Below, piece by piece: positions 1 to 64,000 of a DNA stretch of 64,000 nucleotides. Position 1 is the first letter of the stretch; each line of letters begins with the position of its first letter. Both the position numbers and the translations under genes were made by a program. The notes under the pieces were generated by a model, which did not search any database, was not told where the DNA came from, and was given only the letters and a program-made list of their open reading frames with translations. Origin of the DNA: Halogranum rubrum (GTDB lineage Archaea; Halobacteriota; Halobacteria; Halobacteriales; Haloferacaceae); NCBI RefSeq assembly GCF_900114455.1, contig NZ_FOTC01000001.1, positions 1,203,058 through 1,267,057 on the forward strand, written 5' to 3'.

Positions 1-1
1 C

Positions 2-619
2 CCGTTCCCGGCGGAGATTCACGGCGAGCACGTCTGCGGGTTGATGTGGTGCTGTCTGGGAGACGAAGACGAAGCGGAGTCGTTCCTCCAGCAGGCCCGC
101 GACGTCGCCGAGCCACTGTTCGAACACGTCGACGAGATGCCGTACCCCGTGCTCCAGAGCATGTTCGACGGTCTCTATCCGCCGGGTGACCAGTGGTACT
201 GGAAAGGTGACTTCGTCCGCGACCTGTCGGACGAAGCCATCGCCGAACACCGACGGTTCGCCGACGTGCCGACGCCGAAGTCGACCATGCATCTCTACCC
301 CATCGACGGGGCCGTCCACGACGTCGGCGACGACGAGACGGCGTGGAACTACCGCGATGCGACGTGGTCGATGGTCATCGCGGGCGTCGACCCGGACCCG
401 GCGAACCGCGAGAAGATCTCCGAGTGGGCGACGCAGTACTGGGAGGCGTTACACCCACACTCGGCAGGTGGGTCCTACGTCAACTTCATGATGGAAGAGG
501 GCGACGACCGGATTCGAGCGACCTACGGCGACAACTACGAGCGGTTACAACGGGTGAAAGCCGAGTACGACCCGGACAACGTCTTCCACGTGAACCAGAA
601 CATCGAACCGGCGACGTAG
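2..619 (+). CDS. FAD-linked oxidase, C-terminal part (5' end outside window)
   Basis: The open frame runs in from the left edge and ends at TAG 617-619, so only the last 205 residues are seen. The C-terminus carries the pattern YDPDNVFHVNQNI, the hallmark of the berberine-bridge-enzyme (BBE) tail of FAD-linked oxidases of the FAD_binding_4 family, where it closes over the flavin and substrate pocket. The preceding stretch (WNYRDATWSMVIAGVDPDP) fits the substrate-binding domain. These enzymes oxidise diverse alcohols or sugars using a bound flavin; the substrate cannot be told from this part. The flavin-attachment His and Cys, if present, lie upstream of the window. The internal ATG at 41 is not the start because the frame stays open and family-like to the edge. 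Confidence 0.85.
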   Translation, partial: PFPAEIHGEHVCGLMWCCLGDEDEAESFLQQARDVAEPLFEHVDEMPYPVLQSMFDGLYPPGDQWYWKGDFVRDLSDEAIAEHRRFADVPTPKSTMHLYPIDGAVHDVGDDETAWNYRDATWSMVIAGVDPDPANREKISEWATQYWEALHPHSAGGSYVNFMMEEGDDRIRATYGDNYERLQRVKAEYDPDNVFHVNQNIEPAT

Positions 620-630
620 TCGGAGCGGCG

Positions 631-1734
631 TCAGTCGAGGTGGCGGATGTCGTGGCGGTCCAGCGTCAGGTCGCCGTCGGCGGACTCGACTTCTCGCGTC
701 TCCCACTCGCCGGTCGAGGTCAGCACCTCGAAACCGTCCTCGGTGACGAGGACGGTATCTTCACTCTTTGCACCCTGTACGGTCGGGTTCCACGCGTATC
801 CCATCGGCGCGTGGACGGGAGCGTCGCTCGTCGGCGTCGCAATCCACTCGCGGCCGGCGTAGCCTGCGGCCCCGCCTTGGTGGTGGTGCTGCCACTCGCC
901 CTCGAAGCCGACGGCGTCGTAGGCCGCCTGAATCGCCGAGAAGACGTCGCCCGCGGTGCCACCCTCTCGGGCGACGCGCTGGGTCGCTTCGAGTGCACTC
1001 ACGTCCACCGTCGCGGCCTTCTCGTGGCGCTCGTCGAGCCACTCGGGCGGGTCGAACGCAACCGTGCGAGTGAGGCTGGCACAGAGTCCGCTTCGTTCGG
1101 CCGTCACCGACAACAGGGCGTAGCCGCCGAGTTCGGCCACTTGTGGTGTGTAGTGTCGGTACTGTTGGGCGCGCTCCTCGCCGCCGACGAGGACGACGGG
1201 CGCGTTGATGTCGCGCGCCGAGAGGCCGACCCGGAGCGCAGCGGCGACTTCGTGCTCGGTGTCGCCGGATTCGAGTTGGCTCGCGACGGATTCGACCGCC
1301 TCGGCCGCATCGCGACCGAGTTCGCGATAGACCTCGATATCCGCCTCCGTCAGTGGCTGTCGGAGTGTCGATGCGTCGATAGTTCCGAAGCCAGGGACGT
1401 CGAAGTCGGCGGCGGCGGGTGTCGGTGACGTGTTCTTGACGGCCTCCGCGAGCGACGATTCGTACCACTGGACCTGTTCGACCGAGAAGGTGTCGGGCAC
1501 TTCCTCGTCGGCAAGACGTCCCGCTTCGATGTTGTCGGTGACGATGTGCAGGTCACCGTCGTAGCCGGCGGCGGCGACGCCGACGTCGCCGGCGGAGTCG
1601 ACGACGTTGTCGCCGCCCGTGAGCCACGCGAAGGAGTTCGGGCGGGCGAACCAGACGGCTTCGAGGTCGTGTTCGTCGAGGTAGCTGTCGAGACGGTCGA
1701 CGCGCGAGTCGAGGAACGCAGGGAGTTCGGTCAT
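631..1734 (-). CDS. M24-family (Xaa-Pro peptidase-like) protein with lost metal ligands
   Basis: This 367-residue protein has the two-domain layout of aminopeptidase P and creatinase relatives: an N-terminal creatinase-type domain (about 1-155) and a C-terminal pita-bread fold (about 160-340). The fold is recognisable from RHYTPQ, SLTRTV and SEDTVLVTEDG. The usual five metal ligands (Asp, Asp, His, Glu, Glu) are mostly missing. The first Asp position reads LLSVTAE, the second reads ASLTRT instead of SDxTRT, and the first Glu site reads WNPT; a His cluster (HHHQGG) and the last Glu remain. It is therefore probably not a normal metallopeptidase. It may be a creatinase-like hydrolase that works without metal, or a non-catalytic protein. 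It converges on the upstream oxidase with an 11-bp gap. Confidence 0.82.
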   Translation of the reverse strand: MTELPAFLDSRVDRLDSYLDEHDLEAVWFARPNSFAWLTGGDNVVDSAGDVGVAAAGYDGDLHIVTDNIEAGRLADEEVPDTFSVEQVQWYESSLAEAVKNTSPTPAAADFDVPGFGTIDASTLRQPLTEADIEVYRELGRDAAEAVESVASQLESGDTEHEVAAALRVGLSARDINAPVVLVGGEERAQQYRHYTPQVAELGGYALLSVTAERSGLCASLTRTVAFDPPEWLDERHEKAATVDVSALEATQRVAREGGTAGDVFSAIQAAYDAVGFEGEWQHHHQGGAAGYAGREWIATPTSDAPVHAPMGYAWNPTVQGAKSEDTVLVTEDGFEVLTSTGEWETREVESADGDLTLDRHDIRHLD

Positions 1735-1857
1735 GGGTTGTGTCTTCGTCCCACGGCTCTTGAAACCGGGCGGATTCCGGCCAGTTTTGTGCGTTCGAGC
1801 CGAGACGGATTCGAGACTCGAACCACAAATTCCGGTGTCTCAGGCCCGTTCGGACAA

Positions 1858-1865
1858 ACATAAGT
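1858..1865 (+). promoter_or_regulatory. TATA box of ctaA
   Basis: The sequence ACATAAGT is centred about 31 nt before the ATG at 1893. Transcription would begin about 5 nt before the start codon, giving an almost leaderless mRNA. Confidence 0.5.
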
Positions 1866-1892
1866 GCCCTGCCTCCTGAGGCTCATCTAGTA

Positions 1893-2771
1893 ATGGATAC
1901 CGCACGCTACCGACCGGACTGGTTGACGTTCCGGCGGTTCGCCGCGTTCACCACGGCGCTCACTGCCACGCTCATCGCGCTCGGCGTGTACACCTCCGCG
2001 ACCGGGTCGGGTCTGGCCTGTTCAGCGCAGTGGCCGCTCTGTGACAACGGCCTCCTCCCCCAGACGATTCCGAGTTTCATCGAGTGGTTCCACCGCCTCA
2101 TCGCGATGGTCACCGGCTTTTTCATCCTCGGAACGGTCGGGTGGGCGTGGCGCGCCGACACCGCCCGGCGAACGAAACTCGCGGCGACGCTCTCCGTCGT
2201 TCTCCTTCCCCTGCAGGTGAGCATCGGTGCCGTCACCGTCACGCTCAACGGCTGGCTTCCCAACGGCTACTCGCCGCCGACGCAGTCGGCACACCTGCTC
2301 GTCGCGCTGAGCATCTTCACGGCACTCGTCGCGACGACGCTGTTCGCCTACGACGGCCACCACCGCACGTCAGCGCTCGTCCGGACTCGCCGTGCCCTGC
2401 TCGCGTCGCTCGCGTTCCTTCCGGTGAGCGTCCTCTTCAGTCGCGCACCGGGACTGCTCGCGTACACGCCGGGCGCGCAGGCGACGTTCGTCCTCACCTC
2501 GCTGCCGGTGTTCGCCGCGCTCGTCGGCGCCGTCTACTGGGCGGGCCGTGCCGAGATGGACCGCGTCCGACTCGCGACGTACCCCGTCGTCGGACTGGTG
2601 TTCGTCCACGTGCTGCTCGGACGGGACCTGCTCATCTACACCGGGTCGGTCCGACTGCTGAACCTCGGCGTCCTCGCCGCCGCGTTCATCGCGCTCGCCG
2701 GGGTCACGTGGGTCGCTTATCAGCAGGACGGTGGGCCGACGCCGACACAGGGGTTGACCAGTAGCGACTGA
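1893..2771 (+). CDS. ctaA: Heme A synthase (COX15/CtaA family)
   Basis: CtaA oxidises the C8 methyl group of heme O to the formyl group of heme A, which serves terminal oxidases in the cell membrane. The 292-residue protein has about eight hydrophobic segments. The first half holds the signature GSGLACSAQWPLC with the Cys pair C43/C50, then EWFHRL (H67) and QSAHL (H134), the predicted heme ligands. In the second half only one His (H239) is visible, where the family usually has two. A T-run after the stop (2806-2811) looks like its terminator. No oxidase subunit genes lie beside it in this window. Confidence in the family is high; the missing fourth His is noted separately. Confidence 0.92.
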   Translation: MDTARYRPDWLTFRRFAAFTTALTATLIALGVYTSATGSGLACSAQWPLCDNGLLPQTIPSFIEWFHRLIAMVTGFFILGTVGWAWRADTARRTKLAATLSVVLLPLQVSIGAVTVTLNGWLPNGYSPPTQSAHLLVALSIFTALVATTLFAYDGHHRTSALVRTRRALLASLAFLPVSVLFSRAPGLLAYTPGAQATFVLTSLPVFAALVGAVYWAGRAEMDRVRLATYPVVGLVFVHVLLGRDLLIYTGSVRLLNLGVLAAAFIALAGVTWVAYQQDGGPTPTQGLTSSD

Positions 2772-2805
2772 GCGGCAGTCAGTTGATGCGCCGACGGAGA
2801 GGTTC

Positions 2806-2811
2806 TTTTTT
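2806..2811 (+). terminator. Oligo-T terminator after ctaA
   Basis: Six consecutive T bases lie 35 nt after the ctaA stop. Archaeal RNA polymerase terminates at T-runs without needing a strong hairpin. Confidence 0.5.
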
Positions 2812-2907
2812 CGACCATTCTCTTCTCTTGATTCATCTATCAAATTTCTTGTTCACCTATAGAACCACGTTTTGCTCGCCGAGAAGGCCCAACGCAATCG
2901 AAGGAGT

Positions 2908-2915
2908 GTTATATG
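2908..2915 (+). promoter_or_regulatory. TATA box of the amino-acid ABC operon
   Basis: GTTATATG is centred about 30 nt before the ATG at 2941. This favours 2941 over the in-frame ATG at 2932 and rules out the one at 2872. Confidence 0.6.
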
Positions 2916-2940
2916 TGTCTCCGTCTACCACATGACTGTC

Positions 2941-3861
2941 ATGGACAGACGTAGTTATCTGAAGTCGACGTCGGCAGCGATGGCCGCGCTAGCACTCGCC
3001 GGTTGTACGAGTGGCGGCGACGGCGGCAGTGAAGGTGACGGTGGCAGCGAGGCGACTGGAACGACCGAGTCCGGCGGCGAGATGACCGGGACGACTGAAT
3101 CTGGCACCGAGACCAGCGGTGACGGCGGGTCCTCGATGCCCAACAAGGTTGTCATCGGCTCCGACATCCCGTACCGTCCGTTCGAGTTCGAGACGGCCGC
3201 GGGCGAGCTGAAAGGCTTCGACGTCGAGATTGCGCGCGCAGTCTTCGACGAGGAACTCGGCATCACCTCGGAGTTCAAGAAGACCTCCTTCGACACCATC
3301 ATCCCCTCGCTCAAGCAGGGGAACTTCCGCGTCATCATGAGCGCGATGACCATCAACGAAGAGCGCGCGAAGGAAGTCGACTTCTCGGAACCGTACTTCA
3401 CGGCGTACCAGACGGTCATCGTCCGGACGGACAGCGACATCCAGTCGAAGGACGGACTCAAGGGCACGACCGTCGGCGTCCAGAAGGGGACGACCGGACT
3501 CGCCGCCGCCGAGGGACTCAAAGAGGAGTTCGGCGGCGACCTCGAACTGAAGGAGTACGACCAGATTACGGGCGCGTTCGACGCACTCACGAACGGACAG
3601 GTCGACGCCGTCATCAACGACAACACGGTCAACGCCGAGTTCGTCAACAACCAAGACGGTGCCCGGTTCCTCGAAGGTGAGGGCGCGGCCGCAGAACAGG
3701 GCGAAGACGCCCCGCCGTACCTCACGCTCACCGTCGAGAACTACGGTATCGCCTTCCGCCAAGACGACGACGAGTTCCGCGAGCAGGTCAACGAGGCACT
3801 CGCCGCCATCCGCGAGAGCGGGACCTACGACGACATCTACGGCAACTACTTCAGCGGATAG
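2941..3861 (+). CDS. Amino-acid ABC transporter substrate-binding lipoprotein
   Basis: This is the extracellular binding protein of a polar amino-acid (HisJ/GlnH, SBP_bac_3) uptake system. The 306-residue product starts with a twin-arginine signal (DRRSYLKS) and a lipobox LAGC with C22 as the predicted lipid-anchored Cys. A Gly/Thr/Glu-rich tether (about 23-66) follows, then the two-lobed binding domain from about 68 to the end (IGSDIPYRPFEF, LKGFDVEIARAVF and a VGVQKGTTG hinge region). The start was chosen because it places the Tat motif at residues 3-4 and fits the TATA box at 2908. The permease and ATPase genes follow directly. The exact ligand cannot be read from the sequence. Confidence 0.93.
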   Translation: MDRRSYLKSTSAAMAALALAGCTSGGDGGSEGDGGSEATGTTESGGEMTGTTESGTETSGDGGSSMPNKVVIGSDIPYRPFEFETAAGELKGFDVEIARAVFDEELGITSEFKKTSFDTIIPSLKQGNFRVIMSAMTINEERAKEVDFSEPYFTAYQTVIVRTDSDIQSKDGLKGTTVGVQKGTTGLAAAEGLKEEFGGDLELKEYDQITGAFDALTNGQVDAVINDNTVNAEFVNNQDGARFLEGEGAAAEQGEDAPPYLTLTVENYGIAFRQDDDEFREQVNEALAAIRESGTYDDIYGNYFSG

Positions 3862-3873
3862 ACTCGCCTCCCT

Positions 3874-3880
3874 TTTTATA
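3874..3880 (+). promoter_or_regulatory. Internal TATA box for the permease gene, overlapping an oligo-T stretch
   Basis: TTTTATA is centred 26 nt before the permease ATG at 3903, the exact leaderless spacing. The same T-rich stretch follows the stop of the binding-protein gene by about 12 nt and could end part of its transcripts. Confidence 0.5.
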
Positions 3881-3902
3881 CACACACTGACAGAGACTAC
3901 CA

Positions 3903-4727
3903 ATGGCAGAATCATACTCCGGTGAATCGACGTCCGAACGCGTCGACGAGTCGGTGCTCAACGACCGGACACTGAAGTGGATCGGTGTCGCGATCTCCAG
4001 TCTGTTTACACTGGGTATCTTCGCGCTGGTCGGGTACATCATCGCGACGAAGGTCAACTTCGAGTTGCTCCAGACAATCTTCCCACGCTTCGTCGACGCC
4101 TACCTGCTCGTCCTCCGCATCTTCCTCATGGGGAGTGTTCTGTCCGTCGTCGCCGGCGTCTTCGTCGGCTTCGGACGCGTGTCGAGTACGTTCCCGACGG
4201 GGGCAGTCGCACGCGGCTACGTGGAGTTCTTCCGTGGGACGCCGCTGCTGTTCCAGATAATCGTCATCTACTTCGGGATTCCGGCGCTGTGGTCCGGAAC
4301 CTTCCCGATTCAGGACTGGGAGATTCCGGCGGCCATCATCGCACTCACCCTCAACCACGCCGCCTACGTCGGCGAGGCTATCCGCGGTGGTATCGGTGCT
4401 GTCCCGGAGGGACAGATGGAGGCCGCACGCTCACTCGGGATGTCCTACACGCAGGGGATGCGCGAAGTCGTCTTGCCGCAGGCGTGGCGCAACGCACTGG
4501 CCGCTATCGGTAACGACCAGGTCATCCTCATCAAGGACACGTCGCTTCTGACGGTCATCGCCGTGCCCGAGATCATCAGCGTCTTCCGGAGCGTCAACAG
4601 CGCGACGTTCGACCCGTGGACACCTATCGTCCTCACGGCGGTGGCATACCTCGGTATCACGCTCCCACTCGGCTTCGTGGTCCGCTACCTCGAAGACCGC
4701 TCCGACTGGGGAGGTGACAGCCAATGA
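3903..4727 (+). CDS. Amino-acid ABC transporter permease
   Basis: This is the membrane subunit of the polar amino-acid transporter (HisM/GlnP type, 274 residues). After a hydrophilic N-terminal tail of about 30 residues there are about five hydrophobic segments. The cytoplasmic EAA loop begins at E173 ([20 protein letters not shown]) and docks on the ATPase. [13 protein letters not shown] is the family's typical N-terminal motif. Its stop overlaps the start of the ATPase gene by 4 bp (ATGA), so the two are translationally coupled. The first 30 residues are longer and more acidic than in bacterial homologues, as is common in haloarchaea. Confidence 0.94.
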
Positions 4728-5452
4728 GCCTCCTCGAGTTCGACGGCGTCGACAAGTACTACGGCGAGACACACGTGCTGAAGGACATCGACCTCGATAT
4801 CGAGGCACAAGAGGTCTGTGTCGTCATCGGCCCCTCGGGGTCCGGCAAGTCGACGCTCCTCCGCTGTGCGAACCGCCTCGAAGAGATTCAGAACGGCGAG
4901 ATTCGCCTCGACGGCCAGTCGCTGTCGGCACCGAACGCCGACATCAACTATCTGCGCCAGCAGGTCGGGATGGTGTTCCAGAGCTTCAACCTCTTCCCGC
5001 ACAAGACGGCACTGGAGAACATCACGCTCGCACCGACGAAGGTACGCGGCGTGAAGAAGAAGCAGGCACAACAGCGCGCCCACGACTTGCTCGCCGACGT
5101 CGGCCTCGACGCACAGGCCGACTCCTACCCGAATCAACTCTCGGGCGGCCAGCAACAGCGCGTCGCCATCGCCCGGGCGCTGGCGATGGACCCGAAGGTG
5201 ATGCTGTTCGACGAGGTGACGAGCGCACTCGACCCCGAACTCGTGGGGGAAGTGCTCGGCGTCATGCGTGACCTCGCCGAAGGCGGGATGACGATGATGG
5301 TCGTCACCCACGAGATGGACTTCGCCCGCGAGGTGGGCGACCGAATCATCCTCATGGCCGACGGCCACATCGTCGAGGACGCGCCGCCGGAGAAGTTCTT
5401 CAACGACCCCGACAGCGAACGCGCGAAGACGTTCCTGTCGAAGATGCTGTAA
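4724..5452 (+). CDS. Amino-acid ABC transporter ATP-binding protein
   Basis: This is the 242-residue GlnQ/HisP-type ATPase that powers the transporter encoded just upstream. All motifs are intact: Walker [10 protein letters not shown] (residues 36-44), Q-loop FQSFNLFP, signature LSGGQQQR, Walker B VMLFDE with the catalytic Glu, D-loop SALDPE and the switch His in VVTHEMDFA. Length and order match the family. Start ATG 4724 overlaps the permease stop by 4 bp. It is the last gene of the three-gene unit; the next gene lies on the other strand. Confidence 0.95.
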
Positions 5453-5766
5453 GCGTTCGTCGGAAACCTTCACCTTCGACTCAAGGGCGGTTCGAGCTCT
5501 ATGGGGTCGTTACGAGCGGTTCGGCCACTTGCTCGAAAGTCCGTCTGCGGTCAACTTCTGTTCCTGCGGTTGTTCTCTCGATAGCTGTAGGCGGAGTCAA
5601 AGACCAGCAGAATGGTTCTGTGACTACTTGCGCGGCGAGACGCCACACCCTCCCCAACCGATTCGTTCGTTCCCTACGGTCACTCACTCATCCCTCGCAC
5701 GAGTGGTCCGCGGCCGTCGCCGCGAAGCCACGCGCCACGGCGGCCGGTCACGCTCCAAGCGACAGT
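5453..5766 (+). other. Convergent intergenic region without a supported gene
   Basis: These 314 bases separate two convergent genes. Short open frames exist on both strands, but none has haloarchaeal protein composition, a promoter at the right spacing, or family similarity I recognise. The composition is less GC-rich and more repetitive (around 5660-5700) than in the flanking genes, as in decayed mobile DNA, but no inverted ends or transposase motif can be shown. Confidence 0.4.
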
Positions 5767-6834
5767 TCAGTTCTCGAAGTCCGTCACGACTTCCACACCG
5801 TCTGTCTCGTAGTTCGTCATCGCGGCTAGCCTGTCCGAAACGTCCGAAAGTGCGACTTCGGCGCTCACGAGTTTCCCCGGGTCGACGTCGCCGGTCTGCA
5901 TGAGTCCGAAGAGTTCGTCGTAGCGCGTCGGCGGCATCCCACGCGAGCCATGGAACGACAGTTCCATGTGCGCCATCCGGTCGGTCGGGAGCGACACCTC
6001 GCCTTTCTCTTCGTCCGTGGTCAGCCCCACCTGTACGTGTTCGCCGTGTCGCCGCAGGCAGAACACGGAGTTGCGACAGGTTTCTGCGATACCGAGGGCG
6101 TCGACAGAGACGTGTGCCCCGCCGTCGGTTCGAATCTTTATATCCTTCGGCACGCGCGCCGTCTCGCTCGCGTCGATGACTTCGTCGGCACCGAGTTCGC
6201 GCGCTCGGGCCAGTTTCGTCTCGTTGAGGTCGACGGCGACGACGCGCGCGCCGAGGGCGTTGCCGATGTGAATCGCCGAGAGACCGACGCCGCCACAGCC
6301 GTGGACGGCGAGCCAATCACCGCCAGTGAGAGTCGCGCGGTGGGCGAGCGCGTGGAACGCGGTCATGAACCGACAGCCGAGAGCGGCCACGTCGCGGGCG
6401 CTGACGCCCTCGGGGAGCGGCATCGCGTTGTAGTCGGCCCACGGGACGTGGACCTCCTCGGCGAAGGCTCCCGGTGCCGCCGACTGAAAGCCGAGTGCGC
6501 GGCCGTTCTGACAGACGTTGCCGTAGCCGTTTCGACACTGTGGGCAGGTCCCGTCGCCGAGGTTGAACGGGACGGCGATACGGTCGCCCTCCGCGACTTC
6601 TCGAACCTCGTCGCCGACGGCGACGACCCGGCCCGCGGGTTCGTGGCCGAGAATCTGCCCGAGCGGTGCTTGGTCGTTCGCCCACTCGCCGTGGCCCATC
6701 CAGGCGTGCCAGTCGCTCCGGCAGATGCCGCAGGCTTCGACGTCGACGACGACGCCGTGTGGTTCTGGTTCCGGTCGGTCGACCGCTTCGATTGCGAGCG
6801 GTTCTCCGTACTCCCGCAGGACTGCGGCGCGCAT
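5767..6834 (-). CDS. Zinc-dependent alcohol dehydrogenase
   Basis: This medium-chain dehydrogenase/reductase has 355 residues. Catalytic zinc ligands are C38 (CGICRSD), H63 with E64 (GHE) and C154 (LGCRF). The structural zinc loop reads D94, C97, C100 and C108: the first of the usual four Cys is an Asp, a variant that can still bind zinc, as acidic substitutions do in some archaeal enzymes. The NAD(P) fold motif GCGGVG is at 179-184, and the acidic residue after the next strand (VVAVDLNE) suggests NAD preference. The substrate is unknown. The gene stands alone and diverges from the propeller lipoprotein gene. Confidence 0.92.
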   Translation of the reverse strand: MRAAVLREYGEPLAIEAVDRPEPEPHGVVVDVEACGICRSDWHAWMGHGEWANDQAPLGQILGHEPAGRVVAVGDEVREVAEGDRIAVPFNLGDGTCPQCRNGYGNVCQNGRALGFQSAAPGAFAEEVHVPWADYNAMPLPEGVSARDVAALGCRFMTAFHALAHRATLTGGDWLAVHGCGGVGLSAIHIGNALGARVVAVDLNETKLARARELGADEVIDASETARVPKDIKIRTDGGAHVSVDALGIAETCRNSVFCLRRHGEHVQVGLTTDEEKGEVSLPTDRMAHMELSFHGSRGMPPTRYDELFGLMQTGDVDPGKLVSAEVALSDVSDRLAAMTNYETDGVEVVTDFEN

Positions 6835-6887
6835 ACCGCATCGACAGCCTCCGCCGACAAAAAGGCGCGTTCACCGGAGCCCAAGGC

Positions 6888-6894
6888 CTATATC
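6888..6894 (+). promoter_or_regulatory. TATA box of the propeller lipoprotein gene
   Basis: CTATATC is centred 26 nt before GTG 6917, the spacing of a leaderless transcript. This sets the start inside a much longer open frame that runs back through the divergent dehydrogenase gene. Confidence 0.6.
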
Positions 6895-6916
6895 ACGGCG
6901 TTTCAAACGGCGTCTC

Positions 6917-8110
6917 GTGTCCCCCCGTTCGCCGCCTCTCGGTCGTCGCGACGTTCTCCGCACCACCGGGGCGGCCGCGCTCGCCGGACTGTCCGGGTGT
7001 CTCGGTCGTTCGGACCCACCGACGGCGTGGTCGCCCAACTCGCAGTCGTGGCCGCTCGAGGGCTACGACACGCGCAACACGCGACGGAACGTCCACGCCT
7101 CGCCACCAAGGGACCCGGTCGTCGAGTGGCGAGTCACCGACTCGACGGCCGAGTTCGAGACGCTCGTCGTCGCCGACGACGCCGTCTTCGTCGGAGGAAC
7201 CAGCGTCCGGGCTTACGAGACGGACGAGAGTCTCCGATGGAAGCGGGACCGCGGTGCCGACGCGATAGGTTTCTTCGAGGGGACGCTCTACGTCGCAGAC
7301 AACACAGACGGCGTCGCCGCACTCTCGCCGGAGGACGGAAGCGCGGCGTGGGTCGCCGACTTCGACATCAGACCCTACGGTATCCTCCCGACGACGGACC
7401 GCCTGTTCGTCGCCCTCCACAACCGACTCGTCTGTCTCGACGCCGAAACTGGTGAGACGCGCTGGTCACAGTGGGGGACGAACGGCGTCGGTCCGACCGG
7501 ATTTGCCCTCGGCGACGCACTCTACACCGTCCAGACCGACTCCGCGGCGCGCCGGAGGCCACGGGAGTTCGTCGAGCGTCTCCGCGACGAACCGCCGAGC
7601 GCCGAGTGGAACACGACTCGCGGGATGGAGTTTCCACACGCGCCGACGGTCGGCGAAGAGGCACTGTTCGTCCCCGACGAGGCGTTCGGGAGCGACACCT
7701 CGGGCGGTGTCACCGCCGTCGACGTCGCAGACGGAACGGTCCGCTGGAACCGAGAACTCGGTGGCGATGCGCACGCACCCGCGCTCATCGACGACGCGGT
7801 AGTCGCAGGCGTCCATCGACCCGGTGGAGCCTACGAACTCGTCGCCCTCGACCGGCGTGACGGGGTGGTCCGCTGGCGGAGCGAACAGACGCACTGGGTC
7901 GGGTCGGTTGCCGTGACCGCCGACCGCATCGTCGCCGCGGGCGGTGCCGTCGACGGTGGTCTCGGTGGTGCGGTGTCTGCCTACGACTTCGACGGGAGCC
8001 ACGAGTGGACCGTCGAGACGGCTGACGACGTGACGGCCGTCGTACCGGTCGGTAACCGCATCTACGCGAGTTCGCGGGCCGGCGAAGTGGTCGCACTCGG
8101 TGACAGATGA
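6917..8110 (+). CDS. PQQ-type beta-propeller lipoprotein
   Basis: This 397-residue extracellular protein has a twin-arginine lipoprotein signal: GRRDVLRTTG followed by the lipobox LSGC. The rest is a run of WD/PQQ-like blades with recurring patterns of the type DGTVRWNRELGG, DGVVRWRSE and DETGETRW, which build a seven- or eight-bladed beta propeller (PQQ_2 type). Such proteins in haloarchaea are common and mostly uncharacterised; some bind ligands or act as assembly scaffolds, and an actual PQQ cofactor is not implied. The start is the GTG at 6917, set by the TATA box and by the position of the Tat motif. A second, distantly similar protein is at 49588-50805. Confidence 0.85.
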   Translation: MSPRSPPLGRRDVLRTTGAAALAGLSGCLGRSDPPTAWSPNSQSWPLEGYDTRNTRRNVHASPPRDPVVEWRVTDSTAEFETLVVADDAVFVGGTSVRAYETDESLRWKRDRGADAIGFFEGTLYVADNTDGVAALSPEDGSAAWVADFDIRPYGILPTTDRLFVALHNRLVCLDAETGETRWSQWGTNGVGPTGFALGDALYTVQTDSAARRRPREFVERLRDEPPSAEWNTTRGMEFPHAPTVGEEALFVPDEAFGSDTSGGVTAVDVADGTVRWNRELGGDAHAPALIDDAVVAGVHRPGGAYELVALDRRDGVVRWRSEQTHWVGSVAVTADRIVAAGGAVDGGLGGAVSAYDFDGSHEWTVETADDVTAVVPVGNRIYASSRAGEVVALGDR

Positions 8111-8134
8111 GAACGGAGACAGGAGAACGCCTCC

Positions 8135-9091
8135 TCAGAACGACGGCAGCACTTCGTCCTCGTAGAAGTCGAACAGCCGTTCTTGGTCGTCGCCGACCTG
8201 GTGGAAGTAGACGTGGTCGTACCCGGCGTCCTGGAACTCTTCGACGAGGTCGATGTGCGCCTGCGGGTCTTGGTCGGTGACGATGTTCCCCTCACGGATG
8301 TCCTCCTTCGAGACCATCTCTGCCGCCTGCTCGAAGTGCACGGGCGTCGGGAGGAGTTGGTTCAACTCGCCGGGGAGTGCCGACTGCCGCCAGTACTCGT
8401 GGGCGGTGTCGACCGCCTCGTCTTCCGACTCTGCGACGCAGACGGTCAGTTGGGCGAGTTTCGGTCCGTCGCCGCCGTTGGACTCGTAGGCGTCGACGAG
8501 GTCACCCTGCGGGCCGACCGACCAGAGGCCGTCGCCGAGGTCACCGGCGGCTTTCGCCGTCCCCTCACCGAACGCCGAGACGACGAGCGGCGGCAGTTTT
8601 TCTGGTAAAGTGAACAGTTTCGCGTTCTCGACGGTGAAGTGCTCGCCGTGGTGACTCACCTGCTCGCCGGTCCAGAGCGATCGGATGACGTCGATGGCCT
8701 CCGCGAGCATCTCCAGTCGGACCTCGTGTTCGGGCCAGTGCTCGCCGACGACGTGTTCGTTCAACTGCTCGCCCGTCCCCACGCCGAAGAAGAACTCCCG
8801 CCCGTCGAGCATCGCTGCCGTCGTCGCTGCGGCCTGTGCGACGTTGACGGGGTGGATGCGCATGATGGGACAGTTCACACCGACGCCGACGTCGACGCTG
8901 TCGGTGGCGTGCGCGACGGCGCCGAGGGTGTTCCAGACGAACGGTGACTCGCCCTGCGATTCGAGCCACGGGTGGAAGTGGTCCGAGACGGAGACGAAGT
9001 CGTAGCCTCGCTTCTCGGCTTCGACGGCGTAGTCGACGAGTTCGTTCGGGCCGAACTCCTCGCTCGACAGCGTGTATCCGAAGTCGGTCAC
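8135..9091 (-). CDS. F420-dependent LLM-class oxidoreductase (G6PDH-like subfamily)
   Basis: This 318-residue TIM-barrel enzyme belongs to the bacterial luciferase-like family, in the subgroup related to F420-dependent glucose-6-phosphate dehydrogenase (TIGR03557-like). Diagnostic stretches are YDFVSVSDHFHPW near the N-terminus (the His binds F420 or substrate in relatives), GVGVNCPIMRIHP, FFGVGTGEQLNEH and PPLVVSAFGEGTAKAAG. These enzymes transfer hydride to or from deazaflavin F420. Haloarchaea make F420, but the natural substrate of this group in haloarchaea is unsettled. The gene converges with the upstream lipoprotein gene and stands alone. Confidence 0.9.
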   Translation of the reverse strand: MTDFGYTLSSEEFGPNELVDYAVEAEKRGYDFVSVSDHFHPWLESQGESPFVWNTLGAVAHATDSVDVGVGVNCPIMRIHPVNVAQAAATTAAMLDGREFFFGVGTGEQLNEHVVGEHWPEHEVRLEMLAEAIDVIRSLWTGEQVSHHGEHFTVENAKLFTLPEKLPPLVVSAFGEGTAKAAGDLGDGLWSVGPQGDLVDAYESNGGDGPKLAQLTVCVAESEDEAVDTAHEYWRQSALPGELNQLLPTPVHFEQAAEMVSKEDIREGNIVTDQDPQAHIDLVEEFQDAGYDHVYFHQVGDDQERLFDFYEDEVLPSF

Positions 9092-9179
9092 GCGCGACGC
9101 CTCCGAACGGTTGTGGTCACTGTGAACATGACGAATCCCGGTTCAAGCGGTGAGATGATAAAGACGGGCCAGAACACTC

Positions 9180-9239
9180 ATACCACCCGAATACGGCCGT
9201 CTTGACGGTTCTCTGTGGGACGCTAGAGGTGGTATAATC
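9180..9239 (+). promoter_or_regulatory. TATA box within an 8-bp inverted repeat upstream of the Cys-rich gene
   Basis: GTATAATC (9232-9239) is a TATA box about 58 nt before ATG 9294, giving a leader of about 32 nt. ATACCACC (9180-9187) and GGTGGTAT (9228-9235) form an inverted repeat whose second arm overlaps the TATA box, as a repressor operator would. Confidence 0.4.
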
Positions 9240-9293
9240 TCCCTGCACTTGCAACCCCAATCGTCACGCTCGAAGTGGCCGAACCGAACGGTG

Positions 9294-9635
9294 ATGTCTC
9301 TCGCAAATCTCGACGTCGACGAGGAGACTCAACAGTGTATCGACAACTGCCAAACCGCGGTGCAGGTGACCGAGCACTGTGCCGACCAGTGTCTCGACGA
9401 AGACGGCGACATGACCGAGTGCATCCGTCTCTGTCGAGACGTCACCGAGATTGCGTCGACCCACGTCCGACTGATGGCGCGTGACTCGGCGTACAGCGGA
9501 GAAATCGCAAGCGTCTGCGCAGACGTCTGTGAGGCCTGTGCCGACGAGTGTGAGAACCACGACGACGACCACTGTCAAGCGTGCGCCGAAGCCCTCCGCG
9601 ACTGCGTCGAGACGTGTCGACAGATGGCGTCCTAA
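9294..9635 (+). CDS. Cys-rich four-helix-bundle copper-storage-like protein (Csp3/DUF326 type)
   Basis: This small cytosolic protein (113 residues) has 14 Cys arranged mostly as CxxxC or CxxC pairs along predicted helices: C15/C19, C29/C33, C43/C47, then two further Cys-dense helices to the end. This matches the Csp family, in which Cys residues line the core of a four-helix bundle and hold many Cu(I) ions. No signal peptide is present, as in the cytosolic Csp3 branch. ATG 9294 was preferred over the in-frame ATG at 9249 because the TATA box at 9232 would put transcription start near 9262. Expect a role in copper storage or detoxification; binding of another soft metal is possible. Confidence 0.8.
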   Translation: MSLANLDVDEETQQCIDNCQTAVQVTEHCADQCLDEDGDMTECIRLCRDVTEIASTHVRLMARDSAYSGEIASVCADVCEACADECENHDDDHCQACAEALRDCVETCRQMAS

Positions 9636-9647
9636 GCAGCTAACAGT

Positions 9648-11156
9648 TCAGAAGAAATCCGAGAGGCCGGACTGGTCGTCGTCGGTCTCGGTCTCGTCTT
9701 CGACAGTTCCACCGTCAGCGTCGGCGACGGCCGCTTCGGCGTCGTCGATGTCGTCGACGTCGTCGCCGGCACCAACGTCGGCAGACGGTTCCGACTCGTC
9801 TTCGTGCTGAGAGTCCTCTTCGTCGGACGGCACTGCTCCCTCGAATGCACTCCCCGAATGTTCCTCCATCGCTTCGTCGCGAAGCGCCTGTGCGTCTTCG
9901 ACGATGGACTCCACTTTGTTCGTCGACTCGCCGCTGCCCGTGACGAACGAGACGTGTTTCGCCTCCAACTCGTAGGCGGCGGCCATCGCGACGGTCAACT
10001 CCCGCGGCTTACAGTGGTGGGTCATCGTCGCGAGGAACGGAATCACGTCGCGTCGAGCGGTGTCCATACTGACGCCGCTCTGCTCGGCTATCTTCCGCGC
10101 GACGTAGTCGGCCGTCTTGTCCGAACTCGGCCAGAACTGCGGGCGGCCGAAGCGTGTCCACCCGCCTTTCGTCCCGTCGCGGGAGGCGGCGACGCCCGCC
10201 GCGAGGTTGTCGCCCGCGTAACGCCAGTAACTGTAGTTCTGGGTGGCACGCACCCGGCCCAGCCATCGGTCGGCGTTCGCGAGGAACTCGTACGCCCGCG
10301 CCAACTCCTCGCCCTCGTAGACCTTCGTGATGTTGCCCTCTATCCACTTCGTCAGGTCGTCGGGCGTCTCGTCGACGGCGTACGACGACTGAAGTGCGTC
10401 TCGTGGTTCCTGTTCTTTGAGCACGGCGTCGAGGAACGCGAAGATACCCATACTCCGGTCGCGCGACCCGGTGACGACGCTCTCGACGGTCACTTTCTCG
10501 TTGCCTTCTGCGGCCGCCTGCAAGTCGTTCACCGCACCCCGGAGGTCGCCGCCGTTCTCCTCGGCGATGCGCTGGAGCGCGTCCGAGTCGTACTCGACGC
10601 CTTCGCGTCGGCAGATGTCGCGGAGCACGGGGACGATAGAGCGCGCGGAGACGTCGCGGAACTCGATGTCCTGACAGGCCTTGCGAAGGCCGCGACTCAT
10701 GTCGTAGAACTCGTTGGCGATGAGGACGATTGGCTGTTCGGACTGCTTGACCAGTTTCGTGATTGCCGACGCGCCGCCGCGGTCGTAGTTGCCGTGGATG
10801 TTGTCCGCCTCGTCGAGGACGACGAGTTGGCGGTTCTGCTGGCGGTCGGTCGCCTCGTCACCCGTCTTCTCGGCGGCTCCCGCGAGCGTGGCGTTCATCG
10901 CGGCACGACCGGCGAAGCGCTCGATGACGTCGCCCGTCCGTTTGTCCGAGGCGTTCAACTCGACCGTCTCCCACCCCATGTCGTTGGCGAGGGCGTGGGC
11001 GGCAGAGGTCTTTCCGATACCCGGACTCCCGTGCAGGATGACGGCTTTCCGGTGGTCGTCCCACGTCCGACCCCACTTGGCGAAGGCGTCGCGGGCCTTG
11101 TCGTTGCCGCGTACCTCCGAGAGGGTCGTCGGGCGGTATTTCTCCGTCCAATCCAT
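9648..11156 (-). CDS. rfcL: Replication factor C large subunit
   Basis: RfcL and the small subunit form the clamp loader that opens the PCNA ring onto primed DNA. The 502-residue protein has Walker A GSPGIGKTS (43-51), Walker B LVVLDEAD near 115-122, sensor and arginine motifs, and a helical collar. A highly acidic, poorly ordered segment (about 430-490) follows, and the protein ends in a PCNA-interaction box QSGLSDFF at the extreme C-terminus. The length is normal for the archaeal large subunit. A TATA-like stretch on the minus strand near 11181-11188 fits a leaderless start. Confidence 0.97.
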   Translation of the reverse strand: MDWTEKYRPTTLSEVRGNDKARDAFAKWGRTWDDHRKAVILHGSPGIGKTSAAHALANDMGWETVELNASDKRTGDVIERFAGRAAMNATLAGAAEKTGDEATDRQQNRQLVVLDEADNIHGNYDRGGASAITKLVKQSEQPIVLIANEFYDMSRGLRKACQDIEFRDVSARSIVPVLRDICRREGVEYDSDALQRIAEENGGDLRGAVNDLQAAAEGNEKVTVESVVTGSRDRSMGIFAFLDAVLKEQEPRDALQSSYAVDETPDDLTKWIEGNITKVYEGEELARAYEFLANADRWLGRVRATQNYSYWRYAGDNLAAGVAASRDGTKGGWTRFGRPQFWPSSDKTADYVARKIAEQSGVSMDTARRDVIPFLATMTHHCKPRELTVAMAAAYELEAKHVSFVTGSGESTNKVESIVEDAQALRDEAMEEHSGSAFEGAVPSDEEDSQHEDESEPSADVGAGDDVDDIDDAEAAVADADGGTVEDETETDDDQSGLSDFF

Positions 11157-11180
11157 TGCTGAGTAGTCAGCGCGTCTCGC

Positions 11181-11188
11181 GTTTAGTG
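11181..11188 (-). promoter_or_regulatory. TATA-like box of rfcL
   Basis: On the minus strand ACTAAAC is centred about 27 nt before the rfcL ATG at 11156, the leaderless spacing. Confidence 0.4.
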
Positions 11189-11315
11189 GTTCCGGAGCGG
11201 TCGTCGCCGTCGGCGACGGACGTCTCTGGGACGGGGGTCGACCATTCGAGAACGGCGACGAGGAGATACCTCGCTCGTACTACACTTTTTGCACACGGAG
11301 ACCGTAGCTCTCTAC

Positions 11316-11783
11316 ATGGAGGACACTCGCTCGGTCCAGATGAACGACGAAGAGCGCGACGAATTCCTCGGAAACGGCGGCACCGGCGTCGCCTCCTTCC
11401 CCCGCGAGGCCGACGAACCGCCGCACACTATCCCCGTCTCGTACGGCTACGACTCCGAGAGCGGCGACTTCTACTTTCGACTGGCGTTCAGCCCGGAGAC
11501 GGAGAAAGCGGATATCGTCAGCGACCGAAAGCCCATCTCCTTCGTCACCTACGACGAGACGGACGCCGGATGGCGAAGCGTCGTCGTCAGTGGGATACTC
11601 CGAGAGGTGACCGAGGCCGCCATCGACTCGGCCGTCGTCACCGCGATGCGGCGGGTCCACATCCCGCTCGTCGACGTGTTCGACCGCAACCCGCGAGAGC
11701 TCGACTTCCGGTTCTTCCGACTCGACCCCGACGAACTGCACGGCAAGAAAGAGGCGCGAACCGAGTCCGACGGCGGCCGGTAG
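11316..11783 (+). CDS. Pyridoxamine 5'-phosphate oxidase-like flavoprotein
   Basis: This 155-residue protein of the PNPOx-like split-barrel family binds FMN or F420 in its relatives. Family-like features are the opening helix (MNDEERDEFLGNGGTGVASF), a strand pair (TIPVSYGYDSESGDFYFRL) and the central VSDRKPISFVTYDETDAGWRSV region. True PNPOx substrate residues are not evident, so a role as a pyridoxal enzyme should not be assumed; general flavin- or F420-linked reductases and heme-utilisation-type proteins share the fold. ATG 11316 was chosen over the in-frame ATG at 11289, which would overlap the likely promoter. Confidence 0.8.
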   Translation: MEDTRSVQMNDEERDEFLGNGGTGVASFPREADEPPHTIPVSYGYDSESGDFYFRLAFSPETEKADIVSDRKPISFVTYDETDAGWRSVVVSGILREVTEAAIDSAVVTAMRRVHIPLVDVFDRNPRELDFRFFRLDPDELHGKKEARTESDGGR

Positions 11784-11795
11784 CGTCGGGTTCGG

Positions 11796-13352
11796 TTACT
11801 CTAAGAGCGACTCGCCCGTCATCGCGGCGGGTTTGTCGAGGCTCATGAGTTTGAGGAGCGTCGGCGCAAGGTCACAGAGCGACCCGCCGGAGCGAAGGCT
11901 TCGGCCGCCGTCGTCGCCCTCGGGGGTGACGTAGACGAGTGGCACCGGGTTGTAGGTGTGCGCCGTGTGCGGTTGCTCGGGCGTCCCCATGTCGTCGGCG
12001 TTACCGTGGTCGGCCGTGATGAGGACGTGGCCACCCGCGGTCTGAATCGCTTCGACGAGTCGGCCGAGTTGTTCGTCGACGGCTTCGACGGCGTCGACGG
12101 CGGCGTCGAAGTCGCCCGTGTGGCCGACCATGTCCGGGTTCGCGTAGTTCAACACGAGGAGGTCCGGGTCGTCGCTCTCGATGACGTCGATGGCCGTGTC
12201 GGTGAGTTCGACGGCGCTCATCTCAGGTGTCTCGTCGTAGGTGGGGACGTCCGGCGACTCGACGATGCGTCGAATCTCGCCGTCGAACTCCACCTCGCGG
12301 CCGCCGTTCAGGAAGTAAGTGACGTGGGCGTACTTCTCCGATTCGGCCAGTCGTAGCTGCGACATCCCGTGCTCGGAGACGACTTCGCCGAGCGTGTCCT
12401 TGGGTTGGTTCGGCGGGAAGGCGACGGGGAAATCGAACGTCTTGTCGTACTGGGTCATCGTCACCAGTCGGATTTCGGGGGGTTCGAGGTCGAACTCCCA
12501 GTCGGGTCGCGTGTTCGTGAGCAGGCGACAGAGCTGTCGGGCGCGGTCCGACCGGAAGTTGAAGAAGACGACGGCGTCGCCGTCGTCGAGCGCCGGGCCG
12601 CCCTCGACGAGCGTCGGTTCGACGAACTCGTCGGTGTCGTCGCGCTCGTAGGACTTGCGGACGGCGTCGACGGCAGAAGTGGCCTCGTACTCGGCCTCAC
12701 GTTCGACGATGGCGTCGTAGGCGCGTTTCGTGCGCTCCCAGTTCTGGTCACGGTCCATCGCGTAGTAGCGTCCGGACACCGTCGCGACGTCGCCCGTCCC
12801 GTAGTCGGCGGCGACGCTTTCTAACTCTGCGAGGTAGTCTTCGCCACCGTGCGGGTCGGTGTCCCGTCCGTCAGTGAAGGCGTGCGTGACGGCTTCAACG
12901 CCGCGGTCTGCGGCGTGTTCGATGAGGGCGTGGAGATGCTCCTGGTCGGAGTGGACGCCACCGTCGGAGACGAGTCCCATGAAGTGGACGCGGCCGTCGT
13001 TGCCCTCGGCGTAGTCGAACGCCGAGTCGATGGCTTCGTTCTCGAAAAACGCGCCGTCGGAGGCGTCGCCCTCGTCGGCAGCCATCGTGCCGCGAGAGCG
13101 CTCGATGGCGTCGTTGATGCGTGTGTACGCCTGCATGACGACACGTCCCGACCCGATGTTGATGTGACCGACTTCGCTGTTGCCCATCTGGCCGTCCGGA
13201 AGCCCGACGCGACGTCCAGAGACGTCCAACTGGTTGTAGGCACCCGAGTCGGCTAACCGGTCGAAGTTCGGTGTGTCTGCGGCTTTGACTGCGTCTCGGC
13301 GGTCGTGGTCGCCGAGTCCCCAGCCGTCGAGGATAACGAGGGCAGCTCTCAT
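11796..13352 (-). CDS. gpmI: 2,3-bisphosphoglycerate-independent phosphoglycerate mutase
   Basis: GpmI interconverts 3- and 2-phosphoglycerate in glycolysis and gluconeogenesis using two Mn ions. The 518-residue protein has the alkaline-phosphatase-type core with metal ligand D9 (ILDGWG) and phospho-acceptor S59 (QMGNSEVGH), then the inserted phosphotransferase domain and the metal-binding ADHGNAD motif near the C-terminus. The second ATG (13352) is used because the conserved N-terminus begins there; eight extra residues are possible from 13376. A minus-strand TATA-like box lies 26 nt upstream (about 13373-13381). Confidence 0.96.
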   Translation of the reverse strand: MRAALVILDGWGLGDHDRRDAVKAADTPNFDRLADSGAYNQLDVSGRRVGLPDGQMGNSEVGHINIGSGRVVMQAYTRINDAIERSRGTMAADEGDASDGAFFENEAIDSAFDYAEGNDGRVHFMGLVSDGGVHSDQEHLHALIEHAADRGVEAVTHAFTDGRDTDPHGGEDYLAELESVAADYGTGDVATVSGRYYAMDRDQNWERTKRAYDAIVEREAEYEATSAVDAVRKSYERDDTDEFVEPTLVEGGPALDDGDAVVFFNFRSDRARQLCRLLTNTRPDWEFDLEPPEIRLVTMTQYDKTFDFPVAFPPNQPKDTLGEVVSEHGMSQLRLAESEKYAHVTYFLNGGREVEFDGEIRRIVESPDVPTYDETPEMSAVELTDTAIDVIESDDPDLLVLNYANPDMVGHTGDFDAAVDAVEAVDEQLGRLVEAIQTAGGHVLITADHGNADDMGTPEQPHTAHTYNPVPLVYVTPEGDDGGRSLRSGGSLCDLAPTLLKLMSLDKPAAMTGESLLE

Positions 13353-13463
13353 GTGTCGACCATTCCGTGCCGTCACTAACTACCCTTCGCTTCGGGCAGT
13401 CGTCCAACCGTCACAGTCGACTTATCAACTTCCGCGACAGAGTGGTAAACCGAAACGATACGG

Positions 13464-15923
13464 ATGGCACCCACTGACTCGAACCGACTCGCTTTCGGCG
13501 ACCTCTCGCGGCGACAGCTACTGGCGACGCTCGGTGTGGCTGGTTCCGTCGGCGGCGTCGTCGCCGGACGGTCGCTCCTCGGTGAGAAGGCTGACAGCGA
13601 GGCGGAACCGCTCCAGACGACCGTCGCAGACGACGACACAGCCCGAAAGCTCGCCGAGCGACACGCACCGACGCTGTACTTCGACGCCCGCGAACGGTGG
13701 TTCCCGACCGACCCACGAGCGTTCACCACCGAGCGCGATGGAAGCCGTGTACTCGACGGGTTCGACGTCCTCGACGGCTACACCGTGGCATCCGAGGAGA
13801 CCGAGGGTCCGCCGTCGCCGGCAGTCTGCTACCACGTCGTCGAGTATCCCGACACCGCACTCGCCGTCGTCCAGTACTGGTTCTACTCGGCGTTCGACCA
13901 GTTCACGACGAACTTCCACTGGCACGACTGGGAAGTGTTACACGTCTTCGTCGACACCGAGGCCGAAGCGCCAGTGCTCTACGTCGCCAGCGCCCACGCG
14001 ACGTCGGTCCCGAACAACGAGTTTCTCGACCCGGAGACGATGCGCCCGAGTGTCATCTCGGAACTCGGCTCGCACTCTAGTGCACTCGGCGTCAACGACC
14101 GACGCGAGAGCTTCCAGCGCGTCGACCTCGACGGTCTCGTCGCCGACATCACGAATGGGCCGCTCGACTTCGCCAACCTCGGAGAACTCCCCGTCGCCTA
14201 CGGACTCCCGCGCGACGAGGGGTTCACGCTCCCCTTCGTCGTCCCCGAACTCGACGGCGCGCCCGTGACCGAGCACGAACGCCTCCCGAACGTCGAACTC
14301 GGTGACTTACTCCCGCCGGAGGTCACGGTGCGGTCCTTCACAGACCTCGCGCGGCCGCCGGGTTCGTTGCCGGCGCGAGAGACCGGTCGGACGTTCGCCC
14401 CCGCTGGCGTCGAACTGACCGGCGAGGCTGCCGTCGACGCCGACACCGAGTACGAACTCGTCTCGCTCGACGACGTTCGAGATATCGAGGCGCTCACAGG
14501 GCCACAGCTGAGCTTCGAGTTCACGGTCCCGAAAGCGCTGGAGAACGCCGTCGCCAGCCACCTCACCGCCCCCGACCTGCCGTGGGAGCAACCGCGTTTC
14601 AGCGACCCGTCGCTCGACGTGACCGACCCGAGTCATCGAGGAGCGCTGCGGGACCGCTACGGTATCGACCATCCCAGCGCCGGTGACAGACTCGTCGGGA
14701 TGATTCAGCAAGCCGTGCCTGCCGAAGACGCGCCTGACGGCGAAGGTATCGACACCGAACGACCGTCGATGGAAGCCGTCTGCTTGCTGGAGAGCGACCC
14801 CGTCGCCGTCCCTACGTGGAACGGCGTCGTCGCAGTCGAGGGTGTGCCCGAGGGCGAGCATCGACTGACGGTCAACGGTGCCGGTCTCGCGCCCTACACG
14901 GAGGGAGTGACCGCCGAACAGAGCGACGAACCGACGACGGTCGGTGTCGGCGGCGCGGTGACCGTCGTCGCCAACGAGGACGCCGTCCGTGTCCACGCCC
15001 AGAACGACGAGGAACTCGCCAACGTCCGTCTCGTCGACGACGTCGGCGGGCGCGTGTACGACGGGAAGCCACCGGGCGACGAGGGGTTCGCCGTCTACGT
15101 CCACCGCGGTGGTGCGTACACCGCGGAGGTGACCGACTCGGAAGGAGACACGGCCGCATACAGGGTCAACCCGAACGCCAGCGACACGTCCGTCGGACTC
15201 GGGACGATTCGAACCGGGAAAGCCTCGCTCGCCGCGTTCCTCGTCGACGTCCTCTCCGAGATGCGGACGGCCGTTCGAGCGGAGGCCACCGGAGAGACCA
15301 CGCCCGGAAACGCCGAAGCGAACAGGAACGACAGCGACGTTGAGGAACGTGCAGACGCGACAGTGAGTGCGGAGAACGCGACGGTGACGGGCGAGACGAA
15401 CACCACGAACACCACGAAGGCGAGCACGAACACGACGCTCGACGACACGTCGGCCTCGGTGGACGAGACCGTCACGACGGTAGTTGGGGAGACGGACGAC
15501 TCTGTCGAGACAGTGACGAACGAGACGCGCAGTGACGCCGAAGACGTTGCTGACGACGCCACCGACGCTACCGCTACGGCCAACACCACCAACATCACCA
15601 ACGCTACCAACACCACCAACACCACCGACGAGACGAGCGACGTGGTCTCCGAGACGACAGCGCAAGTCGGTGGCGCGCTCGGGTCGCTTCTCGACGCACT
15701 CGACCGGGCTATCGCGGCGGCCGAGGCGGCGCGAGACGCGGCGGATGCGGGGGACGCCGAGCGTGCAAACGAGTCGCTTCGAGCCCTCCAAGACCGTCTC
15801 GACGGGGTGGAACGCGCTCTCGACGGCGGGAGTCGTATCACCGGACAGACTCGTGGACTGGTCCGACGCCGTCTGCAGGTCGTACGGGAGCGCACGGAGA
15901 CCGCACTAGAGACGCCAGTCTGA
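13464..15923 (+). CDS. Secreted Tat-substrate protein with Vps62-like domain and sequon-rich stalk
   Basis: This 819-residue protein is exported by the Tat route (SRRQLLATLG, no lipobox Cys). The N-terminal domain (about 50-300) resembles Vps62/DUF946-type proteins: ARKLAERHAPTLYF, then QYWFYSAFDQ (from Q137) and HWHDWE (H152-E157), a His/Asp/Glu cluster suited to metal or ligand binding. Middle regions (about 430-590) look like beta-sandwich modules. Residues about 630-720 are Thr/Asn/Asp-rich with at least ten N-X-S/T glycosylation sequons, followed by an Ala/Glu-rich helical tail. The layout suggests a surface protein on a glycosylated stalk. No function is known. The next gene is a separate, probably leaderless unit. 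Confidence 0.75.
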   Translation: MAPTDSNRLAFGDLSRRQLLATLGVAGSVGGVVAGRSLLGEKADSEAEPLQTTVADDDTARKLAERHAPTLYFDARERWFPTDPRAFTTERDGSRVLDGFDVLDGYTVASEETEGPPSPAVCYHVVEYPDTALAVVQYWFYSAFDQFTTNFHWHDWEVLHVFVDTEAEAPVLYVASAHATSVPNNEFLDPETMRPSVISELGSHSSALGVNDRRESFQRVDLDGLVADITNGPLDFANLGELPVAYGLPRDEGFTLPFVVPELDGAPVTEHERLPNVELGDLLPPEVTVRSFTDLARPPGSLPARETGRTFAPAGVELTGEAAVDADTEYELVSLDDVRDIEALTGPQLSFEFTVPKALENAVASHLTAPDLPWEQPRFSDPSLDVTDPSHRGALRDRYGIDHPSAGDRLVGMIQQAVPAEDAPDGEGIDTERPSMEAVCLLESDPVAVPTWNGVVAVEGVPEGEHRLTVNGAGLAPYTEGVTAEQSDEPTTVGVGGAVTVVANEDAVRVHAQNDEELANVRLVDDVGGRVYDGKPPGDEGFAVYVHRGGAYTAEVTDSEGDTAAYRVNPNASDTSVGLGTIRTGKASLAAFLVDVLSEMRTAVRAEATGETTPGNAEANRNDSDVEERADATVSAENATVTGETNTTNTTKASTNTTLDDTSASVDETVTTVVGETDDSVETVTNETRSDAEDVADDATDATATANTTNITNATNTTNTTDETSDVVSETTAQVGGALGSLLDALDRAIAAAEAARDAADAGDAERANESLRALQDRLDGVERALDGGSRITGQTRGLVRRRLQVVRERTETALETPV

Positions 15924-15977
15924 ACACGGCCGATACCTCGACAGCTTTTACCCGGTCTCGGTCGACTGCCGGAACGA

Positions 15978-16625
15978 ATGGACCTGTCGCGCCTGCTCTC
16001 TGACGACGTCATCGAAGAGTATCTCGGGTCTGGACCGACGCTCGTCTGGTTGCTCGTCGTCAACGCGACTGCCTTCCTCGTGGGGATTCGGTTCTACGTC
16101 GAGACGATGCCGTCGGTGCCGACGTTCCTCTGGCCACTGTACGGCGACTCGCCGACGGCGCTCGCGCTGGCGACACTCTCGTTCGCGACCCTCCTACCCG
16201 CACTCGGCGGGCGTGTTCTCGACTCGCCCATCAACCGACCGCTCACGTACCTCCACACGCTCTCGTTCGTCTGGTTGGTGAAGTACGGTCTCTGGACGTT
16301 CGTCGCACTCAACCTCCATCCGGAACTCTACTTCGGGTTCGACCAGCAGGCGCTCTACGACTACTGGTTCATCGTCGGGACACACCTGCTGTTCGTGCTC
16401 GAAGCGGTCGCCATCGCTCGCGTCGGGCGGACGACTCGCGGTGCACTCGGCTTCGCACTCGCGTTGCTCCTCGTGAACGACGTCTTCGACTACTGGTTCG
16501 GGTTCCATCCGCCCCTCCGCTACACACCCGGACTCCTGCTCGCAGTGGTCACCGTCGGTCTCAGCTTCGTCGCCGTCGCGTGTGCCGGTTTCGCGTTCGG
16601 TCCGACCGTCGCTCGAACAGAATAA
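15978..16625 (+). CDS. DUF1405 family membrane protein
   Basis: This 215-residue integral membrane protein has about six or seven hydrophobic segments. The text matches the DUF1405 family: NATAFLVGIRFYVETMP, a conserved WLVKYGLWTF segment and NDVFDYWFGFHPPLRYTP near the C-terminus. The family has no assigned function and is found in Bacillus relatives and haloarchaea. A TATA-like GCTTTTACC (about 15944-15952) lies about 30 nt upstream of the ATG. It ends 18 nt before a 6-bp inverted repeat (16643-16659). Confidence 0.82.
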   Translation: MDLSRLLSDDVIEEYLGSGPTLVWLLVVNATAFLVGIRFYVETMPSVPTFLWPLYGDSPTALALATLSFATLLPALGGRVLDSPINRPLTYLHTLSFVWLVKYGLWTFVALNLHPELYFGFDQQALYDYWFIVGTHLLFVLEAVAIARVGRTTRGALGFALALLLVNDVFDYWFGFHPPLRYTPGLLLAVVTVGLSFVAVACAGFAFGPTVARTE

Positions 16626-16642
16626 ACGGTTTTATGGGGTGC

Positions 16643-16659
16643 GTTCACCGCACGTGAAC
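16643..16659. repeat. Short inverted repeat before the low-complexity secreted protein gene
   Basis: GTTCAC and GTGAAC are separated by five bases. The repeat sits 20 nt upstream of the TATA box at 16679, where a transcription factor could bind; it could equally end the transcript of the preceding gene. Confidence 0.35.
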
Positions 16660-16678
16660 CGAACGAACGAAGCTCCAC

Positions 16679-16686
16679 TTTTATAT
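16679..16686 (+). promoter_or_regulatory. TATA box for the low-complexity secreted protein
   Basis: TTTTATAT is centred 26 nt before ATG 16709, the canonical leaderless arrangement. It is one of the strongest TATA boxes in the window. Confidence 0.65.
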
Positions 16687-16708
16687 GCTCCTCCGATAAG
16701 GTGGAAGT

Positions 16709-18025
16709 ATGCGAGTAGTGGCGGTCGTCTCTCTCCTCCTCGTCTGCAGTGTGTTGACTCCGTCGGCCGTCTTGGCCGAACCGGTTACGCCACTCGGAAC
16801 GTCGGCGCTGGGTCCTGTCGACGTCGACCTCGGCAACGAGTCGGTCGCCGCCGTTCAGTCGTCGGAGAACGAATCGGGTGGGTCGGACCGCTCCAGTCAA
16901 TCGAACCAATCGGGTGGCTCGTTCGGCCTCCAAGTCTCGTCGTTCGTCCAGTCGACGACAGCAGAGACGAACGGCGTCGTCGAAAACGAGATGTGGGAGG
17001 CGAACGTCAACCGCTCCGGTCGACCGACTGAGGTCACCCGACGCGTCGACCGGTTGGACCGGCGTGTGACGTCGCTCCGCGACCGACGACAGTCACTCAC
17101 GAACGAATACGAGAACGGTACTCTCTCGACGCTCCGCTATCGGGCGCAACTCGCCCAGTTGAACGGCGAGCTCAACGCGCTGTCGGCGGCGGCGAGTTCG
17201 ACCGAACGCGCAGCGACGCGGCTCAACGCGAATCCGCGCGGCCTCTCGGAGGTCCGCTCCGAGATTCAGCGTTCCAGAGCGGAGACACCGCCCCTCGGTC
17301 GACCCAACGACGCTCGCTCGAACAGCAGCAACGCGACCCGAGGAGGGCCGAACGACCGCTGGGAGCGAAACGCTAACAACCGCTCTTCGGAACGACCAGT
17401 ACCCGAGGAGCGTGGTAGCGCCGACCAGGCCGGCGGACGCAACAGGTCCGGTGGCGGTCCTCCGAGCGACGAGACGGGTGCACAGGGCCAGCGGAACCGA
17501 GAGCGCAACGCAGACGACGCAAACGAGACGAGAGGGTCGGAGAACGCGAACGACGCAGCAAACCCGGGAAACGCGAACGACGAGAACGACACGAGAGGAC
17601 AGGGTAACGAGAGACGACCGGACAACGCGAGAGAGTCGAGCGACGGCAGTTCCGGTTCCCCGTCGAACCCAGCAAGCAACGCTGATACTGACGCAAGTGC
17701 GTCCACCAACGACAGCGAAGCTGAACGGTCCGAAAGAGACCAGAACACCGAGAACACCGAGAACGCCAACGCCGCCGAGGATACGCGCGGCCAGTCGTCG
17801 AACGCCGGAAACGCTGCCGACGAGGAGAATGCGAAGAACCCCGAAAACGCAGGGGGCTCTGACACGTCAGCAAACGCTGGGAACGCCGGGAACGCAGCAA
17901 ACGCCGGAAACTCGTCGAACTCAGAGGAGCGCGGGAAATCAGCGAACGGCGCCAACGAGAAACCGTTCTCGATAGGCTCCCGAGACCCTCCGTTCGAGTG
18001 TATCCGAGTTGAGTCAGCCTTTTGA
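16709..18025 (+). CDS. Secreted low-complexity Asn/Gly/Asp/Ser-rich protein
   Basis: This 438-residue protein has a Sec-type signal peptide (about 1-23, ending SAVLA). Residues about 105-190 are predicted helical, possibly coiled coil (RVDRLDRRVTSLRDRR, then LAQLNGELNALSAAAS). From about 200 to 415 the sequence is unstructured, built from Asn, Gly, Ala, Glu, Arg and Ser with recurring GNAGNAANAGN- and NTENTENAN-type units. The last 20 residues (GSRDPPFECIRVESAF) lose this composition, which may mark a frameshift or an altered end. No homologous family is recognised. An ArsR-type regulator gene starts 25 bp after its stop in the same direction. Confidence 0.7.
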   Translation: MRVVAVVSLLLVCSVLTPSAVLAEPVTPLGTSALGPVDVDLGNESVAAVQSSENESGGSDRSSQSNQSGGSFGLQVSSFVQSTTAETNGVVENEMWEANVNRSGRPTEVTRRVDRLDRRVTSLRDRRQSLTNEYENGTLSTLRYRAQLAQLNGELNALSAAASSTERAATRLNANPRGLSEVRSEIQRSRAETPPLGRPNDARSNSSNATRGGPNDRWERNANNRSSERPVPEERGSADQAGGRNRSGGGPPSDETGAQGQRNRERNADDANETRGSENANDAANPGNANDENDTRGQGNERRPDNARESSDGSSGSPSNPASNADTDASASTNDSEAERSERDQNTENTENANAAEDTRGQSSNAGNAADEENAKNPENAGGSDTSANAGNAGNAANAGNSSNSEERGKSANGANEKPFSIGSRDPPFECIRVESAF

Positions 18026-18050
18026 GTTCCGGCAGCATACCTCTGTGTAT

Positions 18051-18713
18051 ATGGACTCTGCGGTACTGCTCGATCTCCTCGGGAACGAGAACCGCCGGCG
18101 AATACTCCGGCTTCTCTCACACAAGCCCTGTTACGTCACGGAGATCAGTGAGTATCTCAGTGTCAGTCCGAAGGCCGTCATCGACCACCTCCGAAAACTC
18201 GAAGAGGCCGGACTGGTCGAATCTCGGACAGACGACCAACGCCGCAAGTACTTCCACATCTCGCGGAACCTCCGCTTGGAGGTAAACGTCTCTCCGTACG
18301 GATTCGGTGCCAAGAGCGCGTATCCGGCGAGTCCGAGTCTCGACATGACCGGCCGCTGTCCACACGTCTCGCTCGATTCGACGCTCGGCTACGAGACTGA
18401 CTCCGTCTCCGTCTCGGAACTCGCGACAGAACTGGGCCGTCTCGAAGAGCTAGAGAACGAACTCTCGCTCGCTCAACGGTGGGTCCACGGGCGAGTGACG
18501 GAAGTACTCGACCGACTGAACGACACTATCGGCGCCGACGCCGACAGTCGGTTCTACGCCGAACTCCTCGCGGCTATCGCCACAGGAGCCGACACGACGA
18601 CAGAGATCAGCCGTGAAGTCGAGACGACAGAGGAAGTCGTCGAGGACGCACTGCTCCGACTGGCCGACCGAGGACTCGTGAAACGGCATCGTGACGGCTG
18701 GTCGGTTCTCTGA
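18051..18713 (+). CDS. ArsR-type winged-helix transcriptional regulator
   Basis: This 220-residue protein has an N-terminal winged helix-turn-helix (about 1-85): LLGNENRRRILRLLSHKPCYVTEISEYL, recognition helix VSPKAVIDHLRKLEEAGLV and wing RRKYFHIS. The segment LRLEVNVSPYGFGAK matches a large haloarchaeal/euryarchaeal regulator group with a C-terminal extension. The extension (about 120-220) is helical and ends in a second HTH-like stretch (TEISREVETTEEVVEDALLRLADRGLVKR). The effector is unknown; the Cys content gives no clear metal site. The in-frame ATG at 18009 is less likely because it overlaps the upstream gene. Confidence 0.85.
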   Translation: MDSAVLLDLLGNENRRRILRLLSHKPCYVTEISEYLSVSPKAVIDHLRKLEEAGLVESRTDDQRRKYFHISRNLRLEVNVSPYGFGAKSAYPASPSLDMTGRCPHVSLDSTLGYETDSVSVSELATELGRLEELENELSLAQRWVHGRVTEVLDRLNDTIGADADSRFYAELLAAIATGADTTTEISREVETTEEVVEDALLRLADRGLVKRHRDGWSVL

Positions 18714-19108
18714 GACGTCTCGCTCTCATACCGCCTCTCGACTACTTTCGCCTCCAGAGTCGCGACTGCCGACTATCGGCTATCGACTGCCGACTCGAAC
18801 TCGACCTCGTCGAGAGCAGCGCACGACCGAGAACGGTTCAGCGAGTGTGAGAACGCGTGCAGAACAGTCACATCCCCCTTCAGGTCACAGACTCACAGTC
18901 ATTAGGTATCGTCGTTAAGTGTACAACTCCCCTGTCTTCAGGTGCGGTTCAGTAACACCGTGTTTGTGCTGAACTGTAAGGCATTCCGGTCGTAGACACC
19001 CAACACGGGTGTCTTCTCGACCTTCGAAAGAACACTGGCGAGCGACGCGACTGCGCTGTTTCTATGAGACGAGTCCGCTACGACGAGCGTGCCGTGACGA
19101 AGACGCGA
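18714..19108. other. Intergenic region with hairpins, no gene supported
   Basis: This is a convergent gap of 395 bases. It holds a perfect 7-bp hairpin with a 5-base loop at 18995-19013 (GACACCC and GGGTGTC) and a weaker 6-bp pair (GTTCAG 18947-18952 with CTGAAC 18969-18974). It also holds a direct repeat of CGACTGCCGACT in the first 90 bases. Composition is clearly lower in G+C than the flanking genes. A terminator for the minus-strand gene or a small RNA are both possible. Confidence 0.4.
18995..19013 (-). terminator. Hairpin downstream of the minus-strand membrane protein gene
   Basis: A perfect 7-bp stem (GACACCC/GGGTGTC) with a 5-base loop lies about 95 nt after the stop of the minus-strand gene. 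There is no T-run, so termination is uncertain; an RNA processing site is the alternative. Confidence 0.3.
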
Positions 19109-19618
19109 TTAGTCGATGTCGCGAGTCACACCGTCGCGGAGGTCACGGCCGAAGTAGTGACCGAGGACGACGACGAGCATCCCGGCGACGGCACCCCCAC
19201 CGGCGATGGCGACGCCGTAGCGAGCGAGCAGGTCGGCGGCCACCGGGAGGAACGCCGACCCGAGCGTACTCAAGAGGAAGCCGAGACCGGAGGCCACGGC
19301 ACCGGCCGCACCGACTTCGAGATATCGGCGACGACTCGCTACCAGACCGACGAGAAAGCCGACGGCGAACAGTCCGGCGAACCGACCGAAGAAGCCGATT
19401 ATCGGAATCGCACCGCCGACGGCCATCCCGGCGACGGCCAGGAGGAGTGTCCCGAGGAACACTTTCACCGAGAACAGATTGCCGAGTCGGCGTCTGGTAC
19501 CGGCCATTCGACCGTCGGAGGCACCTGCTGTAGAGTGGGCGGTGTCGGCGTCGGACGACGTGGAGGGTATCTCGTCGAGCGTCGACCGCGAGCGCTCGAC
19601 TTCGTCACTACGCTGCAT
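19109..19618 (-). CDS. Small multi-spanning membrane protein, unknown function
   Basis: The 169-residue protein has a hydrophilic Ser/Thr/Asp-rich N-terminus (about 1-48), then about four hydrophobic segments rich in Gly and Ala: VFLGTLLLAVAGMAVGGAIPIIG, FAGLFAVGFLVGLVA, VGAAGAVASGLGFLL and VAIAGGGAVAGMLVVVLG. The Gly-rich pairs resemble DUF456-type membrane proteins, but I do not claim membership. The gene is transcribed away from gatD, which starts 81 bp from its start codon, so the two share a divergent promoter region. Confidence 0.7.
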   Translation of the reverse strand: MQRSDEVERSRSTLDEIPSTSSDADTAHSTAGASDGRMAGTRRRLGNLFSVKVFLGTLLLAVAGMAVGGAIPIIGFFGRFAGLFAVGFLVGLVASRRRYLEVGAAGAVASGLGFLLSTLGSAFLPVAADLLARYGVAIAGGGAVAGMLVVVLGHYFGRDLRDGVTRDID

Positions 19619-19698
19619 GGAGAGAGATGTGTTCGCCGAGGGTATGGCTCTTACCCCGAACGAATGGATTGAAGTCCGGTCCCGCGGAACCTGCGAGT

Positions 19699-20943
19699 AT
19701 GAACCCAGGGGATCGCGTCCGCGTCGAGCGCGCGGGCGTCACGAACGAAGGCGTACTGATGCCCTCCACGACGGCGGACTACCTCGTCATCAAGCGCGAC
19801 GGCGGCTACAACGTCGGTATCGAGCGCGAGGACGCCGAGGTCGACGTCCTCGAAACCGACGTGTACGACGTCGGCGACGAGGGTGAGGGCGAAGACAGTT
19901 CGGTCGTCGAGTTCGACGACGACCTCCCAACGATTGCACTCATCTCGACGGGCGGAACCATCGCCTCCACCGTCGACTACCGCACCGGTGCCGTCACCGC
20001 CCGTTTCGACGCCGAGGACGTCCTCCGGGCCGTCCCGGACCTCGCGGGCCGCGCGAACTACCGCGGCCGCGTCGTCGCCAACATCCTCTCGGAGAACATG
20101 ACGCCCGAAATCTGGCGTGACCTCGCAGCGGCCGTCCACGAGGAGATAGAGGCGGGAGCAGACGGCGTCGTCGTCATGCACGGAACGGACACGATGCAGT
20201 ACTCCGCGGCCGCGCTCTCGTTCATGCTCGACACGCCCGTCCCCATCGTCTTCACGGGGAGTCAGCGCTCGGCGGACCGACCCTCCTCGGACAACGTGAT
20301 GAACGCCGTCTGCGCCGTCGAGGCCGCCAAGAGCGACGCTGCCGAAGTCATGGTCTGCATGCACGCCTCGGAATCCGACGACGTCTGTGCGCTCCACGAA
20401 GGGACGCGCGTCCGCAAGAGCCACACCTCCCGCCGCGACGCCTTCCGAACAATCGGTGCCAAGCCACTCGGCGAAGTCGACTACGACACTGAAACGGTCT
20501 CGTTCCGACGCGACTACGCCGAGCGCGGTGCCGCCACACTGGACATCGCCGCGGACCTCGCGGACGACGTCGAACTCGTCAAGTTCACGCCCGGGATGGA
20601 CCCCGCGGCGTGGGACTACCTCGAAGGCAAGTCCGGTGTCGTCATCGAGGGCACGGGCCTCGGCCACGTCCACACGGACCTCATCCCGCGCATCGAGGAA
20701 CTCGTCGACGACGGGGCGGTCGTCGCCATGACCAGCCAGTGTCTCGAAGGCCGCGTCTGTGACCGCGTCTACGATACGGGTCGTGACCTACTCGACGCCG
20801 GCGTCGTCGAAGCGGGCGACACCCTGCCCGAGACGGCGAAGGTGAAGCTCATGTGGGTCATCGCGAACACCGACGACCCCGTTGGAGCGATGCAGCGGTC
20901 GCTGAACGGCGAGTTGACCGAGCAGTCCCGCCCGTGGACGTGA
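19699..20943 (+). CDS. gatD: Glu-tRNA(Gln) amidotransferase subunit D
   Basis: GatD is the asparaginase-like subunit of the archaeal GatDE complex. It releases ammonia from glutamine or asparagine so that GatE can convert Glu-tRNA(Gln) to Gln-tRNA(Gln). The 414-residue protein has an N-terminal beta-barrel (about 1-70, MNPGDRVRVERAG) followed by the asparaginase fold. Catalytic Thr motifs are STGGTIAS (T84, T87) and MHGTDT (H161-T165), with the downstream Lys/Asp set. Start ATG 19699 fits the conserved N-terminus. gatE is not adjacent; instead a GNAT gene overlaps the stop by 4 bp. Confidence 0.96.
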   Translation: MNPGDRVRVERAGVTNEGVLMPSTTADYLVIKRDGGYNVGIEREDAEVDVLETDVYDVGDEGEGEDSSVVEFDDDLPTIALISTGGTIASTVDYRTGAVTARFDAEDVLRAVPDLAGRANYRGRVVANILSENMTPEIWRDLAAAVHEEIEAGADGVVVMHGTDTMQYSAAALSFMLDTPVPIVFTGSQRSADRPSSDNVMNAVCAVEAAKSDAAEVMVCMHASESDDVCALHEGTRVRKSHTSRRDAFRTIGAKPLGEVDYDTETVSFRRDYAERGAATLDIAADLADDVELVKFTPGMDPAAWDYLEGKSGVVIEGTGLGHVHTDLIPRIEELVDDGAVVAMTSQCLEGRVCDRVYDTGRDLLDAGVVEAGDTLPETAKVKLMWVIANTDDPVGAMQRSLNGELTEQSRPWT

Positions 20944-21875
20944 TAGCCGACCAGTACGAGATTCGACAGGCCCGCCCCGACGACGAGGACGCCGTCGTCG
21001 AATTCACGGAAGACACGTGGAGCGACCGCGGCAGTAGCGACTACATCCCGCGTATCTTCCAAGAGTGGATTGCCGGCGACGGCGACGACCAGCGGACGTT
21101 CGTCGTCGAGGCTGGCGACGGTGACGACAGCGACATCGCCGCCATCCTGCAGGCTGTCGTCCTGACCGACCACGAAGCGTGGGCCCAGGGGATGCGCGTC
21201 AACCCCGACTACCGCGGCGAGGGACTGAGTACACGAATCAACGACGCCGCGCTCCGTTGGGCGCGTGAGAGAGGCGCGACTGTCGCCCGCAACATGGTGT
21301 TCTCGTGGAACGTCGCCGGACTCGGCGGGTCGCGTGCGGCCGGGTTCGACCCCTGCACGGAGTTCCGCTGGGCGATGCCGACACCCGACTCGGACGCCGA
21401 ACCCGAACTCGTTATCGGCGACGAGGCCGACGCCGCGTGGGCGTTCTGGAGCGCCAGCGACGCACGCACGGACCTGAAGGGTGTCGCACTCGACAGCGAC
21501 GAGTCGTGGGCCGTCTCGGAAGTGACCCGTGAGAAACTCCGCGACGCCGCAGACGAGAATCGACTGTTCGTCGTCGCAGACGACGGCACGCGAGGGTTCT
21601 CCTACCGAAACCGAACCTACGACCGCCCGAACGACGAAGGCGACGAGGAGACGTGGGCCGAGTACGCCGTCGGTGCGTGGGCCGACCTCGACGCTTGTCG
21701 GTCGCTCTTTGCCGCCATCGCCCGCGACGCCGCGAGCGTCGGCGCGGAGAAGACGCGCGTACTGATTCCCGAGTCGGCACGGTGGGTCAGCGACGTGGCC
21801 GCCTCGCGTGTGAACGTGTCCGACGAACCGGACTTCGTGATGGCCGCGGATTTGACGAGAGCGCGGTTCGAGTAG
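20940..21875 (+). CDS. GNAT-family N-acetyltransferase, two-domain
   Basis: This 311-residue protein has an N-terminal GNAT domain (about 5-150): the opening IRQARPDDEDAV and the acetyl-CoA loop in MRVNPDYRGEGLSTRINDAALRWARERGA. A second half (about 160-311) is a divergent GNAT-like repeat, as in other two-domain archaeal members. The start GTG 20940 overlaps the gatD stop (GTGA), with GTG 20934 as an alternative six bases upstream; both imply co-translation with gatD. The substrate is unknown. The coupling to gatD makes a link to translation worth considering, but that is inference. Confidence 0.82.
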   Translation: MIADQYEIRQARPDDEDAVVEFTEDTWSDRGSSDYIPRIFQEWIAGDGDDQRTFVVEAGDGDDSDIAAILQAVVLTDHEAWAQGMRVNPDYRGEGLSTRINDAALRWARERGATVARNMVFSWNVAGLGGSRAAGFDPCTEFRWAMPTPDSDAEPELVIGDEADAAWAFWSASDARTDLKGVALDSDESWAVSEVTREKLRDAADENRLFVVADDGTRGFSYRNRTYDRPNDEGDEETWAEYAVGAWADLDACRSLFAAIARDAASVGAEKTRVLIPESARWVSDVAASRVNVSDEPDFVMAADLTRARFE

Positions 21876-22475
21876 TCAGTCACAGCCTTTCTCGGGGTCC
21901 GTCACCCTCGGAAGTTGGTAGCCGACGGCGATGGCGTCGCACGTATTCGCTCTGAGCGAGAGTGCACCGTCTTCGACGACGACAGCACCGTCTCGGTCGT
22001 AGCCGTCCTCGACGGGACACGACCGAAGTTCCCACGTGTCGGAAAACGTTTCACCCGATTCCAGTTCAACAGACACCTCGTAGGCGTCACGGATGTCGTC
22101 CGAGGAATCACGCTTCGCTACGTCGGGGAACTCGATGGCTTGGTCGGCGTCGACTTCCCACGTCCCGTCGAGAACTGCCTCTCCTGTCTCGGCGTGGGTG
22201 AGTGAGAGAGTGACGCAGTGGTCCGTCTGTTCGTAGTTCTCGACGTAGAACGTCGAATACTGGATGTCCGGTTGGGGCGTCCGCGTCGACGACGTCGTCG
22301 GAAAGGGCGAAGAGCCATCGTCAGTCGACATCGTCGATTCGGTGGTTTCGGCAGTCTCAGTCGAACCGGACCCTCCGTCGGGAGAAGCGGTACAGCCTGT
22401 AAGCGCGAACGAAAGCCCACTCCCGACGGAGGCGAGGAACAGTCGGCGTGAGGTACGTGAGATGTTGGAGAGCAT
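21876..22475 (-). CDS. Tat lipoprotein, unknown function
   Basis: This 199-residue exported lipoprotein has SRRLFLASVG followed by FALTGC, a lipobox. A Thr/Ser/Glu-rich tether (about 30-70) leads to a small beta-sandwich-like domain (about 75-199): STFYVENYEQTDHCVTLSL, a GTWEV strand, then SVELESGETFSDTWELRSCPV. Three Cys in the domain could form a disulfide. It resembles short haloarchaeal lipoproteins with no assigned function. The gene converges with the acetyltransferase with no gap between stops. The start was chosen from the signal peptide; a minus-strand TATA-like GCATTTGT lies about 30 nt upstream. Confidence 0.72.
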   Translation of the reverse strand: MLSNISRTSRRLFLASVGSGLSFALTGCTASPDGGSGSTETAETTESTMSTDDGSSPFPTTSSTRTPQPDIQYSTFYVENYEQTDHCVTLSLTHAETGEAVLDGTWEVDADQAIEFPDVAKRDSSDDIRDAYEVSVELESGETFSDTWELRSCPVEDGYDRDGAVVVEDGALSLRANTCDAIAVGYQLPRVTDPEKGCD

Positions 22476-22581
22476 ACGAGAGAGACACACCCGAGTTCGA
22501 ACAAATGCTTTCTGGTCGCTCAGTTTCGACTCTGCCCCGTCGGGCACTCTGTTTCTCGCGAGTAGATGATTCGGCGAGAAG

Positions 22582-23055
22582 TCAGAACACCGAGCGACCG
22601 ACTCGGAGTGCCATCCCGACGAGTGTCCCCACGAGCGACCCGACGACACCGTAGCCAGCAAAGAAGAGCGACAGTGCCCACAGGGGTGAATCTCCTCCCC
22701 GCGGCGGCGACCCGGTCCGAAGGTAGCGGATGGTCCACCCGAACCCAAGCATCGACGTAACCGAGAGTGCAGGCGTGACGCCGATGACGGCACCGCCGAG
22801 GAGTCCGCCGCCGAGGACGCCGTTGAGCAGGCCGACGAGCGGAGGAGAGTGAAAGACGAGCGTGGGGAAGAGGACAGGTTCGTAGAGAGCGGCGGCTACA
22901 TCGTCGCGTCCGAGTGCGTCCGCGAGCAGCATCAGACCGAACAGACCGACGAAGGGAGCGACATAGCCGCCGACGAAGAGCACGACGTGCCGAACTGGGT
23001 CGTCGGTCGGGCCCCACAGAAGCGTCTCGGTGAGCGACGTCGTGCCGTCCGTCAT
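22582..23055 (-). CDS. Membrane protein, downstream member of a tandem paralogous pair
   Basis: This 157-residue protein has about four hydrophobic segments. It shares an N-terminal LWG...LFVGGYV block, a central LYEPVL...SPPLVG block and a C-terminal DSPLWALSLFFAGYGVVGSLVG block with the protein encoded directly upstream, so the two arose by tandem duplication. Its start overlaps the upstream stop by 4 bp (ATGA). The function is unknown. Similar YIP1-like or DUF-type membrane proteins exist, but I cannot assign a family. Confidence 0.75.
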   Translation of the reverse strand: MTDGTTSLTETLLWGPTDDPVRHVVLFVGGYVAPFVGLFGLMLLADALGRDDVAAALYEPVLFPTLVFHSPPLVGLLNGVLGGGLLGGAVIGVTPALSVTSMLGFGWTIRYLRTGSPPRGGDSPLWALSLFFAGYGVVGSLVGTLVGMALRVGRSVF

Positions 23056-23552
23056 CGCGACCGAAATCTATCGACGACGAATCGGCCGACCGTTCCGACG
23101 ACGAAGCCGACGAGCGACCCGACGAGTCCGAACAGGCCGAACATGACCAGCAGCGCCCACAGCGCCGTGTCGCCGCGAGTGACGTACTCACCGGTAGTGA
23201 CGAGGTGGACGGCGACGTCCAGCGTGACGAACGCGCCGAACACGAGCGAGGGGGCGACGCCGATGGCGACACTGGTCGACAGTCCGCCGCGACGGTACGC
23301 ACTGGCCACCGAGACGAACGGCGGCGAGTAGAACAGGAGCACCGGAAGGACGGGAGAGTACAGCGTGTCGCCAATCTGTTCGCCGACGACTGGAGCAAGC
23401 ACGCGGTCGAAGAGCAAGAACAGCGCGAACAGGGCCAGCATCGCGAGAACGTAGCCACCGACGAACAGCCGCCAGTGGCGTCGCCGGTCGCGGGGGTGAC
23501 CCCAGAGGAACGCTCGGTAGTCGAACGTAGCGGCGGTGGAGGGCGAGGGCAT
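23052..23552 (-). CDS. Membrane protein, upstream member of a tandem paralogous pair
   Basis: This 166-residue protein has about four hydrophobic segments and the same blocks as its neighbour: FLWG...LFVGGYV near the start, LYSPVLPVLLFYSPP in the middle, and GDTALWALLVMFGLFGLVGSLVG near the end. It is the first gene of the overlapping pair. Upstream (50 bp) is the end of the APC-Usp gene on the same strand, so read-through from there is possible. The function is unknown. Confidence 0.75.
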   Translation of the reverse strand: MPSPSTAATFDYRAFLWGHPRDRRRHWRLFVGGYVLAMLALFALFLLFDRVLAPVVGEQIGDTLYSPVLPVLLFYSPPFVSVASAYRRGGLSTSVAIGVAPSLVFGAFVTLDVAVHLVTTGEYVTRGDTALWALLVMFGLFGLVGSLVGFVVGTVGRFVVDRFRSR

Positions 23553-23602
23553 CTGCTCGGAGAGACTGCGTGCGGCGAGAAAAGTGTTCGTTCCGTGACG
23601 AC

Positions 23603-25813
23603 TCAGTTCGAGCCGAGGAGTCGCTCTTTCAGGCTGCGTTCGCGTTTCTTCTCGGCCAAGAGGACAGAGCAGTCGACGTCGTCGACGATGTCCAACACGA
23701 GCGTCCCGCTGACCAGTCGCGAGAGGAGACCGCGTTCTGTCGCACCGATGATGAGCATCGACGAGTTGTCGGCGTGGCGTTCGATAGAGGATTCGACGTC
23801 GCCGGTGTCGACGACGAGGTTGGCGTCGGCGAGGTCACGGTCGGCCGCCCACGATTCGAGAAACGCCATCCCCTCTTGTTTGTCGTCGGAGACGTGGAGG
23901 AGCGTGATGCGTGCGTCGTACTCGTCGCGGAGAATCTTCGCGATGGCCGCCGAGAGGTCCGAGTCGGGGCCACCGGCGGTCGGAACGAGTACGTTCGAGG
24001 CGTCGAAGCCGCGGTCACGCAGGACGAGGAAGTCACACGGCAGGTCGTGGGCGAGTTCGTCGATTGCGCTCTCGGCGCGGCCCGGCGACCCGTGGGAGTC
24101 CGGCCCCCAGCCCATGACGGTCGTGTCGGCCTCGTAGGTACGTGCGGCGTCGAACACTTCCTCGAACGTCCGGTGCGAGAGGATGGTGTGTGTCTCGACG
24201 GGGACACCGAACGTCTCGGCGTCTTTTCGTGCTTGTTCGAGGATGCGTTGGGCCGCCTCGTGGTCGCCTTGGTCGCGGGCGGCCGAGAGCGCGGTCTGGT
24301 CCGGAACCTGCACGATGTTGACTGCGACGACCGTCCCGCTCCGTTGCTTGGCGACGGCGCTGGCCAGCGTGATGAGGTCTTTCTCGCTTTCGGGGTTCGC
24401 GAGCGGAACCATCACGCGGTACTTCCCGCCGTCGGGTTGCACCGACGAGGCCGCCGAGACGGCCGGTTCGGGCATCTCCTCTCTCCGAGAGAGGATGTAC
24501 TGGCCGAGGATACCCTGCTTCTCCGTCTTTCCACGGGCGTAGAACAGGTACCACGCGACTGCGAACCCAGAGAGGACGACGGTGAGAACGACGGCGAGTT
24601 CTGCGATGAAGACCACGAGTGCGAACGAGATAATCGCCCCGACGATCGGAAGTACCGGATAGAACGGAATCGTGTAGTCCGGGTTGTAATCTTCCGGGTC
24701 GGCCACGCGCATCACGATGAGTGCGATGTTCAACAGGCCGTAGATGACAAGGTGGAGCGCACTTCCGGTACTCGACAGGAGTTCGAGGTTGCCGAAGACG
24801 ATGAACGCGAGGATGAACGCGCCGGTCAGTGCAATCGAACGGTACGGCGTGCCGAACCGCGGGTGAATCTCGTTGAGTTGCGGCGTGACGATTTTGTCCC
24901 TCCCCATCGCGAAGTTGATGCGTGACGACGCCAGAATCGAGGCGTTCGCACTCGACGCGGTGGCGAGTAGTCCACCGAAGAGGAGTGCGACGGCACCGAC
25001 TGGCCCGAGGAGGATGCGGGCGACGTCGACGACGGCGGTGTCGTTGTTAGCGACGACGCTGTTGTCGACGGCGGCGAGCACCACGAGTAAGACGAGCGCG
25101 TAGATGGTCGTCACGATGAGGACGCTCCCGATGACTGCTCGCGGGAGGTTGCGACCGGGGTCTTTGATCTCCTCTGCGACCGAGGTGATCTGGACGAACC
25201 CGAGGTAGGAGACGAAGATGAGACCCGTGACGGGGAGAAGCGGGTCCGTCCCGTACGGGGCAAACGGTCGAAGCGTCTCCAGATTGGCGCTCAGCGCGCC
25301 GACGAACGTGAACACGCCGAGGATGGCGACGAGCGTGATGACGATGATGTTCTGGAGTTTGCCGGTCTCTTTCGCCCCGACGTAGTTGATACCGATGAAC
25401 AGCGCCGCGCCAGCGAGGGCGACGACTTTCGCCGGGCCGAGACCGAGGACGGACGGGACAGGCGCGAACTGTGTCACGTACTGCCCGAAGCCGAACATGT
25501 AGAACGCCGACGCGAACGCGAGTCCGAGCCAGTTGGCCCATCCCGCGATAGAGCCGAACAGGGGCCCGAGGGCGTGGTTGATGTAGTAGTACGCCCCGCC
25601 GGACTTCGGCATCGCCGTCCCCAGTTCACTGGCTGAGAGCGCGGTCAAGAGTGCGATAGCGCCGCCGAGGACGAACGCCCCCGCGGCGAGCGGTCCCGCC
25701 TCGGCGACGGCGACGCCCGGGAGGACGAAGATACCGGCCCCAATCATCGTACCGACACCGATAGTCAGCGCGGCGAGGGGGCCAAGGTCTTTGGCGAGTT
25801 CTTCGTCACTCAT
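23603..25813 (-). CDS. APC-family amino-acid permease fused to two universal stress domains
   Basis: The 736-residue protein has an N-terminal amino acid-polyamine-organocation transporter (about 1-440, about 12 membrane segments). Its unwound first helix carries GVGTMIGAGIFVLPG, which binds the substrate amine and carboxyl groups. Two cytosolic UspA domains follow (about 465-600 and 605-730). The second has an ATP-loop-like GATERGLLSRLVSG motif of the G-x2-G-x9-G(S/T) type; the first is weaker. Such fusions are common in haloarchaea, where nucleotide binding by Usp may gate transport. Upstream, 52 bp away on the same strand, is a stand-alone Usp gene, probably co-transcribed. Confidence 0.92.
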   Translation of the reverse strand: MSDEELAKDLGPLAALTIGVGTMIGAGIFVLPGVAVAEAGPLAAGAFVLGGAIALLTALSASELGTAMPKSGGAYYYINHALGPLFGSIAGWANWLGLAFASAFYMFGFGQYVTQFAPVPSVLGLGPAKVVALAGAALFIGINYVGAKETGKLQNIIVITLVAILGVFTFVGALSANLETLRPFAPYGTDPLLPVTGLIFVSYLGFVQITSVAEEIKDPGRNLPRAVIGSVLIVTTIYALVLLVVLAAVDNSVVANNDTAVVDVARILLGPVGAVALLFGGLLATASSANASILASSRINFAMGRDKIVTPQLNEIHPRFGTPYRSIALTGAFILAFIVFGNLELLSSTGSALHLVIYGLLNIALIVMRVADPEDYNPDYTIPFYPVLPIVGAIISFALVVFIAELAVVLTVVLSGFAVAWYLFYARGKTEKQGILGQYILSRREEMPEPAVSAASSVQPDGGKYRVMVPLANPESEKDLITLASAVAKQRSGTVVAVNIVQVPDQTALSAARDQGDHEAAQRILEQARKDAETFGVPVETHTILSHRTFEEVFDAARTYEADTTVMGWGPDSHGSPGRAESAIDELAHDLPCDFLVLRDRGFDASNVLVPTAGGPDSDLSAAIAKILRDEYDARITLLHVSDDKQEGMAFLESWAADRDLADANLVVDTGDVESSIERHADNSSMLIIGATERGLLSRLVSGTLVLDIVDDVDCSVLLAEKKRERSLKERLLGSN

Positions 25814-25865
25814 CGGGTCGCACCTCCGTGTGGGACAGTCGTGAGTGGGGAAGAACAGTCGTCAC

Positions 25866-26300
25866 TCATTCGGCGGCACCCGGGAGGACGACGACCGGTC
25901 GGTCGCTGTCGTCGACGAGCGTGTCGCGAGCGTCGTGGCCGAAGATGTCCCACCACTTCTTGCCCTCGCGCGGCGTGAACACGATTGCACTCGCGTCTTC
26001 CTCGCGTGCGGCGTCGAGAATCGTCTCGCCGACGTCGGTCCCGTACAGGACTCTCGTCTCGACGTCGACGCCGGCCTCAGCGGCTCGCTCGCGGACGATG
26101 TCGAACAGTTCGTCGGCCATCTCTTCTCGCTGTTCGACCGACGCCTTGTCGGGTGCGCCACCCGCCTTCTCGACGACGTGGACGACGAGCATCCGTCCGG
26201 CCGCGTCGGCAACGTGCGGAAGTGCCGCTTCACACGTCGAAACGGCGTCGTCCTCGTTGGCGACGGGAACGAGCGGTGACTCGAAGAGCGCTCTAACCAT
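25866..26300 (-). CDS. UspA-family universal stress protein
   Basis: This 144-residue single UspA domain has PLVPVANEDDAVSTCEAALPH at strand 1 and helix 1, MLVVHVVEK at strand 2 and AREEDASAIVFTPREGKKWWD in the nucleotide-binding region. The final GHDARDTL...PVVVLPG lacks the Gly-rich G(S/T) loop of ATP-binding Usps, so ATP binding is doubtful. It is the first gene of a two-gene unit with the APC-Usp transporter. An in-frame ATG three codons upstream (26309) is an equally possible start, and a minus-strand TATA-like box lies at about 26337-26344. Confidence 0.85.
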   Translation of the reverse strand: MVRALFESPLVPVANEDDAVSTCEAALPHVADAAGRMLVVHVVEKAGGAPDKASVEQREEMADELFDIVRERAAEAGVDVETRVLYGTDVGETILDAAREEDASAIVFTPREGKKWWDIFGHDARDTLVDDSDRPVVVLPGAAE

Positions 26301-26461
26301 CGAGGCCACCTCCGGACGGAGACGACGGAACGAACGGGTAATGTAGACACGTCTGTGTGTTATCCCATACCAGATTCATACGAGTCGCTTCGTCGTCCCC
26401 AAGCTTAGTTCGTTCCCCTCGCGTCGACGATTGTACTGAACGATTGTGAAGGAATTGGCTC

Positions 26462-26875
26462 TCAGAGCGCGACGACCCACGCCCGGTAGTCGTCGTCGCG
26501 GCCGTAGACCTCTTGGAACGCTCGGTCGACGAAGCCCGCGAGTCGGTTGGCATCCGACCGCGCAGAGATGCGGACGTTCGTCCCCTCTGCCGTCTCCGGA
26601 CTCTCCAGTTGGTCGATACGGAACTCGGGGAAGTCGTCGAGCATCGCTTTCAGACGGTCTAACTCGTCGTCGGTCACGTCGAGGTTGAACGTCTTCTCGG
26701 AGAACTGCACCCACGCCGTCGGCAGTGGGTCGCCGTCGTCGTCGGTGCCGTCGAGTGCTGTGTCGGCGTCGGCTTCGATAGTCAGGTAGGCGCTGCCGCG
26801 GTTACGGTGAGCGACGATACCGTCGGCGAACAGCTTTCGACGCTCGGCCGGCGTGTCGGCTTCGAATCTCGTCAT
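26462..26875 (-). CDS. Conserved haloarchaeal protein of unknown function
   Basis: This 137-residue soluble acidic protein begins MTRFEADTPAERRKLFADGIVAHRNRGSA and ends DDDYRAWVVAL. The text alternates strands and amphipathic helices, with a central FNLDVTDDELDRLKAML segment. The codon use, acidity and fixed ends look like a real haloarchaeal core gene, but I cannot name the family. It lies 52 bp downstream of the exporter gene on the same strand and could be read with it. Confidence 0.65.
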   Translation of the reverse strand: MTRFEADTPAERRKLFADGIVAHRNRGSAYLTIEADADTALDGTDDDGDPLPTAWVQFSEKTFNLDVTDDELDRLKAMLDDFPEFRIDQLESPETAEGTNVRISARSDANRLAGFVDRAFQEVYGRDDDYRAWVVAL

Positions 26876-26927
26876 GTGGGCGGCTACGCCGGCGGGGCAG
26901 AAAAGCGGGACGACCCTGCTCCGAGAG

Positions 26928-27923
26928 TCAGAAGAGCGTCGTCACTACGGCGAGCGTGAGCGCACTCACCGCGACCAGATGGACGAGGACGACGAGCACG
27001 GGTGTGAGGCCGGTATCACGCATCTCCGAGAGACGAATATCGAAGCCGAGACCGACGAACGCGAGGGTGAAGAGCCAGTCGGCGACGGTGTCGATGGAGG
27101 CGAGCGCCGCCGACGAGAGCAGACCGGCGTTGGCGACGACGGCGACGACGAGGAAGCCGACGAGGAACTTCGGGAACTCCGTCCAGACCTGTCTAAGCTT
27201 CGCGTTCGAGGTACCGCCGTCCGAAGCGTACCGCGCCGCGTAGCCGACGGCGACGACGCCGAGCAGCGAGTTCCGAGTGAGTTTCGTCACGGTCGCCCAG
27301 CGGCCGGCGACCGGTGAGTGAGCGAATCCAGCAGCGGCGACGGGACCGGTCGAAAACATGCTCAACCCCGCCCAGACGCCGAACTGCTTGCCGGAGAGTG
27401 CGAGTGCGTCGCCCGCGAGCGGAAAGAGGAGGAGCGTCACCGCATCGAACAGCAGGACGGTGGCGACGACGTGTGTCAGTTGGTCGCCGTCGGCGTCGAT
27501 GGTTCCGGCGACGGCCGCCGCCGCCGAGACGCCGCAGATGCTCGACCCCGCCGCGAGCAACGAGGCCATCTTGTCCGAGAGACCGAACACCCGCCGTGCG
27601 AGGAGTTCCACGGCCACGACGCCAGCGGCGACGGTGAGGACGACGAGCAGAATGACCAACGGTCCCGACGCCTGAACCTCTGCGAGCGAGACACTCGCAC
27701 CGAGAAGTACGATGCCGACTTCTAAGAGGAGTGCTCCGACGGCGATGCCGGGTGCCGCCCAGTCGGGTGTTCCGACGACGTTGGCGACGAGTGCGCCGAG
27801 GGCGACGGCGACGATGAGAGCGTTCAGTCCCGGAATCACGTCGGCGAGCGTGTGTGCGAGGAGGGCGAAGAGCGCGAGGAGTGCGAGACCGGGCGCGAGG
27901 GTTCGAAGTGACTGTCGCGCCAT
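26928..27923 (-). CDS. YeiH/YadS-type putative sulfate exporter
   Basis: This 331-residue integral membrane protein has about ten segments of the UPF0324 (Cons_hypoth698) family. Family markers include GIVLLGASVSLAEV, a SSICGVSAAAAVAGTI segment that carries the conserved Cys-Gly, and the C-terminal FVGLGFDIRLSEMRDTGLTPVLV. Bacterial members are linked to sulfur-compound stress, with sulfate or sulfite export proposed but weakly proven. The start ATG overlaps the stop of a small membrane protein gene by one base (TGATG). A longer frame extends upstream, but the conserved protein begins at 27923. Confidence 0.88.
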   Translation of the reverse strand: MARQSLRTLAPGLALLALFALLAHTLADVIPGLNALIVAVALGALVANVVGTPDWAAPGIAVGALLLEVGIVLLGASVSLAEVQASGPLVILLVVLTVAAGVVAVELLARRVFGLSDKMASLLAAGSSICGVSAAAAVAGTIDADGDQLTHVVATVLLFDAVTLLLFPLAGDALALSGKQFGVWAGLSMFSTGPVAAAGFAHSPVAGRWATVTKLTRNSLLGVVAVGYAARYASDGGTSNAKLRQVWTEFPKFLVGFLVVAVVANAGLLSSAALASIDTVADWLFTLAFVGLGFDIRLSEMRDTGLTPVLVVLVHLVAVSALTLAVVTTLF

Positions 27924-28120
27924 CAGACGACCCACAGTCCGAGAACCGCCACCAGCGTGACCGCGAGTATCGTCGCCTGCCAGCCACGGTCGAGGGCGAC
28001 CCAGTGACTCGCGACCGGTTCGACTGGCTCGATATCTCGGCACGCCCGCGGAACGCCGTCCTCCATTGAGTTGTGTCGAGCGACGGGAAGCCCGGAGTTG
28101 AAAGTATCGTTTTCTGTCAC
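27923..28120 (-). CDS. Small single-span membrane protein upstream of the exporter
   Basis: The gene starts with GTG 28120 and encodes 65 residues: a soluble N-terminus of about 48 residues, then one hydrophobic helix of about 16 residues at the very C-terminus (ATILAVTLVAVLGLWVV). Its stop overlaps the exporter start by one base, so it is very likely translated from the same mRNA and may be a small partner or insertion aid for the exporter. An alternative start at ATG 28066 would shorten it by 18 residues. No homologue is recognised. Confidence 0.55.
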   Translation of the reverse strand: MTENDTFNSGLPVARHNSMEDGVPRACRDIEPVEPVASHWVALDRGWQATILAVTLVAVLGLWVV

Positions 28121-28273
28121 GGGTATCGGCAGATATCACGGGGAGAAGAGGAAGGCTGCGCCAAACTCTGTGCTCGTTCGCCTTTCTTCTACGGAGAACC
28201 AGCAACAATAGCTGATTTATTGGGTTCGCCCGGCGCGTGGTCGCTCGCCAGACAAAGCCGCGGCTTTCTACAA

Positions 28274-28281
28274 GATTTTAA
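28274..28281 (+). promoter_or_regulatory. TATA box of adk
   Basis: GATTTTAA is centred 27 nt before ATG 28305, the leaderless spacing. In many archaea adk follows secY; here it has its own promoter behind a divergent neighbour. Confidence 0.6.
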
Positions 28282-28304
28282 CCCCGGAGTGGGACGGGTA
28301 GGGT

Positions 28305-28931
28305 ATGAGCGACGAACACGTACTCTTGCTCGGACCGCCGGGTGCAGGAAAGGGAACACAGAGCAAGCGACTCGCCACCGAATTCGACCTCGAACACGTC
28401 ACGACGGGTGACGCACTTCGGGCGAACAAGCATGTGGAGACGGAACACGGGACGCCCGCCTCGTTCATGGACGCTGGCGAACTCGTGCCCGACCCCGTCG
28501 TCAACGAAATCGTCAAGACGGCCCTCGAAGACGCCGACGGCTACGTCCTCGACGGCTACCCGCGAAACCTCTCGCAGGTCGAGTACCTCGACAGCGTGAC
28601 CGACCTCGACTACGTGTTCTACCTCGCCGTCCCCGAGGACGAACTCGTCAACCGACTCACCGGCCGCCGCGTCTGTCCCGACTGCGGCGCGAACTACCAC
28701 GTCGAGTTCAATCAACCCGAAGAGGAAGGCGTCTGTGACGAGTGCGGTGCCGACCTGGTTCAGCGTGACGACGACACCGAAGAGACCGTCCGCGAACGTC
28801 TTCGCGTCTACCACGAGAACACCGAACCCGTCGTCGAGCACTATCGTGAGAAGGGCACACTCGTCGAAGTCGAAGGCGAGGGAACCCCCGACGACGTGTT
28901 CGAGCGCATCGCCTCCGAAGTTCGCGACTAA
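28305..28931 (+). CDS. adk: Adenylate kinase
   Basis: Adk interconverts ATP plus AMP with two ADP. The 208-residue protein has the P-loop GPPGAGKGT (10-18), the AMP-binding YPRNLSQ segment, and a zinc-type LID domain with C124, C127, C144 and C147 (CPDC and CDEC), typical of long-form bacterial-type enzymes. The gene opens the conserved archaeal block adk - DUF106 - cmk - cbf5. Here a 1.75-kb insertion separates it from DUF106, and secY is absent from its upstream side. Confidence 0.97.
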
Positions 28932-29319
28932 TCGACCAGTCGGCGAATCGGTAGAAGACGGTTAGTCACTACGTGGAGGTTGCGTACATCGATTCCTCCA
29001 CGTTCATCCGCCTTCAGGTACTCACACCGTAAGCGACCGGTCTCGCAGTCGCTCCTCCCGTCGTCGCTGTCGAATGGAGCCGAGAGAGACGAGTCGTCGA
29101 TGCTCGAAGCCGACTCTACGCCTTCGAACGAGTGGCACCACTTGGGAGTGGCCGAAGACGAGAGAGCGACTGCTCGTGGAGAAGTACTGCCGAAAAGCGA
29201 ATCGAAGGGACGAAAATAGAACTCCTGCTCGAGTCGGCCCGTATCGGGAGACGTAACCTCGCGTGGAGAGGAGTCAACCGAGGCGCTGATTCGTGCTGGA
29301 GGTGGTTAGTTCAGACTGC
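28932..29319. other. Left part of the islet between adk and the curlin-repeat gene
   Basis: These 388 bases have no supported gene. A frame from 28980 to 29219 is open but starts at TTG, is basic rather than acidic, and has no promoter at the right spacing. The only clear structure is the 9-bp hairpin at 28971-29003. Confidence 0.4.
28971..29003 (+). repeat. Perfect 9-bp inverted repeat after adk
   Basis: ACGTGGAGG (28971-28979) and CCTCCACGT (28995-29003) flank a 15-base loop, 40 nt after the adk stop. It may end or protect the adk transcript, or mark the junction of the islet. Confidence 0.45.
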
Positions 29320-29859
29320 TCAGCCCTGGTAGACGACTTGGGTCTGGCTGCTGGACTGCGACTGGCTTGCGGTGTTCTTGTAGCCGCTCTGCTTTGCCGA
29401 CTGGTACTGGCTGTTCTTCTGCTTCTGGTCAGCGTCGTTGTACTTGCCGTACTGGACAGCGTCCTGGTACTGGTCGTTGTACTGGTTCTGTCGGGCCTTG
29501 TTGTACTTGCCGCGCTGCTCGGCTTCCTGGTACTGGTCGTTGTTCTGGTTCTGTCGAGCGTCGTTCTTGTGACCGAACTGCTCGGCCCACTGGGTCTGGT
29601 AGTTCTTTTGGCGCTGGTTCAGCTTGTTCTCCTTACCTTTCTGCTTGCCGAACTGGCCTTGCGTGTTGTCTTGGTGTTGTCGAGCGTCGTTCTTCCAGCC
29701 GAACTGCTTCGCCCACGAACTGGCGTCGCTCTTCTGTTCCTGTTTCGCGTCGTTGTCACCTGAGTTGTGCCCCGCCGCTGCGACACCTGCGAAACCGCTC
29801 AGGGCGATGATTGCGACGACGAACACGACGAGACTCTGTCTTCCAAATTTGCCTAACAT
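29320..29859 (-). CDS. Secreted curlin-repeat (CsgA-like) protein, putative functional amyloid
   Basis: The 179-residue protein has a Sec signal peptide (about 1-29, LVVFVVAIIALSGFAGVAAA) and a short Asp/Lys/Gln linker. Six repeats then follow at an exact 21-residue period. Each fits the curlin core Q-x-G-x2-N-x-A-x3-Q, starting at Q52, Q73, Q94, Q115, Q136 and Q157; the only core change is Leu for Ala at residue 80 in repeat 2. In CsgA/CsgB of bacterial curli the same core at about 22 residues stacks into a beta solenoid that polymerises outside the cell. The mature part is rich in Gln, Asn, Lys and Tyr and poor in acid compared with the proteome. No csgG-, csgE- or csgF-like gene is nearby. 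The start follows the signal peptide; an ATG 11 codons upstream is possible. Confidence 0.85.
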   Translation of the reverse strand: MLGKFGRQSLVVFVVAIIALSGFAGVAAAGHNSGDNDAKQEQKSDASSWAKQFGWKNDARQHQDNTQGQFGKQKGKENKLNQRQKNYQTQWAEQFGHKNDARQNQNNDQYQEAEQRGKYNKARQNQYNDQYQDAVQYGKYNDADQKQKNSQYQSAKQSGYKNTASQSQSSSQTQVVYQG

Positions 29860-30206
29860 TGTCCATCTGCCGGGGAGTTCCCGACATCCCAACCATCGCC
29901 GAATCTCGTATTAGTTACTCATCTTAGTCTCTCGAATAAACTCGCTGATTTATCAGTATTTTCGAGTAGAATACGATGACACTCGTAAAATCGACACCGA
30001 CAGAATGTCTACCCTGCGACCCTGACGACGTCGGTTTGGTTTGTCGATTATGCTGCCACTTAGCCGAAACATCGCTCGGATGAGGGGCAGTTACACTGTA
30101 GTAATCGGCGGATTGTTCGTGTGAAACTATTCTTCGGATTAGACACTTCTAGTAGACAGACACTCGCTGGTCTGACAATCGCTCTCGGCACGGTTCGTAT
30201 CGTCTG

Positions 30207-30382
30207 ATGGTCGTCGACACCGACTACACCTCTGATACCGAGGATATCCGAACCGAAGGTCGACGGGTCGGCCACGAGACGGGCGTCCCACTGAACGAAG
30301 GAACGACTACATCGAGGAACGGGTACTCGTCGACGACGTGACGCGGCGTCTCACGCGCTACTATCCGCTCCGTTCGGAGTGA
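30207..30382 (+). pseudogene. Frame-disrupted small gene remnant (tentative)
   Basis: From ATG 30207 a frame reads MVVDTDYTSDTEDIRTEGR and stops early at TGA about 30343. In the frame one base over, a haloarchaeal-looking tail reads YIEERVLVDDVTRRLTRYYPL and ends at TGA 30380-30382. Joined by a single frameshift near 30300 they would give a short acidic protein. No family is recognised, so this may be chance. Confidence 0.25.
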
Positions 30383-30495
30383 CGACGCCGGAAAAATCGA
30401 ACCGCTACTCGGAGAGAAAAGAAAAGAAGAGAAGTTGGCCCTTTCTGACGGACGAGTCACTTCACTCGGTTGCAGTCGACGCTAATCTGTGCTAG

Positions 30496-30579
30496 CTACC
30501 GAACATAGTCTTGGATGACGCCTCGAAACTGACTGCTCTTCTGCTCTTGGCGAGCGTCGTTGTCCTTTTCGATAGACGC
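30496..30579 (-). pseudogene. Decayed curlin-repeat fragment
   Basis: Between two in-frame stops the minus strand encodes IEKDNDARQEQKSSQFRG. The stretch NDARQEQ matches the second half of the repeat core in the intact gene (NDARQHQ and NDARQNQ) at N, A and Q. No start codon, signal peptide or second repeat survives. It is best read as the remnant of a second copy, about 640 bp from the intact gene and on the same strand. Confidence 0.45.
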
Positions 30580-30651
30580 TCACCGATAGCTGTCAACCTT
30601 CTCACTGTACTCGTCCTCGCGCGAACCGAGGACGAGCGGCAGAGTAAAAGC

Positions 30652-30659
30652 TTGATAAA
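30652..30659 (+). promoter_or_regulatory. TATA box of the DUF106 gene
   Basis: TTGATAAA is centred about 27 nt before ATG 30683, which fits a leaderless transcript and argues for that start over the in-frame codon at 30662. Confidence 0.55.
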
Positions 30660-30682
30660 CGGTGGTTGCCTACAGACGGGTA

Positions 30683-31600
30683 ATGGCACGTATCGAATCG
30701 AAGGTTCGGTCGCTCGTCTCCAACGACCCGGAGATGCGAGGGGCCATCGAAACTGTCCTCACCCGCTCGGAGGACGGCGAAGTCAAGTGGGTCGACGTCA
30801 AGAACGACATCACGAGCGGACAGTGGGGTCGGCTCATCGAGAAAGGCGTCCTCGTCGACGGTGACGAGGGCTTCGAGTTAGCCGACCCCAGTGCGACCCG
30901 CGAAGGACTCGAAAACGGGTCGTCGAGCACGAGTACGACGAGCACGTCGAGTTCCGGCGTCGACGACGTCGAAGGGACGTCGTGGTCGAAGTACGACAAA
31001 GGGGCTGCCGTCGTCACGGTCGGTCTCTTCCTCGGCTACTCCGTCACGCAGGTTCGGAACGTCATCGGCGGCGCGATGGACGTCGTCCTCGGCCCGCTGG
31101 CCGAACTCTTACCGTTCTACGCCGTCGTGATGGTGCTCGCACTCGGAACTGGCCTCTACTCTACGCTCCTTCAGGCGAACCTGATGAACATGGAGAAGAT
31201 GGGCGCGTATCAAGAGCGGATGAAGGACATCCAGTCGCGCCGGAAAGAGGCGCAGGAAGCCGGTGACGACGCCGCGCTCGAAGCCATCCAGGAAGAGCAG
31301 ATGGAGGCGATGGGCGACCAGATGGGGATGTTCAAAGAGCAGTTCCGCCCGATGGTGTGGATCATGTTCCTCACCATCCCGGTGTTCCTGTGGATGTACT
31401 GGGCCATCGGCATCGGCGGGAACCCGGTTCACGTCGACCTCCAGCCACTCGTGCTGCCGCTGAACGGGTCGGTCGAGTGGACCGAAAAGATTCTCGGTCC
31501 CATCCAGACGTGGATCATCTGGTACTTCCTCTGCTCGATGGCGTTCACCCAGATCATCCGGAAGGGGCTGAACATCAGCACCACGCCGTCGACGAGCTAA
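30683..31600 (+). CDS. DUF106 membrane protein (archaeal YidC/Oxa1-like insertase)
   Basis: This 305-residue protein of the Ylp1/DUF106 family is the archaeal relative of YidC, Oxa1, Get1 and EMC3, which insert membrane proteins. A soluble N-terminal region (about 1-100, with a Ser/Thr-rich linker) is a haloarchaeal extension. Then come a first hydrophobic segment (about 105-125), a second at about 145-165, a long positively and negatively charged hairpin coiled coil (MNMEKMGAYQERMKDIQSRR onward to about 225) and two C-terminal membrane segments. It sits in the conserved adk-DUF106-cmk-cbf5 order. Confidence 0.93.
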   Translation: MARIESKVRSLVSNDPEMRGAIETVLTRSEDGEVKWVDVKNDITSGQWGRLIEKGVLVDGDEGFELADPSATREGLENGSSSTSTTSTSSSGVDDVEGTSWSKYDKGAAVVTVGLFLGYSVTQVRNVIGGAMDVVLGPLAELLPFYAVVMVLALGTGLYSTLLQANLMNMEKMGAYQERMKDIQSRRKEAQEAGDDAALEAIQEEQMEAMGDQMGMFKEQFRPMVWIMFLTIPVFLWMYWAIGIGGNPVHVDLQPLVLPLNGSVEWTEKILGPIQTWIIWYFLCSMAFTQIIRKGLNISTTPSTS

Positions 31601-31809
31601 CTCAACTAGCTTCACCGCTCTTTTCGACTTCTCTCTCGCCGTGACCGGACATTGTGACGAACAGCGTCCGTCGAGAGCGGGTTTCCGTTGCAAACATCTC
31701 ACACGTCAGCGCGCCCGTCGGTATTCCCGCGTGTTGTGTTATCCGTTCGCACACATCACTCACGGCTCGTAACGGCAACCATTTTGAGGGGCACCGACCG
31801 AAATACGGT

Positions 31810-32388
31810 ATGTTACTGACCGTCTCTGGCCCGCCGGGTAGCGGGAAGAGTACGACTGCGGCCGGACTGGCCGAAGCGTTTGGACTCGAACACATCAGCG
31901 GCGGCGACATCTTCCGCGAACTCGCCGCCGAACGCGGTTACTCTCCGGTCGAGTTCAACGAACTCGCCGAGGAGGACGACCAGATAGACCGTGACCTCGA
32001 CCGGCGTCTGTACGAAATCGCCCAAGAACGAGACGACGTGCTCCTCGAATCCCGGCTCGCTGGATGGCTCGCCGCCGAGCAAGCGGACATCCGCATCTGG
32101 CTCGACGCGCCGCTCAACATCCGTGCCGAGCGTATCGCCGACCGCGAGGAGAAAGCCGTCTCCGTGGCCCGCGAGGAGACCGACCGCCGCGAACTGAGCG
32201 AAGCCAAGCGCTACGAGGAGTACTACAACATCGACATCGGCGACCGGAGCATCTACGACATCGTCTACAACACCGCTCGCTGGAGCCCCGAGGGCGTCCT
32301 CGGCATGCTCACGACGGCCGTCGACTCCTACGACCCCGACAGCGACGAAGGGAAAGCACCCGTCGAGAACGTCGTCTACGACTTCTAA
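31810..32388 (+). CDS. cmk: Archaeal-type cytidylate kinase
   Basis: The product phosphorylates CMP and dCMP with ATP. The 192-residue protein has the P-loop GPPGSGKST (7-15), the archaeal-type [14 protein letters not shown] nucleotide-binding segment, a lid with [15 protein letters not shown], and [13 protein letters not shown]-like text ([13 protein letters not shown]) typical of archaeal Cmk. A TATA-like CATTTTGA about 26 nt upstream (31780-31788) supports ATG 31810. cbf5 begins two bases after its stop, so the two are one operon. Confidence 0.95.
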
Positions 32389-32390
32389 CT

Positions 32391-33257
32391 ATGCGAGGCC
32401 CGCCTGCCGAACGCGACGTCGACGAACTGCTCGACTTCGGGGTCGTAAACCTCGACAAACCGCCGGGTCCCTCGGCCCACCAAGTCTCGGGATGGGTCCG
32501 TGACCTCGCCGGTGTCGAGCAGGCGGCCCACGCCGGGACGCTCGACCCGAAGGTGACTGGCTGTCTCCCGACGCTTCTCGGGGACGCGACACGCCTCGCG
32601 CAGGTGTTCCTCGAAGGCACGAAAGAGTACGTCGCCGTGCTCGAACTCCACGGCCCTGCACCAGCGGATTTGGACCGCGTCGTCAGCGAGTTCGAGGGCG
32701 AACTGTACCAGAAACCGCCGCGCAAGAGCGCCGTCTCCCGGCGACTCCGCACGCGGACGATATACGGTCTCGACGTACTGGAAGTCAAAGACCGAAAGGT
32801 GCTGCTCCGTATCGACTGCGAGAGCGGGACGTACATCCGGAAGCTCTGTCACGACATCGGTCTCGCACTCGGCACGGGCGGGCACATGGGCCATCTCCGC
32901 CGAACGCGAACCGACCCGTTCGACGATTCGAATCTCGTGAACCTCCACACTTTCACCGACGCACTCGCGTTCGCCGAAGAGGGCGACGAAGCGTTACTCC
33001 GAGAGGTCGTCGCCCCGGCGGAGCGAAGTCTGGCGCATCTGCCTCGGGTGACTATCGCCCCGAGTGCCGCCGAACAAGTTGCCCACGGCGCGCAAGTCTA
33101 CGCTCCCGGCGTCATCGACGCCGACGACGGCATCGACCGCGATGCACTCGTCGCCTGTTACAATCCGGACGACGCAGTGGTGTGTCTCGGGCGACTCGTC
33201 GGCGACGCCGACGCAGAGCGCGGCGAAGTGGTCCGCCTCGAACGCGTTCTCGTCTGA
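32391..33257 (+). CDS. truB: tRNA/rRNA pseudouridine synthase Cbf5/TruB
   Basis: This is the catalytic subunit of archaeal H/ACA ribonucleoproteins, which makes pseudouridine in rRNA under guide RNAs and can modify U55 of tRNA. The 288-residue protein has the family's N-terminal VNLDKPPGPSAHQV, the catalytic Asp D52 in AAHAGTLDP, the ESGTYIRKLCHDIG motif III and a C-terminal PUA domain (about 210-288, TIAPSAAEQVAHGAQVYAPGV). The gene is co-transcribed with cmk and followed by a tRNA gene with its own promoter. Confidence 0.96.
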   Translation: MRGPPAERDVDELLDFGVVNLDKPPGPSAHQVSGWVRDLAGVEQAAHAGTLDPKVTGCLPTLLGDATRLAQVFLEGTKEYVAVLELHGPAPADLDRVVSEFEGELYQKPPRKSAVSRRLRTRTIYGLDVLEVKDRKVLLRIDCESGTYIRKLCHDIGLALGTGGHMGHLRRTRTDPFDDSNLVNLHTFTDALAFAEEGDEALLREVVAPAERSLAHLPRVTIAPSAAEQVAHGAQVYAPGVIDADDGIDRDALVACYNPDDAVVCLGRLVGDADAERGEVVRLERVLV

Positions 33258-33312
33258 GCGAGACGAGGGAAACGCGTGCCACCGTCTCTCGCGCACGCGA
33301 GGGAAGCGAAGG

Positions 33313-33320
33313 CCTTAAAC
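33313..33320 (+). promoter_or_regulatory. TATA box of tRNA-Pro
   Basis: CCTTAAAC is centred about 49 nt before the tRNA 5' end, giving a short 5' leader to be removed by RNase P. Confidence 0.45.
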
Positions 33321-33365
33321 GACAGTCGGCCGTCGCCTGTAATGCGGAAAAACAGCAGACACAAC

Positions 33366-33436
33366 GGGACCGTAGGGTAGTGGTATCCTCTGCCGATGGG
33401 GTCGGTAGGACCTGAGTTCGAATCTCGGCGGTCCCA
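33366..33436 (+). tRNA. tRNA-Pro(GGG)
   Basis: A 71-nt cloverleaf is present. The acceptor pairs GGGACCG (33366-33372) with CGGTCCC (33429-33435), and the discriminator is A33436. The anticodon arm TGCCG/CGGTA encloses loop ATGGGGT, so the anticodon is GGG (proline). The T arm CTGAG/CTCGG carries loop TTCGAAT. CCA is not encoded. Its last 21 bases are repeated 105 bp further on (33542-33562). Confidence 0.95.
33416..33436 (+). repeat. tRNA-Pro 3' end, first copy of a 21-bp direct repeat (att-like)
   Basis: The T-loop and acceptor 3' strand of tRNA-Pro are repeated exactly at 33542-33562. Tyrosine-recombinase elements in haloarchaea integrate at tRNA 3' ends and leave such repeats. Confidence 0.75.
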
Positions 33437-33446
33437 CTAATTTCTC

Positions 33447-33470
33447 GCGACGCTGCGCTGCCAGCGTCGC
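33447..33470 (+). repeat. Perfect 9-bp hairpin between the two tRNA repeat copies
   Basis: GCGACGCTG and CAGCGTCGC flank a 6-base loop, 11 nt after the tRNA 3' end. It may act as tRNA terminator in the present arrangement or be part of the remnant element. Confidence 0.5.
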
Positions 33471-33541
33471 GTGCATTCGTCACGAGCGGCGAGTTCGAGT
33501 CCTGCAAGTCACGCGCAGCGAAGCGAGCACGTCTTGCATCG

Positions 33542-33562
33542 GTTCGAATCTCGGCGGTCCCA
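33542..33562 (+). repeat. tRNA-Pro 3' end, second copy of the 21-bp direct repeat (att-like)
   Basis: This is an exact copy of 33416-33436 with no tRNA 5' part in front of it. A terminator hairpin follows 15 bases later, which suggests this copy carries the original downstream context of the tRNA gene. Confidence 0.75.
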
Positions 33563-33576
33563 TACCATATAAAAGT

Positions 33577-33600
33577 AAAGCGGCTCCATTTGCCGCTTTT
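33577..33600 (+). terminator. Hairpin-plus-T terminator
   Basis: AAAGCGGC and GCCGCTTT form a perfect 8-bp stem with a 7-base loop, ending in four T bases. It is placed as a terminator for the tRNA locus. Confidence 0.65.
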
Positions 33601-33610
33601 CTCGCAACAT

Positions 33611-33639
33611 CCTGAGCACAGCCACTGTGTTGTCTCAGG
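33611..33639 (+). ncRNA. Possible structured RNA element (tentative)
   Basis: CCTGAG (33611-33616) pairs with CTCAGG (33634-33639), and inside it CACAG pairs with CTGTG around a CCA loop, leaving a four-base bulge. About 240 bases around it have no gene. It could be a small RNA or part of the tRNA trailer. Confidence 0.25.
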
Positions 33640-33810
33640 CCTTGTAGAAACACACCGACGAGTCACGCGTACGGTGGACAGTTCATCTGGAGTTGTGTCG
33701 TCTCTCTACCTTCGAAGAGTCGAGAAAGGTGCCGAAGAGCGAGTTTACCATCGTGACTCTGTAGGCCTGATAAACAGCGGTAGAAGACGTTCTGTCGGTC
33801 GGAGCTACGA

Positions 33811-33817
33811 ATTTATG
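33811..33817 (+). promoter_or_regulatory. TATA box of the DUF1428 gene
   Basis: ATTTATG is centred 27 nt before ATG 33841 (leaderless spacing). Confidence 0.5.
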
Positions 33818-33840
33818 CCCTCAGAAGACCAGTAGATATT

Positions 33841-34221
33841 ATGAGTCGTTACGTCGATGGGTACGTCCTCTCTGTTCCGAACGATAAGCTCGATACATAC
33901 CGAGAAATGGCCGACGAGGCCGGAGAACTGTGGATCAAACACGGTGCACTGGAGTACTTCGAGGGCGTCGGAGACGATATGGACCCCGACATGGGCGACA
34001 TGCCGGTTCGGACCTTCCCACAACTCACTGAGAGCGGGGAGGAAGAATCGGTCGTGTTCTCGTACATCGTGTTCGAGTCGCGGGAACACCGCGACGAGGT
34101 GAACGCAAAAGTGATGCAAGACCCTGCGATGGACCCCGAGAGCGTCGACGAGGAGATGCCCTTCGACCCGAAACGAATGACCTACGGCGGCTTCCGCTCT
34201 CTCGTCAGCCACGGAAACTGA
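33841..34221 (+). CDS. DUF1428 family protein
   Basis: This 126-residue protein of the DUF1428 (YbaA-like) family has a dimeric alpha-beta barrel fold related to antibiotic-monooxygenase-type proteins. Matching text: YVDGYVLSVPNDKLDTYREMADEAGELWIKHGALEYFE at the N-terminus, VFSYIVFESREHRDEVNAKVMQDP in the middle, and MPFDPKRMTYGGFRSLV at the end. The length is normal. No enzymatic role is established for the family. It stands alone, with a leaderless promoter. Confidence 0.92.
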   Translation: MSRYVDGYVLSVPNDKLDTYREMADEAGELWIKHGALEYFEGVGDDMDPDMGDMPVRTFPQLTESGEEESVVFSYIVFESREHRDEVNAKVMQDPAMDPESVDEEMPFDPKRMTYGGFRSLVSHGN

Positions 34222-34410
34222 GGACGAACTGAGCCCTTCTTTCTCTGCGCTACGTTCTCAGTGGTTGGCATAGATGCGTTTCAGGTGCACAGAGACGCGG
34301 ACGAAGTACGAACGGACTGAGCCAGGAGCCGAACATCATCGACGAGTCGGCATTAACTCCATCCTGAATATCTCACCCAATCTTTTGACACTCCCACGCC
34401 ACCGAGCCGT

Positions 34411-34839
34411 ATGCACAAGTCCCTCCTCTCACTCACTCTCCTCTTCTGCGTCGTCACCGCCGGCTGTACGGGCACACAATCGGACACGCCGACCATCACG
34501 CCCGACACCGTCACCGTCTCTCCGGGCGATTCGGCGTTCCTCTGGGTCAGAGCGACGGATGTCGCCGAGATGCGTGTCGGGTCGGCACAGGAGATACCGG
34601 GTGTCGAACTCGCTCACGACGACGCGATGGTCGTCCCCCGACCCGACTTCGTCGAGGAGAGCTATCCCCCGAACTGGGTGTGGGACTCACCTCGGCATCT
34701 CGTCCTGGTCAGGGTGCCCGTCCGTGTCGCCGCCGACGCATCCTCGGGAACGTATCACTACCCCGTCATCGTCCGAAACGAGACTCGCCAGCACGAGACA
34801 CCGGTGACGACGAACGTCACTGTCGTCGTCGAGCCGTAG
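34411..34839 (+). CDS. Small Sec lipoprotein, unknown function
   Basis: This 142-residue protein has a Sec lipoprotein signal (LSLTLLFCVVTAGC, lipobox TAGC) without the twin-arginine pair that most lipoproteins in this window use. The mature part looks like a single immunoglobulin-like beta sandwich: ITPDTVTVSPGDSAFLWVRA at its start and SSGTYHYPVIVRN...TNVTVVVEP at its end. The function is unknown. A TATA-like ATCTTTTGAC (about 34379-34388) lies 26 nt before the start. Confidence 0.75.
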   Translation: MHKSLLSLTLLFCVVTAGCTGTQSDTPTITPDTVTVSPGDSAFLWVRATDVAEMRVGSAQEIPGVELAHDDAMVVPRPDFVEESYPPNWVWDSPRHLVLVRVPVRVAADASSGTYHYPVIVRNETRQHETPVTTNVTVVVEP

Positions 34840-34892
34840 TCAACCCCTCCACGAACCGATACGTCAATAACCGAGAATCGAGAACTCGTCCC

Positions 34893-35864
34893 ATGCATTT
34901 ACTCGCTGCCACACCGGACGGCCTCTACCGAACGCCGCTCCCGCCATTCGACGACGGCGACGCTGAACAGGTACTCCCGCACGCGACCCGTCGCCTCCGC
35001 CGAGGGCCGACCGGGGGTGTCTACGCCGCCACCGGAACTGGGCTGTATCACGCCTCCGGCGACGCTGACTGGACGGACTGGCACGACGTGGGTCTGCCAC
35101 TCGACGACGTACAGGACGTGCTTCTGCTCGGCGACTCGCTCTACGCGGCGGGTGCGCCACCAGCGGTCTACCGCTGCGACGAACCGAGCGACGACCCGAA
35201 CGACGGCGGGTGGGTCGAGTGTGGATTCGATAGCCTTCCAGAAGCCGAGTCGTGGCCGACCGTCTCCTATCGCGACGAGGCACAGGTCCGCGCCCTCGCC
35301 GGGCATCCCGACGACCCGAATCGCATCGTCGCCGGCATCGAAATCGGCGGTGTCGTCGTCAGCGACGACCGAGGGGAGACGTGGCGCGACGTCTCGGCGG
35401 GACTGCCGGACGAGAGCGCAGAAGCGACTGAGAAGAGCGACGACGTACACCGACTGGTCGCCGTCTCGCCGGACGAGTGGCTGGCGGCGACCGGCGGCGG
35501 TGTCTACCGCACCCGCGACGCCGGAGCGACGTGGACCGCCGTGCACATCGGCGACCGACCCTACGCTCGCTCGGTGTTCGTCAACGACAGTCGCTTCTAC
35601 ACGGGGGTCAACGCGTCGCCGCCGCGGTGGGACACGCCCGACGCGGCCATCTACGTCGGCGACGTCGCCAGCGACGACCCGAGTCTCGCCGACGTCGGCG
35701 AGCGGTTCGCCATCTCCTTCGCGTCGTCGGGGCCAACCGTACTCGCGGGATGCAACGACGGAACGGTTCTGTCCGGGCCGGGGTTCGACCCTGCTGGACG
35801 TGTTCCGATTAGTCAGGAGACGGCGAGTGCCTACGGCGTCGTCGACTTGCTGTTGCTCCTGTAG
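34893..35864 (+). CDS. BNR/sialidase-like beta-propeller protein
   Basis: This 323-residue protein has no signal peptide. Repeating blades contain Asp-box-type motifs: SDDRGETWRDVSAGLP and TRDAGATWTAVHIG match the S/T-x-D-x-G-x-T-W Asp box of sialidases and VPS10/photosystem-stability-factor-like propellers. GVYAATGTGLYH and GVYRTRDAG mark blade starts. In haloarchaea these are annotated as glycosyl hydrolase or exo-alpha-sialidase, but the catalytic Arg triad of sialidases is not evident, so an enzymatic role is doubtful. A TATA-like GTCAATAA 26 nt upstream supports the ATG. Confidence 0.82.
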   Translation: MHLLAATPDGLYRTPLPPFDDGDAEQVLPHATRRLRRGPTGGVYAATGTGLYHASGDADWTDWHDVGLPLDDVQDVLLLGDSLYAAGAPPAVYRCDEPSDDPNDGGWVECGFDSLPEAESWPTVSYRDEAQVRALAGHPDDPNRIVAGIEIGGVVVSDDRGETWRDVSAGLPDESAEATEKSDDVHRLVAVSPDEWLAATGGGVYRTRDAGATWTAVHIGDRPYARSVFVNDSRFYTGVNASPPRWDTPDAAIYVGDVASDDPSLADVGERFAISFASSGPTVLAGCNDGTVLSGPGFDPAGRVPISQETASAYGVVDLLLLL

Positions 35865-35899
35865 TCGAGTCGATAAAGAAGAACGTCGCGTCGGGTCGC

Positions 35900-37648
35900 T
35901 CAGTCCTGTTTCTTCGCGCCGGGGTTCGTCACCGCGCCGTTCGCCGCAGAGCCGAAGTCGTTGGCGTACTTCGCGAGGACGCCGGACGTGTACGGCGCGT
36001 CGCGCGGTTCCCAGTCGTCTTTTCGCGCTTCCAACGCTTCGTCGGAGAGGTCGACCGACAGTTCTCGCTCGGGGATGTCGACGGTCACTTCGTCGCCGTC
36101 CTCGAGGAGGGCGATGGGGCCGCCGACGGCCGCTTCGGGGGCGACGTGGCCGACCATCGGCCCGCGCGTCGCGCCGGAGAACCGCCCGTCGGTGAGAAGT
36201 GCGACGTCGTCCTCGTGACCCTGTCCGACGACGGCGGCGGTGACGCCCAGCATCTCGCGCATGCCGGGACCGCCTTTCGGTCCCTCGTTACGGATGCAGA
36301 TGACGTCGCCCGACTCGATGTGACCCTCTTGGACGTAGCGCATCGCGTCTTCTTCGCCCTCGAAGACACGGGCGGGACCGGTGTGGTGGAACGCGTCGTC
36401 ACCAGTCACTTTCAGGACTGCCCCGTCCGGCGCGAGGTTGCCGGTGAGAATCTTGATGGCGCCCTCCTCTTGATACGGGTCGTCGACAGTGTAGATGAAG
36501 TCGCCCGAGACGTCCTCGTCTGCGGGGAGGTCGAGTTGGTCGAGTTCCTCGCTGATGGTGCGGCCGGTGACGGTCATGGCGTCGCCGTGGAACAGACCGG
36601 CGTCGACCAGTCGGCGGACGACGACCGGTAGCCCGCCCTGTTCGTGCAGGTCGTTCATCACCTTCGTGCCGCCGGGTTGGAGGTTCGCAATCTTCGGCGT
36701 CCGGCGCGAAATCTCGTCGAACTCCTCGATGGAGAGGTCCACGTCGGCCTCGGCAGCGAGTGCTAACAGATGGAGCACGGCGTTCGTCGACCCGCCGATG
36801 GCGACTTGGATGGCGATGGCGTTCTCGAAGGATTCCTTCGTCAGAATCTCGGAGGGTCGCAGGTCGTTCTCGACGGCTTCGAGCACGGCCTCGCCGGCGC
36901 GACGGGCGACGTCGTAACGTTCCTCGGACTCTGCGGGCGGGGAGGCAGAGCCGAGCGGTGCGAGACCGAGTGCTTCGGAGATGGAGGCCATCGTGTTCGC
37001 GGTGAACATCCCACCGCACGAACCCGCACCGGGGCAGGCGTGACGTTCTAAATCGTCGAGTTCGTCGGCGCTCATCTTCCCCTCGGCGTAGGTGCCGACG
37101 CCTTCGAAGACGTTCTGGACGGTCACGTCGCGGCCCTCGTGCTGACCGGGCATGATGGACCCGCCGTAGAGGAAGACGGAGGGGAGGTCGGTGCGGATGG
37201 AGGCCATCATCATCCCGGGGAGATTCTTGTCACACCCGGCGACGGTGACGAGGGCGTCCAGTCGCTCGCCGAAGGCGACGAGTTCGACGGAGTCGGCGAT
37301 GACCTCTCTGGAGATGAGCGAGGCTTTCATCCCCTCGGTCCCCATCGAGATGGCGTCGGAGATGGTGATGGTGCCGAACTCGATGGGCATCCCACCGTTG
37401 TCGTCGACGCCGTCGATAGCCGCCTGTGCGACGTCGTCGAGGTGGACGTTACACGGCGTGATGTCGGCGGCGGGGTTGGCGATGCCGACCATCGGCGACG
37501 AGAGGTCCTCGTCGTCGAAGCCCATCGCGCGGAACATCGCACGGTGGGGTGCACGCTCTGCACCCTCTGTCACTTCGTGGCTCGGGAGTCGGTCGTCCTT
37601 CTCGCCCGCGAAGGGACTCTGCTCTTCGGGCGACTGCTGGTTGCTCAT
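35900..37648 (-). CDS. ilvD: Dihydroxy-acid dehydratase
   Basis: IlvD removes water from 2,3-dihydroxy-isovalerate and its methyl homologue to give the 2-keto acids of valine, leucine and isoleucine synthesis. The 582-residue protein keeps the Fe-S cluster Cys residues C66 (DITPCN), C139 (VAGCDKN) and C211 ([11 protein letters not shown]), the Mg site and the C-terminal beta-barrel ([22 protein letters not shown]). Length and motifs are standard. A minus-strand TATA box (37672-37679) gives a leaderless mRNA. No other ilv or leu genes are present here. Confidence 0.97.
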
Positions 37649-37671
37649 GGCGAGGAGTTGCTTCGGAGCCT

Positions 37672-37679
37672 GATAAATG
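37672..37679 (-). promoter_or_regulatory. TATA box of ilvD
   Basis: On the minus strand CATTTATC is centred about 27 nt before the ilvD ATG at 37648 (leaderless spacing). Confidence 0.55.
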
Positions 37680-37768
37680 GACGCGACACGACAAGGATTG
37701 CTGTCGAATCGAACGTGGGTGACGCGATGCCGTCGGCGATGTTCTGACGTGTCACTCCCTGTGCGAAC

Positions 37769-38398
37769 TCACTCCTCGGTGTCGTCGTCTTCGCTCTCCC
37801 CGCCACGCTGTGCCAACCCGACCAGATGCCCCGCTTCCTCGACGATAATCTCCTCGGCCCCGAGGCGGGCAGCGTTCTCGCTGCCCGGGAGACAGAACAC
37901 CGGAACGCCGCTGGCGACACCGGCAGTCGCTCGCGTGCCGACGACGCGCGTTCCTATCTCGTCGAAGGAGAGTCGCCGGAACAGTTCGCCGAACCCGGGA
38001 AGCTTCTTGCCGAACAGGGGGTCGATGGCTTCGACGGTGACGTCGTCCAGCGTGACGCCCGTTCCGCCCGTCGTGACGAGCGCATCGACGTCGTCGCGGC
38101 CCACGAGGTTGTGGACCTCCGCTTGGACGCCGTCGTAGTCGTCGTCGATGAGACTTCTGACGGTGACGTCGCCGCCGCTAGCCTCGATGGCTCCCTCGAT
38201 GGCGTCGCCTGCCGGGTCCTCGTCGAGCGACCGAGACGAAGAGACAGTGATGACGGCGTACTGCACGGTGTCGACGTCGTGATGGTGATGGTCGTGTCCA
38301 TCGTGGTCGCCCCGTTCGTCCGGTTCGTGGTGGTTGTGTTCGTGGCTGTCGTGGGTGCCGTGGTGGTGGCGTTCGCCGCCGTTACCTTCGTCGCTCAT
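37769..38398 (-). CDS. moaB: MoaB/MogA-family molybdopterin protein with His-rich N-terminal tail
   Basis: MoaB/MogA proteins adenylylate molybdopterin before metal insertion into the cofactor. Residues about 43-190 form the family's fold: AVITVSSSR, ALVTTGGTGVT (nucleotide and pterin loop) and a PDVTVEAIDPLFGKKLPGFGE-like segment, with VFCLPGSENAARLG near the end. The first 40 residues are an added tail with 14 His (H11-13, 16, 19, 21, 23, 24, 32, 35, 37-40) plus Asp and Glu, a likely metal-binding or metal-buffering arm. The start 38398 has a minus-strand TATA-like box 26-30 nt upstream. Confidence 0.9.
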   Translation of the reverse strand: MSDEGNGGERHHHGTHDSHEHNHHEPDERGDHDGHDHHHHDVDTVQYAVITVSSSRSLDEDPAGDAIEGAIEASGGDVTVRSLIDDDYDGVQAEVHNLVGRDDVDALVTTGGTGVTLDDVTVEAIDPLFGKKLPGFGELFRRLSFDEIGTRVVGTRATAGVASGVPVFCLPGSENAARLGAEEIIVEEAGHLVGLAQRGGESEDDDTEE

Positions 38399-38505
38399 GT
38401 GCGATAGTTCAGAACGTGAGTGGAAAAATCGCACTCATCTTTACTTCCGCTCCGCTCTCTCGACAATCGACGAACAAGGTGCAAGACGTTACGCGAAACA
38501 TCACA

Positions 38506-38513
38506 GTTTTACA
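38506..38513 (+). promoter_or_regulatory. TATA box of the zinc-type oxidoreductase gene
   Basis: GTTTTACA is centred about 28 nt before ATG 38538 (leaderless spacing). Confidence 0.55.
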
Positions 38514-38537
38514 CCTCCCCGTGGACGGACCACGTAG

Positions 38538-39578
38538 ATGAAAGCCGTTCAGTTCTCGGAGCACGGTGACCGTGACGTACTGACGTACGACGAGTTCGAC
38601 GACCCGGAACCGGGTGACGACGAGGTACTCGTCGACATTAAAGCCGGTGCGCTGAACCACCTCGACATCTGGACGCGAAAGGGATTACCGGGCGTCGACC
38701 TCGACATGCCACACATCCCGGGTAGTGACGCCGCGGGCGTCGTCGACGCCGTCGGCGACGACGTGACGCGGTTCGAGGAGGGCGACCACGTCGCCGTCAG
38801 CGCCGGTGTCGCCTGCGGGCAGTGTGAGTTCTGTCGTGACGGCGACGAGTCGCTGTGCGTCCGGTTCCACATCATCGGCGAACACGTCCGCGGTGTCCAC
38901 GCCGAGAAGGCGGCCGTTCCCGAGGCCAACCTCGTCCCCGTCCCGGACCACGTCGACTGGGAAGTCGCCGGGTCGGCGTCGCTCGTCTTCCAGACGGCGT
39001 GGCGCATGCTCATCGACCGTGCGGACATCGAACCCGGCGAGAAGGTACTCGTGCTCGGGGCCTCCGGTGGTGTCGGTCACGCGGCGGTCCAGATTGCCGA
39101 CTATGCCGGTGCAGAGGTATTCGCGACGGCGTCGACAGACGAGAAACTGGAGTACGCCGGTAAGTGCGGGGCGGACCACGTCATCAACTACGAAGAAGAC
39201 GACTTCGCCGAACAGGTCAAGGAACTGACGGGGAAGCGCGGCGTCGACGTCGTCGTCGACCACATCGGCGAGGCGACGTATCAGGATTCGCTGAAGAGTC
39301 TCGCGAAGGGCGGCCGCGTCGTCACCTGCGGGGCGACGACCGGACCGAACCCCGGCGCGGGCCTGAACCGTATCTTCTGGAACCAACTCTCCGTCATCGG
39401 GTCGACGATGGCGACGCCCGGACAGGTCGACGACGTCCTCGAACTCGTCTGGGACGGCACGTTCAAGCCACGTGTTCGCGAGACGCTCCCGATGAGCGAA
39501 GCAGACCGCGCCCACGAGATAGTCGAAAACCGTGAGGGCTTTGGGAAGGTGGTCGTAATCCCCGACAGTGAGCTCTGA
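38538..39578 (+). CDS. Zinc-containing alcohol dehydrogenase/quinone oxidoreductase-like enzyme
   Basis: This 346-residue MDR-family protein has a full structural zinc loop with four Cys (CGQCEFCRDGDESLC). The catalytic Cys of alcohol dehydrogenases is replaced (LNHLDIWTRKG), as in quinone-oxidoreductase-like members. The nucleotide motif GASGGVG is of the A-x2-G type seen in NADPH-linked quinone reductases. Such enzymes reduce quinones or enals; the substrate here is unknown. Its stop lies 11 bases inside the following gene, which starts at GTG 39568, so they are likely co-translated. Confidence 0.9.
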   Translation: MKAVQFSEHGDRDVLTYDEFDDPEPGDDEVLVDIKAGALNHLDIWTRKGLPGVDLDMPHIPGSDAAGVVDAVGDDVTRFEEGDHVAVSAGVACGQCEFCRDGDESLCVRFHIIGEHVRGVHAEKAAVPEANLVPVPDHVDWEVAGSASLVFQTAWRMLIDRADIEPGEKVLVLGASGGVGHAAVQIADYAGAEVFATASTDEKLEYAGKCGADHVINYEEDDFAEQVKELTGKRGVDVVVDHIGEATYQDSLKSLAKGGRVVTCGATTGPNPGAGLNRIFWNQLSVIGSTMATPGQVDDVLELVWDGTFKPRVRETLPMSEADRAHEIVENREGFGKVVVIPDSEL

Positions 39579-39888
39579 GACCGACTACGACGGCGGAACC
39601 GGCGGTGGCTACGTCCACCGGCCCGACGACGCGACCGCGACCGACGGACCGCCCAGCGACGCGTCGACGCCCGAGGGGCACTTCGGGCAGCAAGGATGGC
39701 TCCTCGTCGTCGTCGTCGTCCTCTCGTTTCTCGTCGTTCCCGGGAGCATCTACCTCTTTCCGGGTATTCCGGCGTCGTTCGGCATCCCGTACGTCGCTGC
39801 GTTTCTCGCGCTCCCGATGTTGCCCGCACTTCTCCTCGGACTGACCGCCGTCTGGACCATGACGGCCGCGGCGAACGGCGACGACTAA
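39568..39888 (+). CDS. Small two-span membrane protein coupled to the oxidoreductase
   Basis: The gene starts with GTG 39568 and encodes 106 residues: a hydrophilic acidic N-terminus of about 42 residues, then two hydrophobic segments (LLVVVVVLSFLVVPGSIYLF and FLALPMLPALLLGLTAVW). The 11-bp overlap with the upstream gene supports co-translation. No family is recognised. Confidence 0.65.
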   Translation: MSSETDYDGGTGGGYVHRPDDATATDGPPSDASTPEGHFGQQGWLLVVVVVLSFLVVPGSIYLFPGIPASFGIPYVAAFLALPMLPALLLGLTAVWTMTAAANGDD

Positions 39889-39948
39889 CTCGTTCAAACG
39901 CCCGAATTCGGGCGGTAGGCTGTGACTACCACCGTGGAAGGGGGAGCA

Positions 39949-39956
39949 AGTATATG
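39949..39956 (+). promoter_or_regulatory. TATA box of the DUF4864-like gene
   Basis: AGTATATG is centred about 28 nt before ATG 39981 (leaderless spacing). Confidence 0.55.
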
Positions 39957-39980
39957 CCCTGACACGCCATAACACAGTGT

Positions 39981-40385
39981 ATGAACGAACAGTACGTCAA
40001 CCACGGGTTACCGCGCCCGAACCCGTCGTTCGCTCCCGAAGAAGTAATCGAACTCCAACTCGTCGCCCTCCGCACCAACGACGACCCGTACCCAGGTAGC
40101 GGTATCGAGACGGCCTTCGTGTTCGCCTCGCCCGCCGTCCGGCGCGTCGTCGGTCCGCTCGAACGCTTCTCGAAAGTCGTCCACAGCGAGCGCTACGAAC
40201 CGCTCCTCGACTTCGACCGCGTCGGAACGACGCCCATCGAACTGGCCGACGACGACGCTCGACAAGAGGTGACCGTCGTCGACCACGAAGGCCACGAGAC
40301 GGTCTACGAGTTCAGACTCGCTCGGCAGGTGGCAGGCCAGTTTGCCGACTGCTGGCTCACCGAAGCGGTCGTACAACTCGCGTAG
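39981..40385 (+). CDS. DUF4864-like protein
   Basis: This 134-residue soluble protein has the DUF4864 pattern: IETAFVFASPAVRRVVGPLERFSKVVHSERYEPLL in the first half, then RQEVTVVDHEGHETVYEFRLARQVAGQFADCWLTEAV at the end. The family has a cystatin-like (NTF2-related) fold and no known role, and occurs in cyanobacteria and plants as well. It is exported in some lineages, but no signal peptide is present here. It stands alone with its own leaderless promoter. Confidence 0.8.
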   Translation: MNEQYVNHGLPRPNPSFAPEEVIELQLVALRTNDDPYPGSGIETAFVFASPAVRRVVGPLERFSKVVHSERYEPLLDFDRVGTTPIELADDDARQEVTVVDHEGHETVYEFRLARQVAGQFADCWLTEAVVQLA

Positions 40386-40472
40386 TCCGCGTTCTCGTCC
40401 CTCTCGAACTCTCGTCTCCAACTCACCGACCACGCTCTGCGTCGCTTCGGCCCCAGCGAGACGCGCGCAATC

Positions 40473-40480
40473 GCTAATAC
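40473..40480 (+). promoter_or_regulatory. TATA-like box of the alpha/beta hydrolase gene
   Basis: GCTAATAC is centred 26 nt before ATG 40503 (leaderless spacing). Confidence 0.45.
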
Positions 40481-40502
40481 TGATGAGTGCGCACTGATAG
40501 CG

Positions 40503-41399
40503 ATGAACGTCGAGTCCGGCACACCGGAGGGGTTCCCGGCCCAAGAGCCGGGCGAGTCGGTCTACGTGGAGACGAACGGCGTCCGCTTGCACACCGTCCA
40601 AGCAGGTCCCGAAGACGGACCGCTCGTCGTCCTCCTCCACGGGTTTCCAGAGTTCTGGTACAGTTGGCACGACCAACTCCGGCCGCTGGCGAACGCCGGC
40701 TATCGTGTCGTCGTCCCGGACCAGCGCGGCTACAACCTCAGTGACAAACCGAAGAGTATCGGCGCGTACGACCTCGACACGCTCGCCCGCGACGTGGTCG
40801 GACTCATCGACGAGACGGGAGCCGAGAAGGCGTATCTCGTCGGTCACGACTGGGGCGCGATGGTCGCGTGGTGGGTCGCGCTCCACTATCCGGACCGCGT
40901 CGAGAAACTCTGTACCATCAACGTCCCCCACCCGCACGTACTCGGGCGCTCGCTCCGGCGACACTGGGACCAGAAACTCCGCAGTTGGTACGTCGTGTTC
41001 TTCCAACTCCCGCTTCTTCCGGAGTTGGTCTCACGGTTCCACGGATGGGACATGCTCGTCCGGACGATGCGCCGGACGAGTCTCCCCGGGACGTTCACCG
41101 TCGCCGACTTCGAGCGCTATCGGGAAGCGTGGAGCCAACCGGGTGCGTTCCGCTCGATGCTCAACTGGTACCGCGCGATGGTTCGAAGCCGACCCCGCCC
41201 GAAAGAGATGCGCGTGACCGTTCCGACGCTCGTCGTCTGGGGGGCACGCGACAAGTTCCTCCGAAAGTCGATGGCTCGCGAGAGCGTGAACCTCTGTGAC
41301 GACGGACGTCTCATGCTCTGTGAGGACGCGACTCACTGGGTTCACCACGAGGAACCGGTTCGTGTGAGCGACGCGCTCGTCGAGTTCTTCGACGAATAA
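40503..41399 (+). CDS. Alpha/beta hydrolase, epoxide-hydrolase/dehalogenase type
   Basis: The 298-residue protein has the oxyanion motif HGFPE (46-50), nucleophile D116 in GHDWGA, the acid D250 (WGARDKF) and the base H278 (DATHWVHHE). An Asp rather than Ser nucleophile places it with soluble epoxide hydrolases and haloalkane or fluoroacetate dehalogenases. HGFPEFWYSW and the cap-domain text favour epoxide hydrolase. The cap (about 145-230) contains Tyr and Trp residues that could activate an epoxide oxygen. The substrate is unknown. It converges with the NYN gene 9 bp beyond its stop. Confidence 0.9.
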   Translation: MNVESGTPEGFPAQEPGESVYVETNGVRLHTVQAGPEDGPLVVLLHGFPEFWYSWHDQLRPLANAGYRVVVPDQRGYNLSDKPKSIGAYDLDTLARDVVGLIDETGAEKAYLVGHDWGAMVAWWVALHYPDRVEKLCTINVPHPHVLGRSLRRHWDQKLRSWYVVFFQLPLLPELVSRFHGWDMLVRTMRRTSLPGTFTVADFERYREAWSQPGAFRSMLNWYRAMVRSRPRPKEMRVTVPTLVVWGARDKFLRKSMARESVNLCDDGRLMLCEDATHWVHHEEPVRVSDALVEFFDE

Positions 41400-41408
41400 G
41401 TTGTTCAG

Positions 41409-41864
41409 TTACTCGCCGAGGGTGACGCTCTCGGTGGCCGAGTTACGGAGCGCGTCCGACCGACCGTGAGTCCCGGGTGCGATGGCGAACGTCCGCATCC
41501 CGTAGGCGTTTGCAACCTCTAAGACGGGCTTGAAGTCGGTGTCGCGAGACGCGATAGCGAGCGTCTCGGCCCGGCCTTCGACGGCGACTCGCGTCGCGTC
41601 GACGGCGAGTTTCACGTCGACGTCGCCGCTCGTCACGACGACTTCGTAGCCGCAGGCTTCCGCGGCTTGGATCAGTCCCGGTGTCGCGTGCTCGTCGACG
41701 TAGAGGCGAATCGCCACGAGTCGACCTCCCTCTTTCGCTGCTTCTCGAACGTCTTCGAGGTCGACGTCGAACTCGTCGCGTAGGATATTCGGTCCGTCGA
41801 CGAACAGTGCCACCCCTTCGCGATGGCCGCGCGTCTCGTCTTCGGGACCGTCGAGCAGGTCCAT
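41409..41864 (-). CDS. NYN-domain (PIN-like) putative ribonuclease, TIGR00288-like
   Basis: This 151-residue protein consists of one NYN domain. GVALFVDGPNIL carries the first catalytic Asp and Asn, VVVTSGDVDVKLAVDATRVA the Asp pair, and IASRDTDFKPVLEVANAYGM the second acidic cluster (S-x-D-x-D-F). The arrangement matches the metal-dependent PIN/NYN nuclease fold and the archaeal TIGR00288 group. It probably cuts or processes RNA; the target is unknown. Confidence 0.88.
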   Translation of the reverse strand: MDLLDGPEDETRGHREGVALFVDGPNILRDEFDVDLEDVREAAKEGGRLVAIRLYVDEHATPGLIQAAEACGYEVVVTSGDVDVKLAVDATRVAVEGRAETLAIASRDTDFKPVLEVANAYGMRTFAIAPGTHGRSDALRNSATESVTLGE

Positions 41865-41992
41865 ACGGTCTCTCGTCGGGGGGTCCCAATATCCTTGCTG
41901 ATTTCAGTCCACTCTCGTGAGAACGTTTTGGCCAAATTTCGATTACTCGTTTCCGTTAGGTAAGGAGTTATATCCGAGAAAGAAAGAAAAAA

Positions 41993-41998
41993 TATAAA
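41993..41998 (+). promoter_or_regulatory. TATA box of the halolysin-type protease gene
   Basis: TATAAA is centred about 32 nt before ATG 42028. The in-frame ATG at 41998 overlaps it, which argues against that start, although a second TATA-like GTTATATC at 41967-41974 could serve it. Confidence 0.55.
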
Positions 41999-42027
41999 TG
42001 TCGGAGGTGTGCAGGTCACGTCGTATC

Positions 42028-43641
42028 ATGTCAGAAGATGGCACCCCACACATGAAGCGGAGACGGTTCCTACAGGCAACGAGCGCGCTCGGTCTCGCCG
42101 GTGCGATGAGCGGTGTCGCATCCGCGACACCCGGTCGAAACCCCGGTCCGAAAGACGACGAGATGCTCGTCGGTATCGCAAACGACGGTGAGAAAATCGG
42201 CAAGCGCGCTCGGAAGATCAAGCGCAAGCTGAAGAAGAAGTACTCGATTACGGTCGACCTGCGACACAGCAACGAGAAGCTCCGGTACGTCGCGCTGAAA
42301 CCGCAGGAAGCGCTCTCGGAGAAGGACCGTTCGAAAATCGAGAAGCGACTGAAGAAGTTCGACCGCGTCAAGTACGTCGAGCGAAACGAGACGCTCAGCT
42401 CGATGCTCACGCCGAACGACCCGCAGTACGGCCAGCAGTACGCCCCACAACTCGTCAACGCCGACAGCGCGTGGGACACGACGCTCGGGTCGTCCTCGGT
42501 CACTATCGCCGTCGTCGACACCGGTGCTCAGTACGACCACCCGGACCTCTCCGGAAGCTACGCGTCGAACCCCGGCTACGACTTCGCCGACAGTGACAGC
42601 GACCCGTACCCGGACGTACCGTCCGACGAGTACCACGGAACACACGTCTCCGGCATCGCCGGTGGCGTCACCGACAACGGGACGGGTACCTCGGGTATCA
42701 GCAACTCCACGCTCATCAACGGACGCGCCCTCGACGAGACCGGCCGCGGGTCGACCTCCGACATCGCCGACGCCGTCGAGTGGGCCGCAGACCAGGGTGC
42801 CGACGTCATCAACCTCTCGCTCGGTGGCGGTGGCTACACGAGCACGATGAAGAACGCGGTCACCTACGCGACGAACCAGGGTTCGCTCGTCGTCGCCGCC
42901 GCCGGGAACAACGGTACCGGCAGCGTCTCCTATCCGGCCGCTTACAGCGAGTGTCTCGCCGTCTCCGCACTCGACCCCGACGAGTCGCTCGCCGACTACT
43001 CCCAGTACGGTAGCGAAATCGAACTCGCCGCACCCGGGACGAACGTCCTCGCGACGACCACCGAAGCACGCGGCTCCTACGAGCAGCTCTCGGGGACGTC
43101 GATGGCGACGCCCGTCGTCTCCGGCGTCGCGGGTCTCGCACTCGCACAGTGGGACCTCAACAACGCGGAACTGCGTGACCACCTCAAGGCCACGGCAGTC
43201 GACGTCGGCCTCTCCAGCAACCAGCAGGGGAGCGGTCGAGTCGACGCCGCCAACGCAGTCGGGACGCAACCCGGCTCTGGCGGTGGCGACGGTGGCGATG
43301 GCGGCGACGGCGGTACTGGCGAATCGACGACGGCGACGGCGTCCGGGTCGCTCTCCAGTTCCTACGACTACGACGACTACTCCTACTCGTGGAGTTACAG
43401 CGGACCGAGCAAGGTCGTCGTCGAACTCGACGGTCCGAGCACCGCCGACTTCGACCTCTACGTCAACACGGGGACGACGTCGAACGCCTCGCCGAGCAAC
43501 TACGACTACGCGTCGACGTCGACGAACAGCCAAGAAGTCGTCACTATCGACGCCCCCGACGACTCGACGGACCTCCAGGTCGACGTCGACTCCTACTCGG
43601 GCGACGGGTCCTACGACCTGACGATCACCGAGTACCAGTAA
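42028..43641 (+). CDS. Halolysin-type secreted subtilisin protease with PPC domain
   Basis: This 537-residue Tat-exported serine protease starts with a KRRRFLQATSALG signal, followed by an inhibitor-I9-like propeptide (about 40-130) that is basic and Lys-rich. The S8 peptidase domain has D164 (VVDTGAQYD), H203 (HGTHVSG), oxyanion N294 (AAGNNG) and nucleophile S358 (SGTSMATP). A Gly/Asp linker (about 412-426) joins it to a C-terminal pre-peptidase (PPC) beta domain (YSWSYSGPSKVVVELDGPS...DFDLYV). Halolysins degrade extracellular protein at high salt and self-process outside the cell. All catalytic residues are intact. A strong AT-rich promoter precedes it. Confidence 0.95.
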   Translation: MSEDGTPHMKRRRFLQATSALGLAGAMSGVASATPGRNPGPKDDEMLVGIANDGEKIGKRARKIKRKLKKKYSITVDLRHSNEKLRYVALKPQEALSEKDRSKIEKRLKKFDRVKYVERNETLSSMLTPNDPQYGQQYAPQLVNADSAWDTTLGSSSVTIAVVDTGAQYDHPDLSGSYASNPGYDFADSDSDPYPDVPSDEYHGTHVSGIAGGVTDNGTGTSGISNSTLINGRALDETGRGSTSDIADAVEWAADQGADVINLSLGGGGYTSTMKNAVTYATNQGSLVVAAAGNNGTGSVSYPAAYSECLAVSALDPDESLADYSQYGSEIELAAPGTNVLATTTEARGSYEQLSGTSMATPVVSGVAGLALAQWDLNNAELRDHLKATAVDVGLSSNQQGSGRVDAANAVGTQPGSGGGDGGDGGDGGTGESTTATASGSLSSSYDYDDYSYSWSYSGPSKVVVELDGPSTADFDLYVNTGTTSNASPSNYDYASTSTNSQEVVTIDAPDDSTDLQVDVDSYSGDGSYDLTITEYQ

Positions 43642-43879
43642 GCGACCCGCGCGACACACTGTCAACCCGCCTGCCGCTTTCCTTTGGCCGGTAGCTTCTT
43701 ACACGGTTAGACGGTTCACTCGATAGTTGGCCCGTGGACTTTTCCTCGTTCCGAGAGTCGTCGCCAATAATGAATGCCTGCGTGAGATGGTCGATACCGG
43801 GTCACCGTCCGGTTGTGACGAGGAGTTACTCGATGCGAGCGTCTGAACACACCGCCGAAGACAGCACGGGAAGTGGTCG

Positions 43880-46210
43880 ATGGTAGAACACACCCGGACG
43901 CTCGGCTTCAAGGTCGCGTTCGCACTGGGTCTCGGGACGATGATTGCGGCAGGTATCTTCTCACTCTCTGGGAAGGCTGTCGCGTCTGTCGGCAGTAGTG
44001 CCGTCATCGCGTTCGTCATCGCCGCAGTCGTCGCAGCTATCACAGCGGCCTCCTACTCGGAGTTCGCCTCGATCTACTCCGAAAACGGCGGTGGCTACCT
44101 CTTCTCGTCACGGACCTTCGACAACAGTCTGTTACTGTACGCAATCGGCGCGTCCCTGTTCATGGGGTACTCCGCGACGACGGCGTTCTACCTCGGGACG
44201 ATGGACCACTGGGTGACGGAGTTCGTCCTCCCGCCCGCGTTCGGTCTCGTCGGAATGAGCGACGTACACGTCCCGCACGGTATCTTCGGTGTCCTCACCG
44301 CAATCGGCCTCGGCTATCTCAACGCACAGGGAACCGAAGAGAGCGGAACGTTCCAAGTCCTCATCACTGGGGCGAAAGTCGCTGTTCTGTTCGCGTTCAT
44401 CGGCGGCGCGTTCGTCTACGCCGGACCGACGGCGGCCGTCGGGAACTTCACGAGCGACTTCGTCTTCGACAAGCCCGGAGAGATAATCTCCGTGGCGGCA
44501 CTCGCGTTCATCACCTTCTTCGGCTTCTCGGCTATCGCCGCCTCTGCGGGCGAGATTATCGAGCCACGCGAGACGGTTCCGAAAGCCATCGCTGCCAGTA
44601 TCGTGACGGTCACCATCCTCTACACGTTCGTCATCGTCGCGATGGTCAACGCGCCTGTCGGTAACGAAGTCCTCCAGCAGGGCGAGACGGCGATGGGGAA
44701 AGTGGCCGCCTCCTTCCTCGGCAGTCCGGGACAGGCGCTCATCGTCGCCGGGGCCATCTTCAGCATGGTGTCGGCCTCGAACGCCAGTATCCTCGCCGCC
44801 TCCAGTATCGGAGACCTGATGGCCCAGCGCGGGCAGGCCCCGCGACGCCTCTCGCGGATTCACCCCGAGTACAACACGCCGATCTGGAGTATCGTAACCT
44901 GTACGGGTGCAATCGTCGCACTCATCGTCGTCTTCGTCGCACTCTTCCCGGCCGGTGAGGGTGGGATTCCCGGACCGAATCTGGGACTGGAAGCGCTGAC
45001 TGGCTTCGCAAACCTCAACCTGCTCATCCCGCTGTCGGTCGTCAACGCCGCGCTCATCCTCTCCCGCCGGCGCTTCCCAGACATCGACCGGCCGTTCAAA
45101 GTTCCAGCAGTGCCGTTCCTCCCGATTCTCGGTATCCTCGCGAACCTCGCACTCGTCGTGACGCTTCCGCTCGAAGGAATCGTCATCGGCGTCGCAATCG
45201 AAGCCGTCCTCGTCGGCGCCTACCTCGTGTGGGGCGGCGCACCCGAGTCCGACGACATCGTCGAGAAGACGACGCCCGCCCACACCCTCAACAGTCATCT
45301 GTCGACGCCGGCGGATGGCGAAGACGCCAGTGTCTCGACGGCGGACCGTTACACCGTCCTCGTCCCCGTCTCTCGGCCGCACAGCGCGAAGGCGCACGCC
45401 CGACTCGCGGACGCCATCGCCCGTCGGTACGACGACAACCCGGTCGTGAAGCTCCTCACCGTCACACAGAGTCCCGAACAGACAGAGCAACGAGCACTCA
45501 ACAACGTAGCGGCGAAACGAGCCGAGCGCATCATCGAGGAACTCGGTGAACTCGAAGGCGAACTCGCGTCCGAGATCGTCGTCGAGGGCCACATCAGTCG
45601 AGACGTCGCCTTCGACATTCTCTCGACCGCCCGCGACGACCAAGTCGACCGAATCGTGATGGGGTATCCACGAGACCATCCCGACATCGCCGAAGAGGTC
45701 GAGTACGATGCGCCTTGTGACGTCCTCTTCGCCGGTGGGTTCGACCAGACGCGTTCGCTCGACAGTCTCACCATCGGTGCCGGTGGAGGGCCTCACCACG
45801 AAGGTCTCCTCTCGCTCGCCAGTTCACTCGCGGACGGTGGCACGCGAATCCACGTCGTCGACGCCGACCCGATCGGTGACAGCGGAACGGCCGAAGACCT
45901 CGACAGCACGCTCGCTGCCTTCGACGACCGGTCGAACATCGAGGTCCACGACGCCGTGACCGAAGACATCGCCGGAACGCTCGTCGACGTCGCCGACGAG
46001 ACGAACAGCGTCCTCGCAGTCGGCGCATCACGCAACCGAGTGCTCCGACGGTGGGTGTTCGGCAGTACGGCAGACCGCGTCGTCCGGCGCGCCAAAGAGC
46101 GTGACGTCCCGGTACTCGTCTACGCCCGCTCGACGGGTCTCCCCGGTCGAGTCGAGTCCGCGCTGTTCACACCGTACCGTTACGCACTCAAGGTCAAGGC
46201 GCGAGCATGA
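43880..46210 (+). CDS. APC-family permease fused to two universal stress domains (second copy type)
   Basis: The 776-residue protein has an APC transporter (about 1-450) with the first-helix motif GLGTMIAAGIFSLSG, where the family's second Gly-Ala pair reads Ala-Ala, and about 12 membrane segments. Cytosolic Usp-like domains follow at about 490-620 and 625-770. The second ends in GASRNRVLRRWVFGSTADRVV, the full ATP-binding G-x2-G-x9-G(S/T) pattern. It is only distantly similar to the fusion at 23603-25813, so the two probably carry different substrates. Its stop overlaps the CPA1 antiporter start by 4 bp (ATGA). Confidence 0.92.
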   Translation: MVEHTRTLGFKVAFALGLGTMIAAGIFSLSGKAVASVGSSAVIAFVIAAVVAAITAASYSEFASIYSENGGGYLFSSRTFDNSLLLYAIGASLFMGYSATTAFYLGTMDHWVTEFVLPPAFGLVGMSDVHVPHGIFGVLTAIGLGYLNAQGTEESGTFQVLITGAKVAVLFAFIGGAFVYAGPTAAVGNFTSDFVFDKPGEIISVAALAFITFFGFSAIAASAGEIIEPRETVPKAIAASIVTVTILYTFVIVAMVNAPVGNEVLQQGETAMGKVAASFLGSPGQALIVAGAIFSMVSASNASILAASSIGDLMAQRGQAPRRLSRIHPEYNTPIWSIVTCTGAIVALIVVFVALFPAGEGGIPGPNLGLEALTGFANLNLLIPLSVVNAALILSRRRFPDIDRPFKVPAVPFLPILGILANLALVVTLPLEGIVIGVAIEAVLVGAYLVWGGAPESDDIVEKTTPAHTLNSHLSTPADGEDASVSTADRYTVLVPVSRPHSAKAHARLADAIARRYDDNPVVKLLTVTQSPEQTEQRALNNVAAKRAERIIEELGELEGELASEIVVEGHISRDVAFDILSTARDDQVDRIVMGYPRDHPDIAEEVEYDAPCDVLFAGGFDQTRSLDSLTIGAGGGPHHEGLLSLASSLADGGTRIHVVDADPIGDSGTAEDLDSTLAAFDDRSNIEVHDAVTEDIAGTLVDVADETNSVLAVGASRNRVLRRWVFGSTADRVVRRAKERDVPVLVYARSTGLPGRVESALFTPYRYALKVKARA

Positions 46211-47964
46211 TTGCAGCCGAAGGCGGGACGGCGGTCGTCGACCAACTCATCGTCCTGCTCTCGGTATTCCTCATCGCAAGCGCCGTCGGGACGCTCGTCG
46301 CCAAAATCGGCCGATTCCCGTACACGATTGCACTGCTGCTCGCCGGACTAGTGGTGTCGATTATCGTCGCCGTCTACGACATCGGTATCGTCGAGACGCT
46401 GTTCGTCGAAGAGCTCCAACTCTCACACGACCTCATCCTCCTCGTCTTGCTACCCGCGCTCCTCTTCGAGGGGGCGGCGACGACGGACCTCGAACGGCTC
46501 AGACGGAACCTCGTACCCATCCTCACGTTGGCGGTACCCGGACTCCTCGTCTCGGTGGCGCTCTTGGGTTTCGTCGGGACGTACGCGTTCAACTTCTCGT
46601 TGCTCGTGTCGCTGCTCTTCGCGTCGATGGTGCTCCCGACGGACCCCGTCTCCGTCCTCGCGTTGTTCGAAGAACTCGGGGCACCCGACCGACTGTCGGT
46701 CCTCGTCGAGGGTGAGAGTCTCATCAACGACGGGGTCGGTGTCGTCGTCTTCTCGACGCTGCTTGCGCTCTTGGTCAACGGGTCGACCCCGGCGTCGCTC
46801 CTCGAACCCGCGAAGGCGGCCGAGGTAGCCGCCGAACTCGTCGTCGTGAGTCTCGGTGGCCTTGTCGTCGGACTTGTCACGGGGTATGCGGTGTACAGTG
46901 TGATGGTCAATCTCGACGAACAGATGACCGAGATCGTCTTGACCATCGTCCTCGCCTACGGGAGCTTCATCCTCGCAGAGCACTATCTCCACGTTTCGGG
47001 CGTCATCGCCTGCGTGGTTGCCGGACTCTTCATCGGCAATCAGGGTGCGGAGTACGCCATGAGCCCTCGGACGAAGATTTCGGTGTTCAACACGTGGGAG
47101 ACCGCAGCGTTCCTCGTCAACACCTTTATTTTCATCGCTATCGGCGTCGGAACACCGATTCCGCAACTCGTCGAGAACTGGCAACTCATCGTCGGCGGTA
47201 TCGTCTTCGTCATTCTCGCGCGGGCGGCAATCGTCTATCCCTTCACGATGCTGCTCAACCTCCGTAAGCACATCAACATCCCACTGTCCTACCAACACGT
47301 CATGGTCTGGGGCGGGTTACACGCCTCCATCCCGATTGCGTTGGTGCTCGGTCTCCAGACAGAGGCTCCGGCCGGGGTCCCGACGGCAGAACTGAAGGCG
47401 ATGGTTTTCGGCATCGCTGCGTTCTCGCTCGTCGTGCAAGGACTGACGATGAAGAAGCTCCTCTCCCGACTCGGTATCGTCACTCGGACGCAAACCGAGG
47501 AGTTGTACGAACTGCTCGTCGGCCGGGCACGCGCCGTCGACGCCGCACTCGACTCCGCCGAGCGTCTCCACGCGAGCGGTGACATCCCGGCGAACGTCCT
47601 CGACGACTTCGAGGCCGAGTACGGGCGTGAGAAAGAGGACCTCAACGAGGCGATTTCGGCGTTGCTCCGAGACAACCCGGAGCTTCGACACGAACAGCTC
47701 CTGATGGGCGAGCGACGTGTCCTCCAAGAGGAGAAGAGCGCGCTCATGGACGCGACTCGGTCCGGTGTCATCGCAAGCGACGTCGGCGAGCGACTCATGG
47801 AAGAGGTCGACTTGAAACTCGACCGGGTTCGCTCGGGGGAGAGCACGGCCCGCCGCGACGAGGAGGGGTACACCGAATCGTGGCGACAGCAAGCCGCCGA
47901 GTTCGGACTCGACGCGGACGTGCGTATCGACGACGACGACAGAGAGGCACAGTCTGGCGGATAG
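46207..47964 (+). CDS. CPA1-family Na+/H+ antiporter
   Basis: This 585-residue cation:proton antiporter has about 12 membrane segments in the first 420 residues. It has MVLPTDPVSVLALF in the discontinuous helix and EGESLINDGVGVVVF, the Asn-Asp motif that binds Na+ and H+ in NhaP/NHE relatives. The C-terminal soluble tail (about 430-585) is acidic and helical, a typical regulatory region. It is translated from the same mRNA as the APC-Usp permease, suggesting that amine or amino-acid transport and Na+/pH homeostasis are regulated together. Confidence 0.93.
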   Translation: MIAAEGGTAVVDQLIVLLSVFLIASAVGTLVAKIGRFPYTIALLLAGLVVSIIVAVYDIGIVETLFVEELQLSHDLILLVLLPALLFEGAATTDLERLRRNLVPILTLAVPGLLVSVALLGFVGTYAFNFSLLVSLLFASMVLPTDPVSVLALFEELGAPDRLSVLVEGESLINDGVGVVVFSTLLALLVNGSTPASLLEPAKAAEVAAELVVVSLGGLVVGLVTGYAVYSVMVNLDEQMTEIVLTIVLAYGSFILAEHYLHVSGVIACVVAGLFIGNQGAEYAMSPRTKISVFNTWETAAFLVNTFIFIAIGVGTPIPQLVENWQLIVGGIVFVILARAAIVYPFTMLLNLRKHINIPLSYQHVMVWGGLHASIPIALVLGLQTEAPAGVPTAELKAMVFGIAAFSLVVQGLTMKKLLSRLGIVTRTQTEELYELLVGRARAVDAALDSAERLHASGDIPANVLDDFEAEYGREKEDLNEAISALLRDNPELRHEQLLMGERRVLQEEKSALMDATRSGVIASDVGERLMEEVDLKLDRVRSGESTARRDEEGYTESWRQQAAEFGLDADVRIDDDDREAQSGG

Positions 47965-48082
47965 GAGACGGCAGGTTCCGTTCACCTTCCCGTCGGTGGT
48001 CCACCTACCGCCGGCGAACGCCTGTGCACCGCAGTAGAGAGACCGGCAAAGGCCCTTGTTCTCACCAAGCGTCCGAGACGCT

Positions 48083-48814
48083 ATGCGAAGAGAGTCCCGA
48101 GTCGGCCGACGCGACGTCCTCGCACTCGGTGCTGCCAGTCTCGCTGGTCTGGCAGGGTGTCTCGGTGGTGAACGTGACGGAAGTGGCGAGAGTGGCGGCA
48201 GTACTGCAACCACCGGCGAGAGTAGCAAAAACACCGACATCACACAGTCGCTGTCGACGCACGCGGCGGCGACAGACCTCGAATCCCAGCCGATTCGTGG
48301 ACCAGACCCACTCGACGCGACGGCGACGATAATCGCCTTCGAGGACCCCTCGTGCACGCGGTGTCGAGCGTTCGAACAGAACGTCGTTCCCAAACTCGAA
48401 TCGGATATCGAGTCGGGCACACTCTCGTTCGTCTCGCGAACGTACCCCGTGGTCTACCAGTGGGGAAAGCCGGCGGTACAAGCACTCGAAGCGACCTTCA
48501 ACCGAGACGAGGCGGCGTACTGGGGACTGTTCTCCCATTACTTCGAGGAGCAAGACGCCTTCTCTACGGAGAACGTCCTCGACCGAACGCGAACGTGGCT
48601 CGCAAGGAACACCGACCTCGACGCAGAGGCTATCGTCGCCGACGCCAAGGCGAAGGCGTTCGACGACGCGGTGCAAGCGGACCTCGCTGCTGGTGACGAA
48701 GCCGGTGCCAACGGTGTGACGCCGTCGCTGTTTCTCTTTCGAGACGGCCAGTATCGGACGACCGCTCGGGGAAGCGTCAGCTACGACGTCATCGCCAACA
48801 CACTCGAACTATGA
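48083..48814 (+). CDS. DsbA-family thioredoxin-fold lipoprotein
   Basis: This 243-residue extracellular thiol-disulfide protein has a Tat lipoprotein signal (GRRDVLALGAAS...LAGC, lipid Cys C26) and a Ser/Gly tether to about residue 55. The thioredoxin domain carries the active-site CTRC (C91, C94), a helical insertion and a TP (cis-Pro) loop in NGVTPSLFLF. The domain matches DsbA/DSBA-like proteins (Thioredoxin_4). It overlaps the next gene by 4 bp (ATGA), which encodes a membrane protein with a CxxC motif. Together they look like a disulfide-forming or reducing pair. Confidence 0.9.
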   Translation: MRRESRVGRRDVLALGAASLAGLAGCLGGERDGSGESGGSTATTGESSKNTDITQSLSTHAAATDLESQPIRGPDPLDATATIIAFEDPSCTRCRAFEQNVVPKLESDIESGTLSFVSRTYPVVYQWGKPAVQALEATFNRDEAAYWGLFSHYFEEQDAFSTENVLDRTRTWLARNTDLDAEAIVADAKAKAFDDAVQADLAAGDEAGANGVTPSLFLFRDGQYRTTARGSVSYDVIANTLEL

Positions 48815-49422
48815 CCGTCACGCTCGGGAAGGTGAAGTTGCCGACGACCGGTGCCGACTGGCGGTTGACGGCGCGAACAGCACGACTGGTGTTGACGATT
48901 CCCCGCTACGCGCTCGTCGGTCTCGTGGCCGCTATCACCGCGCTCTCGCTGTTCGTCCTCACGCAGAACCTCGAACTCGTCGGCGACGTGGTTATCGGCG
49001 GGAGTTTGCCAGTGTCGAACCGACTCCGAATCCTCGTCGGTCTCTTCCCCTTCCTCGGGACGTCGTTCAGTCTCCTCGCGGGACTCGCCGTCGTCGTCAT
49101 CGCCCTGCTAGTCGGTGTCGATGTTGCGATGGTCGCGTACCACTTCCGCGAACACGGTCTCTCCACGCGTGAGAGCAGCGGGAGCGCCGTCGGCGTCGTC
49201 CTCGGGACGCTCGGCGCTGGCTGTGCGGCCTGCGGGTCGGTGCTCCTCGCCGGCCTGCTCTCGCTGTTCGGTGCATCCGGTCTGCTCCTCTTGCTCCCGT
49301 TCGAAGGACTGGAGTTCTCACTCCTCGCGTTGATTCCACTCGTTCTCTCGATGTACTGGATTGCCGACGGGATGCGCGGCGGGGAGATAAACGGCTGTCC
49401 GGTCGACATCGGAAAGCGATAG
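48811..49422 (+). CDS. Membrane protein with CxxC motif, partner of the DsbA-like lipoprotein
   Basis: This 203-residue protein has about five hydrophobic segments. One of them carries GAGCAACGS, with C138 and C141 embedded in the membrane. This arrangement is reminiscent of DsbB/VKOR/DsbD-type partners that exchange electrons with periplasmic thioredoxin-fold proteins, although the sequence does not match those families in detail. The 4-bp overlap with the DsbA-like gene implies fixed stoichiometry. The last Cys (GCPVDI) near the C-terminus is a further candidate. The function is inferred from context only. Confidence 0.75.
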   Translation: MTVTLGKVKLPTTGADWRLTARTARLVLTIPRYALVGLVAAITALSLFVLTQNLELVGDVVIGGSLPVSNRLRILVGLFPFLGTSFSLLAGLAVVVIALLVGVDVAMVAYHFREHGLSTRESSGSAVGVVLGTLGAGCAACGSVLLAGLLSLFGASGLLLLLPFEGLEFSLLALIPLVLSMYWIADGMRGGEINGCPVDIGKR

Positions 49423-49558
49423 CTGATGGGCGAGCAGACGGCACTGGTAGCGAACACGAGACGCTGTGCCGTGCAGTCGCAGGACGCCTCGTGGCTCAGG
49501 TCAGGCCATAGGGTCGGTGGCTGCGTCTTCCGGTTTGAATCTTCAGTCATCGGCACTC

Positions 49559-49566
49559 CTTTTTCC
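49559..49566 (+). promoter_or_regulatory. TATA-like box of the second propeller lipoprotein gene
   Basis: CTTTTTCC is centred 26 nt before ATG 49588. This spacing selects 49588 rather than the earlier ATG at 49426 of the same frame. Confidence 0.4.
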
Positions 49567-49587
49567 ATCGCGACGGAAAGACAACTA

Positions 49588-50805
49588 ATGGGTTCCTCCA
49601 CCAGACGGTGCTTCTTGAAGCGCGCTTGCACATCGACGCTCGTTTCGGTGGTTGGTCTCGCAGGTTGTGCAACCACTCCGGCTCCTATCGACGGCGTCAG
49701 CGGTTCGTGGCGCACCTACCACGCCGACGACAGAAATACCGGGCACGTATCCGACCCCGGACCCAGACAGGGGGCGGTCGAGCACTGGCGGGTCGAACTT
49801 GACGAGCAAGTTGGAACACCGCCCGTCGTCGCCGGCGACACTCTCTATCTCGTCGGGTCGGGAAAGGCACGAGCACTCTCGCTTGCAACCGGCGAGCGTC
49901 GATGGGACCTCACGTTCTCCGAGACGGAGTCGTGGGACCACAATCTCAACGCACTCGCACTCGCCGACGATTCACTCCTCCACCTCGCTCCAACCGGGTC
50001 CGTTCGGTGTCTCGACGTCGAGATGGAGAGCCTCCGTTGGGAGGCCTCAGATGGATTTCATTCCGGTCCTAGCGCTACAGCAATCGTCGGGTCGGTGGCG
50101 CTCGTCGTGAACGGCGCGGTCACCGGATACGACCTCACGGACGGAACCGAACGGTGGCGACTTGAGACAGAAGGAGCGACCGGACCGCTCGTCGTCGAGG
50201 ACGGCACCGTCTTCTTCACAGATATCGACGATGGAGTCCGGGCAATCGACGCCGAAACGGGAACCGAACGGTCACACTATCCGATCGACGGAATCTCGTC
50301 GTATAGCGGGCTTTCTCTCTCGAATGGGACGCTCTACGTCTCCACCGGAGAGATACACGGCCCGCAAGGAGGTGTCGTCGCCGTCGATGTCGAGACGGGC
50401 GATCGCCTGTGGGCGGTTCACGGAGCGGACCGTGTGTATTCGACACCGACCGTCGCCGACGACGTGGTCTACGTCACCGATAGCCGAGAAAACGTCTCCG
50501 CGTTCGACGCCCGGACTGGCGAACTCCGGTGGTCTATCGGACTGTACCCGTGGTGGGAGAGCCACGGATTCTTCTCACCGAACTCACTCGACGGACCAAT
50601 CGTCACAGGAGACACGCTCTATGCCATCGACGGCGAGTCGATGCACGCTCTCGAACTCGGTACCGAGCACGACAATCTCGCTGACCGTCGGCGCTATCAA
50701 ATCGACTCGTCTCGGCTGTGGGCGGCCCCCATCGTCGTCGACCGGTTCGCGTACCTCCTCGAATCGAGGGGAGAGCGGCTGGTTGCACTCGGACCGACGG
50801 CGTGA
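49588..50805 (+). CDS. PQQ-type beta-propeller lipoprotein (second)
   Basis: This 405-residue exported protein has a lipoprotein signal (STRRCFLKRACTSTL, lipobox LAGC) and then a beta-propeller made of PQQ_2-type blades. Recurring motifs include DLTDGTERWRLETEG, DVETGDRLWAVHG and DARTGELRWSIGL. It resembles the lipoprotein at 6917-8110 in plan, but blade sequences differ, so the genes are paralogues at a distance rather than recent copies. The ligand is unknown. The codon use includes more A/T-ending codons than the neighbours, which may hint at more recent arrival. Confidence 0.83.
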   Translation: MGSSTRRCFLKRACTSTLVSVVGLAGCATTPAPIDGVSGSWRTYHADDRNTGHVSDPGPRQGAVEHWRVELDEQVGTPPVVAGDTLYLVGSGKARALSLATGERRWDLTFSETESWDHNLNALALADDSLLHLAPTGSVRCLDVEMESLRWEASDGFHSGPSATAIVGSVALVVNGAVTGYDLTDGTERWRLETEGATGPLVVEDGTVFFTDIDDGVRAIDAETGTERSHYPIDGISSYSGLSLSNGTLYVSTGEIHGPQGGVVAVDVETGDRLWAVHGADRVYSTPTVADDVVYVTDSRENVSAFDARTGELRWSIGLYPWWESHGFFSPNSLDGPIVTGDTLYAIDGESMHALELGTEHDNLADRRRYQIDSSRLWAAPIVVDRFAYLLESRGERLVALGPTA

Positions 50806-50856
50806 CGATTCTGCGAACGCGACGCCTATGAGAGCGGTCGCTCACCTGATAGCGTC

Positions 50857-50864
50857 AAAAAAAA
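50857..50864 (-). terminator. Oligo-T terminator of the EF-1 alpha gene
   Basis: Eight consecutive T bases (minus strand) lie about 22 nt after the EF-1 alpha stop, the typical archaeal terminator. Confidence 0.6.
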
Positions 50865-50885
50865 CTCGGTACTGTACCAAGACGC

Positions 50886-52154
50886 CTACTGCTTCTCGTT
50901 GACTTCGAGTACTTTCCCCGCCGCGATGGTCTGGCCCATGTCGCGGATGGCGAACGAACCGAGTTCCGGAATCTCCGAGGAGGGTTCGATGCTCAGCGGT
51001 TTCTGCGGGCGGAGAGTGACGACGGCGGCGTCACCGGCCTTGATGAAGTCCGGGTTCTCCTCGGCGACTTCGCCCGTCTTCGGGTCTATCTTCTGGTCAA
51101 TGGACTCGAAGGTGCAGGCGACCTGCGCCGTGTGGGCGTGGATGACCGGCGTGTACCCCGCAGTGATGACCGACGGGTGTTGCATCACGACGATTTGCGC
51201 TTGGAACGTCTCGGCGACTTTCGGCGGGTCGTCGGCCGGGCCGCAGACGTCGCCGCGACGGATATCGTCTTTGCCGACGCCGCGGACGTTGAACCCGACG
51301 TTGTCGCCGGGACCGGCTTCAGAGACTTCCTCGTGGTGCATCTCGATGGTCTTGACCTCGCCACCGGACCCAGACGGTTGGAACGAGACGTTCATCCCCG
51401 TCTTGAGCATCCCCGTCTCGACGCGGCCGACGGGAACCGTGCCGATACCGGAGATGGTGTAGACGTCTTGGATGGGGACGCGAAGCGGCGCGTCCGTCGG
51501 CGGCGACATCTCCGGGAGGTTGTTGAGCGCTTCGAGGACCGTCGGTCCGTCGAACCACGACATGTTGTCGGAGTGTTCGGAGATGTTGTCTCCCTCGAAC
51601 GCCGAGATGGGTATGAACCGCGCGTCGTCGGAGTCGAATCGGACCTGCTTGAGGAGTTGTTGAACCTCCTCTTTGACCTCGTTGTAGGTGTCCTCGCTGT
51701 AGTCGACGACGTCCATCTTGTTGATAGCGATGATGAGCGTCTCGATACCCAGCGTCCGCGAGAGGAACACGTGTTCGCGCGTCTGCGGGGCGACACCGTC
51801 GTCGGCGGCGACGACGAGAATCGCGTGGTCCGCCTGACTCGCGCCCGTAATCATGTTCTTCACGAAGTCGCGGTGACCGGGCGTGTCCACGATGGTGAAG
51901 TAGTACTTGTCCGTGTCGAAGCGCTGGTGGGCGATGTCGATGGTTACCCCGCGTTCACGCTCCTCGGCGAGGTTGTCCATGACGTAGGCGAACTCGAAGC
52001 CGCCTTTCCCTTTCTCCTTGGCTTCTTCGCGGTGTTGTTCGATGACGTGCTCGGGAACCGAACCTGTCTCGAACAGCAGTCGCCCGACGAGTGTGCTCTT
52101 CCCGTGGTCGACGTGCCCGATGATAGCTAAGTTCTGGTGTGGTTTGTCTGCCAT
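50886..52154 (-). CDS. tuf: Translation elongation factor EF-1 alpha
   Basis: EF-1 alpha delivers aminoacyl-tRNA to the ribosome with GTP. The 422-residue protein has G1 GHVDHGKS (13-20), the switch regions, G3 DTPGH, G4 NKMD, and the C-terminal beta-barrel with the [10 protein letters not shown] and [15 protein letters not shown] motifs. Length and motifs are complete. The gene is not next to the ribosomal protein genes (rpsJ, EF-2, rpsG) that usually accompany it, and several core positions differ from the haloarchaeal sequence I remember (DTPGH where DCPGH or DAPGH is usual). It may be the sole copy moved elsewhere or a second paralogue. Confidence 0.93.
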
Positions 52155-52450
52155 ATGAATCACGGCGCTGATACGCCTAACGAGAGTGATAGGTAGTGAA
52201 AGGACAAAACGATTCGCTCGGCAACAGAATCACAGAGTGTCTCGTTCTCCAGAGAGATGCTCGTTTGTGTTTGGTTCTGCTGCGGGGTAAGTCACGCGTG
52301 CGTGCGCATGGGAGAACCAGCACAGGGTAGAGGGTGTGGGTGGAGGGTAGAGAGAAGAGGTGGTGTGGAAAGAGGAGACGTCAAAACGGGACGTAGCCGC
52401 GTAAAGCGTCAGAGAGGGTCTGAAAGAGAGAGGGAGAGAAAGCGTGTGTG
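52155..52450. other. Purine/pyrimidine-skewed intergenic region upstream of the EF-1 alpha gene
   Basis: There is no gene in 296 bases. The first 60 hold the minus-strand promoter region of the EF-1 alpha gene (a weak TATA-like CGTTAGGC at 52175-52182). From about 52320 to 52450 the plus strand is overwhelmingly purine. It contains a four-tract G motif (52325-52347) and a 7-bp inverted repeat (TGGTTCT 52272-52278, AGAACCA 52313-52319) just before it. An open frame on the plus strand here is an effect of base composition. Confidence 0.55.
52325..52347 (+). other. G-quadruplex-forming motif
   Basis: Four GGG tracts begin at 52325, 52332, 52338 and 52345 with loops of 4, 3 and 4 bases. This satisfies the standard four-tract pattern on the plus strand, i.e. 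in the template of the minus-strand genes on either side. Confidence 0.6.
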
Positions 52451-52561
52451 TTAGAACTGCTTCAGGGCCTGTGCCATCTCGCCGAAGTGTGCCGTGCGGC
52501 GAGTGGTGAGACTGCTGTCGGTGTCGGCGCGAACGTGTTCAGAAGAGTTTGCTACTATCAT
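52451..52561 (-). CDS. Predicted 36-residue leaderless small protein
   Basis: The frame starts at ATG 52561, ends at TAA 52451-52453, and encodes MIVANSSEHVRADTDSSL followed by TTRRTAHFGEMAQALKQF. A minus-strand TATA box TTTAAGT (52585-52591) is centred 27 nt upstream of the ATG, the exact leaderless spacing. The frame ends cleanly with a helix-like GEMAQALKQF tail. Base use changes sharply at its end into the pyrimidine-rich tract. No family is recognised and no Cys or membrane segment is present. It is too short for ordinary gene callers. The promoter fit is the main support. Confidence 0.5.
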   Translation of the reverse strand: MIVANSSEHVRADTDSSLTTRRTAHFGEMAQALKQF

Positions 52562-52584
52562 AGTAAATAGATGGGGCCACGGGT

Positions 52585-52591
52585 ACTTAAA
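52585..52591 (-). promoter_or_regulatory. TATA box of the 36-residue gene
   Basis: On the minus strand TTTAAGT is centred about 27 nt from ATG 52561. It is one of the best-placed boxes in the window. Confidence 0.55.
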
Positions 52592-52660
52592 GCTGTGTGT
52601 GCTCGGTGCCGACGCGTCGGACGTGAACAACTGCCCAATATGCGTGTTCGTGTTGTTTTT

Positions 52661-52699
52661 CTACACTCACTGGTGTAGAGACACCGATACATCGTCTCT
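52661..52699. repeat. Two adjacent inverted repeats between the small gene and gcvT
   Basis: CTACAC/GTGTAG (52661-52666 with 52673-52678) and AGAGAC/GTCTCT (52677-52682 with 52694-52699) overlap by two bases. They lie 60-100 nt upstream of the gcvT TATA box in a divergent promoter region, so operator sites are possible. Confidence 0.3.
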
Positions 52700-52761
52700 A
52701 TTTCCCAACAAGATACACGAACGTGGTCATCACACCGTGTACGACTGACCGAGATACCAAA

Positions 52762-52769
52762 GCATTACT
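52762..52769 (+). promoter_or_regulatory. TATA-like box of the gcv operon
   Basis: GCATTACT is centred 26-27 nt before gcvT ATG 52792, so the operon mRNA is leaderless and leaves no room for a 5' riboswitch. Confidence 0.5.
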
Positions 52770-52791
52770 TCCCCCAAACCAACGCAGAGGT

Positions 52792-53901
52792 ATGGCCCTT
52801 CGCAAGCCGCCGTTGCGAGCAGTACACGACGGTCGCGGGGCGAAGTTCACAGAGTTCGGTGGGTGGGACATGCCGGTGGAGTTCGACTCCATCCGCGACG
52901 AGCACACTGCAGTCCGCGAATCCGTTGGCATCTTCGACGTCTCGCACATGAGCGAGATTCGGGTGTCCGGACCGGACGCGACGGCGCTCATGCAGCGACT
53001 CACCTCGAACGACGTGACTCGACTCGACCCCGGCGACTCACAGTATTCGACTATCACGGACGACGAGGGGACCATCCTCGACGACACCGTCGTCTATCGA
53101 CTACCGCTTGACGACGAACACGACGAGGACGACGACCCGACGTACCTCTTCATCCCGAACGCCGGACACGACGAGCAGATGTACGACCGCTGGACGGAGT
53201 TCCGCGACGATTGGGACCTCGACGCCACCGTCGACGACGTCACCGAGGAGTGGGCGATGTTCGCGGTCCAAGGCCCGGACTCGCCGGACCTGGTCGGTGA
53301 CGAAGCGGGCAGTGCAGTCCTCGACCTCTCGAAGTTCCAAGCCACGTGGGCCGACGTCGAGGGCGCTCGCTGTCTGGTCGCCCGAACCGGCTACACCGGC
53401 GAGGACGGCTTCGAGATTCTCTGTCCGTGGGACGCCGCCGAGGACGTGTGGAGCGCCTTCGACTGCCAACCGTGTGGTCTCGGCGCGCGCGACACGCTCC
53501 GTATCGAGATGGGCTTTCTCCTCTCGGGACAGGACTTCGACCCCGAGTCGGAGCCACGGAACCCCTACGAGGCGGGCGTCGGCTTCACGGTCAAACTCGA
53601 CACCGAGTTCGTCGGCCGCGACGCGCTTGCCACGGTCAAGGAAGAAGGAATCGACGAGTCGTTCGTCGGCCTGACGCTCCTCGACCGTGGCGTCGCTCGC
53701 GCGGGCTACGAACTCACCGACGAGGACGGCGACGTCGTCGGCCACGTCACGAGCGGAACGATGAGTCCGACACTGGGCGAGGCGGTAGCACTGGGCTACC
53801 TCCCGACCGAACTCGCGGAACCCGGCACGCGCGTCAACGTCGTGGTCCGCGGTCGAGAAAAGCGCGCAGAAGTAACTGAAACCCCTTTCCTCAACCAATG
53901 A
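52792..53901 (+). CDS. gcvT: Glycine cleavage system T protein (aminomethyltransferase)
   Basis: GcvT takes the aminomethyl group from the lipoyl arm of the H protein, releases ammonia and passes the methylene group to tetrahydrofolate. The 369-residue protein has the folate-binding GCV_T domain. [38 protein letters not shown] holds the conserved Asp of the active site, [14 protein letters not shown] follows, and a C-terminal barrel carries [22 protein letters not shown]. The start is set by the conserved [12 protein letters not shown] and the TATA box at 52762. The stop overlaps gcvH by 4 bp. Confidence 0.97.
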
Positions 53902-54281
53902 GCTTCGAAGTACCTGACGACCTGCGTTACATGGAATCGCACGAGTGGACGAGCACAGACGACGGCAGCGTCCGCATCGGCATCACCGACTTCGCCCAAG
54001 ACGAACTCGGCGACGTCGTCTTCGTCGAACTTCCCGGCGAGGGCGACGAAGTGACCCACGGCGAGGAGTTCGGTGTCGTCGAATCCATCAAAGCCGTCTC
54101 GGACCTCTACTCGCCCGTCTCGGGGACGGTCACCGCCGTCAACGAGGACCTGTTCGACCAGCCAGAACTCGTCAACGAGGACCCCTTCGGCGACGGCTGG
54201 ATGCTCGAAGTCGACCCGAGCGACCGCGACGCACTCGACGAACTGCTGTCTGCCGACGAGTACCGCGACCAGATCGAATGA
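53898..54281 (+). CDS. gcvH: Glycine cleavage system H protein
   Basis: This is the lipoyl carrier of the glycine cleavage system. The 127-residue protein has the lipoylation site K65 in [14 protein letters not shown] and the family's opening [13 protein letters not shown]. It shuttles the aminomethyl group between P, T and L proteins. It overlaps gcvT before it and gcvPA after it by 4 bp each (ATGA), so all three are translationally coupled. Confidence 0.98.
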
Positions 54282-55609
54282 CGCGACACGAACAGGGCAG
54301 TCCGTACGCCCCGCACACATCCGAGGAGACGGCCGCGATGCTCGACGTCGTCGGCGTCGACAGCGAGGAGGCGCTGTTCGACATCCCCGACGACGTCGCC
54401 TTCACCGGCGAGTTCGGTATCGACTCGCGCGGCGAGCGTGAACTCCGTGGCGAACTCTCGCGACTGTTCGCCAAGAACGACGACCTGACGGAGTTCCTCG
54501 GCCGGGGGCACTACGACCACTACGTCCCCTCGCTCGTCGACAACCTCTCGCTCCGTTCGGAGTTCCTCACGAGTTACACGCAGTACCAACCCGAGATTAC
54601 GCAGGGGTTCCTGCAGGTGCTCTTCGAGTACCAGTCGATGCTGGTCGAACTCACCGGTTTGCCCATCGCCAACTGTTCGATGTACGACGCGGCGACGGGT
54701 ATCGCCGAGGCCGCCCGACTGGCGAACCGCGTCCGACAGGCGTCGGGCACCACGGTGCTCGTCCCCGAGACGCTCCGCGCGGGCAAGTACGGCGTCGTCG
54801 AGAACTACGTCGGCGGCACCGACCTGACGCTCGACAGCTATCCGATGGACGACGGCAACGTCGACGTCGACGCACTCGCCGACGCCGTCGGCGACGACAC
54901 CGTGATGGTGTACGTCGAGAACCCCACCGTTCGGGGTGCCATCGAGGAGAACCTCGCCGACATCGGCGAACTCGTCCACGACGAGGACGCGCTGTTCTGT
55001 CTCGGTTCCGACGTCGTCGCGCTCTCGCTCCTCGAGGAACCGGCGAGCGTCGGCGCCGACGTCGTCGTCGGTGAGGCCGAAGTGCTGGGACTGCCGACGA
55101 GTTTCGGCATGGGACTCGGCATCTTCGCCACGCGCGAAGACTACCTCCGACAGGTGCCGGGGCGACTCGTCGGCATCAGCGAGGACGCCAGCGACCGCCG
55201 CGCGTACACGCTTACACTCCAGACACGCGAACAGCACATCCGGAAGGAGCGAGCGACGAGTAACATCTGTACGAACCAGGCGTGGGTCGCACTCCGCGCG
55301 GCCATCCACGCGGCGTCGCTCGGCCCGTCCGGCCTCGTGGACCTCGCAGAGGACTGCGTCCGCGACGCCGCGGAACTGGCCGCACGACTCGACGACGTGT
55401 CGGGTATCCAAGCGCCCGTCCACGACCGACATCACTTCCGCGAGTTCGTCGCCCACACCGACCAACCCGCGGCGGCCGTCGCCGAGGACCTCGAAGCCGA
55501 GGGGTTCGCCGTCCACGTCGTCGGCGAACACGAGATACAGGTGTGTGTGACCGAGACGAACGCCGACCACGTCGACGCGCTGGTCGCGGCGTTCGAGGAG
55601 GTGGCCTGA
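54278..55609 (+). CDS. gcvPA: Glycine dehydrogenase (decarboxylating) subunit 1
   Basis: This is the first half of the split PLP-dependent P protein, 443 residues. It supplies substrate-binding and dimer contacts and lacks the PLP Lys, which is in subunit 2. Typical stretches are [40 protein letters not shown] and [13 protein letters not shown]. The C-terminal part ([12 protein letters not shown]) matches the family. Start ATG 54278 overlaps the gcvH stop. The split P protein is the normal archaeal form. Confidence 0.97.
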
Positions 55610-57034
55610 ATGTACGACCAAGCACGATTCACGCAGAACGGCGAGTACGAACCGCTCCTCTCGGAGAAGGATAGCACGAAGGTGGAAGTCGGCGGTGACG
55701 ACTCACCGCTGCCGGACGACCTGACGCGCGACTCGCTGGAACTGCCGGAGCTTTCGGAACCAGAGTTGGCCCGGCACTACACGCGACTCTCGCAGATGAA
55801 CTACGGCGTCGAGACCGGTCCCTACCCGCTCGGCAGTTGTACGATGAAGTACAACCCGAAGTTCACCGAGGACGTCGCCGCCGACCCCAACGCGGCGATT
55901 CACCCCGACCGCTCCGAGCGGTCGATGCAGGGGACCTTGGAGATGCTCTATCACCTCCAAGACTACCTCGGTCGCATCGGCGGGATGGACGCGGTGACGC
56001 TCCAGCCTCCGGCCGGTGCCGCCGGTGAGTTCACCGGCATTCTCGTCGCGAAGGCGTACCACGAGGCACAGGGCAACGAGCGAAGCGAGGTTATCATCCC
56101 CGCCAGCGCCCACGGGACGAACTTCGCCACGGCGGCGATGGCCGGATACGACGTGGTCGAACTCCCCTCGGGCGACGACGGCCGCGTCGACTTGGACGCT
56201 CTCGAAGCGGCGGTCAGCGAAGACACCGCCGCGCTGATGCTCACGAACCCGAACACCGTGGGACTGTTCGAGCGCGACATCACCGAAATCGCCGAGATGG
56301 TCCACGACGTTGGCGGCCTGCTCTACTACGACGGCGCGAACCTCAACGCGCTCCTCGGCCGCGCTCGTCCCGGCGACATGGGCTTCGACATCATGCACTA
56401 CAACGTCCACAAGACGTTCGCCACGCCGCACGGCGGCGGTGGCCCCGGTGCCGGGCCGGTCGGCGTCGTCGACGAACTCGCCGAGTTCTTGTCGAGTCCA
56501 CAGGTTCGGCGAAACGACGGCGGGTTCGAACTGTTCGACCCCGAGCACTCTATCGGAAAGGTCCACGGCTTCTACGGTAACTGGCTGGTCTTGGTGAAGG
56601 CCTACGCCTACATCGCCCGACTCGGCGACGAGGGCCTCGAAGACGCCAGCGCGAAGGCCGTGCTCAACGCGAACTACCTCGGGTCCCAGATAGAGTACGA
56701 CATCCCGTACGGCCCGTTCCACCACGAGTTCGCGGCAACCTCGGGCGAGCAAGACGCCGCCGACGTGGCCAAGCGGATGCTCGACTACGGCGTCCACCCG
56801 CCGACGACGAAGTGGCCCGAGATGGTGCCGGAAGCGATGCTCACAGAGCCAACAGAGGTCGAGAACCGCGAGACGCTCGACGACCTCGCCACCGCGTTCA
56901 ACGCCGCTCACGGCGAGGACGACGAGACGCTCGAACACGCGCCGAACAAGACGACTGCTCGTCGCATCGACCAGGTGAGTGCCGCGCGCAACCCGCGACT
57001 GTCGTGGCACGCACTCGGTGACGCTGACGAGTAA
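55610..57034 (+). CDS. gcvPB: Glycine dehydrogenase (decarboxylating) subunit 2
   Basis: This is the catalytic half of the P protein, 474 residues. PLP is bound to K268 in YNVHKTFATPHGGGGPG. Other anchors are YPLGSCTMKYNPKFTE near the start, the PAGAAGEFTGIL loop and YYDGANLNALLG. It decarboxylates glycine and loads the aminomethyl group onto lipoyl-GcvH. Its ATG follows the gcvPA stop without a gap. The L protein (lipoamide dehydrogenase) and lipoate synthesis genes are not in this window. Confidence 0.97.
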   Translation: MYDQARFTQNGEYEPLLSEKDSTKVEVGGDDSPLPDDLTRDSLELPELSEPELARHYTRLSQMNYGVETGPYPLGSCTMKYNPKFTEDVAADPNAAIHPDRSERSMQGTLEMLYHLQDYLGRIGGMDAVTLQPPAGAAGEFTGILVAKAYHEAQGNERSEVIIPASAHGTNFATAAMAGYDVVELPSGDDGRVDLDALEAAVSEDTAALMLTNPNTVGLFERDITEIAEMVHDVGGLLYYDGANLNALLGRARPGDMGFDIMHYNVHKTFATPHGGGGPGAGPVGVVDELAEFLSSPQVRRNDGGFELFDPEHSIGKVHGFYGNWLVLVKAYAYIARLGDEGLEDASAKAVLNANYLGSQIEYDIPYGPFHHEFAATSGEQDAADVAKRMLDYGVHPPTTKWPEMVPEAMLTEPTEVENRETLDDLATAFNAAHGEDDETLEHAPNKTTARRIDQVSAARNPRLSWHALGDADE

Positions 57035-57247
57035 CTGCAACCAGCATCCGCTCCGCGCTCGTTTTTCGTCTCTCCCCGGTCCGGACACGTCTCGAAGATG
57101 ATTCGAACAGGCTCGACTGTGACTGGGTGGTGGTAGATGACCGTTCGAGAGAGATTTGTGACACATCCTTCCCCCTCCGACGTGTCGGTCTCTCGCCCGC
57201 CAAATTATCAGTTCCGATGATATAATGTCAATAAAGACTTTTTGTGT

Positions 57248-57255
57248 GAATATAC
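57248..57255 (+). promoter_or_regulatory. TATA box of the vWA-MoxR operon
   Basis: GAATATAC is centred about 47 nt before ATG 57299 in an AT-rich stretch (57200-57260) unusual for this genome. The predicted leader is about 20 nt, so this operon is not leaderless. Confidence 0.55.
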
Positions 57256-57298
57256 TGTTGCGCAAGTACCAAATGAGGAGCGGGCGTGACCCTCCACA

Positions 57299-59098
57299 AT
57301 GGTCCTCGGAAACGTCTTCCTCTCTCCGCTTGCACTCCTCGCACTCCTGACGGCGGTGCCGGTGATTCTCCTCTATCTCATTCGACCAGACCCGAACGAG
57401 ATAGACCTCCCGACACTCCGGTTCCTGAACGACGAGCGCGGTGAAGACGCGTCGAACCCGCTGTTGGAACGACTCAGTCGGAGCCTCCTCCTCTTGTTGC
57501 AACTCGCCGTCTTGATTCTCCTCGTAACGTCGCTCGCGACGCCGTACACGCTTGTCTCAGAAGCGGAGACGGTCGAAGAGACCGTCATCGTCGTCGACGG
57601 AAGCGCCAGTATGGGAACCGAAGACGGCGGGACGACTCGCTTCGCTCGTGCCGTCGACAGTGCGAGAGACGCGACGTCGACGACGACGTCAGTCGTGTTC
57701 GTCGGCCGCGAGGGCGACGTCCGTGTGCGCGGCGGGACGGCCGACGAGGCCCGCCGAGCGCTCGGCGACATGCGCGTCACCGACGTCTCTGGGGACCTCC
57801 GCGACGGTATCGCGCAGGCGTCGGCCGTCGCAGGCGAGAACGCTCGCGTCGTCGTGTTCAGCGACTTCGCCGACGACGGCGGATGGGAGGACGCCGTCGA
57901 GTCGGCCCGTGCGCGTGGACTGCTCGTCGACCTGCGGCAGTTCGCCGGTGGCGGCGACGACAACGTCGGCATCGTCGACCAGTCGTTCACCGGCGCGGAG
58001 GTGACGTTCACGGTGAAGAACTACGGCGAGTCCGACGTCGAACGGACGCTCTCGCTGGGTAACCAAGAGCAGACGCTCTCTCTCGGCAGCGGCGACGTGA
58101 CGACGGCGACGTTCGCGGTTCCCACCGGCGGTGGGACGGCCACCCTGTCACCGGGTGACTCCTTCGATACGGACGACACCGTCGCCATCGCCGCGCCCGA
58201 GGAGGCCACAATCGACGTACTCCTCTTGACGAACGACCGAAATCAGTACCTCTCGACGGCGCTCTCGGTCGTCCCCGAAGTCGACCTGACGGTTCGCTCG
58301 CCGCCGGCGAACGTCGACGAGACGTACGACGTCGTCGTCTACAGCAACATCGAATCCGGTCGGTTGCTCCGCGGAAACGTCGAAGACGGGACGCAAGCGC
58401 TCGAACGCGGCGGTGGCGTCGTCGTGCAGGCCCAAGAGGGGATGCCGAATCGGTATCCGGAACTCCTCCCCGTGGACCTCGGAGAATCCGTCGACGGGAC
58501 GTCAATCGGGGGCGTCGCCGGCGACGAACTCACGCGCGACATCAACTTCCCGCCGCCGGAACGAGCGTTCACCGCCGAACCGGAGAACGGCACGCGAACA
58601 CTCGTCGGACTCACCGACGGGTCGCCGCTGATTGCGACGGCCGAACAGAGCAACGGGCGCGTCCTCTACTACGGCTACATGGAGGACACCTCGTCGTTCA
58701 AGTACAACTACCAGTACCCGGTGTTCTGGAAACGCGCGATGTTCTACCTCGCCGGACGCGACCCCCTACCGGAACTGAACCGACCCGCAGGCGACGTCCT
58801 CCGGTTCGCCGAGGAACAGACCGTGACGACGCCGAGCGGAGAGGTGACGACTCGAAACATTCGGCTGGACCAGACAGGGTTCTACGAGGTGGGAAGTCGC
58901 CGCTACGGCGTCTCGCTGACGAGCGAATCCGAGTCTGCCGTCGTCGCCGAACCGCTGGAGTCACGCGACCAGAGCGTGGTCCGTGGCCGTGAGGAGGAAC
59001 GACGTGTCCCCGACCCGTTCACCGAGTGGGTCGTGCTCGGCGCACTGGGGATGTCCGTCGTCGAACTTGGCTACCTCCGCCAACGGGGGGACCTATGA
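57299..59098 (+). CDS. BatA-like membrane protein with vWA domain (vWA 1)
   Basis: This 599-residue protein has an N-terminal membrane anchor pair (about 5-28 and 60-80, with the intervening RPDPNEIDLPTLRFL typical of the BatA/DUF58-vWA class). A von Willebrand factor A domain begins at about 95 with metal-site motif D100-G-S102-A-S104, and a GATase1/PKD-like region and a C-terminal hydrophobic segment (FTEWVVLGALGMSVVELGYL) follow. The vWA Mg site is intact. In bacterial Bat operons such proteins pair with MoxR and DUF58 proteins in cell-envelope and stress functions. It overlaps the next gene by 4 bp. Confidence 0.85.
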   Translation: MVLGNVFLSPLALLALLTAVPVILLYLIRPDPNEIDLPTLRFLNDERGEDASNPLLERLSRSLLLLLQLAVLILLVTSLATPYTLVSEAETVEETVIVVDGSASMGTEDGGTTRFARAVDSARDATSTTTSVVFVGREGDVRVRGGTADEARRALGDMRVTDVSGDLRDGIAQASAVAGENARVVVFSDFADDGGWEDAVESARARGLLVDLRQFAGGGDDNVGIVDQSFTGAEVTFTVKNYGESDVERTLSLGNQEQTLSLGSGDVTTATFAVPTGGGTATLSPGDSFDTDDTVAIAAPEEATIDVLLLTNDRNQYLSTALSVVPEVDLTVRSPPANVDETYDVVVYSNIESGRLLRGNVEDGTQALERGGGVVVQAQEGMPNRYPELLPVDLGESVDGTSIGGVAGDELTRDINFPPPERAFTAEPENGTRTLVGLTDGSPLIATAEQSNGRVLYYGYMEDTSSFKYNYQYPVFWKRAMFYLAGRDPLPELNRPAGDVLRFAEEQTVTTPSGEVTTRNIRLDQTGFYEVGSRRYGVSLTSESESAVVAEPLESRDQSVVRGREEERRVPDPFTEWVVLGALGMSVVELGYLRQRGDL

Positions 59099-61527
59099 CG
59101 TCGCTCCCGTCGACGCTGCTGTGGCAGTTCGGCCTCCCCGACTTCCCCGCGCTCCCCGGCCTACCCAGCGCGTGGGAAGTCGTCGTCGACGGCATCACGG
59201 TCGGACTCTCCCGACCGCTGCTGTTGCTCGCGCTTCCCCTCGCGCTCTTCGCGCTGTGGGCCGTCGTCTATCGGGACGCAGACGGAACTGCCTCCTCGCG
59301 GAGTCGACGGTTCTTGATGGTCTCTCGCGTCCTCATCGTCGTCTGTCTCGTCGTCGCCGCCGCCGGGCCGTACACCGTCGAACGAAAGCAGACGACCGGT
59401 CAACCGCAGGTGTCGTTGCTCGTCGACGAGTCCGACAGCATGAACGTGATGCCGAACACGGGTGACCGCCTCGCCGAGTCCATCGAGGCAGAGGGCGTTC
59501 CGGTCACGACGTCGACCATCGGACAGGGCGCGCGGTCACCCGTCGGCGACGGCATCGCCGCGAACCTCAAGGAGAACGGGACGGTGGTCGTCGTCAGCGA
59601 CGGACAGGTGACAGAGGGCCGCAGTCTCGCCGAAGCGGGCGAACTCGCCACCTCCCTGAACGCGACTGTCGCCTCCGTCGAACTCGACGCCCAACGTACC
59701 GAACGCGCCGTCGTCGTCTCCGGGCCGGCGAAGACCAGCGCCGGTGTCGACAACACCTTCCTCGCCCGCGTCGAGGGCGTGAACCTCGACGGTGGCTCTC
59801 GACTCGTCGTCACCGTCGACGGCGAGACGGTCGTCGACGAGTCACTCGACGGTGAGACGACTCGCGTCGAGTTCTCCCACACCTTCGAAGACACCGGGTC
59901 GCACGAAGTCACCGCCCGCGTCGAGTCGGACGACAGTGTCGAGGACAACGACGTGTTCCGCAAGACCGTCCGTGTCGTGGAGCAACCGAAGATACTCTAC
60001 GTCGCCCAGCAGGACTACCCGTTCGGCCGCTATCTGGAGGAGATTTACGACGTCGAACGCGTCGAATCCGTCCCCGACGACCTGAGTCCGTACTACGCCG
60101 TCGTCGTCCAAGACGTCGCGGCGGGGGACCTCGGCAACGTCGACAGTCTCCAGAAGTTCGTCATCGACGGCGGCGGTCTGTTGATGGTCGGCGGCGACAA
60201 CTCCTTCGAGAACGGTGGCTACGAAGGCTCCTCCGTCGCCTCGATGCTTCCCGTCACGATGGGCGAGAGCGTCGGCGGGAGTACGAACCTCGTGCTCGCC
60301 ATCGACGTCTCCGGCAGTTCGCAGAACGGGATGCGCGTCCAGAAGGCCGTCGCGCTCGACGCGCTCGACCAACTCGGCGACGAGAACTCCGTCGGTATCG
60401 TCGGCTTCAACCACAACGCGTACGAAGTCGCCGAACTCGCGCCGCTGTCGGAGAGTCGCGGGACGATGAGCGACCGCATCCGTCGCCTACAGAGTGGCGG
60501 TGGCACCGACATCGCGGCGGGCGTCCTCGGCGCAGAGGAGATGCTCGGCGACCAGCGCGGGTCTATCATCCTCATCAGCGACGGCCGCGGTCCGGTCGGC
60601 CCGCCGACGGCCGCCGCCCAGCGACTGGGCGAACGCGGCACTCGTATCATCGCCGTCGGAACCGGAAACCCGAACGAGGCGCACCTCCGGCGTATCGCCG
60701 AAGCGTCCGGCGGGAGTTACTTCCGTGCGACGGACACCGACCGTCTGCGACTGCTGTTCGGTGGGTCGTCGCGGCGGTATCAAGGCAACACCCTCACCAT
60801 CGTCGACCGGAACTCGTTCGTCACGTCGGGCGTCGAACTGACCGCCGACCCGGCGAAGAACAACGACGTCTCGGTCCGAACGGGCGCAGACTACCTCGTC
60901 GCATCGAGTTCCGGTAAGCCCGCCGTCGCCTCGTGGCGCTACGGTCTCGGACGGGTCGGAACCATCACCGCTTACGGCGACGACGGGACGCTCGATGGGT
61001 TGCTGACGGCACCCGATTCGTTGCTCTTGACGAAATCGACGAACTACGTCATCGGTGACCCCGAACGGAAGGCGACTGGCGTCGCAGAGGCCGCGGACAC
61101 ACGCGTCGGTCAATCGACGACGGTCACCTATCGGGGGACCGACGCGCCGGACGGCGGCGAGAACGTCTCCGTCCGGCAGGTTGCCCCCGAAACGTATCAG
61201 GCGACGGTGACACCCACCGCGATGGGCTACGAGTCGCTGTTCGGTGCGGAGTACGCGGTCAACTACCGGTCGGAGTACGCGGCCTACGGACAGGCCGGGT
61301 CTCTGACCGACGTCGTTCGGGCGACGAACGGAACCGTGTTCGCCCCGAACGACGCCAGCGGCATCGCCGACTTCGCCCGCGAGCAGTCGACGCGGGTTCG
61401 CGACGTCGAAACGACGTGGGACTGGCTATTCCTCCTGTTAGGACTGTCGGCCTACGTGATTGAAGTACTGGTACGCCGAATCCGTGTGTACACCGGTCGT
61501 ACCTCCAACGAGAGTGGTCTTTCATGA
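59095..61527 (+). CDS. Large membrane-anchored vWA protein with two MIDAS-like motifs (vWA 2)
   Basis: The 810-residue protein has two hydrophobic segments near the N-terminus (about 40-60 and 75-92) and a C-terminal membrane helix (about 780-800). A first DxSxS-like motif is at D111-E-S113-D-S115 and a second, canonical one at D404-V-S406-G-S408 in LAIDVSGSSQNGM. Between them lie a beta-sandwich region (about 200-300) and a GATase1-like block with FVIDGGGLLMVGGDNSF. The tail (about 550-770) looks like further beta modules. It is a larger relative of vWA 1 and probably part of the same membrane complex. Confidence 0.83.
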   Translation: MTSLPSTLLWQFGLPDFPALPGLPSAWEVVVDGITVGLSRPLLLLALPLALFALWAVVYRDADGTASSRSRRFLMVSRVLIVVCLVVAAAGPYTVERKQTTGQPQVSLLVDESDSMNVMPNTGDRLAESIEAEGVPVTTSTIGQGARSPVGDGIAANLKENGTVVVVSDGQVTEGRSLAEAGELATSLNATVASVELDAQRTERAVVVSGPAKTSAGVDNTFLARVEGVNLDGGSRLVVTVDGETVVDESLDGETTRVEFSHTFEDTGSHEVTARVESDDSVEDNDVFRKTVRVVEQPKILYVAQQDYPFGRYLEEIYDVERVESVPDDLSPYYAVVVQDVAAGDLGNVDSLQKFVIDGGGLLMVGGDNSFENGGYEGSSVASMLPVTMGESVGGSTNLVLAIDVSGSSQNGMRVQKAVALDALDQLGDENSVGIVGFNHNAYEVAELAPLSESRGTMSDRIRRLQSGGGTDIAAGVLGAEEMLGDQRGSIILISDGRGPVGPPTAAAQRLGERGTRIIAVGTGNPNEAHLRRIAEASGGSYFRATDTDRLRLLFGGSSRRYQGNTLTIVDRNSFVTSGVELTADPAKNNDVSVRTGADYLVASSSGKPAVASWRYGLGRVGTITAYGDDGTLDGLLTAPDSLLLTKSTNYVIGDPERKATGVAEAADTRVGQSTTVTYRGTDAPDGGENVSVRQVAPETYQATVTPTAMGYESLFGAEYAVNYRSEYAAYGQAGSLTDVVRATNGTVFAPNDASGIADFAREQSTRVRDVETTWDWLFLLLGLSAYVIEVLVRRIRVYTGRTSNESGLS

Positions 61528-62141
61528 GTTACCTCGGCCGATCAATCAACCTCGCACTCGTCGTCCTCGTCGTCCTCGCCGTCGCGGGGACTGCCGGAGC
61601 CTCGCTGTTCTATCAGCACTCCGCAGATCAACTCGAACGACAAAACGAACAGCTTCGCTCCGAGAACAAAGAGCTGAAACAAGACCTCTCTGCGACCGAG
61701 TCGAACCTCTCGCAGACCCGTGACAAACTGCAAGAGGCGAACCAGACGTTAGAGAACGCACAGGGTGACGTCGGACAGGTCTCGAACAAACTCGAAGGGA
61801 CCGAGAAACAGCTCAGCGAGACGATAAACGAGCTCTCGGAGACCCAAGAGGAACTCGACCAGACGGAAGCCGACCTCGAAGAGACGCAAACCGAACTCCG
61901 GCAAGCCCGGAGCGAACTGGAGACGGCGCAGGGACGGGTCGAGACGCTCGAAACGCGCGTCGAGACGCTCGAAACCGAGCGAGATAACCTCGCCGCGGAA
62001 CGCGACCAACTCCAAGAGACGGTCGACACCCAACGCGACCAGATTACCCAACTCGAAGCCCGCGTCGACGAGTTGGAGTCGGCGCTCCAGAGCGTCTGTA
62101 ACTCCATCGAAGGCGAGAGACCGGCGGGGTGTTCGGTGTGA
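61524..62141 (+). CDS. Membrane-anchored long coiled-coil protein
   Basis: This 205-residue protein has one N-terminal hydrophobic helix (about 8-28). It is followed by about 165 residues of near-continuous heptad-like coiled coil rich in Gln, Glu, Leu and Thr (from about 32 to 195), ending with an odd CNSIEGERPAGCSV tail containing two Cys. A coil of about 160 residues would reach over 20 nm if extended. It overlaps both neighbours by 4 bp (ATGA and GTGA), so it belongs to the vWA-MoxR operon. No specific family is recognised. Confidence 0.8.
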   Translation: MSYLGRSINLALVVLVVLAVAGTAGASLFYQHSADQLERQNEQLRSENKELKQDLSATESNLSQTRDKLQEANQTLENAQGDVGQVSNKLEGTEKQLSETINELSETQEELDQTEADLEETQTELRQARSELETAQGRVETLETRVETLETERDNLAAERDQLQETVDTQRDQITQLEARVDELESALQSVCNSIEGERPAGCSV

Positions 62142-63007
62142 GCGGAGAGACGAAGGCGACGGCGAGCGCGAACACCGCGAACGCCGAGACGAGCGCCACC
62201 CGCGGCGAAGTGTCGAACGCACTCCGCGAAATCCGTCGCGAGGGCTACAAAATCGCGTTCATCTACGGTATCGTCGACGCTGCACTCGTGACGCTGTGTG
62301 CGAACATGGCGTTTCAACTCTTCACCCCGACGTGGGTCGAAGGGTCGACAACGATACCTGCCGCCGACGTGGCGGTCCCCCATGCGATGCTCGTCGCCCT
62401 CGGTCTCGGTCTGCTCGTCCTCGTCGTCGAGACGCTGCTTCGAGCACGACGCCCCATCGTCGAGCAGTTCGAGGCGGCGAACCCCGAGGTTCGCGAGATG
62501 CTCCGAACTGCCCGTGACGCCGTCGCTGCCGACCGTAACTCGCGGATGGCGGGCGTGCTGTACGGCGACGTGCTCGACCGACTCCGCGAGACGTCGAGTA
62601 TCGGTCTCGTCGACCTCCGGCGACTGTCGGGGACGCTCCTCGTCGTCGTGCTGTTGAGCGTCGCGAGTATCCAAGTCGCCGTGGTCAACATCGACTTCGG
62701 TGGCCCCGACGCGGCGGGCGGTCCGGGCGACCAAGACTCCTCGTACGACGGCCTGCGCGACGGTAACGAAGTTCTCGGCGACGCCGAAGACGTCTCGGCG
62801 GGCGACAACGACATCGACGCCGAAATCTCTGGCTCCGGCGAGGGCAATGCGCCACCCGGCGGTGCACCCTCGTCGTACGACTCCGGGGGTATCCCCTCGG
62901 CCGACGTCGAGAGCCAACAGGCCGGATTTAGCTCCGGCGAACGACTCGAAGACTCCGAACTGATTCGCGACTACAACCTCGAACTCCGCAACGAAACCAA
63001 TGTCTGA
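62138..63007 (+). CDS. Haloarchaeal membrane protein of the vWA-MoxR operon
   Basis: The gene starts with GTG 62138 (GTGA overlap with the previous stop) and encodes 289 residues. It has a Thr/Ala/Asn-rich N-terminus (about 1-35) and membrane segments at about 45-65, 82-102 and 167-188. The segments are joined by a soluble loop (AANPEVREMLRTARDAVAADRNSRMAGVLYGDVLDRLRE). A disordered Gly/Asp/Ser-rich C-terminal third follows. It overlaps the MoxR gene by 8 bp. Its fixed place between coiled coil and ATPase suggests a structural part of the same assembly. Confidence 0.75.
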   Translation: MSGETKATASANTANAETSATRGEVSNALREIRREGYKIAFIYGIVDAALVTLCANMAFQLFTPTWVEGSTTIPAADVAVPHAMLVALGLGLLVLVVETLLRARRPIVEQFEAANPEVREMLRTARDAVAADRNSRMAGVLYGDVLDRLRETSSIGLVDLRRLSGTLLVVVLLSVASIQVAVVNIDFGGPDAAGGPGDQDSSYDGLRDGNEVLGDAEDVSAGDNDIDAEISGSGEGNAPPGGAPSSYDSGGIPSADVESQQAGFSSGERLEDSELIRDYNLELRNETNV

Positions 63008-63983
63008 GAACCCACAGAGTAACGGCGACGTACTGACTGCGAGCGACGACGATATCGACGAACTCCAGGCCCGACTGGGCCGTGTCCGCGAGGAGATTGG
63101 CAAACGAATCGTCGGTCAAGAGACCGTCCTCGAACAACTGCTCGTCTGTCTGCTGTGTGACGGCAACGCGCTGCTCGAATCGAACCCCGGACTCGGGAAG
63201 ACGTCGATGATTCGGGCGCTCTCGGACGTCATCGACCTCGACTTCTCTCGGATTCAGAACACGCCCGACCTGATGCCCTCGGACATCACGGGGACCGAAA
63301 TCATCCGTGACAACGAACACGGTCGGGAGTTCGTCTTCGAGGAGGGGCCCATCTTCGCGAACGTCGTCCTCGCCGACGAGATAAACCGGGCGACGCCGAA
63401 GACGCAGGCCGCACTGCTCGAAGCGATGCAGGAGAAACAGGTGACGGCCGCCGGCGAGACCTACCAGTTGCCGCGTCCGTTCTTCGTGCTCGCGACGCAG
63501 AACCCTATCGACCAAGAGGGGACGTACCCGCTACCGGAGGCACAGACAGACCGATTCCTCCTGAAAATCGTCCTCGACTACCCGACCTACGAAGACGAGA
63601 AGCGAATCGTCGAACTCTACACCGAGGGGTCGGGGACGCCGGAGGTCGAACAGGTCGTCTCGAAGGCACAACTCCAGACGATTCAGTCGCTCGTCCGCGA
63701 GGTGCCGATTGCGGAGGACATCCGCGACCGGGCGATTTCGCTCGTCCGAGCGACCCGCGACTCGGAGAACATCGAGTACGGCGCGAGTCCGCGTGCGAGT
63801 ATGGCACTCGTCCTCGCCGGGAAAGCGCGGGCGTTCCTCCGCGGACGTGCCCACGTGAAGTGGGAGGACGTCGAGGCGATGGCCCCGCCCGTCCTCCGTC
63901 ACCGCATCCTCGTCGACTTCCGCGCCGAGCGTGAGGGGCTGACGCCGGACGAGGCGGTTGCCTCTCTCGCCGCCGAGCGATGA
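63000..63983 (+). CDS. MoxR-family AAA+ ATPase
   Basis: The 327-residue protein has nucleotide-loop text LESNPGLGKTS (59-69), Walker B VVLADEINRA and sensor 1 ATQNPIDQEGTYPLPEAQTDRF, the MoxR hallmark. The Walker A differs from the usual G-x2-G-x-G-K-(S/T) at its first Gly, which is Ser or Glu here; MoxR proteins often vary at that place. MoxR ATPases act with vWA proteins as chaperone-like machines that insert metals or mature partners. The gene follows the membrane protein with an 8-bp overlap, and the next gene starts at ATG 63980 inside its stop. Confidence 0.94.
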   Translation: MSENPQSNGDVLTASDDDIDELQARLGRVREEIGKRIVGQETVLEQLLVCLLCDGNALLESNPGLGKTSMIRALSDVIDLDFSRIQNTPDLMPSDITGTEIIRDNEHGREFVFEEGPIFANVVLADEINRATPKTQAALLEAMQEKQVTAAGETYQLPRPFFVLATQNPIDQEGTYPLPEAQTDRFLLKIVLDYPTYEDEKRIVELYTEGSGTPEVEQVVSKAQLQTIQSLVREVPIAEDIRDRAISLVRATRDSENIEYGASPRASMALVLAGKARAFLRGRAHVKWEDVEAMAPPVLRHRILVDFRAEREGLTPDEAVASLAAER

Positions 63984-64000
63984 TCGACCCCGCGTTCCTC
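63980..64000 (+). CDS. Start of the next operon gene (3' part outside window), probably DUF58
   Basis: ATG 63980 overlaps the MoxR stop (ATGA) and the frame MIDPAFL runs to the edge. In Bat/MoxR operons the gene after moxR is usually a DUF58 protein; the seven visible residues cannot prove it. Confidence 0.4.

Follow-up and report, generated by a model that had tools for sequence, protein, structure and literature searches.

Curli are the best-studied functional amyloid and have been treated as a bacterial structure, with archaeal cases limited to passing mentions and dye staining (PMC3521004; PMC4180959). The curlin kernel has been defined as N-$-Psi1-$-Psi2-$-Q followed by an X-G-X-X arc, and it occurs twice in each repeat of about 22 residues, where Psi is one of A, I, V, L, F, S and T and each repeat contributes a pair of short strands and a pair of arcs; in the AlphaFold2 models published for CsgA homologues, which are solenoids, pLDDT averages 83 (PMC10192328). 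Dueholm et al. (2012) used X6QXGX2NX10 as the minimal curli repeat and reported one archaeal protein whose curli-like repeats are regularly spaced; by its description, that protein is like the one considered here in being archaeal and in this regular spacing (PMC3521004). Biofilms of Haloferax volcanii stain with Congo red and thioflavin T, the gene being assigned only tentatively (PMC4180959). The sheath protein SH of Methanospirillum hungatei is likewise an archaeal extracellular amyloid-like beta assembly but, again compared by description, it has another architecture and a cap domain (PMC10593813). A survey of the open-licence literature found no description of a haloarchaeal Gln-repeat family or of a Halogranum fibre protein.

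The gene considered here, which encodes the protein P0001, lies in a 64,000-nucleotide stretch of the Halogranum rubrum genome (the whole stretch analysed, hereafter the window). The features of the locus are as follows, in window coordinates.

28305..28931, plus strand: adenylate kinase-like gene (adk), the upstream neighbour, convergent.
29320..29859 including the stop codon, minus strand: P0001 gene, for a 179-residue secreted Gln/Asn repeat protein; based on its translation, paralogues in its own genome and a syntenic H. amylolyticum orthologue.
29323..29754, minus strand: seven units, residues 36-179, N-x-A-x-Q-x-Q-x-N-x-Q-x-Q-x-A-x-Q-x-G-x-x; from sequence and motif count, with the core/surface entropy of the family.
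29323..29376, minus strand: conserved last unit NTASQSQSSSQTQVVYQG, residues 162-179; from aligned family members.
29692..29754, minus strand: variant first unit, residues 36-56, with a conserved Trp49 (invariant in 5/5 family members).
29773..29859, minus strand: predicted Sec-type signal peptide, codons 1-29, read from the sequence.
29869..29885, minus strand: leader hairpin GTCGGG-AACTC-CCCGGC, 9 nt before the ATG; common to paralogues, with paired changes.
29911..29917, minus strand: TAACTAA element, the likely transcription-start region; invariant in seven family genes.
29935..29940, minus strand: TTTATT, a possible TATA box about 23 nt before TAACTAA, read from the sequence.
30662..31600, plus strand: membrane protein gene, which we take to be DUF106-like; the divergent neighbour on the other side, followed by cytidylate-kinase-like and truB-like genes.

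A first-pass annotation of this DNA had called an exported protein of six repeats with an exact 21-residue period, broken in its core only by a Leu at residue 80. The open reading frame was placed exactly and begins at an ATG, and both the period and the Leu are borne out by motif counts and shuffles. Export is supported by the Sec-type signal peptide MLGKFGRQSLVVFVVAIIALSGFAGVAAA, which was read by eye, has a conserved counterpart in the paralogues, ends in AAA with G as the next residue, and contains neither a Tat twin-Arg nor a lipobox. The motif Q-x-G-x2-N-x3-Q-x-Q begins at Q52, Q73, Q94, Q115, Q136 and Q157, a spacing of exactly 21; Ala is present in five of the six copies and Leu80 in the remaining one. 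The motif is better written with its second Gln, as Q-x-G-x2-N-x-A-x-Q-x-Q. In the mature protein, Q-x-G-x2-N-x5-Q occurs six times (mean of 20,000 shuffles 0.057, maximum 2), and 61 of 129 residue pairs at lag 21 are identical (shuffle mean 13, maximum 27). The count of six holds for the Q-x-G-x2-N motifs; when units are counted from Asn, the protein has seven (N36-G54, N57-G75 ... N162-G179), the last of which runs right up to the stop codon, and the protein contains no other domain. The first unit is a variant (A-S-S-W-A) with a Trp that is invariant across the five family members aligned, and the core of the last unit, SQSQSSSQ.Q, is found in Halomarina and other genera as well. The composition of the protein is extreme in Q, N, D, E and K.

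The gene sits on contig 6 of a 4.57-Mb genome, on the opposite strand to the adk and DUF106-like genes that enclose it. An orthologue of 206 residues, 63% identical, occupies the same place in H. amylolyticum; the interval between the two flanking genes is 1.7 kb in the window (28931-30662) and 1.2 kb in H. amylolyticum, whereas in a third Halogranum genome (G081, L101) about 170 bp separate the same two genes and no repeat gene is present between them, which indicates that it was gained or lost as a unit. The control region is common to the short and medium family genes. Hairpin arms are GTCGGG/CCCGGC in P0001, GTCAGGG/CCCTGAC in P0002, and GTCGGG/CCCGAC or GTCGG/CCGAC in others, variants that amount to paired (compensatory) changes, and an A/T-rich box precedes TAACTAA in most of the seven family genes, which come from two species. 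With zero mismatches allowed, the combined pattern of TAACTAA and hairpin occurs only twice in the 4.57 Mb, before P0001 and P0006 (window 29869-29917, minus strand, and G000:C8:287371-287419, L103), and it has no match in the controls. The family is probably co-regulated, and the TAACTAA/hairpin leader is a possible new leader-RNA or translation control element. The genes of P0009 and P0010, and the H. amylolyticum genes at L043 and L048, share another hairpin in their leaders, GACGTT..AACGTC, after which come CCCCAA, a short stretch and the ATG.

The genome encodes six secreted proteins of this family: P0001 itself (179 residues), the acidic paralogue P0002 (221 residues), whose gene adjoins a serA-like gene, P0006 (315 residues), P0009 (about 587 residues) and the tandem pair P0010 and P0011 (678 and 637 residues). 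The family unit was defined as N-x-[AQVI]-x-Q-x-Q-x-[NS]-x-Q-x-Q-x-A-x-Q-x-G-x-x, and P0001 has the signal peptide, the 21-residue units and the conserved last unit SQSQSSSQ that mark its members. The family profile matches 12 of 391 Halobacteria genomes, and only 2 of 393 genomes sampled across the phylum, both of them in the window's own taxonomic family; no relative was found in viral contigs. Short-form relatives include a plasmid-borne protein of 138 residues in Halomarina and three in a row in G238, a genome of another family. The large haloarchaeal members (P0009-P0011 and proteins of G238, G095, G078 and G262), which are paired in several genera, share with P0001 the 21-residue repeat, the signal peptide and often the conserved last unit, but they are 300-800 residues long, the Ala of N-x-A is mostly Gln, and some are membrane-anchored, with stalks that are acidic or rich in Ser/Thr. 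Tandem large genes are seen across several haloarchaeal genera (L039 8767-13176; L043; L085; L086; L087; L088). Proteins of the P0011 type have a membrane segment at the N terminus and a stalk that is either acidic or rich in Ser/Thr/Pro, and this suggests a surface-anchored partner. The P0009 gene (L040 8645-19205) lies beside genes that, by eye, resemble type IV pilus genes, namely those of an ATPase, a membrane protein and several pilin-like proteins. At L047 9394-10332 in H. amylolyticum, a run of N (a gap or masked sequence) falls in a His/Asp/Lys-rich stretch before the repeats of one paralogue.

Conservation within the repeat follows a strict alternation. Over 53 units from nine proteins of several genera, the positions assigned to one strand face (N, A/Q/V/I, Q, Q, N/S, Q, Q, A/S, Q) have a mean entropy of 0.56 bit, compared with 2.76 bit at the alternate, surface positions, and this supports the earlier claim of strong selection on Gln, Asn and Gly. 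The same pattern of conserved core and varying surface columns, together with the shared promoter and leader hairpin and the same-place orthologue in H. amylolyticum, makes it scarcely credible that the proteins are a neutral or selfish repeat expansion with no function of their own, even though the distribution is patchy and the gene is absent from the third Halogranum genome. Alternatively, P0001 could be a secreted component of a coat or matrix, hydrated and mostly disordered, with a repeat that binds water and ions and takes no fixed fold, as its composition and the long acidic paralogues with Ser/Thr-rich tails would suit; near-invariant Gln, Gly and Asn columns across several genera, in strict alternation, would not be expected of disorder, and such a protein is judged quite improbable.

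The alternation runs unbroken over 17 residues and is interrupted only at X-G-X-X, which, set against the published curlin kernel, points to one lengthened strand and one arc per 21-residue repeat. A longer period is superimposed on it, as repeat n resembles repeat n+2 more closely than n+1 in most of the large proteins tested (permutation tests, with P values uncorrected for multiple testing). For lag 2 over lag 1, P values were 0.0003 for P0009, 0.0003 for P0010, 0.002 for P0006, <0.001 for G238, 0.005 for G078, 0.0007 for G262 and 0.026 for G095; in partners of the P0011 type the preference fell below significance, and amongst the short proteins one from H. amylolyticum weakly alternates (P=0.046). 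No alternation was seen in P0001, which offers only five full units to test, and the claim of a super-period therefore rests on the paralogues. At matched residues, codon identity for n+2 does not clearly exceed that for n+1 (0.70 vs 0.75 in P0009; 0.72 vs 0.77 in P0010), although it is slightly higher in G095, so that a recent duplication of blocks does not simply explain the pattern in most of these proteins. A 42-residue super-period that is present at the protein level and mostly absent at the codon level indicates that two 21-residue repeats probably make one structural unit, and it fits a 42-residue coil or a pair of up and down strands equally well.

The family shares with CsgA and CsgB (PF07012) a Sec signal, tandem repeats of about 22 residues bearing Q-x-G-x2-N-x-A-x3-Q, Gln/Asn ladders and a polar, variable surface; it differs in having no Pfam match, one arc per repeat, Gln in place of the I/L/V core, and no csgG, csgE or csgF. 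The Pfam curlin-repeat model PF07012 matches neither P0001 nor anything else in its genome at E<=10, whilst the haloarchaeal curlins P0007 and P0008, used as positive controls, match at E=1e-36 and 2e-45. Sequence searches of P0001 against Pfam, NCBIfam, PADLOC and the PDB, including the solved curli chains, gave nothing meaningful; weak Pfam and NCBIfam matches lay far under the cut-off and were attributed to composition. Models of CsgG, CsgE and CsgF likewise found nothing over the cut-off in the genome, and a CsgF-like match in a 1452-residue frame (E=0.008, 18 bits) was set aside as under the cut-off and of a kind that unrelated control genomes also give. A cell with a single membrane needs no csgG-type pore, and csg helper genes are for that reason not to be expected in this genome.

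A profile of the family repeat, built on multi-repeat stretches with the signal peptide left out, scores CsgA at 19.2 bits, CsgB at 17.7 bits, other bacterial curlins at 26-33 bits and the Pfam-positive haloarchaeal curlins at 45-62 bits. Of 200 decoys in which composition and period were kept, not one reaches any curlin score, and 0-2 of 300 do so when the alternation is also kept. In the reverse direction, a profile made from bacterial curlins only scores P0001 at 10.2 and P0002 at 20.6 bits, each above all 300 decoys; family forms without the Ala receive no score. The link depends on the multi-repeat profile, as a single-unit profile scores bacterial curlins mostly at decoy level, and the similarity is built on the same short motif that first singled P0001 out. 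The motif-level similarity to curlins is real, and either shared ancestry or convergence towards one ladder geometry could account for it.

The highest profile scores belong to the haloarchaeal curlins, P0007 and P0008 and their like (genomes G181, G192, G308 and G368), which are secreted, have one arc per repeat and match the family profile. Their repeat, N-x-A-x-V-x-Q-x-N-x-A-x-V-x-Q-x-G-x-x, differs in its Ala/Val core, 15-residue strand and 19-residue period, and they belong to another genus and family and have other neighbours; as read from their sequences, these repeats are intermediate between the curlin kernel and the 21-residue Q-repeat. The four genomes, all of one genus, each carry such a Pfam-type curlin (L049 9052-9789, L050 8885-9508, L092 8841-9521 and L093 8876-9499), scoring up to 152.8 bits with PF07012 in the two that were scanned, and each adjoins a conserved membrane-like protein of 258 residues. 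The copy in G181 has Cys in alternate arcs near its start.

It might be argued that P0001 is a true curlin, each 21-residue repeat forming a full rung of two short strands as in CsgA, and thus an ordinary curli-type amyloid. The motif Q-x-G-x2-N-x-A-x3-Q, profile scores above those of decoys and the minimal repeat X6-Q-X-G-X2-N-X10 of Dueholm et al. (2012), present in six copies exactly 21 apart (PMC3521004), all speak for it. Nonetheless it is rather unlikely, because the second X-G-X-X arc is lacking and the core alternation is unbroken for 17 residues, Gln occupies the hydrophobic core positions, Pfam gives no match, the large paralogues have a two-repeat super-period, and AlphaFold2 places one strand in each repeat. 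The P0001 repeat has neither two kernels, nor the small or hydrophobic Psi residues, nor two arcs. The first-pass annotation had taken its motif for the defining core of CsgA/CsgB, and this has to be given up, since the published kernel has two strands and two arcs in about 22 residues where P0001 has one arc per 21; what survives is a likeness that is real though distant, given profiles that beat decoys, no Pfam or PDB match and a core that is mostly Gln.

A six-turn solenoid had also been anticipated. AlphaFold2, run on P0001 with three orthologue and paralogue rows (a four-sequence alignment), returned instead a low-confidence model (mean pLDDT 62) that is all beta past the signal peptide, with one strand of 17-18 residues per repeat (57-74, 77-94, 99-116, 119-137, 142-158 and 161-177); the strands coincide with the N-to-Q stretches and break only at X-G-X-X. 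The H. amylolyticum orthologue modelled worse (pLDDT 51, four-sequence alignment). Beta structure is well supported, but the models do not support a six-turn solenoid, as a pLDDT of 62 compares with 83 for the CsgA homologues that are predicted as solenoids; a wider solenoid stays compatible. When the low-confidence P0001 model was compared with the PDB and with viral models (Foldseek, VIA-align), the matches were barrels, pores and similar folds, all at E>0.001 and too weak to interpret at this level of model confidence; the PDB neighbours listed were antiparallel barrels and sheets of apolipoprotein B, with no curli chain among them. These strands and neighbours would suit a flat antiparallel beta sheet, an up-and-down meander with a Gln-rich face that perhaps pairs face to face into sheets and forms no solenoid, and the 42-residue super-period suits up and down strands equally. 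Such a meander is considered unlikely, given the low confidence of the model, the profile link to curlins, and the X-G-X-X-N turn with Asn/Gln ladders, which is that of the published curli arc (PMC10192328).

The preferred reading, to which we give about an even chance, is that the P0001 family consists of exported 21-residue beta-repeat proteins with stacked Gln/Asn ladders that assemble end on end into extracellular fibres or sheets. P0001 would be exported by the Sec route and is made almost solely of the repeat, each copy of which would form one 17-residue strand from Asn to Gln and then an X-G-X-X arc; alternate side chains of the strand (N, A, Q, Q, N, Q, Q, A, Q) would make up a single conserved face. 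Stacking of the repeats would set Gln and Asn in hydrogen-bonded ladders as in curli, around a core that is nearly all polar, and two successive repeats would probably form one structural coil, a solenoid being favoured over stacked hairpins. Outside the cell the subunits would most likely stack end on end into fibres or sheets, given that P0001 lacks any further domain and terminates at the edge of a strand; such polymerisation may give the family a role in a matrix, coat or biofilm. The weak AlphaFold2 models unlike curli, the missing Pfam curlin match and the lack of alternation in P0001 count against this reading, and the data may also be compatible with a monomer that stays soluble or with a coat protein that is disordered and hydrated. 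A more specific version, possible but doubtful, is a 'wide curli' with two 17-residue strands per coil and a near-pure Gln/Asn core suited to saturated salt, built from small P0001-like and giant (up to about 800 residues) subunits, with a membrane-anchored P0011-type partner that could serve as nucleator, usually encoded beside a P0010-type gene, and shared control signals.

P0001 is thus read as a secreted repeat protein that is curli-like without being a curlin, and most likely as a unit from which an extracellular beta fibre or sheet is built, and the haloarchaeal Q-repeat family is best read, from its sequences, as a new curli-like family of extracellular beta-fibre proteins. As a coherent multi-gene family with a distinct, mostly polar repeat, it would give a concrete set of genes for archaeal matrix fibres. 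It would also be an instance of curli-like export that uses no outer-membrane pore, and would allow a natural test of whether, in saturated salt, a beta stack can be held together by Gln/Asn ladders alone.
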